Positions 1 through 39,474 of a DNA stretch of 39,474 bases are shown piece by piece. The notes beneath the pieces were generated by a model. The model did not search any database. It was given only the letters and a program-made list of their open reading frames with translations, and was not told where the DNA came from. The stretch comes from Kiritimatiellia bacterium (GTDB lineage Bacteria; Verrucomicrobiota; Kiritimatiellia; SLAD01), in assembly GCA_007136425.1 (NCBI GenBank), contig SLGY01000176.1, positions 1-39,474 on the forward strand, given 5' to 3'. The translations under genes and the position numbers were made by a program. The first letter of the stretch is position 1; each line of letters starts with the position of its first letter.

Positions 1-255
1 CAACCCGACAGGCCGCCGGAACCGGACGACCCGGCGGAGGACGATCCGGCCGAGGCGCCCCCGCTTCCGGAAGAAGCGGAGGAACAACCGCCTACTGAGG
101 CGTTTCCGGAAGATCTGATCCCCGACACGATGGAGGAAATGACAGAGGAAGAAGCTATGTTACTATTGGACGCCATGCGCGATGAGGAACAGGAAACGCG
201 CGATCAAATGCGTCTGGAACTGGGGACACCGGAGGAAGTGGAGAAGGATTGGTAA
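1..255 (+). CDS. C-terminal fragment of an acidic/proline-rich protein, probably BatB/BatC-type, truncated by the window edge
   Basis: Open frame 1 from base 1 to TAA at 253-255, encoding ...PDTMEEMTEEEAMLLLDAMRDEEQETRDQMRLELGTPEEVEKDW*; lies directly upstream of batD. Confidence 0.5.
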   Translation, partial: QPDRPPEPDDPAEDDPAEAPPLPEEAEEQPPTEAFPEDLIPDTMEEMTEEEAMLLLDAMRDEEQETRDQMRLELGTPEEVEKDW

Positions 256-259
256 GTTC

Positions 260-2104
260 ATGATCGGCATTCGCATAGGCCGGGCGTTGAAACGAACGCG
301 CGCAGTCCGCGCAGGCTGCGCCTTGTTTGTAGGCGTCCTGCTCGGCGTCTGGCAGGCGGCGCACGCGGTGCATGTCCGTATGGAGCTTGAGCCGGACGCC
401 TTGCAGATGGGCGAATCCGCCGAGTTGTCCGTCGTTATTCAGACCACGGACGAACCCGCTGAACCGGAAATTCCGGACGTCCCGGGCCTGCGTATCGGGA
501 GCCCGTCCGTTCAATTCTCTTTCTCCCGAACTACGATCGACGGTGTCAGCGAACAGCGGCGCTTCACCACCTACCGTTATACCGTGATCCCGCTTCAGCC
601 GGGCGAATACGAAATTGGGCCGCTCACCTACACGCAGAACGACGAAACCTTCGAGATCCCCGCAAAAACGTTGCAGGTCGTTGCAACCCGAGACGGAGAC
701 GATCCGGACGCACAAGCAGAGGAGTTGTCCGATTTTGTTTTCGCCGAACTGGAGGTGAACAAGGAGCGCGTGTATGTCCAGGAACCGTTCACGTTGACCA
801 TTGCCATCTACTCGCGCGACATCAATGTGGGACGGGACGTCTCGCTGGTGAACCTGCCGGATACGGGCATTGCCACGGAACCGTTTCAGGAACTCCGGCC
901 CACGCGGGAAATCGTCGACAACCATGTGTTCAATGTGCGCCGCTATCGCACGCGGATACGACCGCTGACCGCCGGCACGATCCGGTTCGCCCCCGAACTC
1001 CGCATCCAGATTCTTGTTCCCCGCGAACGCGGCCGCAGGCCGTTCGACGATCCTTTCTTCGACGGCGTGTTTTCCAATTATGAAGCGCACCCGTTCGAGC
1101 TGCCGCTAACCCCGGTGGAAGTAACCGCGCGGGCCATCCCCCAAACGGATCGCCCCGAATCCTATACCGGCAGCGTGGGCTCGTTCGATTTCAGCGTTCG
1201 CGTGCATCCTACGGAAGTGCAGGCCGGCGATCCGATTACGGTATCCATGCTCATCGAGGGCGAAGGCAATATGACCGCCGTTTCCGCGCCCGGCGTGCCC
1301 GAAAACGATTTGTTCCGCGTCTATCCGCCGCGCCTGATCAACCAGGACCTCGACCGCGCGGCCAGCCGGGGCCGGAAGATGTACGAACAGGTGATCATCC
1401 CGCGCAGCGACGAAGCGACGGAGGTTCCGGCGCTGCACTTCAGTTTTTTTGATCCGGCCGAGGAACGGTTTGAAACAAGGGTCGAAGGCCCCTTCGAATT
1501 GGCCATTCAGAAGCGCGACCCGACCGATGAACGCGTGGTTCGCGCTGACGACGCCCGCACGGATCATCAAACCCGCATTGTTGGAGAGGACATTGTCTAT
1601 CTCAAATCCGCGCCCGCGCGCTGGATGAACGTGTACGACGGGCCGTGGTATTTGCGTCCGGGCTTTCTCGCGCTGCAAACCGCGCCGCCGATTTTGGTGC
1701 TGGCCGTGTTTCTACTGGCGCGGCGTCGCCGCCGACTGGACACAGACATCGCACTTGCGCGACGCTATCGCGCGCCGCGCAGCGCCCGACCGGGTTTGCG
1801 CCGCGCCGAAAAGGCGTTGCAGGACGGAGCGGTTGACGCGTTTCACGACGGGCTCTGGTCGGCGTTGAGCGCGTATTTCGGCGATCGGCTCAATCTGGCG
1901 CCCGGCTCGGTCACGGCCGAAGAGGTGCAGCGCGTCATGGCCCAGCGCGGCTTGGACGAGGAGACGTTGAAATCCATCGGTTACCTGTTCGCCGATTGCG
2001 AACAACTCCGTTACGCCGGAGGACGCGTCGACCAGGAACGTATGCGTGCGCTGTTAGACGATTTTCGGCGCGTACTCAAGGCCTGCGAAAGGGTGAAGGC
2101 ATGA
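260..2104 (+). CDS. batD: BatD-like oxygen tolerance protein
   Basis: Signal peptide then VHVRMELEPDALQMGESAELSVVIQ and repeated beta domains, C-terminal TM; overlaps batE by ATGA. Confidence 0.85.
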   Translation: MIGIRIGRALKRTRAVRAGCALFVGVLLGVWQAAHAVHVRMELEPDALQMGESAELSVVIQTTDEPAEPEIPDVPGLRIGSPSVQFSFSRTTIDGVSEQRRFTTYRYTVIPLQPGEYEIGPLTYTQNDETFEIPAKTLQVVATRDGDDPDAQAEELSDFVFAELEVNKERVYVQEPFTLTIAIYSRDINVGRDVSLVNLPDTGIATEPFQELRPTREIVDNHVFNVRRYRTRIRPLTAGTIRFAPELRIQILVPRERGRRPFDDPFFDGVFSNYEAHPFELPLTPVEVTARAIPQTDRPESYTGSVGSFDFSVRVHPTEVQAGDPITVSMLIEGEGNMTAVSAPGVPENDLFRVYPPRLINQDLDRAASRGRKMYEQVIIPRSDEATEVPALHFSFFDPAEERFETRVEGPFELAIQKRDPTDERVVRADDARTDHQTRIVGEDIVYLKSAPARWMNVYDGPWYLRPGFLALQTAPPILVLAVFLLARRRRRLDTDIALARRYRAPRSARPGLRRAEKALQDGAVDAFHDGLWSALSAYFGDRLNLAPGSVTAEEVQRVMAQRGLDEETLKSIGYLFADCEQLRYAGGRVDQERMRALLDDFRRVLKACERVKA

Positions 2105-2877
2105 AACGACTGCGCCTTTATTCCGTTCTTGCCTGCACGGCGCTGATCCTGACGTGCTTGCCGGGCGGCGTCGCCGCCGCCGGGGCGTTGTCGCCCGACG
2201 CGCGTTTCGCGCAGGCGGCCCAAGCGTATGATGCGCAGGAATACGAACAGGCCGTCACCTTGTACGAAGGCTTGTTGCGCGACGGTTTGCGCGCGCCGGA
2301 ACTGTACTTCAATCTCGCCAACGCCTATTTTCGCATGAACGATCCCGGATCGGCCATACGCCATTACAAACACGCCGAATACCTTGCGCCGCGGGACGCC
2401 GATATCCGGCACAACCTTCACTTTGCCGTACTGCAAGCGGATGCCGCCTACGCCCCGCCGGGCGCGCCCGCGCGCTGGCTGCACATGCTTTCCGCGTCGG
2501 AATGGTCGATCGTCGCCTCGCTTGCCTGGTGGCTTACCGCTCTACACCTCGCTTTCGTGCTCTGGCCGGGTACGCGACGGGGCTGGGGCGTCATTGCGAC
2601 GTTGACCGTCCTTGTGCTTCTGTTATCCTTGGCGGGTATATCGCACTGGGCTCTTTTGGACCGGAATCCGGAAGTGGTCATTACGCAGCCCGCACAGGAA
2701 GCGCTGTTTGCGCCGATCGACGGATCCACCGCACACTTCGCGCTGCCGCGCGGGTCCATTGCGCGTATCGAATCGGTAACGGAAGGCTGGTACAAGGTGC
2801 GCCTGGGCGATAAAGACGGTTGGATACGCCAAACGGCGGCGCGACGGGTTGCCCCGTGGCGGCCTGATTTGGATTAG
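2101..2877 (+). CDS. batE: BatE-like TPR protein with C-terminal SH3-like domain
   Basis: MKRLRLYS signal, TPR (AQAYDAQEYEQAVTLYEGLL..NLANAYFRMNDPGSAIRHYKHAEYLAP), two TMs, SH3-like GWYKVRLGDKDGWI. Confidence 0.8.
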   Translation: MKRLRLYSVLACTALILTCLPGGVAAAGALSPDARFAQAAQAYDAQEYEQAVTLYEGLLRDGLRAPELYFNLANAYFRMNDPGSAIRHYKHAEYLAPRDADIRHNLHFAVLQADAAYAPPGAPARWLHMLSASEWSIVASLAWWLTALHLAFVLWPGTRRGWGVIATLTVLVLLLSLAGISHWALLDRNPEVVITQPAQEALFAPIDGSTAHFALPRGSIARIESVTEGWYKVRLGDKDGWIRQTAARRVAPWRPDLD

Positions 2878-2900
2878 CAGCTCACTCGGAAGGAAGGACG

Positions 2901-3101
2901 ATGAGCAGGCGAAATCCCACATGGCTGTGGTGGCTGGCTTTTTTCATACTCTTTGCCGGCGGACTGATAACGTACCTGTTGTACCAACATACGGGTGGGA
3001 CAACCATCCCGGAACAAGCCAATCTGGTCCTGGCCATTACCATCGTGGCGGCGGGCATATGCATCATCTGCGCTACGGCGGATTGGTGGATACAGCATTG
3101 A
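2901..3101 (+). CDS. Small two-TM membrane protein, unknown function
   Basis: 66 aa, MSRRNPTWLWWLAFFILFAGGLITYLLYQ...[23 protein letters not shown]; upstream GGAAGGA. Confidence 0.55.
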   Translation: MSRRNPTWLWWLAFFILFAGGLITYLLYQHTGGTTIPEQANLVLAITIVAAGICIICATADWWIQH

Positions 3102-4203
3102 TGTATCGGCGTTCGGCTGCGGGATCAATACCCACCAGTATCTCGTATGGGATCGTACGACAGATCTTGGCCAGCTCGCCCGCCCACACGGACGCGCCCT
3201 CCTGTTCCCCGATCAACACCGCTTCGTCTCCGCGCCGCACATCGCCGGCGGGCCCCACATCAATCGTCACCCAGTTCATGCTGACCCGGCCGATGACCGG
3301 ACAACGCCGGCCGCGAACCAGCACGTGGCCGCGATTACTCAGCGCGCGGTGATACCCGTCCGCATAGCCCACCGACAGGATAGCAATATGCGTGGGCGCT
3401 TCCGTCCGGTAGGTGCCATAATAACCGACCGGATAGCCGGCGGGCACGGCTTTGACCTGCATGACCCGCGCCTTCCATTGCAAGAACGGACGAGCGTGAA
3501 AGCGCATCCGCGGATCCTCCGTTCCGTAACCGTACAAACAAATGCCCGGCCGGATCGCGTCAAGATCCCATTCGGGATGGTATAACAGTGCGCGGCTACT
3601 CGACAAATGCTTGAACAGCGTACGTCCGTGCTTCGCCTCCAACGCGCGGGCCAACTCAAGAAAGCGTTGCGCCTGCTCCTCCGCGCGTTCCGGTTCATTG
3701 GGTTCAACGGCGGCGAAATGACTGCACAATCCGGTGACCTGCAGGCCCTTTTCCCCATTCAACACATCGAAGATTTCGTGGGCATCCTGCCACGGGGCGC
3801 CTAGACGTCCCATGCCGGTATCCACTTTCAGATGCACGGGCACAGTGGCGCCCATCGCCCGCGCCGCCGCCGCCAACGCCTGTCCGTGTTCAGCGCTCAC
3901 GACAATCGGTGTGATGCGATCCGCCACAAGGCGCGGTACGTCTTCCGGTTCCGCGACGCCCAAGACCAGAATATCCGCGTCCGGCAACCGTGCACGTACC
4001 GTCAGCGCTTCATCCAAATAGGCCACCGCCAACCAGCGCACGCCGGACGCCGCCGCCTGTACCGCCATCGGAGCCAGCCCGTGCCCGTACGCATCGGCCT
4101 TGACCACAAACATGATCTCCGTCGACGGCCGAATAGCCGCGCGCAACGCGTCGATGTTCGCGCCCAATATCGTCGGATCAATTTCCACCCAGGATGATTG
4201 CAT
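3073..4203 (-). CDS. alr: Alanine racemase
   Basis: [28 protein letters not shown] motif, C-terminal [20 protein letters not shown]. Confidence 0.95.
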
Positions 4204-4329
4204 AGTAGGTCCCCGCCCGCAGAATATGCCAAGGACACGGACGGCGTCCAGACCAAGAATTCCGATGACGAGCGGCGCGCCGATGCGATAGACTCCGCCT
4301 TCACAGAAACTGAACTAAAGGATGGCCCC

Positions 4330-5889
4330 ATGAACAGGAAGATCGACATCGCCGATTTCGAAAGCAGGATCGTGCTGCGCCGCATCAAACCGGAGGACTT
4401 CGACCGGATCGTCGAAATCCAACACAAATGCTTTCCACAGATGGAACCCTGGTCGCGCGAACAGTTCGACAGCCAGCTACAACACTTTCCCGAAGGCCAA
4501 TTCTGCATTGAGATCGACGGGACAGTGGTCGCCTCGTCGACCAGCCTGATCGTGGATTTCGATCTTTATTCGGATTGGCACAACTGGAAGGAGATTTCCG
4601 ACAACGGTTATATCCGGAATCACGATCCGAACGGGGACATGCTGTACGGCATCGAGATCATGGTGGATCCCGAGTATCGCGGCATGAAACTCGCGCGACG
4701 CCTGTACCAGGCGCGCAAGGATCTCGTGCGCGAAAAAAACCTGAAAGGGATCGTCATCGGCGGCCGCATCCCCGGCTATCACCGGCATCAGGACGACATG
4801 ACCGCGCACGAATACGCCGAAAACGTGGAGGACAAGACGCTCTACGATCCCGTACTGACCACGCAGCTCGCGAACGGGTTCGAGTTGAAACAGTTGATTC
4901 CCGATTATATGCCGTCCGACGAAGACAGCGTCGGCTGGGCCACCTATCTGGAATGGACCAACGTGGATTACCGGCCGTACAAGAAGCGCGCGATCCGCCC
5001 CGTACAGGTCGTGCGCATCGCCGCCGTGCAATACCAGATGCGCGCCATCAAGGATTTTGACGAATTCACCCAGCAATGTTCTTTCTTTGTGGACACCGCT
5101 TCGGATTACAAATGTGATTTCGTCCTGTTCCCCGAACTCATCACGACGCAGTTGCTTTCGTTTTGCGATACCAAACGGCCGAGCCAGGCCGCACGTCGGC
5201 TGGCCGAATTTACGCCGCAATACCTGGAAATGTTTTCTGAATTCGCGATTCGCTACAACATCAACATCATCGGCGGCTCGCAATTCGAAGTCGAAGACAA
5301 CTCACTATACAACGTGGGCTACTTCTTCGGACGCGACGGAACCATCGGACGACAACGCAAGATGCACGTCACGCCCGCGGAATGGAAGTGGTGGGGGGTC
5401 AACGGCGGTGACAAAATCAATGTATTCGACACGGATTGCGGACGTATTGCGATCATGATCTGTTACGACATCGAGTTCCCCGAATTATGTCGCATTGCCC
5501 GGCAGAAAGGGGCGCAGATCATCTTCGTCCCGTTCAACACGGACGAACGACACGGCTATCTCCGTGTGCGGCATTGCGCCCTGGCGCGCTGCGTGGAAAA
5601 CCATGTCTACGTCGCCGTGGCCGGCTGCGTCGGGAATCTTCCTTTCGTCAACAACGCCGACATCCATTACGCGCAATCCGGGATCTTTACGCCGGCCGAT
5701 TTCTCGTTCAGCCGCGACGCCATCGCCGCCGAATGCAATCCGAACATCGAGACGTTCGTGATCCAGGACGTCGACATCGAATTGCTGCGACGACACCGTT
5801 TCCGGGGCACGACGCAAAACTGGAACGATCGTCGACGGGATCTATACGAGATCCGCTATGTCGAGGACGGGAAATCCAAATCCGTTTAG
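4330..5889 (+). CDS. Bifunctional GNAT N-acetyltransferase / carbon-nitrogen hydrolase (nitrilase family)
   Basis: N-terminal GNAT ([20 protein letters not shown]), C-terminal nitrilase with E (FPELITTQL), K ([13 protein letters not shown]) and C ([12 protein letters not shown]). Confidence 0.9.
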
Positions 5890-5936
5890 AGCGTCGATTG
5901 CACGTTGACGCGCCGTCTTGCCGGACAATCCGGGAC

Positions 5937-7241
5937 TCAATCGGTCGCCGACAGCCAGGCCCGTACCGCGCGCCCCAAGCCGGCGAGATCCCGGGGCGCC
6001 TCCCCCAACGCCGCGCTGGACGCCCAGGCGACTTCCCGGTCGGCGCCGACACGTCCGTGCGACCCCTTGACCTTCGACGTGTCCGTACTGACGCTGCCCG
6101 GCGGCCAGCCGAAAAACAGCTCGCACGCGTCGAATCCCGGCTTGTTATGAATGTCTACGTGCGTCGCAAAATCAGGCGCCTCGCTCCGGTCGGTCCACCA
6201 CGGATAAGCAAACCAATACCCGTCCTCCGCGATCAGGATATAGTCGCCGCTATGCGGATGATCGATGCCCCACGCCCGCTGCGCCTCCCGGTCCAGCACC
6301 TGGTCCACCCCCGCGATGTCGGATAACACCTCGCGCGTCCGGTCCAGCGCCGTGCGGTCCGGCACGTACACGTGCGCAATTTCATGATCCACCATCGCAA
6401 AAGCGCGGCCGGCAAAGAAATCGGGATAAGCCATGCCCTTGACCTGTTGCGTCAGGAACAGGTCGGCGTTGTGCAATGCGCCGTTCGGAAACACGGCCCC
6501 GTGTTCGACGGCGCGGATCGCATAGTCGCCGACGAACAAGACCTCGTACCCGTTGGAGCGCGCGACCTCGTACAACCGGCTCAGGTACTGTTCCAGCTCG
6601 TTGATCGCCCGATCGACTTTGGGATGCGCCGGCCCGTGCCGTTGCAGGTCGTAATCCATGTGCGGGAGATAGCTCAATAGCAGGTCCGGCGCCACATCCG
6701 GCATGGACATGACGGCGCTCACGGCGTCCACGATCCATTCGGTCGACTTGCGCGAAGCCAGCGGACCCCAATAGTGCATGAGATTGAATTTCCGGCCGAC
6801 GCGTTCGCATAACCGGGCGTACAAGTCGCGCGGCTCGGTGTACACGTCCTGGATCATGCCTCCGCTATGCTTATGGATCGGGCGAGGCGACACAACGAGG
6901 TCGGCCGATTCGCCGAGGCTTTGTTGCCAGAACATGATCCCGACTCTACCGCCGCGCGCACGGAAATCGTCCCAGATGCGCGGCCCGTGCACGAGCGAGG
7001 CCGCCTGCTCCCAGAACAGAATCTTTTTCAAGCGATCATGGTACACGCCGTTGGCGATCATGCCGTGGTGCGCCGGATCTGCGCCGGTGCGAAACGAGGC
7101 CTGCGCCGTACAGGTTACGGCGGGAAATGACGAGTCGATCGATGCAAAGGACAGCCCGCCCGGCGGTCGTTTGAGGCGCGCAGCGATGTCAGCGCCGAAA
7201 GCGGCGAGTTGCACCACCAATAACTTGCGCGAAACAGTCAT
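5937..7241 (-). CDS. eboF: EboF-like alkaline phosphatase-superfamily (nucleotide pyrophosphatase/phosphodiesterase) protein
   Basis: FPAVTCTAQASFRTGADPAHHGMIANGVYHD, FWEQAASLVHGPRIWDDF, VGDYAIRAVEHG; downstream of eboC and eboB homologues. Confidence 0.75.
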   Translation of the reverse strand: MTVSRKLLVVQLAAFGADIAARLKRPPGGLSFASIDSSFPAVTCTAQASFRTGADPAHHGMIANGVYHDRLKKILFWEQAASLVHGPRIWDDFRARGGRVGIMFWQQSLGESADLVVSPRPIHKHSGGMIQDVYTEPRDLYARLCERVGRKFNLMHYWGPLASRKSTEWIVDAVSAVMSMPDVAPDLLLSYLPHMDYDLQRHGPAHPKVDRAINELEQYLSRLYEVARSNGYEVLFVGDYAIRAVEHGAVFPNGALHNADLFLTQQVKGMAYPDFFAGRAFAMVDHEIAHVYVPDRTALDRTREVLSDIAGVDQVLDREAQRAWGIDHPHSGDYILIAEDGYWFAYPWWTDRSEAPDFATHVDIHNKPGFDACELFFGWPPGSVSTDTSKVKGSHGRVGADREVAWASSAALGEAPRDLAGLGRAVRAWLSATD

Positions 7242-7319
7242 GGGTTCACCATAAAGTTGTTTTACATCACGAGCAATACCGGTCTTTACCGAATCCGGGT
7301 CGGCTTCGATCGAAACCCT

Positions 7320-8252
7320 TCAACTGGCATAGAAACGACGGGCAACCAGTCGGTTGCAAGCCCAGCAGAGAACCAGCATCCCGGCGACGCTTGCTCCGAC
7401 CAGTCCGCGATTCGCGCTGAGAACCAGGGCGGCGTGCAGAAACAGCAGATTGGCGATCAGGCGCCCGATCCAACCGGGCAATTCCCCCGCCCGAAGCGAT
7501 GCTTTCGCCGACGCGCGCATACGCAAAGAGAAGAGGAATGCGACAACACAAGCCAACGTGTAGACGCCGAGAAACGCAAGGCGCGGCCAAGGCATGTCGG
7601 GCATATACGGCAGATACGACGCGCCACCGCCGATCAGCACAATCAGCGGCCCCCACGCGGCGACGCCGGGTCGATGGGATTCCGTTTCGCGTCGGGCCAG
7701 ATGCGTAACCGCCGCGATATACAGGAAAACGATCGCGGCAGCGAGCGGGACAGGCGCGGCGAGCAGGCTGATTTCCGGTACGGCGGACGCGCCCAGCAAT
7801 AGGCTCAACCCGCGGCACGCGCCCATGGCGATATTGCCGGGAACTGGCAGGGACTTGAACCAGGCGTTGTAGCCAAAGACGCATGCGGCCAAGGCTAGCC
7901 CGGTCCAGAAGGTCGCAAGCCCAACGTGCGCGCATATAAGCAAACCGATAATCGTCAACACCCAGCCCGCCCCCAACGCCGTCCCCGGCCGGATCCGGCC
8001 GGACGGCAACGGCCGGTCGGGCCGCGCGCGGCGGTCCTCGTGCCGGTCGAAATAATCGTTCCATGCCAGCCCGGCGCCATAGAAACCAAGCGCCGCCGCA
8101 ACCACCCATCCCATGGCCGCCCAGGGCAGCGCCGGCGATTGCGCGGCAAGAAAGCAACCGGCGACCGGATCGCCGGGCACGGTAAACAGATTGGGCGCAC
8201 GCAACAATTGCAGCCAGGCGCGAACTCGATCGACCATGCGCTCTCTGTTCAT
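7320..8252 (-). CDS. eboC: UbiA-family prenyltransferase, EboC-like
   Basis: Multi-TM protein with LLRAPNLFTVPGDPVAG and NDYFDRHEDRRARPDRPLPSG; context with eboB/eboF-like genes. Confidence 0.75.
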   Translation of the reverse strand: MNRERMVDRVRAWLQLLRAPNLFTVPGDPVAGCFLAAQSPALPWAAMGWVVAAALGFYGAGLAWNDYFDRHEDRRARPDRPLPSGRIRPGTALGAGWVLTIIGLLICAHVGLATFWTGLALAACVFGYNAWFKSLPVPGNIAMGACRGLSLLLGASAVPEISLLAAPVPLAAAIVFLYIAAVTHLARRETESHRPGVAAWGPLIVLIGGGASYLPYMPDMPWPRLAFLGVYTLACVVAFLFSLRMRASAKASLRAGELPGWIGRLIANLLFLHAALVLSANRGLVGASVAGMLVLCWACNRLVARRFYAS

Positions 8253-8320
8253 GCTCTCTCTATTCCGGCAATCCGCGCGCGCAGCAATGCGTCGAAACCG
8301 GACGCCTTGGCTTGGATTCC

Positions 8321-9169
8321 TTACCGTTGATAGGTGCTTGGATGAATGAAAGGGAGGTCCAGGCGCGGATTGAACTTGCCGCTTTGCCGATAGAAGGCCA
8401 ACGGATTATCGAAGAGCAGTTTCTCGATCGCGTCGTCCGCAAAACCGTTTTCTTTCATGTGCCCTGCGATTTTCGGGAGCGTAGTCGGATCGGACACGCC
8501 CCAATCGGCGGAACTGTTTACCATGGTCTTCTCAAGGCCCCATTTCTTGAGGATATCGATGGCCCGCACGGGATTGAGTTTGGAATAGGGATAGACCGTC
8601 ATCCCAGCCCAGGTATCCGCTGCGCGGGTGAGATCCATGGTGTCTTCGGTATTGTGGTCGATGATGATGCGGTCGTGATCGTAATCCAGTTCTTTCAAGA
8701 CTGCGATGGTCCGCTCGACGCCTGCGCGCTTGCTGACCTGCGGCGTATCGTGCGGCGTATGAATCATGACCAGCATGTTCCGCTCCTTGGCGATCTCAAG
8801 CTGGCGCATGAACACCTCTTCCTCATTCTCCGTGATGAGGTTGTATCCGATTTCGCCCACGGCCAAACAGCGCTCGTGCTCCCAATAGGGGTCCATGCCG
8901 TCAATGGTTTCGTGCGCCAATGCCACGTCCTCGGCCTCCTTCGGGTTCAGGGCAATGTTCGCGTAATGATCAATACCGAACCGCTCCGCGCGTTGCGTTT
9001 CAAAATCGAGGATCAAGGCGAAGTAATCCCAGAACGTGCCCGCGTAGCGGCGCGACGCGCCCAGCCAAAAGGAAGGCTCTACGGTGACGCGGATCCCCTG
9101 TTCGTACATGGCATGATAGTCGTCCGTCGTACGGGAAAACATGTGGATGTGGGGTTCAATGATGATCAT
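8321..9169 (-). CDS. eboB: TatD-family metal-dependent hydrolase, EboB-like
   Basis: MIIIEPHIHMFSRTTDDYHAMYEQGIRVTVEPSFWLGASRRYAG..., AVGEIGYN, MIHTPHDT, IIDHNTEDT, NSSADWGVSDP. Confidence 0.8.
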   Translation of the reverse strand: MIIIEPHIHMFSRTTDDYHAMYEQGIRVTVEPSFWLGASRRYAGTFWDYFALILDFETQRAERFGIDHYANIALNPKEAEDVALAHETIDGMDPYWEHERCLAVGEIGYNLITENEEEVFMRQLEIAKERNMLVMIHTPHDTPQVSKRAGVERTIAVLKELDYDHDRIIIDHNTEDTMDLTRAADTWAGMTVYPYSKLNPVRAIDILKKWGLEKTMVNSSADWGVSDPTTLPKIAGHMKENGFADDAIEKLLFDNPLAFYRQSGKFNPRLDLPFIHPSTYQR

Positions 9170-9951
9170 CGCACATCCTGACGGGCGGGCTTGACCGATT
9201 TCTTCTCCATATGGCGCAAGGCATCGCGCAGGGACGCGGCCTTCTCGTAGTTCTCCAGCGCGATGGCCCGCTGTAGATCTTCGCGCAGACGTTCACTCTG
9301 ACTTTTCGGCTTGCGTTGTCGCAGGTCCGCCAACAACTCGGACAACACCTCCTCCTCGTCGGTGGTGATATCCGTGTCGTATTCCGTGTCGTCGTGCTTT
9401 TTCCAGAACGCGCGGATATCGGCCAGACCCTGTTCAACGGCCAGGATCGCCATTTCGTATTCGTCCCTGCCGTCGTTTACAAACTGATCCGCCGTCGCGC
9501 GCGCGTGCATCATCCGGACATAGGGATAAAACTGCAGGAATTCCCACACCACGTCCTCGTCTTCGCCGTGCCGTTCGACCAGTTCCAGCACCATCATATT
9601 ATGGCGCGTATCGCGAATCACCCCTTCGTAATGACGTAACGCATAAAGCGCCAGGTACCGATAATAGAATTGTACGGCCTCCTGCTGCAGTTCGGCACAG
9701 GCGTTTTCGTCCAGACTCGGAAACGGTTTCCCGGAGGAGGTGCGCTCCAGCGTCAGATAATAATCCAGCAATGTCGGGTAGCCGCGCGGGCGCGTTCCGT
9801 CCGGACGCCCTTCCGGTTCTATCTGGAAAAGGCCCAAATCCAAGCGTAATTGTATTTTTGTATGCCCGTCCCGGCCCTTCACCCAGCGCGCCGAAACCCG
9901 GGATGGATCATAATCCCATCCTTCCAGTATGGCCGAAATATCCTTGCTCAA
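9166..9951 (-). CDS. UvrB/UvrC (UVR) motif-containing protein, TTG start
   Basis: C-terminal RLREDLQRAIALENYEKAASLRDALRHME UVR motif; AAGGAG Shine-Dalgarno upstream of the TTG; overlaps eboB start by 4 nt. Confidence 0.75.
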   Translation of the reverse strand: MSKDISAILEGWDYDPSRVSARWVKGRDGHTKIQLRLDLGLFQIEPEGRPDGTRPRGYPTLLDYYLTLERTSSGKPFPSLDENACAELQQEAVQFYYRYLALYALRHYEGVIRDTRHNMMVLELVERHGEDEDVVWEFLQFYPYVRMMHARATADQFVNDGRDEYEMAILAVEQGLADIRAFWKKHDDTEYDTDITTDEEEVLSELLADLRQRKPKSQSERLREDLQRAIALENYEKAASLRDALRHMEKKSVKPARQDVR

Positions 9952-9964
9952 AGCGCTACTCCTT

Positions 9965-9985
9965 GTAATCGATTCATTCGATTAC
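9965..9985. promoter_or_regulatory. Inverted repeat GTAATCGA-ttcat-TCGATTAC next to the Shine-Dalgarno of the UVR-eboBCF operon
   Basis: Perfect 8-bp arms, 5-nt loop. Confidence 0.5.
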
Positions 9986-10071
9986 CGTCACTCTAGCAAA
10001 CCCGGCAGTCCGAATCAAATCAGGATTTAACGCGCGGGGGGGGGCATTCAGTTCTCTGCTCAGACCTATTG

Positions 10072-10142
10072 TTGTAGGGGCTTCGCTTGCGAAGACCAAG
10101 CACTACCCACATACTCGGTCCGCGCAAGCGCGGCCCCTACAA
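10072..10142. repeat. Double-hairpin element with outer arms TTGTAGGGGC / GCCCCTACAA
   Basis: 10-bp terminal inverted repeat enclosing CTTCGC-TT-GCGAAG and CCGCGC-AA-GCGCGG. Confidence 0.65.
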
Positions 10143-10260
10143 AGAGCTTGCGGGTAGGCCCATAAGCGGAAGATCTCGTGGCTGCTTGGTCCTGTTCCCT
10201 TCTATCCAGCCCATTAAGGAATCTTGCGTGATTCAGGGCGCACGGGTAGATTGGGCGACC

Positions 10261-10650
10261 GTGAAACTACGCGTCCTCATACCTTATGCGGTCTGGTTAT
10301 TGCCGGTGGGCTGGAGTGTCTGCATCTTTTTTCTACTGACTAGACGCGTGCACCGGTACGTCCCCGGCTGGCTTCCGCCCTGGGCGGATAAACCGACGCA
10401 TATGATGTTGTTCGGATCCCTGTCCCTGTTGACCTATCTCGCGTTCAGAAAAGGTTCGACCGTTACGATGAAATGGGCCGCGGGCTGCGCGTTTCTCTAT
10501 GCCACCGTGTACGGCGCGGCGATGGAAGGTTATCAGTATTACATCCCATGGCGCACCGCCGATTGGGGGGATGTCCTCGCAAATACGATCGGCGCCGCCG
10601 TCGTCTTCCTGGCGATGCTGGTCGAGCGCATACGCTGGCCCTATCCGTAG
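10261..10650 (+). CDS. VanZ-like membrane protein
   Basis: GTG start; VLIPYAVWLLPVGWSVCIFFLLTR..ADKPTHMMLFGSLSLLTYLAF...GAAMEGYQYYIPWRTADWGDVLANTIGAAV. Confidence 0.75.
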   Translation: MKLRVLIPYAVWLLPVGWSVCIFFLLTRRVHRYVPGWLPPWADKPTHMMLFGSLSLLTYLAFRKGSTVTMKWAAGCAFLYATVYGAAMEGYQYYIPWRTADWGDVLANTIGAAVVFLAMLVERIRWPYP

Positions 10651-10699
10651 CGCCGATTTCCAATCGGCGCATTGCTCCCATTGAAAATGGGAGCTACGG
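10645..10699. repeat. Double-hairpin element with outer arms CCGTAG / CTACGG; overlaps the vanZ stop codon
   Basis: GCGCCGATT-tcc-AATCGGCGC (10650-10670) and GCTCCCATT-gaa-AATGGGAGC (10674-10694), both perfect 9-bp stems. Confidence 0.75.
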
Positions 10700-10807
10700 A
10701 AGCAGGCTTAGAACATTGAGACGGGTAACAGCGTGGATGCAACGTCCAGTGATAGAATTGTTCTAAAGGGGTCGCCAATGTGCGGCGGTTGTTGTAAGGT
10801 CCTACCC

Positions 10808-11905
10808 ATGCAGAAACAAACTCCTTTATATGATAACCATGCGGCGCTCGGCGCGCGTATGGCTCCGTTTGCAGGCTGGGACATGCCGATCCAATACGCG
10901 GGCATCCTCGCTGAACACGAGCACACACGCACCCGGGCTTCGCTATTCGACACCTGCCACATGGGCGAATTCGAGATCAGCGGGCCGGGCGCCGAGGCCG
11001 ATCTCGACCGATTACTGACCCAGAACGTGGCCACCATCAAAATGAACCAGTGCCGATACGGCTTCCTACTCAAGGAAGACGGCGGCGTAATCGATGACTT
11101 GACCTGTTACCGGCTTGGACCGGACCGATTCTTTCTGGTTGTCAACGCGGGCACACTGGCAGCAGATGCCGAATGGATTCAATCGCATTTATCTCCGGAC
11201 ACCACCTTCTCAGATATGTCGCCGACCATGGCCAAACTGGATGTGCAAGGCCCGGACTCACGCGCGGAAACCGAGAAGGCCCTGGGCCGTTCCCTTCCCG
11301 ACCTGAAATTCTTCTACTGCGCAGAATGGGAGATCGACGGCATACCCTGTCTGATAAGCCGAACGGGATATACCGGGGAATGGGGTTACGAATTCTATTT
11401 CCCGGCTGAAGCAGCCGCGCGTATCTGGGAGAAACTGCTGGCTCCCGGCGCGATCAAACCCGCCGGACTCGGCGCGAGGGACACGCTGCGCCTGGAAGTC
11501 GGCTATCCGCTGTACGGGCATGAACTCGGGCCCGACCGCACCCCGGTGGCCGCCGTGAACGGCCTTTTCATGGACACGAACAAGGATTTTATCGGGCGCG
11601 CGGCCGTTTTGCGCGATCTCGAAGAAGGCGTACCGGAAAAACTCACCGCGCTGCGCCTTGAGACCAAACGCGCCGCCCGGGCGGGCGACACCGTTATCCA
11701 TGGCGATGAACCGGTCGGCGCCGTTACCAGCGGTTCCCTGGCGCCCAGCCTGAATGTCGCCGTCGCCCTCGCCTATGTCCGGTCCGACCTTTCTGAGCCC
11801 GGCCAAAAACTGGAAGTGGAAACGCGCGGAAAACGGTTACCGGCGGAAATAACCGAACTGCCCTTTTACAAAGACGGCACCGCGCGCCGCAAACCGAAGC
11901 CGTAA
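10808..11905 (+). CDS. gcvT: Aminomethyltransferase (glycine cleavage T protein family)
   Basis: QKQTPLYDNHAALGARMAPFAGWDMPIQYAGILAEHEHTRTRASLFDTCHMGEF; GLGARDTLRLEVGYPLYGHEL. Confidence 0.93.
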   Translation: MQKQTPLYDNHAALGARMAPFAGWDMPIQYAGILAEHEHTRTRASLFDTCHMGEFEISGPGAEADLDRLLTQNVATIKMNQCRYGFLLKEDGGVIDDLTCYRLGPDRFFLVVNAGTLAADAEWIQSHLSPDTTFSDMSPTMAKLDVQGPDSRAETEKALGRSLPDLKFFYCAEWEIDGIPCLISRTGYTGEWGYEFYFPAEAAARIWEKLLAPGAIKPAGLGARDTLRLEVGYPLYGHELGPDRTPVAAVNGLFMDTNKDFIGRAAVLRDLEEGVPEKLTALRLETKRAARAGDTVIHGDEPVGAVTSGSLAPSLNVAVALAYVRSDLSEPGQKLEVETRGKRLPAEITELPFYKDGTARRKPKP

Positions 11906-11943
11906 TCGTGCCCTTTAAAGGGACGAATACGTTGTTTCCATTT

Positions 11944-12699
11944 CTACCGAAACAGGTCGTCCGCCTCCGGGCGGAGCATCGATTCGGCGCGATCTTCCCC
12001 TGCCTCCCACTGCAATCCGCGTACCAGCACCGCCGGAATCCCTGCCGACTTATGCATCAGCAACCCCGCAGCGGCCGCCACCTCGTCCGCGAACGCGGGG
12101 ATCGTCGCACGTAACGGGCGGCCATGAGCGTCTTGCGTTTCGGTCAAATCCACCAAACCCGGTACGCCCGCCAAGCCGATCGCCACGTTCACCAGTCCCA
12201 TCCGCCACGGACGGCCGAACGAATCGGCGATAATCACGCCGGGCGCCGTTCCGAATCGTTGTTCCAATCCTTTCCGCAACGCGCAGGCACTGGCGTCGGG
12301 ATCTTCCGGCAACAACACCACCGACCCGCCGTCCGGCACGTTGGACTCGTCGATACCCGCGTTCGCCATAATCAGTCCGAGCCGATGCAGGCATATCAAC
12401 ACCGATTCCCGCTCCGACGTCGGCGGTTTGATGCGTAGAATCTTTCGGCTTTCCCGCAGGATCAATTCGACTTTGGCGGGATCCTTGCGCACCTCTTTTG
12501 CGAGCCGCATGGCCTCATCCGATGGGTGCACGTCTTCCAGACGGAACACGCGACCCTCGGCTTTGGATACGACTTTGTGCGCCAGCACAAGAATATCGCC
12601 CGGTTCCAGCGCCAACTCGGCACGCGCTAACGCGTCCGCGACAAACGCGGTCAGATCATCGCCCGCCCGGACTTCCGGCAGCCCCGGCAATGCGCGCAT
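11944..12699 (-). CDS. cofE: Coenzyme F420-0:L-glutamate ligase, standalone CofE
   Basis: LVLAHKVVSKAEGRVFRLEDV, TSERESVLICLHRLGLIMANAGIDESNVP, IIADSFGRPWRMGLVNVAIG; TAATG overlap with cofC; alternative start at 12723. Confidence 0.92.
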   Translation of the reverse strand: MRALPGLPEVRAGDDLTAFVADALARAELALEPGDILVLAHKVVSKAEGRVFRLEDVHPSDEAMRLAKEVRKDPAKVELILRESRKILRIKPPTSERESVLICLHRLGLIMANAGIDESNVPDGGSVVLLPEDPDASACALRKGLEQRFGTAPGVIIADSFGRPWRMGLVNVAIGLAGVPGLVDLTETQDAHGRPLRATIPAFADEVAAAAGLLMHKSAGIPAVLVRGLQWEAGEDRAESMLRPEADDLFR

Positions 12700-13352
12700 T
12701 ATAACTTCCGGGGGATGTCCCATTCTTCCAATACCTTCTTTAGCGTGTCGTTTTGTCCGTTTTGCATGAAAGCGCGCACATCGTCCGGCGTGTCCAGATC
12801 AAGCACCAGGCTGTCGAGGCGGACAACCGAGCAGGGCACCCCCTTTTCGCGCGCCTGCGCCATATAATCGGGAAAAGAACGATCGCCGAAACGAAATCGC
12901 AACACATCGGGCGGCGTGGTCAGAATCGCATTGGTCCCGTCGTCGCCCGTGGCTGGACATAAGATCACCGAGGGATCGGGCCGTTCCCGCGTCAGTAGAT
13001 CGCGAATTTCTGCGGCATCCAGACCCGCCATATCCCCGGGAATGACTACCTGCGAACGGAAACCTTGCGCCCCGCTCCAAGCGGTTGCTTTTTCCACGGC
13101 GGCGGTTTCCCCCTCGGAAGCCTCTTCGCGCAATACGGAGAAACCTTCCTCTTCCGCACGGCCCGCCACGCGTTCCGAATCCGTCACGACCAGGATATGA
13201 GCAATGGACGTGAAATCCTTGAAGAAGGAAAAGGTCTGCTCAATAAGCATCAAGGCCAGGGCGCGACGCTGGTCCGGGGTCAATAAGGCCGCTAAACGCT
13301 CCTTCGCCTTCATCGGGTCTTTGATCGGCAATACGATGTTGATATCTTTCAT
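12699..13352 (-). CDS. cofC: 2-phospho-L-lactate (or PEP/3-PG) guanylyltransferase CofC/FbiD
   Basis: MKDINIVLPIKDPMKAKERLAALLTPDQRRALALMLIEQT, IPGDMAGLDAAEIRDLL, GDDGTNAIL. Confidence 0.9.
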   Translation of the reverse strand: MKDINIVLPIKDPMKAKERLAALLTPDQRRALALMLIEQTFSFFKDFTSIAHILVVTDSERVAGRAEEEGFSVLREEASEGETAAVEKATAWSGAQGFRSQVVIPGDMAGLDAAEIRDLLTRERPDPSVILCPATGDDGTNAILTTPPDVLRFRFGDRSFPDYMAQAREKGVPCSVVRLDSLVLDLDTPDDVRAFMQNGQNDTLKKVLEEWDIPRKL

Positions 13353-13443
13353 ATTCCTGCCGGCTTAAACTTCCATCCCGCACCTTCTCCCTGATGGAGC
13401 AGGGCGCTACTCAAACTTATCCCAAAACTCGGCTGCCGTGCGC

Positions 13444-13499
13444 TGAACGTCGAACATCGAACATTGGACGTTCAACGTTGAATGTTGGACGTTGGACGT
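13444..13499. repeat. Eight tandem degenerate heptamers (consensus about TGRAYRT)
   Basis: tgaacgt cgaacat cgaacat tggacgt tcaacgt tgaatgt tggacgt tggacgt. Confidence 0.8.
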
Positions 13500-13529
13500 T
13501 CGCTCCCTCTTCTCCGCGATGCGAGGACA

Positions 13530-14492
13530 TCACCGAGCGCGAACACCCGCACCCCACTCCGCAATTTCCCCTGCCAAACGTACACGGTCCTCTTTGCTCT
13601 GCATCACGGTGCGCGTCGTCTTCACCTTCAAACCCATCTCTTCCAGTTCGGCTCTGTGCGCGCGATCCGCTTCGTCGATCACGATCGCATCGATCAACCC
13701 GTCATAATATTTCGCCACACCTAGCGCGTCCGAAGAAAACCCTTTTGCCCGCATCATACGGTCCGACGGTCCTTTCAAAGATTGCCCGCCGATCAGCGGG
13801 CATACGGCGACCCGGAACGTCGACGCTGCGGCTAACGCATTCCTTACACCGTCAACCGCCAGAATCGGTCCGATACTGGCCACCGGATTGCTTGGCGCAA
13901 CGACAATCAGGCTCGCCGTCCCTATGGCGTCCAACACTTCCGGCGTGGCCTGCGCCGTGTCGGCGCCGTCAAACCACACATCGCGCGGTTCCGGCCGGCA
14001 ACGCGCTTTCAGGTAATAGGCCTGAAAGTTCATCGCGCCTTCGTCCGTTTCGACCATCGTCTGCAGGAACTCGTCGGTGGGCGGCATGACCCGCGCGCCA
14101 GATACACCGAGTCGGCGCGCGATGTCGGACGCAATCACGGTCGGGCGCACTCCGGCACGGCGCTGTTTCGTGCGATAGATATGCGTGGCCAGATCGAGGT
14201 CGCCGAGATTCATCCACGTATCTTCGCCAAGACGATTGAGCATCTCGATCGTCCGAAACGTATCACCCTCGATCCCCCACCCTTTCTCATCATCAACGAT
14301 ACCGGCCAGCGTGTACGTGACGATATCGAGGTCCGGCGAGATCCACAACCCGTGCTGTTCCACGTCGTCGCCAGTATTGCCGATGATGTCAAGGGGCCGG
14401 CCCGGCTCAAGCCGGGCGAAGCCGTCCACCAGCTTCGCCCCGCCCACTCCGCCGGAAAACAACAGCACACTCGAAGAGTCGTCCTGGCTCAT
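13530..14492 (-). CDS. cofD: 2-phospho-L-lactate transferase CofD/FbiA
   Basis: VLLFSGGVGGAKLVDGFARL, IIGNTGDDVEQHGLWISPDLDIVTYTLAGI, VAPSNPVASIGPIL, CPLIGGQSLKGPSDRMM. Confidence 0.93.
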   Translation of the reverse strand: MSQDDSSSVLLFSGGVGGAKLVDGFARLEPGRPLDIIGNTGDDVEQHGLWISPDLDIVTYTLAGIVDDEKGWGIEGDTFRTIEMLNRLGEDTWMNLGDLDLATHIYRTKQRRAGVRPTVIASDIARRLGVSGARVMPPTDEFLQTMVETDEGAMNFQAYYLKARCRPEPRDVWFDGADTAQATPEVLDAIGTASLIVVAPSNPVASIGPILAVDGVRNALAAASTFRVAVCPLIGGQSLKGPSDRMMRAKGFSSDALGVAKYYDGLIDAIVIDEADRAHRAELEEMGLKVKTTRTVMQSKEDRVRLAGEIAEWGAGVRAR

Positions 14493-14555
14493 ATAAGAAG
14501 GACTCCCGGTACCGCCCGACCCTGTTCCGCCGATCGCTCGGCGCCGGTCGAGTGC

Positions 14556-15563
14556 TTAGTTGACCGCAAAGGTATCGATCATCAGTTGCACGTCGTCCGC
14601 CATCGGATAGAGGATCGGACAGGTACAGCCGTGATCGATGTATTCCTGGACCTTCTTCTTCGCCTGTTCCGGCGTACCGCTCGCGGAGATTCGATCCACC
14701 AGATCGTCCGGCACATATTGCATGGCCTTTTCGACCTGCTCTTTCGTCGCCGGCCAACCCAGGGTCTCCTGAATCTTATCCACGACTTCTTGAGGCGTGT
14801 TGCTGGCCTTGGCGATATGCGGCTGTTGCGCCAGATACTGGGTCAAGAGCCACTTGGCCGCATAACGCGCCTTGTTCTCGTCATGATCCACGGAGCAAAC
14901 GATCAATTGCGGACGATCAATGTCGTCCAGCGATCGACCCGCCTTCTTCGCCCCCTTTTCGAGCAGCTCCATCGCCTTAACGTTGTAGTCCGGCGATACG
15001 CAGTAATTGAGGCAGGCGCCATCCGCGATTTCACCCGTCATCTCCATCATCTTGGGTCCCGTGGCCCCGATCATGATCGGGACGTTGCGGGGATCCGTGT
15101 TGCCGTGCACCACGTCCAGCTTGATCCCGTTGACTTTGTGAAAGTCGCCATCAAACGTCACCGTTTCCATATTCAACAGGCGCCGCAACACTTCCACCGT
15201 CTCGCGCATGGCCTTGAGAGGCCGGCTGCGATCGACCCCGACGTTCTTCGCCAGCGGATCCCACCACGCGCCGATACCGCAAATGACGCGATTAGGCGCC
15301 AGATCGTCAAGCGTCAGAAACGTCGAGGCCAACAACCCGATGTTCCGCGTCCAGTTGTTGATCACGCCGGATCCGACTTTCAAGTTCTTCGTGGTCGCGG
15401 CAAACGCCGCCATGGGCACGATCGCATCGCGTACCAGACGCGATTCCGCCTGCCACACGGCCTCGAATCCCTTCGATTCGGCGTATTGACAATATTTGAT
15501 TCCGTCCTGCAGGGAGTGCTTGTCCTGTAGATAAAGGGCCATCCGTTTCTTTTCCGCGCTCAT
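14556..15563 (-). CDS. LLM-class F420-dependent oxidoreductase (methylene-H4MPT reductase-like)
   Basis: [106 protein letters not shown]. Confidence 0.85.
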
Positions 15564-15699
15564 GTCATTGTCCTTTCTGTAATGTGTTCGACTCTATTGT
15601 GATCGTTTCTCATCCCATACGGAGCTTCCGCGTCCGGTGATACGCCGGACCGTCCATACCCGGCCCTGGAAGCGGGGCCGTTCCATGCCAGCACCATCC

Positions 15700-16983
15700 T
15701 CACCCCTCCATCGCCAGGGCCCCAGACCCCTTCCGCGAACCGGCCACCCGGTCCACCGCCTGCGCCTGAATCTCGTTGCGACCGACAAGCGGATCGTAGT
15801 CATCCGGATCATGGTCGTCGTATCGTTCCAACACCTCGTACAGCGTATTGCGACGCACCGGATCACGACCCGCTGCGCGAATGATCCGCACCATCTCCGC
15901 CGGCGTGATCTCTTGGCCGTGCGGCGCACCGGACGCTCGTGAAATGCTTTCGTTCATCAAGGTCCCGCCCAGATCGTTCACCCCGTACGACAGGATCTCG
16001 CGCGCAAGTTCCGGACCCATCTTGACCCACGACACCTGCACGTTGTCGATCCAACCATGCAGCATGAGCCGCGCGACGGCATGTACGCGAATGTTCTCGT
16101 CATAGGTCGGCCCGGGCCGCGATTCGCCATCGCGGAATATCGGGGAATCATAATGAATGAAACCCAACGGCACGAACTCCGTGAAGCCGCCGGTCTCGCG
16201 CTGGATCGAGCGTAACAATGCCATGTGCTGCGCCCAATGCCGCGGCTCATCTACGTGTCCGTACATCATGGTGGATGTGGTCGGCAGCCCGTTCGCGTGC
16301 GCCGCCTTGATGATTCGCACCCATTCATCGGCCGTAAGCTTGTCCTGGGTCAGCTTCTTGCGCACTTCCACATCCAGGATCTCCGCCGCCGTGCCCGGCA
16401 TCGAGCCCAATCCGTGCTCCATGAGATCACGAATGAACGACTCCGGCGAACAACGCTGCTTCTTTGCGCCGAACCAGATTTCAAACGGGGAGAAGGCATG
16501 AATATGCATCTCCGGCACACGTTCCTTGATGGCGATGAGGATGTTCCGGTAATGATCGCCCTTGATTCGGGGATGAAGGCCGCCCTGAATGCACACCTCC
16601 GTCGCGCCCCGCCGCCAAGCCTCTTCCGCGCGCCGCGCAATCTCTTCAAAAGGCAATAGCTCCGCGTCCGGATCCTCCATGCGCTTGTGAAAATTGCAGA
16701 ACCGGCAGCCCATGTAACAGACGTTGGTGAAATTGATGTTGCGCGTGACGACAAACGACACCGCATCACCTACCGTGCGATGGCGGACGATGTCGGCGGT
16801 CTTCAGCAGCGCGGCCAGTTCCTCGCCCTGCGAATGAAAGAGGCGCTCGCCTTCGTCCGCTGTAAGCGCTCCGCCCGTCAACGGTTTCTCGAGAGTACGC
16901 GCCACATCCGAATCTATGCGCTTGAACAACGACTCGACGTCGGCGATGCCCTCATCCAGGTTTTGTCGATTGTGCGTAATCAC
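15700..16983 (-). CDS. cofH: FO synthase subunit CofH, radical SAM
   Basis: FVVTRNINFTNVCYMGCRFCNFHKR (CxxxCxxC), EVCIQGGLHPRIKGDHY, IHAFSPFEI, MMYGHVDEPRHWAQHMALLR. Confidence 0.92.
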   Translation of the reverse strand: MITHNRQNLDEGIADVESLFKRIDSDVARTLEKPLTGGALTADEGERLFHSQGEELAALLKTADIVRHRTVGDAVSFVVTRNINFTNVCYMGCRFCNFHKRMEDPDAELLPFEEIARRAEEAWRRGATEVCIQGGLHPRIKGDHYRNILIAIKERVPEMHIHAFSPFEIWFGAKKQRCSPESFIRDLMEHGLGSMPGTAAEILDVEVRKKLTQDKLTADEWVRIIKAAHANGLPTTSTMMYGHVDEPRHWAQHMALLRSIQRETGGFTEFVPLGFIHYDSPIFRDGESRPGPTYDENIRVHAVARLMLHGWIDNVQVSWVKMGPELAREILSYGVNDLGGTLMNESISRASGAPHGQEITPAEMVRIIRAAGRDPVRRNTLYEVLERYDDHDPDDYDPLVGRNEIQAQAVDRVAGSRKGSGALAMEG

Positions 16984-17092
16984 GCGGGTTTTCAGGGTTC
17001 AGTGTTCAGCAAAGAGAACATTCCATGTTCGGCTTGACCGAAGGAGTCCTATTCTTCGCGTCCTCCTGTTAAACATCTTTGCAAGCTTCTGT

Positions 17093-18265
17093 TCAAACCA
17101 AGCATTGAACCGCAGCGAGACCATCGTGTCTAGCGATTTCATCGAGCGGCCCGCGCATATCCGGGGCAATGAATCGGTCGGGATCGTTCAAGTAGTTCGG
17201 ATATACGGTCAACCGTTCCTGCAAAGAGCATCCTTCCTGTTCGGTGACTTCCCGTAAGCGCGCGATCTGCGGCCAGGCGCGTTCGGGGTTGATGAAGTCC
17301 CGGGTCAACGGGGAAACGCCGCCCCAATCATTGATCCCCGCGCGCACGTACGGGCCGAACGCTTCTTCCAGATTCGGCGGCGCCTGCAGGCTGATCCCCG
17401 GATCGAGCACCAACCGCGCCGCAGCCAGCGTGCGCAACATGTCTTCCTGCGTCGGCTCCGGATGGTGCGCCATCGGAATGTCCGGTTTGGCTCGGAAATT
17501 CTGCACGATGACTTCCTGAATATGGCCGTACTTCCGGTGAATCTCGTTGATCGCCAGCAGGGACTCGATCCGTTCCTCCCACGTCTCGCCGATACCGATG
17601 AGTATCCCGGTCGTGAACGGCACGCCGAGTTTGCCCGCGCGTTCCAGCGTGCGCAGACGTTGCACCGGTACCTTGTCGGGGCAAGCGTGGTGCGGCATGC
17701 CCTTTTGGGTCAGGCGCCGGCTGACGTTCTCCACCATGATCCCCATGCTGCCGGTCACGCGTTTGAGCCGGGCCAGCTCTTCTTCGTTCATCGTGCCCGG
17801 GTTCGCGTGCGGGATCAGTCCCGTCTCGCGCACAACCCGCTCGCACATATCGCGCAGGTAATCGATGGTCCGCGTATAACCGAGTTCGGCCAGCGCGTCG
17901 CGCGCTTCCTGATACCGCAACTCGGGTTTTTCTCCGAGGCTGAACAACGCCTCCTTGCAACCGAGCGCCCGGCCCTGTCGCGCCACGGTCAACACTTCGT
18001 CCGGCGCCATATAGCGCGCGAGCGGCGAGCCGGGACGACGGACGAACGTGCAATACCCGCAATCATCGCGGCACAGGTGGGTCAGGGGGATGAAGACCTT
18101 GCGCGAATACGTAACCGTGCGCCCCCAATGCCGGTCCCGCAAGGCGGCGGCTTCGCCCATCAGCTCCTCCAGAGCCCGGCGCGCCAAGTCATCGATGAAC
18201 GGCCCGGAAGCCCGTTCTGTTACACCCTCCGCTTCATGACTTCGCCGCGGCGTTCGGGAACGCAT
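17093..18265 (-). CDS. cofG: FO synthase subunit CofG, radical SAM
   Basis: TYSRKVFIPLTHLCRDDCGYCTFVR (CxxxCxxC), ALFSLGEKPELRY, GLIPHANPGTMNEEE, PNLEEAFGPYVRAGINDWGGVSPLTRDFINPERAWP. Confidence 0.93.
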   Translation of the reverse strand: MRSRTPRRSHEAEGVTERASGPFIDDLARRALEELMGEAAALRDRHWGRTVTYSRKVFIPLTHLCRDDCGYCTFVRRPGSPLARYMAPDEVLTVARQGRALGCKEALFSLGEKPELRYQEARDALAELGYTRTIDYLRDMCERVVRETGLIPHANPGTMNEEELARLKRVTGSMGIMVENVSRRLTQKGMPHHACPDKVPVQRLRTLERAGKLGVPFTTGILIGIGETWEERIESLLAINEIHRKYGHIQEVIVQNFRAKPDIPMAHHPEPTQEDMLRTLAAARLVLDPGISLQAPPNLEEAFGPYVRAGINDWGGVSPLTRDFINPERAWPQIARLREVTEQEGCSLQERLTVYPNYLNDPDRFIAPDMRGPLDEIARHDGLAAVQCLV

Positions 18266-18267
18266 AA

Positions 18268-19263
18268 TTACTTTCTGAGCGCGGGAATGATCTCGTTGAC
18301 GTAGGTTTCCACAATCTTCTCTTCTTCTTCGCACATCAGATAGATTACAAACTGGTTCAAGCCCACGTCGCGCAACGCCTTGAGCTTCTCAATCTGCATC
18401 TCCGCCGGACCGAGCACGGAAAAGCTGTCGACCACGTCCGACGTGACCCAGTCAAGATGATCGGAATCCTTGTCGGCGTGCTGCTTGTAATCATAGCCCG
18501 TCCGTCCCTCGATGGCCTTGAGCAGATTGTCCGGGACTCCGATGGATTGGTTCTTGATCAGATCGGCAATGTGATTGCCCACCATGCCGGGAAACCAGCG
18601 ACACTGTTCGCGGCATTTATCCAGATCGTCGGATACAAAAACCGGCGCGGCAGCCATGTATTGAATCTCAGACGGATCACGCCCCACCTCTTCGGCGCCG
18701 GCCTTGACCTGGTCGATGAACCAGGTGATCAGGCTCGGCTCGGCGATCTGCAACACAATCCCATCCGCTAACGGCGCGCACGCCCGCAACACCTTTGGTC
18801 CGTAGCCGGCAAGCCACATGGGCAGTTTATAGTCCGGATTCGCCCACGGCAATTGCACGTCCACGCCGTCCACCTGTACCGTGCCGCCTTCGGCCAGGGT
18901 CTTGAGATCCTCCGAATACTGCATCATCCGCTTGATGGTCGTGGGCGGCTTGCCCATCATCCGGCGCGAACTGTCTCCGCGCCCCATGCCGCAAACCATA
19001 CGCCCTTCGGACACGATATTCAGCGTGGCAAAAATGCTGGCCGCCAGATCCACCGAGCGCGGGCCGGGATTGGTGACGAGCGGGCCGAGCTTTACACGCT
19101 TGGTGTTCGCCGCGATCACGCCCAGCATGTTAAAGGCTTCCTTCCACAATACGTGCGAATCAAAGGTCCAGACGTAGTCGAATCCGCCCTCCTCCGCCGT
19201 CTGCGCGAGACGAATGGTGCGTTGGACGTCAATATCCCCCTTGAAGCAGATGCCAAATTCCAT
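18268..19263 (-). CDS. LLM-class F420-dependent oxidoreductase
   Basis: MEFGICFKGDIDVQRTIRLAQTAEEGGFDYVWTFDSHVLWKEAFNMLGVIAANTKRVKLGPLVTNPGPRSVDLAASIFATLN; abuts cofG. Confidence 0.87.
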   Translation of the reverse strand: MEFGICFKGDIDVQRTIRLAQTAEEGGFDYVWTFDSHVLWKEAFNMLGVIAANTKRVKLGPLVTNPGPRSVDLAASIFATLNIVSEGRMVCGMGRGDSSRRMMGKPPTTIKRMMQYSEDLKTLAEGGTVQVDGVDVQLPWANPDYKLPMWLAGYGPKVLRACAPLADGIVLQIAEPSLITWFIDQVKAGAEEVGRDPSEIQYMAAAPVFVSDDLDKCREQCRWFPGMVGNHIADLIKNQSIGVPDNLLKAIEGRTGYDYKQHADKDSDHLDWVTSDVVDSFSVLGPAEMQIEKLKALRDVGLNQFVIYLMCEEEEKIVETYVNEIIPALRK

Positions 19264-19415
19264 GAGAAGACCTTCCTTGTTATTCCAATGGGTTACTCCG
19301 CTGTTCCTCCAAGCAAACCATAGAGTATCAATCAAGCCCCCCATCACGTCAATACGGAAGTCAGCGCAGGGATATGGCCCTTGTCCCGCCGCACGAGTTG
19401 TCGTATCCTTTCCGT

Positions 19416-20231
19416 ATGTGGGATTCGCTCATCGTGCTCGTACGCGTCGTTGCCTTGGTCTACATCGGCCTGGTCTTGGTACTGGCCGGCTGCCAGCGCG
19501 CCATGATCTATTATCCCGCACGCGCGTCGGAATCCGAAGCGATGGTCACGGCCGCCGGCGAGGGCATGAGCCCATGGCGGAACGACGACGGGGATATTAT
19601 CGGCTGGCGCTCACGTACGGCGTCCGATGACGCCGACGCGATATTGATCTTCCACGGAAACGCCGGCTTCGCCGCGCATCGGGGCTACTTTGCCAGAGGA
19701 TTATATCCCGAGTTCACCGTCTATATTTTTGAATACCCGGGCTACGGCACGCGCAGCGGCAGGCCTTCCGAACCGAACTTTTATGCCGCCGCCGAAGACG
19801 CGGTGAAACAGTTGAGCGATGAACACGACGGCCGCATCTTTCTCGGCGGCGAATCGCTCGGCAGCGGGGTGGCCACCTATCTTGCCGGCACGCAACCCGA
19901 TCACATCGCCGGCCTTTTCCTGGTCACGCCGTTTACCAGCCTGGTGGACGTGGCGCGCAGTCATTACCCGATCTTTCCCGTGCGCTGGCTGATGCGCGAC
20001 CGGTATGAGAGCGCCCGGCACCTCGAAAACTATGAGGGGCCCGTCGCAATTCTGGTCGCCGGACGCGACGAAATCGTGCCCGCGAAGTTCGGACAGAAAC
20101 TATACGACGGTTACGACGGCCCCAAACGCATCTGGAATCAGGAAGACCGCACACACAACACGCTCGACTACGGCGCGCAAAGCCCGTGGTGGGACGAAGT
20201 CGTCACCTTCCTCACCCGGACGACGGAGTGA
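19416..20231 (+). CDS. Alpha/beta hydrolase (BEM46/ABHD-like), predicted lipoprotein
   Basis: Lipobox LVLAGC; ILIFHGNAGFAAHRGYFARG, FEYPGYGTRSGRPSE, FLGGESLGSGVA (GxSxG), AGRDEIVPAKF. Confidence 0.85.
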   Translation: MWDSLIVLVRVVALVYIGLVLVLAGCQRAMIYYPARASESEAMVTAAGEGMSPWRNDDGDIIGWRSRTASDDADAILIFHGNAGFAAHRGYFARGLYPEFTVYIFEYPGYGTRSGRPSEPNFYAAAEDAVKQLSDEHDGRIFLGGESLGSGVATYLAGTQPDHIAGLFLVTPFTSLVDVARSHYPIFPVRWLMRDRYESARHLENYEGPVAILVAGRDEIVPAKFGQKLYDGYDGPKRIWNQEDRTHNTLDYGAQSPWWDEVVTFLTRTTE

Positions 20232-20282
20232 CGCCGGGTTTCTGTTGGCATTCGGGTATGAGTGGATAAAGAGTGTGCGCGT

Positions 20283-22994
<2,712 letters not shown>

Positions 22995-23000
22995 GGGCCC

Positions 23001-24596
23001 TCACGCGTCCGGCGCTTCACCTTTCTGTTCGTCCAGAAACATCTTGTACTCGACGCTGTCCACGAGCGCTTCCCAGGAGGCTTCGATGATGTTTTCGGAC
23101 ACGCCGACGGTGCTCCACGTCTCCTTCCCGTCGGTGGACTCAATCAACACGCGCGTCTTGGCCGCCGTATGCTCTTCCGGATCCAGGATACGCACGCGAT
23201 AATCCGTCAACACCACGTCCGCGATCTGCGGATAGAACCGGATCAACGCCTTGCGCAACGCGCCGTCGAGCGCATTGACGGGGCCGTCTCCTTCCGAAAC
23301 GGTGTGCTCGCTGACGCCATCCACCTCCAGCTTAACGGTCGCCTCGCTCCGGCACGGGCTGCCGGCGTCGTTCTTCTCGGCGATGACCCGGAACCCTTCC
23401 AAACCGAAGAACGGACGATGCGCTTTCAGCACCTTCTGGATCAACAACTTGAACGAGGCCTCGGCGGCCTCGAACTCGTAGCCTTCCTTTTCGAGCCGTT
23501 CCAGTTCGCGCAGAATTTCCTTCACTTCCGGCGAGGTCTTGTCGACCTTGAAATTCATCTCGACGGCCTTGAGAAACACATTGCTCGCTCCCGACAACTC
23601 GGAGATGAGCACGCGCCGCCGGTTGCCGACCTGTTCGGGATCGACATGTTCGAAACTGTGCGGATTCTTCCGGATCCCGTCCACGTGCATGCCCGCCTTG
23701 TGCGCAAATGCGCTGTCACCCACGAACGGCGCCTTCTGCCACGGGCGCTGATTCGACAGCTCGTTCACGAACTGCGAAACATCGCGCAACTGTTTGAGCG
23801 ACTCATCGCCGTCCCGCAAGCAGGAATATCCCAGCTTCAGCATGAGATTCGGGATGATGGATACGAGATTGGCGTTGCCGCAACGTTCGCCGAACCCGTT
23901 GACGGTGCCCTGAACATGTACGGCCCCCGCCCGAACGGCTTCCAACGAATTGGCGACCCCCAGCTCGGAATCGTTATGCGTATGGATGCCCAGCGGTGTG
24001 TCGAACGCCGCGCACAGCCCCTTCACAATGTCATGGACCTCGTGCGGCAACGTGCCGCCATTGGTATCGCACGGCACGATCATATCCGCGCCCGCTTCGG
24101 CCGCGGCGCGCAGCGTGGCTACGGCGTAGTCCGGGTCGTCTTTGTACCCGTCAAAGAAGTGTTCGGCGTCGTAGATGACCTCCTTGCCCCGTTCCTTGAA
24201 GTAACGGACGGAATCGGCCACCATCGCGATATTCTCTTCCGGCGTGGTGCGCAACACATCCCGCACATGCAATTTCCAGCTCTTGCCGAAAAAGGTGACC
24301 ACGGGCGTGTCCGCCTCCATCAACGCCAGTACGCCGGGATCCTCGCCCACGGCGATATTGGCGCGGCGCGTGCTGCCGAAGGCCGCCACTTTCGCGTGGG
24401 TCAGATTACACCCTTTGATCTCGCGAAAGAAGGCCATGTCCCGGGGATTCGACGCGGCGTATCCGCCCTCGATATAGTCCACTCCGAACGCGTCAAGTCG
24501 TTCGGCCACGCGCAATTTGCCCGGCGCCGAGAAGGCGATTCCCTCGCCCTGGGTCCCGTCGCGCAACGTGGTATCGTATATGGCTATCTTTTTCAT
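23001..24596 (-). CDS. cimA: Citramalate synthase
   Basis: MKKIAIYDTTLRDGTQGEGIAFSAPGKLRVAERLDAFGVDYIEGGYAASNPRD; C-terminal LeuA-type allosteric domain. Confidence 0.93.
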   Translation of the reverse strand: MKKIAIYDTTLRDGTQGEGIAFSAPGKLRVAERLDAFGVDYIEGGYAASNPRDMAFFREIKGCNLTHAKVAAFGSTRRANIAVGEDPGVLALMEADTPVVTFFGKSWKLHVRDVLRTTPEENIAMVADSVRYFKERGKEVIYDAEHFFDGYKDDPDYAVATLRAAAEAGADMIVPCDTNGGTLPHEVHDIVKGLCAAFDTPLGIHTHNDSELGVANSLEAVRAGAVHVQGTVNGFGERCGNANLVSIIPNLMLKLGYSCLRDGDESLKQLRDVSQFVNELSNQRPWQKAPFVGDSAFAHKAGMHVDGIRKNPHSFEHVDPEQVGNRRRVLISELSGASNVFLKAVEMNFKVDKTSPEVKEILRELERLEKEGYEFEAAEASFKLLIQKVLKAHRPFFGLEGFRVIAEKNDAGSPCRSEATVKLEVDGVSEHTVSEGDGPVNALDGALRKALIRFYPQIADVVLTDYRVRILDPEEHTAAKTRVLIESTDGKETWSTVGVSENIIEASWEALVDSVEYKMFLDEQKGEAPDA

Positions 24597-24647
24597 TATC
24601 CGCCTGTTCGTTCGTCCGTGAAAACGCGCGCCGCACCGAGCGGGGCG

Positions 24648-25877
24648 TCAGGCCGTTCCGTTGACCTGGTCCAGTTTGAATGCATCGTGCAACACCTGCG
24701 CAGCCTGATCGGCGTAGGCGCTGCGGATCACCACTGAAATCTTGATTTCAGAAGTGGAAATCATCTCAACATTGATCTTGTTTTCGGACAGCGCCTCGAA
24801 CATCTGATAGGCGATCCCCGAATGACTCCGCATACCGACCCCGACAATGCTGACCTTGGCGATGTCCACGTCGTAGGACGCGCCGGCCGCGCCGACGATT
24901 TCGAGCAACCCGTCCACGGCGGTGCGTGTGCGGTTGATTTCATCGCGCGGCACGGTGAACGTCATGTCCGTGTGCCCCTGCTCGCTGACGTTCTGCACGA
25001 TCATATCCACGTTCACGTTCGCCGACGCCAATTCCTTGAACAACGTCGCCGCCACACCGGGCCGGTCCGGTACCCGTTGAATCGTTACCTTGGCCTGGTT
25101 CTTGTCCGCAGCCACGCCTCGCACCACAATGTCTTCCATATCTTCCACCTCTTCTTTTACGACCGTACCCGGCATGCGTTCGAAGCTGGTCAACACTTCC
25201 AGTTCCACGCCGTATTTCTTGGCGAATTCGACGGACCGGGATTGCAGGACCTTAGCACCCAGGCTGGCCATTTCCAACATTTCATCATACGCGACCGTGT
25301 CGAGCTTCCGCGCCCGCTTCACCACACGCGGATCGGCGGTGTACACGCCGTCCACGTCCGTAAAGATTTGACAGCGATCGGCCTTCAACGCCGCCGCCAA
25401 CGCCACGGCCGTCGTGTCCGAGCCGCCGCGTCCCAATGTGGCGATGTCGCCGGTCGGCGACAGTCCCTGGAAACCGCACACGATCACAATGCGCCCTTTA
25501 CGCAGGTTGTCCACGATGCGATCCGGCTGGATCGACAGGATTTTGGCCTTCGTATGCGCCGCGTCCGTTGCGATCCCCGCCTGCGGCCCCGTCAAGGACA
25601 CCGCCTCCGCGCCCAGCGCGTGCAACGCCATGGCGAGAATCGACACGGAAACCTGTTCCCCCGTGGACAGCAGCATGTCCATCTCGCGCTCGGCCGGCTG
25701 CGGATTGACCTGCTTGGACAGGTTAATGAGATTGTCGGTCGTCTTCCCCATCGCGCTCAGCACGACCACGACGGAATGGCCTTCCTTTTTCGTGTCGTAT
25801 ACGCGTTGCGCCACCCGTTGCATGCATTCCGCGTCCGCCACGGAACTGCCCCCGAATTTTTGTACATAGGTCGCCAT
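24648..25877 (-). CDS. lysC: Aspartate kinase with ACT domains
   Basis: VQKFGGSSVADAECMQRVAQRV, GRGGSDTTAVALAAALKADRCQIFTDVDGVYTADPR. Confidence 0.96.
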   Translation of the reverse strand: MATYVQKFGGSSVADAECMQRVAQRVYDTKKEGHSVVVVLSAMGKTTDNLINLSKQVNPQPAEREMDMLLSTGEQVSVSILAMALHALGAEAVSLTGPQAGIATDAAHTKAKILSIQPDRIVDNLRKGRIVIVCGFQGLSPTGDIATLGRGGSDTTAVALAAALKADRCQIFTDVDGVYTADPRVVKRARKLDTVAYDEMLEMASLGAKVLQSRSVEFAKKYGVELEVLTSFERMPGTVVKEEVEDMEDIVVRGVAADKNQAKVTIQRVPDRPGVAATLFKELASANVNVDMIVQNVSEQGHTDMTFTVPRDEINRTRTAVDGLLEIVGAAGASYDVDIAKVSIVGVGMRSHSGIAYQMFEALSENKINVEMISTSEIKISVVIRSAYADQAAQVLHDAFKLDQVNGTA

Positions 25878-25885
25878 ACCCGTGC

Positions 25886-27064
25886 CTACTCCTTCCTCAG
25901 CATATCCAACACTTCGTACCCCCGGACCTTACCCAGGGCCCCTTCCGCGCAGGCCGCCTCATCCCAGTGCCCCACGCCGTCGGGCTCCACGCCTTCGCCC
26001 GACAGAATAAACGGCAGCGGGTCCGGCGCCGCGCGCCCGTCGGTCGATACGACGGCGCCGTCGGTCGTCAATAACACGCGATACGGTTTATGCGCGGCCA
26101 GCAAAGACAGTAACGGTCCCAGCACAAACTGATCCAGCGATTCCAGCGCCCAGACCTTCTCGGCGGCCTCGCCATAACGCCCGCCCGCATACGGCGCCTC
26201 GACGTACACCGCCAACAAATCGTTCTCGCGGAGCGCCTCGACCAGTTCCGGAATCTTGAACGATCCCCGCTTCCCCTTCGCGTCCTGCCACGGATCGAAC
26301 AGGTTGACCACCCGCATCCCGAGCATGACGGCCAAGCCGCGCGCCACCAGGCTTTGCGTAGCCATCACGCCGAACGGATTGTCGGCGTCCGGCTGCAAGG
26401 CCGCTCCGCCGCCCCACGGCCACAACGCGTTGGCCGGATTGTCGCCCAGATCCACCCGCACGTCGTTCACCGGATGGCCCAGCAAAGCCTCGTAAGAACG
26501 CAGCAGAAAATCCCGCGCGAACGCATGTCTTCCCTTGGCCAGCACCCCGGTGTACGCCGCGCCTTCCACATCAAACGGCGATACGGACGCACTGTGCCCG
26601 TCGCGGTCCGCCCGGCATTGCACGATCACCCGGCCCGGCTTGAGCACGTGCAGCGTCACGGCGTCCGACTCGAACTGTGCACGGACCGAATCGGTCAGGG
26701 CTTCCGTCTCCTCCAGGCTCAGCCGGCGCACCTCGCCCCGCGCAAGGCTCGTCCCGTCCATTGTGACGTAATCCGCGCGATAGATCCAATCGCCCGGCTC
26801 CGCCGTAATCCCGGCGCCCAACGCCTCCAGCGGGCCGCGCTGCAAATCGCGCGCGTCGGGCTCGGACACGCCCAGCATCTGGGCCAGACGTGCTTCCGGA
26901 CGATGATCCTCTTCGCGTCGCCCGGGCACAATCAGCCCGCCGCGCCCCGGTACCGCCAATCCCGTACCCTGGGCGCAACGCGCCACCTGCAAAGGCGTAC
27001 GCCCTTCCAGCGGCGGGGCGGCGCGATCCGCCATGCCCTCGTATATGATCATCGCCGTCTTCAT
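25886..27064 (-). CDS. ApgM/iPGM-fold protein (TIGR02535-like proposed homoserine kinase family), apparently catalytically degenerate
   Basis: MKTAMIIYEGMADRAAPPLEGRTPLQVAR, RGPLEALGAGI, ANALWPWGGG, YVEAPYAGGRYGEAAEKVWALESLDQFVLGPLL, DPLPFILSG; canonical catalytic positions substituted. Confidence 0.8.
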   Translation of the reverse strand: MKTAMIIYEGMADRAAPPLEGRTPLQVARCAQGTGLAVPGRGGLIVPGRREEDHRPEARLAQMLGVSEPDARDLQRGPLEALGAGITAEPGDWIYRADYVTMDGTSLARGEVRRLSLEETEALTDSVRAQFESDAVTLHVLKPGRVIVQCRADRDGHSASVSPFDVEGAAYTGVLAKGRHAFARDFLLRSYEALLGHPVNDVRVDLGDNPANALWPWGGGAALQPDADNPFGVMATQSLVARGLAVMLGMRVVNLFDPWQDAKGKRGSFKIPELVEALRENDLLAVYVEAPYAGGRYGEAAEKVWALESLDQFVLGPLLSLLAAHKPYRVLLTTDGAVVSTDGRAAPDPLPFILSGEGVEPDGVGHWDEAACAEGALGKVRGYEVLDMLRKE

Positions 27065-27091
27065 GCCAACCCGGCGGCGCGCGCATGCGCC

Positions 27092-28390
27092 TCAGTCAAA
27101 ATCCTCAATCCGATAACGTACCGTCGGCGCGCCCACTTCCGGCAACGCATCTATTTCACGAAGCGCCGCGTGAAAAGCGCCTTCCTCCGCCTGATGCGTC
27201 AATATCACTACCGGCACGTACTCGCCCGAGCGAACTTCCTTCTGCACCACCGACGCAATACTGATCCCGTGCGCGCCGAGTATGTCCGCCACATGCCCGA
27301 ACATGCCGGGCGCGTCTTTCAATGATAAACGAAGATAATACCGCGTCCGCACGGCGTCCGTCGGGCGCAACGCCGGCGTGTCCTGCAACGGCACGAACGC
27401 CGGAACCCGGCCCGGCGTTTGGGCGGCCCGATTACGCGCCGCGTCCGCAATATCGCCGATCACGGCGCTCGCCGTCGGTTCACGACCCGCGCCGCGCCCG
27501 TAATACAGCGTCTCGCCCACCACGTCGCCCGTTACCAGCACGGCATTGTACACCCCGCCGACCGAAGCCAGCATGTGTCCGTGCGGAACCAGCGCCGGAT
27601 GCACGCGCACCTCGATCGCGGCGTCGCCCGCTTTCAGCACTGCCAGCAGCTTGATCCGGTATCCCAATTCGGACGCATACTCGATGTCCATGGCGTCGAT
27701 ATCGCGGATGCCTTCCAACAGCACGTCGCTCATGCGGACGGAACAACCGAACGCCTGCGCGGCCAGGACCACCGCCTTATGAGCCGTGTCCAACCCGTCC
27801 ACGTCCAGACTCGGCTCCGCTTCCGCGTAACCCGCCTCCTGCGCCTCCGCCAGGACCTGGTCGAAAGGCAACAAATCGTCTTCCATACGCGTCAGGATAT
27901 AATTGCATGTACCGTTCAATATGCCGCAGATCTGCGTAATCCGATTGCCCGCAAGCCCCTCGCGCAGCGCGCGGATGATCGGGATCCCGCCGCCCACGCT
28001 GGCCTCGAAAAAGAGATCGGCGCCGTGTTTCCGCGCGGCGTCATAAATTTCGTCGCCGTACTCGGCAAGCAACGCCTTGTTCGCGGTCACCACCGGTTTG
28101 CCCAGAGCCAACGCCTTGAGCGTCAGGTCCCGCGCAACGGTCGTCCCGCCGATCAGTTCCACGACCACATCAATGGAAGGATCCTCGACTACCGCCGCGG
28201 CGTCCTGCGTAAGGATCGATCGGTCCACCGACACCCCGCGATCGCGTTCGAGGTCCACATCCGCAATCGCGCGCAGCGCCAGACGCAGTCCCGTGCGTTC
28301 GGCCAGCAGATCGCCGTTCTTCTGCAACCCTTCCACCACTCCGGCGCCCACCGTGCCGAATCCCAATATGCCCAAGCCGACTTCTTTCAT
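27092..28390 (-). CDS. hom: Homoserine dehydrogenase with C-terminal ACT domain
   Basis: MKEVGLGILGFGTVGAGVVEGLQ, VVELIGGTTVARDLTLKALALGKPVVTANKALLAEYG, LNGTCNYILTRM. Confidence 0.96.
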   Translation of the reverse strand: MKEVGLGILGFGTVGAGVVEGLQKNGDLLAERTGLRLALRAIADVDLERDRGVSVDRSILTQDAAAVVEDPSIDVVVELIGGTTVARDLTLKALALGKPVVTANKALLAEYGDEIYDAARKHGADLFFEASVGGGIPIIRALREGLAGNRITQICGILNGTCNYILTRMEDDLLPFDQVLAEAQEAGYAEAEPSLDVDGLDTAHKAVVLAAQAFGCSVRMSDVLLEGIRDIDAMDIEYASELGYRIKLLAVLKAGDAAIEVRVHPALVPHGHMLASVGGVYNAVLVTGDVVGETLYYGRGAGREPTASAVIGDIADAARNRAAQTPGRVPAFVPLQDTPALRPTDAVRTRYYLRLSLKDAPGMFGHVADILGAHGISIASVVQKEVRSGEYVPVVILTHQAEEGAFHAALREIDALPEVGAPTVRYRIEDFD

Positions 28391-28428
28391 CGCATGTTGT
28401 CCTCTCTTATGCCCGATCACGGCGCACC

Positions 28429-28459
28429 AAAAAAAAGCGCCCCGCAAACTGCGGGGCGC
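28429..28459 (-). terminator. Intrinsic terminator (attenuator) upstream of hom
   Basis: Minus strand GCGCCCCGC-AGTTT-GCGGGGCGC followed by TTTTTTTT; perfect 9-bp stem, about 39 nt before the hom ATG. Confidence 0.9.
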
Positions 28460-28484
28460 GGTACGCAAGCCTACACCGTCCCCG

Positions 28485-28535
28485 TCACGGGTTAGCGGTT
28501 GCAATAATCGTTACGATTTCTGTCATAAAGCGCAT
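28485..28535 (-). CDS. Threonine/isoleucine leader peptide, M(RFM)TEIVTIIATANP*
   Basis: Minus strand ATG CGC TTT ATG ACA GAA ATC GTA ACG ATT ATT GCA ACC GCT AAC CCG TGA, followed by alternative stems and a terminator before hom; start at 28535 or 28526. Confidence 0.75.
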   Translation of the reverse strand: MRFMTEIVTIIATANP

Positions 28536-28623
28536 TGCACCTGGATCCTTCAAATGAACGGGGAAAACCCTATACGAAACGGGGACCGTGACAAGAGAAA
28601 AACAAGCGGCCGGCGGACACGGT

Positions 28624-29262
28624 TCAGGACGGGGACTCGTCGATCAAACCCGCCACGGCATTGCGCATCTTTTCCACGGTAATCGGTTTCTCAAGAACAC
28701 GGGCCACTTCGCCGCTGGAAACCAGCTCCTCAGGAATCTCCCCGGCATACCCCGTAACGATCACCACCTGAATATCCGGTCGCAATTCCTTGATTTCCTT
28801 CAAGGTAGCCAATCCGTGCTGACCCGGCATACGCAGATCGAGCATGACAACCCGAACCTCCTTGCGCAAGGTCAGGATATGTAACGCTTCATAACCGGTT
28901 TGCGCCTGAAACATCTTGTACTCGTCATTCAGCGCGCGCACCATGACACTGCGACTGGTGGGATCATCATCCACCACAAGCACGCCGACATGCCCTTCCT
29001 TGCCGGATTCCGACGGGACAGGCTGATTGTTGGATTCGTCCTCCTGCGCCATATCCTGCAACGGACCGGGCACAAACAACCCGCTCTCTTGCATGAACTT
29101 AACCAAATCCGATGGCCGGATCAAATTGGTCCGACCCGGCGTCTGATAAGCACTCAATTTGCCGCGCCGCACCCATGTGTACAGGGTATTACGCGACACC
29201 CCGCACAATTTGGCGGCTTCCGGCACGGAGAGAAACAAAGGTTGAGGAATATCCGTTTTCAT
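28624..29262 (-). CDS. Response regulator with N-terminal excisionase/MerR-type HTH and C-terminal receiver domain
   Basis: LFLSVPEAAKLCGVSRNTLYTWVRRGKLSAYQTPGRTNLIRPSDLVKFM, then VLVVDDDPTSRSVM..VVMLDLRMPGQHGL..VIVTGYAG..LEKPITVEKM. Confidence 0.9.
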   Translation of the reverse strand: MKTDIPQPLFLSVPEAAKLCGVSRNTLYTWVRRGKLSAYQTPGRTNLIRPSDLVKFMQESGLFVPGPLQDMAQEDESNNQPVPSESGKEGHVGVLVVDDDPTSRSVMVRALNDEYKMFQAQTGYEALHILTLRKEVRVVMLDLRMPGQHGLATLKEIKELRPDIQVVIVTGYAGEIPEELVSSGEVARVLEKPITVEKMRNAVAGLIDESPS

Positions 29263-29316
29263 TATTCAAGACTAACATGACACAATAGGCGCGATCCTGT
29301 CAACTAAAGTATTGTG

Positions 29317-29352
29317 ACCCTGGCCCGCATTTCGAAAAATGCGGGCCAGGGT
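29317..29352. repeat. Perfect 16-bp-arm inverted repeat with CGAA loop
   Basis: ACCCTGGCCCGCATTT-CGAA-AAATGCGGGCCAGGGT. Confidence 0.85.
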
Positions 29353-29455
29353 GTGCTGTCCCCGGCACCGGAAAAACAACGGTGGATAAGGGTGGGCTCT
29401 GCCCTCATCCCGAAAAACGCCCTCAAACGCACCCCAAAAGGAATAAACTTGCGGC

Positions 29456-29500
29456 CTTTGCGAACTTTGCGGTCTTTGCGAACTTCGCGGGCTTTGCGTT
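29456..29500. repeat. Five tandem 9-mers of CTTTGCGNN type
   Basis: ctttgcgaa ctttgcggt ctttgcgaa cttcgcggg ctttgcgtt. Confidence 0.85.
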
Positions 29501-29657
29501 TCCTCCTTTGGCGGCGCTTGGGGACAGAGAATGCCCCGCCCTTATGGACTGTGGCGCTGCGCGCCACTTTGGATCAGGCGGCACGATCAAGACGGCCGCC
29601 CCCGCCCGTCTGCGCCCGCCGGCGTTGGCGACATCGAAGAAACGCACGAAACCGCAC

Positions 29658-30599
29658 TCAGCGGCTGTCGTTGATCCGATGAATCACCAAGCCCGGCTCG
29701 CCGACAAAGGCATGAATCCGCATGGATTCAAGCACGTCCTTGAGCTCGTCGGCGGTCAGTTCCGTCCGCAACATGGGCACTTCCACATGGGAATCGTGCT
29801 CGAACAGGATACGCTTGGTAATGTCGCGGTAACCGGGTTTGCCGATGGTCAGGACATGGTCGCCTTTGTAGATCTCGAAATCTTCCAGCGGCGTGGTACC
29901 GACCAGGATCCCGTCGATCTCCACCAACGCCGGATCAGCGGTGGTACTGACCGATAGCTGCACAGTGGGCCGGTCCTGCTGCGCCTCGGCGCGCGCCATC
30001 AGCGAGCGTTCCAGTTCCGGCACCGCATTGGCCACGGCCTCGTCCAACAGGTTTAGAATTTCATCCTCGCTCAGCTCGGTCTGCAGGGTGTCCGTCTGAC
30101 GCACCTCCGTGCGCGCCACCCCGTCGGCGGCGGCAATGACCGCCCCGTCGATGGCGTCGAGCGCCTCCAACCCGACACGTACGGAGAGCGTGGCAAACTC
30201 CGCCCGATGCCCCCCTTGATTGACGGTCCGCGTACCGGACGAAAAGCTGATGAGATTCCCGCGCAGAACCGCATCCGCCCGCAGCGCCTGAGCCACATGC
30301 AAAAAGGACGGACGCGTGGGCGTCGGACGCCCGTCGTCAAACAGCGGCAGCCGCTCGACCTGATCCAGGAAATCGCGGCGATCAATCAGGACGAAACCCT
30401 CTTGATTAACCAGATGCTTGCCGAGCATGAACACCCCGCGCTCGGCCAGTGAGCCGGGCGCCATCGTCCCGCCCAGCCGCGCGTCCGAACGCATGCCGGT
30501 CTGGTCCTGAAACTCCAATACCGCCACGCGCAACGGCTGAGCCGCCATCGCGGCCGTGCCGGCCAACAAGATACTTGCCAGAACAATCCATTTTTTCAT
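29658..30599 (-). CDS. CsgG-like exported protein with C-terminal PEGA domain
   Basis: Signal peptide, PLRVAVLEFQDQTG...VLIDRRDFLDQV, PEGA STTADPALVEIDGILVGTTPLEDFEIYKGDHVLTIGKPGYRD. Confidence 0.75.
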   Translation of the reverse strand: MKKWIVLASILLAGTAAMAAQPLRVAVLEFQDQTGMRSDARLGGTMAPGSLAERGVFMLGKHLVNQEGFVLIDRRDFLDQVERLPLFDDGRPTPTRPSFLHVAQALRADAVLRGNLISFSSGTRTVNQGGHRAEFATLSVRVGLEALDAIDGAVIAAADGVARTEVRQTDTLQTELSEDEILNLLDEAVANAVPELERSLMARAEAQQDRPTVQLSVSTTADPALVEIDGILVGTTPLEDFEIYKGDHVLTIGKPGYRDITKRILFEHDSHVEVPMLRTELTADELKDVLESMRIHAFVGEPGLVIHRINDSR

Positions 30600-30866
30600 G
30601 ATCTTCTCCGTCTCGGGTTTCTTGACATCCATATTCGACCAGTTAGACGTATCCGCACCCCACAATATTCATCCGTTGCGCACAGGAATGCAATCGCCCT
30701 TTTAAACCGGGCGACGCCCGGACGGGGAGACGACGGGACTCCCGAATAACAAGCAAGTGGCTTGAACTTCGCCCCGGAAAATTGAATATTCAAGGGAGAC
30801 CCTGCGTCTAAATCCGTGCCGACGTTGAATAGAGATCCAATGGAATACCAGATGAAGGAGCAACCG

Positions 30867-31490
30867 ATGAAGATTCAAGCGCAACATCCCTTGACGCTGC
30901 TGACCGTTATCATGATCGCCGCCCTGTTAAGCGGGTGCGCCGCATTCCGGCATCAAACGGCCGGAGTGGACCTGGACGAGGCCGACCCCATGCGGGAGCG
31001 GTTTGACTTCACGGACCTGCGCAGCATCACCGAAAGCTTCGCCAACGAACTTGCGTACAGCTCGTTTATCACCGAACACAACGATCCGCCGATCATGATG
31101 ATCGCCGGCGTGCAGAACCGTACCAGCGAGTACATGGACACAAAGAACCTGAGCGACCGGCTGCGCACCCTGTTGTTCCAGACCGGCAACGTCCAATTCG
31201 TGAACGAAGCGCGACGCGAAGACCTGCTGCGCGAACAGGGTTACCAAGCCGCACAGGCCACCCCCGAAACCCAGGCGGCCGTCGGACAGCAATTGGGCGC
31301 GCAATATATGATGTCCGGATCGTTGACGGAAATGTCGGACCGGTCCCCCCGGCAGGTGCGTGTTTCCAGAACCGTCCGGCGCTATTACAAGCTGACGCTC
31401 GAGGTGACGGACCTGGAGACGGGTCTGCTGGCCTGGACCGCGGAACGCGAATTTGCGCGCGAAGCCCGTCAGCCGCTGATTGGATGGTAA
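30867..31490 (+). CDS. lpoB: Penicillin-binding protein activator LpoB-like lipoprotein
   Basis: Lipobox LLSGCAAF; IMMIAGVQNRTSEYMDTKNLSDRLRTLLFQTGNVQFVN; GAQYMMSGSLTEM; YYKLTLEVTDLETGLLAWTAERE. Confidence 0.85.
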   Translation: MKIQAQHPLTLLTVIMIAALLSGCAAFRHQTAGVDLDEADPMRERFDFTDLRSITESFANELAYSSFITEHNDPPIMMIAGVQNRTSEYMDTKNLSDRLRTLLFQTGNVQFVNEARREDLLREQGYQAAQATPETQAAVGQQLGAQYMMSGSLTEMSDRSPRQVRVSRTVRRYYKLTLEVTDLETGLLAWTAEREFAREARQPLIGW

Positions 31491-31494
31491 CCCC

Positions 31495-32739
31495 ATGTCC
31501 ACGGCCCGCATGCGCTTGATCGCAGCCGGAAGCCGGGGCGCGCTGATCGTGTGCCTCGGCTTTCTAATGTCCGGGTGCGCCACGCATCGGCTCAACACCG
31601 CGCGCAGCGATTTCTACGCGGGCCGGCTGCACGAGGCCGAGGAAACCCTTGAATCCGGCTCCATCCCGCACCGCGATCGCGTCCTGTTCCTGATGGAACG
31701 CGGCACGGTCCGGCAGGCCATGGGCGATTACGAGGGCAGCTCGCAAGACTTCATCGAAGCCTACGACATGCTCGTCGAACTGGAGACCTACAGCATCAGC
31801 CGCGGCGCGGGCAGTTTGGTCATCAACGACAACATCCGCAACTTCGTCGGCGCCCCCTTCGAACGCACCCTGCTGCACGCACTGACCGCGCAAAACCATC
31901 TTGCCCGGGGCCATTGGGACGACGCCGCGGTAGAGGCGCGGCGCATCATACGCTCCCTGTCGGAAGACCAGCGGAAAAATTATCCGGACGAACCGTACTC
32001 CCGCTACATCGCCGGGCTGGCCTTGGAACTCATCGATGACCCGTCCAACGCCGCGCTGCAATACCGAACCGCCGACGAGATCTTGGGTCGGGTGCAAATC
32101 GACCCCGACACCGGCCGGCTTGCGCACGCCACGCCACCCGAAAACAACAACGGCACCAACGACAACCATGAGGCCTGGCCCGACCCGCCGCCCGAACCGG
32201 GCAACGGCCCGGACGAGGAATGGTCGAATGAGCTCGTCGTGTTTCTCCAGCTCGGCCGCTCACCGCGAGGCGGGCAGCCCCTCGGCTCCGGCGCCCGTCG
32301 GGGATCACCCTATTACGCCGAGATTCACGCCGGGGACCGGTATCTCGGGCGCAGTTACCTCGTCTCCGACACCGCACAATTGAAGGCCGAAACCGAACGC
32401 GTCCGCGCCCTGCGCGAAGCCGCCAAGACCGTCGGTCGCATCGCCGCCAAAGAAGGCATCGCCGTCGCCGTCGAATCCCAGCACAACGAATGGGCGGGCG
32501 ATCTCACGCGGTTTATCCTGTTCGGCCTGCTCGAACAACCCGATGTGCGCCGCTGGGAAACGCTTCCGCGCTGGCTGCACGTCGCCCGGGTCCCCGCCCC
32601 CGAAGACCTCTCCTCATACACGGTCGTGGTAAAAGACGCGTCCGGAAACACCCTTCGCACCTATGAGGTCAACGCCCCCATACAGCGCCGCCAAAATCTG
32701 CTCGTCTCCTTCTTCCGCGACACCCCTGGCGGACGATAA
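31495..32739 (+). CDS. COG3014-like lipoprotein
   Basis: Lipobox LMSGCATH; SDFYAGRLHEAEETLESGSIPHRDRVLFLMERGTVRQAMGDYEGSSQDFIEAYDML; directly follows lpoB. Confidence 0.7.
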   Translation: MSTARMRLIAAGSRGALIVCLGFLMSGCATHRLNTARSDFYAGRLHEAEETLESGSIPHRDRVLFLMERGTVRQAMGDYEGSSQDFIEAYDMLVELETYSISRGAGSLVINDNIRNFVGAPFERTLLHALTAQNHLARGHWDDAAVEARRIIRSLSEDQRKNYPDEPYSRYIAGLALELIDDPSNAALQYRTADEILGRVQIDPDTGRLAHATPPENNNGTNDNHEAWPDPPPEPGNGPDEEWSNELVVFLQLGRSPRGGQPLGSGARRGSPYYAEIHAGDRYLGRSYLVSDTAQLKAETERVRALREAAKTVGRIAAKEGIAVAVESQHNEWAGDLTRFILFGLLEQPDVRRWETLPRWLHVARVPAPEDLSSYTVVVKDASGNTLRTYEVNAPIQRRQNLLVSFFRDTPGGR

Positions 32740-32751
32740 CCCGCCACGCCC

Positions 32752-32780
32752 TTGACAACCCGTTGCACCCACATTATCGT
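32752..32780 (+). promoter_or_regulatory. Candidate sigma70-type promoter upstream of iscA
   Basis: TTGACA, 17-nt spacer, TATCGT. Confidence 0.45.
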
Positions 32781-32828
32781 CCGAGATTGATTAGTGGCAT
32801 GCCTGATAACAGTATAAGCGAATGCGGA

Positions 32829-33149
32829 ATGAATATTGACATCACAGAACAAGCCAAGGCGGAATTGCTCAAGCTGAATATCGGCGGGGACCAGTTTCTG
32901 CGGATCGACATCATACCCGGCGGCTGTTCCGGCATGACGTATAACGCCGCGATCGACACCGAAATGCGCGAGTCGGACGCAACCATGTACTGCGATGACG
33001 ATATCTGCATCGTAGCGGACAGCGGCAGCGCGATGTTTCTCGACGGCTTGAAAATCGATTATTCAAGCGACCTGATCAAATCCGGCTTCCGCTTTATCAG
33101 CCCGAACTCCGTAAAATCCTGCGGATGCGGCGCCAGCTTCTCCGCCTGA
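32829..33149 (+). CDS. iscA: HesB/IscA-type iron-sulfur assembly protein
   Basis: MNIDITEQAKAELLKL..LRIDIIPGGCSGMTYNAAID...SCGCGASFSA; alternative start at 32799. Confidence 0.88.
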   Translation: MNIDITEQAKAELLKLNIGGDQFLRIDIIPGGCSGMTYNAAIDTEMRESDATMYCDDDICIVADSGSAMFLDGLKIDYSSDLIKSGFRFISPNSVKSCGCGASFSA

Positions 33150-33155
33150 GACCGT

Positions 33156-33383
33156 ATGGCCTTGAAACCCATAGACCTGACCGGCGGAAAATCCGTTTAC
33201 TGCTTTAACGAAAGCCAGATCGCCTCGGCCTACCAGCTCGCGTTTGAAAGCAAGGACACGGCCCCGAAACTTCAACCTGAATTGGAGCGCCTGGAAACCG
33301 ATTTCTCGCGCAACGAACGCGCCGCCCTCGCCTTCGTCATCATCGATCGCCTGCTCAGAACGCCCGCGGACACGACGGAGTAG
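33156..33383 (+). CDS. Small conserved-looking protein, unknown function
   Basis: 75 aa, MALKPIDLTGGKSVYCFNESQIASAYQLAFESKD..., 6 nt after iscA, ends just before a palindrome. Confidence 0.6.
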   Translation: MALKPIDLTGGKSVYCFNESQIASAYQLAFESKDTAPKLQPELERLETDFSRNERAALAFVIIDRLLRTPADTTE

Positions 33384-33395
33384 CGGGCTGGCAAT

Positions 33396-33437
33396 ATCTG
33401 TCATTTAATTTGACGATCGTCAAATTAAATGACAGAT
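33396..33437. repeat. 42-nt perfect palindrome
   Basis: ATCTGTCATTTAATTTGACGA|TCGTCAAATTAAATGACAGAT, 21-bp arms, no loop. Confidence 0.9.
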
Positions 33438-33552
33438 GCGATTGCCTGAATAAAGGCGTATTTCATGATCAAGACGTCCCACGACAGGGAAAAAGCGGAA
33501 TAGCCCGGAATACAGGCGGGGCGCCTGTTTCACCCCTTTTTACTACGGACCG

Positions 33553-33951
33553 CTATCGCTCCGTCGTCCCGCCCCCGTCCTTTTGCCGTTCCACCCGGCG
33601 GATCACGTCCTCGATATGCTCCCGCGTGACGGGTTTCCGCAAATAGGCATGCGCGCCCTGCTTCAGTATCTTATCAATGACCTGATCATCGTCCAGGCTC
33701 GACACCACAACCACTATCGTATCCGGATAGCGACGATGAATGACCTCTAAAGCGGTTTCCCCGTCGATCCCCGGCATGACCAGATCCAGAAAGACAAGAT
33801 CGCATGCCTTGTTCCGCATCAATTTCAAGCAGTCGGCCCCGGTGGCGGCCTGGTGCACCGCATGGCCGCGCTCACTGACATGGCGGTCGACCAGTTCGCG
33901 CACCACCGGTTCATTATCGGCAATAATCACCTGTAACTTGCGCTCTACCAT
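33553..33951 (-). CDS. CheY-like single-domain response regulator
   Basis: QVIIADNEPVVRELVDRHV, DLVFLDLVMPGIDGETAL, VVVVSSLDDDQ, YLRKPVTREHI. Confidence 0.9.
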   Translation of the reverse strand: MVERKLQVIIADNEPVVRELVDRHVSERGHAVHQAATGADCLKLMRNKACDLVFLDLVMPGIDGETALEVIHRRYPDTIVVVVSSLDDDQVIDKILKQGAHAYLRKPVTREHIEDVIRRVERQKDGGGTTER

Positions 33952-34149
33952 ACGTTTCGCCCCTTCCCGGTTAAGCGATACTCTGCGCAACAAGGCCATT
34001 CTAATCATTCCCGCTTGTTACGACAAGAAAACTTTTTGGGAAAACGAATTGCCAATGGGTTCCGCATCTCCAGAATCTTTGCGGTAGATTGCCAACCGGC
34101 ATTTACAAGTCACTTTCGATACACCACAATGGCGCGCGTTCAGGTTGCC

Positions 34150-35283
34150 ATGATCTATTTTGACAACAATGCCACCACCCCGATCGCGCCGGACGTGCGC
34201 GAGGCCGTACGCCCGTTTCTAAACGAGCTCTACGCGAACCCGTCAAGCCCGTACGGGTTCGCCCGCAAAACGTCCGTGGCCGTCGCGACCGCGCGGGAAC
34301 AGGTGGCGACGCTGGTCGGCGTCCGACCCGCCGCCATCATCTTCACCAGCGGCGGCACGGAAAGCATCAACACCGCGTTTCACGCCGCGCGCGCCCTGCG
34401 CCCGGAACGACGCCATATCGTCGTCAGCACGGTCGAACACAGTGCCACCCTGGCCTGCGCGCGACGCGCCGAAGAGGCGGGCTATCGCGTCACCCACGTG
34501 CCGGTCGACGAGGATGGCCGTCTGGATATGGAAGCGTACGAGGCAAGTTTGACGCCCGACACCGCCCTCGCCTCCTTCATGGCGGCGAATAACGAAACCG
34601 GCGTCCTCTTTCCCGTAACGGAAATGGCCGCACAGGCCGAAGAACGCAACATCTTCTTTCATTGCGACGCTACCCAGGTCGCCGGCAAGATCCCGTTCGG
34701 CGTCGATCAACGCGGCATGACCTTTGTCTCGTTGTCCGGCCATAAATTGCACGCCCCGAAAGGCGTCGGCGCGTTGGTCGTCGACCCGACCCTGAACGCC
34801 CCGCCCCTGTTGGCGGGCGGCGATCAGGAAGGCGGCCGTCGTGCCGGCACGGAAAACATTATCGGCATCGTCGGCTTCGGCGCGGCGGCGGAACTCGCCC
34901 ACAACGCGCCCGCCCTATTCGAGCAATCCGTTCGCCCCCTGCGCGATGAACTCGAGCGCCGCGTGTCGGACGCCGTCGATCGGGTACGCATGGCCGGCGC
35001 GACGGCGCCGCGCCTGCCCAATACCAGCATGCTGCTCTTCGCAGACGCGCCCTCTGAAGCGCTGCTTGCGCGGCTGGACATGCTCGGTTTCTGCTGCTCC
35101 TCCGGCAGCGCATGCACGTCCGGCGCCGCGGAACCGTCCCATGTACTGGCCGCCATGCGAATCCCGCCGGAATATGCATTGGGGGCTGTTCGGATCAGTT
35201 TTAGCCGCTATAATCGGCCCGATGAAGTCAATGAGTTCATCAAGGAAATCGGTACGCTGGTGAATTCGCTGCGTCAGACCTGA
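34150..35283 (+). CDS. Cysteine desulfurase (NifS/IscS family)
   Basis: MIYFDNNATTPIAPDVREAV, FTSGGTESINTAFH, STVEHSATL, SLSGHKLHAPKGVGAL, CCSSGSACTSGAAEPSHVL. Confidence 0.94.
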   Translation: MIYFDNNATTPIAPDVREAVRPFLNELYANPSSPYGFARKTSVAVATAREQVATLVGVRPAAIIFTSGGTESINTAFHAARALRPERRHIVVSTVEHSATLACARRAEEAGYRVTHVPVDEDGRLDMEAYEASLTPDTALASFMAANNETGVLFPVTEMAAQAEERNIFFHCDATQVAGKIPFGVDQRGMTFVSLSGHKLHAPKGVGALVVDPTLNAPPLLAGGDQEGGRRAGTENIIGIVGFGAAAELAHNAPALFEQSVRPLRDELERRVSDAVDRVRMAGATAPRLPNTSMLLFADAPSEALLARLDMLGFCCSSGSACTSGAAEPSHVLAAMRIPPEYALGAVRISFSRYNRPDEVNEFIKEIGTLVNSLRQT

Positions 35284-35324
35284 GCCGATCGCACGAAGGA
35301 ACCATGGATGGATAGGGAATAATC

Positions 35325-36461
35325 ATGCGTGAAACCAACAAGCGAACAAACCAACCGTCCACCTGCACGGCGACTGCACTGTACACGTCGCTCTGGCCCG
35401 TCGTTTTGACGCCGCTCGCGTATAACGGATCAACCGGCGCGCCCCCGGCTTGGACGCTCGTCGCGACCGTGATCGTGGCGCTCGGCGCGCTGGTCGCCGC
35501 CTTCGCATGGGGTCAGGCGAGATACGCCCGACGCAACCAAGACGTACTCGAAGCGGGACGCCGCGCCTTGGACCGCGCATCGGACCCGGCCGACACCACC
35601 GCGCAAACGTCGGCCTACCCCGCGCACGCGGCCGCTTCGCCTGCGGCCGACATCAATCGCGAAATGGAGGCCGACCTCGCTCTGGCACGCGACTTTCAAT
35701 TGGCTTACCTGAACCGGCCTTATCCGAACATTCCCGAAACCCACTACGAAGGCCATCTGCGCCTCAAGTTTCACCATTGGTACAACCCGGCCCTCGCGCT
35801 CGGCGGCGATTTCTTCGACATCATGCCCCTGGCTTCCGATACCGCCGGCGTATTCATCGCCGACGTCATGGGCCACGGCGCGCGCAGCGCCTTGATCACC
35901 GCCATTCTCCGCACGCTCCTGCGCGACCTCAAAGGCCAGGGCCGCAACGCGCGCCATTACATCACGCAAGTTAATAAATCCATGTGCGAAATCATGCGCG
36001 GCTTTCCGCAGCCCCTGTTCGCGTCCGCCTTCTATTTCGTGCCCGACACCACCTCGCGCGTGGCCACCTTCTCCACCGCCGGCCATCCCGCACCGTTTCA
36101 TGTGCGTCGCTCCCTCGGCCGACTTACCCGCCTGTCCGTGCCGTCCCCGCACGGCGCAGCGCTCGGCATTATTCCCGACGAAAGCTATACCGGCGGCCAT
36201 ATCCGCCTGATCGATAACGACGGATTCATCTTCTTTACGGACGGCGCTTACGAAGCCGCCAATGCCGAAGGGGAAGAGTTCGGCCTGTCCCGCATGATCG
36301 AGGTCATTCGCGCATGCCTCTATAAAGACGGACCCACCATCGTCAAAAACATCGAGACGGCCATCCGCCGCTTCGCCGGGGACACTCCGCTCAGTGACGA
36401 CATCTGCATCGTCGCCGTGGACGTGACCACGCAAAGCGAGGAAACGGCCAAGGACGTATAA
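35325..36461 (+). CDS. SpoIIE-type PP2C serine phosphatase with N-terminal hydrophobic segment
   Basis: ALGGDFFDIMPL, FIADVMGHGARSALITAILRTLL, GFIFFTDGAYEA, LSDDICIVAVDV. Confidence 0.9.
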   Translation: MRETNKRTNQPSTCTATALYTSLWPVVLTPLAYNGSTGAPPAWTLVATVIVALGALVAAFAWGQARYARRNQDVLEAGRRALDRASDPADTTAQTSAYPAHAAASPAADINREMEADLALARDFQLAYLNRPYPNIPETHYEGHLRLKFHHWYNPALALGGDFFDIMPLASDTAGVFIADVMGHGARSALITAILRTLLRDLKGQGRNARHYITQVNKSMCEIMRGFPQPLFASAFYFVPDTTSRVATFSTAGHPAPFHVRRSLGRLTRLSVPSPHGAALGIIPDESYTGGHIRLIDNDGFIFFTDGAYEAANAEGEEFGLSRMIEVIRACLYKDGPTIVKNIETAIRRFAGDTPLSDDICIVAVDVTTQSEETAKDV

Positions 36462-36491
36462 CCCGCCGGGACGCATCCAACACCCCGGCGC

Positions 36492-36519
36492 TTGACACGC
36501 CGCGCGCGTCTGCTAATCT
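36492..36519 (+). promoter_or_regulatory. Candidate sigma70-type promoter for ppdK
   Basis: TTGACA, 16-nt spacer, TAATCT. Confidence 0.6.
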
Positions 36520-36573
36520 GCCCACTCATTTTCCGGCTGAAAAGCATTCCATAACATCCCTTGGGAGAGAAAC

Positions 36574-39336
36574 ATGATGGCAACGAAACAAAGCAAGCAG
36601 TACGTCTACTTTTACGGGTTCGGCAAGAAGCATACCGAAGGGGGCGCGGGCGACAAAGCCGTGCTCGGCGGCAAAGGCGCGAACCTCGCGGAAATGGCTC
36701 TGGCCGACCTGCCCGTGCCGCCCGGCTTCACCGTATCCACCGAGGCGTGCGCTTATTACTCCAAGCACGGCAACAAGTACCCGCCGAAGATGCAGGAACA
36801 ACTCAAGGCCAAACTGCAGAAGCTGGAAAAGATGACGGGCAAGAAACTCGGCGATCCGCGCGATCCGCTGCTCGTGTCCGTTCGTTCCGGCGCCGCCGTG
36901 TCCATGCCCGGCATGATGGATACCGTGCTGAACCTCGGCCTCAACGATAAATCCGTTCACGGATTCATCAAACAAACCGACAACGAGCGTGCAGGCTGGG
37001 ACTGCTACCGCCGCTTCATCGACATGTTCGGCTCCGTCGTCATGGGCCCCACCACCGGGCTGGAACACGAACACTTCGAACACGAACTCGTGCGACTGAA
37101 AAAGAAGTACGGCGTCGAATCGGACACCGAACTCACCGCCGCCCAGTGGAAAGAGGTCGTCGACGCCTATAAGAAAGTCTACCTCAAGAAGGTCAAGAAA
37201 CCGTTCCCGCAGGATCCCGTACAACAACTCGACCTCAGCATTCGCGCCGTGTTCGGATCCTGGACCTCCGCGCGCGCCGAAAAATATCGACAGATCAATA
37301 AAATCACGGGCCTGCTCGGCACCGCGGTCAACGTATGCACCATGGTTTTCGGCAACATGGGCGACGATTCCGGTACCGGCGTCGCCTTCACGCGCGACGG
37401 CTCAACGGGCGATTTCAAGCCCATGGGCGAATACCTGATCAACGCCCAAGGCGAAGACGTCGTTGCCGGTATCCGCACGCCGAAGAACCTGAACGACATG
37501 CCGAAAGAGTCCAACCCGATGTGGAAGAAGACGTTTGAAGACCTCAACGTCATCATGAAAAAACTGGAAATGCATTACAAGTATCCGCAGGACGTGGAAT
37601 TCACCGTGGAACGCGGTACACTCTGGATGCTGCAAACCCGTAACGCTAAACGCGTCGGCATCGCCGGCGTGCGTTGGGCCGTGGAAATGGCCACCGGCAA
37701 GGACGTCGTCACCGGCAAGAGCCAACCGAAAATCCTGACGCCCAAAGAGGCGCTGATGACGGTGACCGGCGCCGACCTGGAACAGTTGCTATTCCCGATC
37801 TTCGATATCGCGCACGAAAAGAAGGCAAAAGTCTTCGGCACCGGCTTGCCCGCCGGTCCCGGCGCAGCTACCGGCAAGATCGTATTTACGGCGAAAGACG
37901 CCGAGGCCGCCGTTGCCAAGGACCCGAAGGCCAAGGTCCTGCTCGTCCGCCATGAGACCAGCCCCGAAGACGTCGGCGGCATGTGGGCCGCCGCGGGCAT
38001 CCTGACCAGCACCGGCGGCATGACTTCGCACGCCGCCGTCGTAGCGCGCGGTTGGGGCAAATGCTGCATCTGCGGCGCCGGTGAATTGCGCATCGATTAC
38101 AACAAGAAGACCGTCAGCAACGGGTCCGAAGTGTTGAACGAAGGCGATTGGCTCAGCCTGAACGGATCCACCGGCCTCGCCTACGCCGAACAGATCCCGA
38201 CCCAGTCGAGCCCTGTGGTGAGCGCCATCGTCACCAAGGACAAGAAGGCCGTCAAACATTCCTTCTACAAGATGTACAAGCAGATATCGGACTGGTCGGA
38301 TCAGTTCCGGAAGGTCAATGTCCGCACCAATTCCGATACCCCGCAGGATTCGCAGGCCGGCCGCGCGTTCGGCGCCGAAGGCATCGGACTGTGCCGTACG
38401 GAACATATGTTCTTCGAGGGCAACCGGATCTGGGCCATTCGCGAGTTCATCCTCGCGGACAACAAGAAAGGCCGGGAAAAGGCGCTGGCCAAGCTGCTGC
38501 CCTACCAGCGCAAGGACTTCGAAGGCATCTTCACGGCGATGAAAGGGCTCCCGGTCACCATCCGCCTGCTGGACCCGCCCCTGCACGAGTTCGTGCCGCA
38601 CGGCCCGTCCGATCAGGAGGAAATGGCCAATCGCCTGGATGTGCCGAAGGAAATGGTCGCCTCGCGCGTCCAACAACTGCATGAATTCAACCCCATGCTC
38701 GGACATCGTGGCTGCCGGCTCTCGATCACGTATCCGGAACTCTGCATCATGCAGACCAAGGCCATCATCGAAGCGGCCATCAATGTCGAGAAACGGAGGA
38801 AGACCAAGGTCATTCCCGAAATCATGGTCCCGCTCATCGGAACCAAGGCCGAACTCGATTTCCTCGCGAAAATCATTCGCGAAACCGCCGACGAAATAAT
38901 CAAGAGCAAGAAATCGAAACTGAAATACCTCGTCGGCACCATGATCGAAATCCCGCGCGCGGCTCTGACCGCGGACGAGATCGCAGAGTCGGCCGACTTC
39001 TTCAGCTTCGGCACCAACGACCTGACCCAGATGGCCTTCGGCTACAGCCGGGACGATATCGGCACATTCCTGCCCGATTACCTGACTGAAAAGATCCTGC
39101 CGTACGACCCGTTCCAATCCATCGACACCGCAGGCGTCGGCCAGCTCGTCGAGATGGGCGTGCGCAAAGGGCGTGATGCGAAGCCCGGCCTGAAATGCGG
39201 CATCTGCGGCGAACACGGCGGCGACCCGTTCAGCGTCAAGTTCTGCGCCAAGGTCGGCTTGGACTATGTCAGCTGTTCGCCTTACCGCGTACCCATTGCC
39301 CGGCTCGCCGCCGCTCAGGCCGCGATCAAAGGCTGA
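36574..39336 (+). CDS. ppdK: Pyruvate, phosphate dikinase
   Basis: GGKGANLAEMALADLPVPPGFTVSTEAC, TGGMTSHAAVVARGWGKCCICGA, C-terminal FFSFGTNDLTQMAFGYSRDD..KCGICGEHGG. Confidence 0.98.
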   Translation: MMATKQSKQYVYFYGFGKKHTEGGAGDKAVLGGKGANLAEMALADLPVPPGFTVSTEACAYYSKHGNKYPPKMQEQLKAKLQKLEKMTGKKLGDPRDPLLVSVRSGAAVSMPGMMDTVLNLGLNDKSVHGFIKQTDNERAGWDCYRRFIDMFGSVVMGPTTGLEHEHFEHELVRLKKKYGVESDTELTAAQWKEVVDAYKKVYLKKVKKPFPQDPVQQLDLSIRAVFGSWTSARAEKYRQINKITGLLGTAVNVCTMVFGNMGDDSGTGVAFTRDGSTGDFKPMGEYLINAQGEDVVAGIRTPKNLNDMPKESNPMWKKTFEDLNVIMKKLEMHYKYPQDVEFTVERGTLWMLQTRNAKRVGIAGVRWAVEMATGKDVVTGKSQPKILTPKEALMTVTGADLEQLLFPIFDIAHEKKAKVFGTGLPAGPGAATGKIVFTAKDAEAAVAKDPKAKVLLVRHETSPEDVGGMWAAAGILTSTGGMTSHAAVVARGWGKCCICGAGELRIDYNKKTVSNGSEVLNEGDWLSLNGSTGLAYAEQIPTQSSPVVSAIVTKDKKAVKHSFYKMYKQISDWSDQFRKVNVRTNSDTPQDSQAGRAFGAEGIGLCRTEHMFFEGNRIWAIREFILADNKKGREKALAKLLPYQRKDFEGIFTAMKGLPVTIRLLDPPLHEFVPHGPSDQEEMANRLDVPKEMVASRVQQLHEFNPMLGHRGCRLSITYPELCIMQTKAIIEAAINVEKRRKTKVIPEIMVPLIGTKAELDFLAKIIRETADEIIKSKKSKLKYLVGTMIEIPRAALTADEIAESADFFSFGTNDLTQMAFGYSRDDIGTFLPDYLTEKILPYDPFQSIDTAGVGQLVEMGVRKGRDAKPGLKCGICGEHGGDPFSVKFCAKVGLDYVSCSPYRVPIARLAAAQAAIKG

Positions 39337-39351
39337 TCCCGAATATCGAAT

Positions 39352-39382
39352 GTCCCCCTCCCCCGCCCGGGGAGAGGGGGAC
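39352..39382 (+). terminator. GC-rich stem-loop downstream of ppdK, terminator-like without a clear U-tract
   Basis: GTCCCCCTC-CCCCG-CC-CGGGG-A-GAGGGGGAC. Confidence 0.5.
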
Positions 39383-39406
39383 AGAGATCGATTCCCCTCT
39401 ACGGGC

Positions 39407-39466
39407 GGGCGTGGACATTTATTCTAGCAGCCCGTTGAAAAACTCACGGCCACATAGTCCACGCCC
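39407..39466. repeat. Inverted repeat GGGCGTGGAC / GTCCACGCCC flanking tagcagcccgttgaaaaactcacgg; element truncated by window end
   Basis: 10-bp inverted arms at 39407-39416 and 39457-39466. Confidence 0.45.
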
Positions 39467-39474
39467 TCACGGGC

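Follow-up and report, generated by a model that had tools for sequence, protein, structure and literature searches.

The question raised by this locus is whether the short open reading frame (ORF) and GC-rich hairpin upstream of hom, on a 39,474-nucleotide contig of a Kiritimatiellia bacterium (SLGY01000176.1, analysed over its whole length and referred to here as the window), control the genes that follow by leader-peptide attenuation. An original prediction, made from the letters of the sequence alone, had proposed this for a Thr/Ile operon. Comparison of the region across the class makes a ribosome-mediated (leader-peptide) transcription attenuator by far the best explanation of the hom leader, and a very probable one.

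The hom operon and its leader

The leader and the operon lie on the minus strand. The operon begins with hom, encoding homoserine dehydrogenase (28390-27092; NF004976, 529 bits, cut-off 205), and continues with a gene for an apgM-superfamily protein that is a candidate homoserine kinase (27064-25886; TIGR00306, 183 bits, and TIGR02535, described as 'proposed homoserine kinase', 167 bits, both below cut-off), lysC, encoding aspartate kinase (25877-24648; NF005155, 600 bits), cimA, encoding the citramalate synthase that leads to isoleucine from pyruvate (24596-23001; TIGR00977, 751 bits, cut-off 450), and valS, encoding valyl-tRNA synthetase (22994-20283; NF004349 / TIGR00422, over cut-off). The intergenic gaps are 6-51 nt. 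The operon makes or charges Thr (hom and the kinase), Ile (cimA, by the citramalate route) and Val (valS), matching the codons of the leader. The best match of the hom protein among named records is 81% identical (Kiritimatiellae metagenome bins). Directly downstream of the operon, 17093-19347 carries cofG and a gene for an F420-dependent LLM-class oxidoreductase, which places chemistry based on coenzyme F420 in a genome of the Kiritimatiellia. Upstream of the leader lies a response-regulator gene (28624-29262), the product of which carries a receiver domain behind an excisionase-type helix-turn-helix.

The leader ORF (28535-28485) has 16 codons and encodes MRFMTEIVTIIATANP*, with a start ATG at 28535, an in-frame second ATG at 28526 and a TGA stop codon at 28487-28485. 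It contains 3 Thr, 3 Ile and 1 Val, all within codons -12 to -4 counted from the stop, and the control codons ACA GAA ATC GTA ACG ATT ATT GCA ACC occupy 28523-28497. The weak promoter-like site noted in the original prediction is present upstream, with TTGTCA (28594-28589) separated by 16 nt from TAGGGT (28572-28567; whole site 28594-28567). Region 1 (28499-28488) is the end of the ORF, where CCCG can pair with CGGG across the stop codon, and this CCCG-TGA-CGGG hairpin is present in the window and both genus mates. Region 2, CGGGGACGGT (28484-28475), is G-rich, follows the stop codon directly and is the antiterminator partner of region 3, ACCGCGCCCCG (28462-28452), which consists of the terminator's 5′ arm and 3 further nt. 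The intrinsic terminator (28459-28429) is composed of GCGCCCCGCAGTTTGCGGGGCGC (28459-28437), a GC stem of 10 pairs with a folding energy of -21.1 kcal/mol, followed by T8 (28436-28429). It sits between the leader ORF and hom, as it does in relatives, and the hom ATG (28390) lies 46 nt past the terminator stem and 95 nt past the leader stop. On a minus-strand reading, the originally predicted coordinates of the ORF, the regions and the terminator are all correct. Taken by itself, the window leader folds unremarkably relative to shuffled sequences (z = -1.9) and its antiterminator (2:3) pairing falls short of significance (p = 0.18), so that the case rests mainly on comparison with relatives.

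Conservation across Kiritimatiellia

The DNA 5′ of hom was inspected in approximately 100 genomes of the class, including two genus mates and eight family mates of the window's genome, and in approximately 60 hom loci from other groups. At least 22 genomes, spread over several families of the class, carry an equivalent leader 5′ of hom: a Thr/Ile/Val ORF and terminator are present in the window's genus (L002, L003), in its family (L006, L181) and in other families (for example L008, L111, L113, L115, L117, L118, L122, L017, L014, L126, L128, L170 and L162), with weaker cases in L141, L147, L028 and L030. Where flanks are long enough, hom in the leader-bearing genomes is followed by lysC and cimA, and often by the apgM-type gene and valS as well. 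The leader peptides all differ (for example MSVVINTVTIIVTTNP, MVQTKVTTIIVGFS, MKTTTVIAITTTSCA, MHTTITTVTVIGDS and MKTLVTITITVGGT) and the layout is constant: order and spacing of ORF, Thr/Ile/Val codons, antiterminator partner and terminator are kept across the class, as is the alternative pairing on paper. Orthologous hom upstream regions had been put forward as a check, with non-conservation counting against attenuation; the Thr/Ile/Val codons proved to be conserved in position and the peptide sequences not.

The leader was not seen in hom loci of other phyla among the approximately 60 loci of other groups, and no clear hom leader was found in other Verrucomicrobiota, where L036 (named Victivallales) is an irregular candidate. 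Within the class, no hom leader was detected in G003, G005 and G007-G010, which are close relatives, indicating that the attenuator is dispensable, and the leaderless G005 and G008 retain the same operon genes, indicating that it is not fixed. On the hom gene tree, approximately 10 changes in leader presence are needed, gains and losses counted together. One further locus (L018, genome G034) has a terminator of the same type 5′ of hom and no Thr/Ile/Val ORF, and is possibly a decayed attenuator; it was left out of the codon profile, as were L036 and L055 for their irregular geometry.

Position and frame of the control codons

In the 22 leaders, aligned by their stop codons, Thr, Ile or Val occupies codons -4 to -10 in 68, 55, 100, 86, 68, 77 and 68% of cases, respectively (22 of 22 at codon -6), and at codons -1, -2 and -3 in 5, 14 and 5%. 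The fraction of these residues over codons -12 to -4 is 0.68 in the leader frame versus 0.04 in the other frames; the genes of the operon have 0.19. At least 5 Thr/Ile/Val per 8 residues were found in 18 of the 25 collected hom-upstream regions (two being orthologues from the window's genus), and in none of the upstream ORFs at 119 other terminator-like sites on both strands of 728 kb from the window and related loci. Overall Thr/Ile/Val density is partly selected, since the leader detector ranks ORFs by their content of these residues; the positional profile with its sharp edge at codon -4, the frame contrast and the null set are outside this selection effect. Thr is the commonest control residue, and Val is also frequent. 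The predicted control by Thr and Ile is retained and extended to Val, which fits the presence of valS and cimA in the operon. The Ile codons of the 22 leaders are mostly ATT (34 ATT, 15 ATC); the window's operon genes favour ATC (69%).

Alternative pairing and promoter-like sites

Among 19 non-redundant leaders, 17 have GGG within 6 nt past the stop codon, compared with a background of 0.11. A MAFFT alignment from stop to terminator misplaced the terminator arms, and pairing was therefore assessed with shuffles instead of pair counts. Summed over 24 leaders, pairing of the segment after the stop with the 5′ arm of the terminator gave -364 kcal/mol versus -267 kcal/mol in shuffled sequences (sd 11), a z of -8.6 that overstates independence because several of the leaders come from close relatives. 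Of the predicted 1:2 / 2:3 / 3:4 logic, the 2:3 pairing and the terminator are borne out, and the 1:2 hairpin is weakly supported over the leader set (z of about -2 to -2.7; -1.9 in one test and -2.4 to -2.7 in another), the constant element being the G-run after the stop and its pairing with the 5′ arm. In three leaders of the f5 family, region 2 falls within the ORF, and these conform less closely to the common scheme.

Folding in the two states had also been proposed at the outset. When the RNA was exposed as by a ribosome at codon -6 and a polymerase that had just completed region 3, upstream sequence paired with 60% or more of the 5′ arm in 20 of 22 leaders; placing the ribosome on the stop codon instead gave a paired terminator arm in every one of the 22, complete in 18. 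The minimum-energy fold of the complete leader in the stalled state is often the 1:2 hairpin plus the terminator, so the switch would depend on co-transcriptional kinetics.

Promoter-like sites (TTGNNN, 16-17 nt, TANNNT) similar to that of the window lie upstream of 20 of the 22 leaders, compared with approximately 3% of shuffled 100-nt segments. In four of them (L014, L118, L122 and L170) the leader start codon is 8-9 nt behind the -10 hexamer, so that transcription may start barely ahead of the start codon and the leader peptide may be made from a leaderless or nearly leaderless transcript.

Proposed mechanism

From this arrangement we infer that the hom leader is translated, that ribosomes can stall on it, and that termination responds to amino-acid supply. 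RNA polymerase would start approximately 25 nt upstream of the leader ORF, with a ribosome trailing it through the Thr/Ile/Val-rich codons. A ribosome that reached the stop codon would cover region 2, so that regions 3 and 4 could pair as the terminator and the transcript would end approximately 39 nt short of hom. Scarcity of Thr, Ile or Val would stall the ribosome on codons -4 to -10 and leave region 2 open to pair with region 3 once this had been made, in which case the terminator could not form and hom, the apgM-type gene, lysC, cimA and valS would be transcribed. The ribosome footprint reaches approximately 12-15 nt ahead of the A site, so the G-run would stay exposed with a ribosome at codon -4 or earlier and be covered once the ribosome reached the stop codon, and the near-absence of Thr/Ile/Val from codons -1 to -3 is the spacing that this footprint rule demands.

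Alternative explanations

The ORF and terminator might act by another route, either as a leader RNA that binds a metabolite or protein or through a trans-acting small RNA or peptide; peTrpL of Sinorhizobium, a leader peptide reported to act in trans, is a precedent (PMC7298713). Such a sensor RNA or trans peptide would be expected to conserve sequence, and what the hom leaders conserve in RNA or peptide is limited to codon identity, G-run and terminator; conservation of codon identity and position alone speaks against it, as does the lack of any Rfam match at gathering threshold, the leader alone giving only sub-threshold matches. We consider this route very improbable. It is slightly less probable still that the hairpin does no more than terminate the response-regulator gene, with the short ORF incidental. 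That gene does run in the same direction, with its stop at 28624, 165 nt before the hairpin, and it also precedes hom in L002, L003, L006 and L008. However, the same leader layout occurs in L014, L017, L111, L113, L115, L117, L118 and L122, where the flank retrieved showed no regulator gene, and L004 has the regulator gene adjoining hom without any leader. Terminating the upstream gene also leaves no place for the Thr/Ile/Val profile, the reading frame or the intervening promoter-like site.

Least probable of all is that the leader serves mainly for translational coupling or reinitiation and that the terminator is weak in vivo. It has been suggested that leader genes increase expression via reinitiation (PMC4833913), and hom starts 95 nt past the leader stop; a 9-10 pair GC stem with T8 nevertheless separates the two frames, and the antiterminator pairing is kept across the class.

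Candidate leaders before other operons

Candidate leaders also precede further operons of the class. Seven loci have a leader before hisF-trpE, each followed by a GC-rich terminator (L334 from G002 of the window's genus, L326, L331, L323, L338, L339 and L341), with peptides in which Trp and His occur together (MNNLWWHHDEDGAVLLTEN, MKNFWWHHGEDGAIL, MVTSWHWHDEGVSAGA, MKTQHGWHPWREAGS and others). All seven carry both residues, with 14 Trp and 12 His in 115 residues (background 1.4% and 2.3%, respectively); some were found through their Trp codons, so that multiplying the chances gives no clean p value, and the co-occurrence of His was not selected for. They are candidate dual His/Trp attenuators, of which no report before hisF-trpE was found in the open-licence literature. 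A search for a terminator and ORF 5′ of hisG found none.

Leu-bearing leader ORFs with terminators lie approximately 100-140 nt before leuA in L270 (the window's own genome), L266, L263, L269, L276, L283, L284 and L288, and in several of these the antiterminator strand seems to be inside the ORF. Val/Leu/Ile-rich leader ORFs with terminators were seen before ilvB (L204, L205, L206 and L207), and in G011, G012, G022 and G030 leuA is close behind ilvB.

We tentatively entertain, at somewhat less than even probability, a class-wide set of attenuators in Kiritimatiellia with an origin separate from those of other phyla. It would comprise multi-amino-acid leaders (Thr, Ile and Val for hom-cimA-valS; His and Trp for hisF-trpE) with the antiterminator strand anchored to the leader stop, some of them at or near the first transcript base.

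Comparison with known systems

At gathering score, Rfam gave no match in the window and 14 relatives, including to Thr_leader, the T-box or any metabolite riboswitch, and the leader alone, searched with E up to 1, returned three matches, all below threshold and unrelated. Thr_leader (RF00506) is the family of enteric thrL. The hom leader shares with enteric thrL a short Thr/Ile-rich ORF, a terminator, homoserine/threonine genes and a proposed read-through upon starvation, and the original likening to proteobacterial thrL holds for the layout. It differs in its peptide, in the frequency of Val, in an operon with cimA and valS, in its distant phylum and in the absence of an Rfam match.

A survey from 2010 (PMC2965389) reported that leader-peptide systems had previously been shown only in Proteobacteria and Actinobacteria, and added Firmicutes; the later work cited here still concerns these three groups. 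No report of attenuation in Kiritimatiellae, Verrucomicrobia, Verrucomicrobiota or Lentisphaerae was found in the open-licence literature, which is not proof of absence. As far as sequence comparison can tell, the leaders suggest a known mechanism, classical attenuation, in a new group, a class of PVC bacteria. Its occurrence throughout this class speaks for a mechanism that arose repeatedly or is very old, and predicts how the supply of Thr, Ile and Val is read in organisms that are almost entirely uncultured.

The ilv/leu leaders of Proteobacteria, Actinobacteria (PMC1262725) and Firmicutes (for Staphylococcus aureus, PMC5794164) similarly combine multi-residue control with a leader ORF and terminator, whereas the hom leader has another downstream operon, other leader sequences and Thr as its commonest control residue. 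In the model of the Escherichia coli trp attenuator (PMC1183508), as proposed for the hom leader, region 2 pairs with region 3 or is covered, and a ribosome at the stop codon leads to termination; the 1:2 hairpin is firmly included in that model, in contrast to its standing here. Unlike in thrL, three codons separate the control codons of the hom leader from the stop, directly after which the antiterminator strand starts, and leaders that keep just codon identity and position across a class provide unusually clean natural data on the ribosome-footprint rule.
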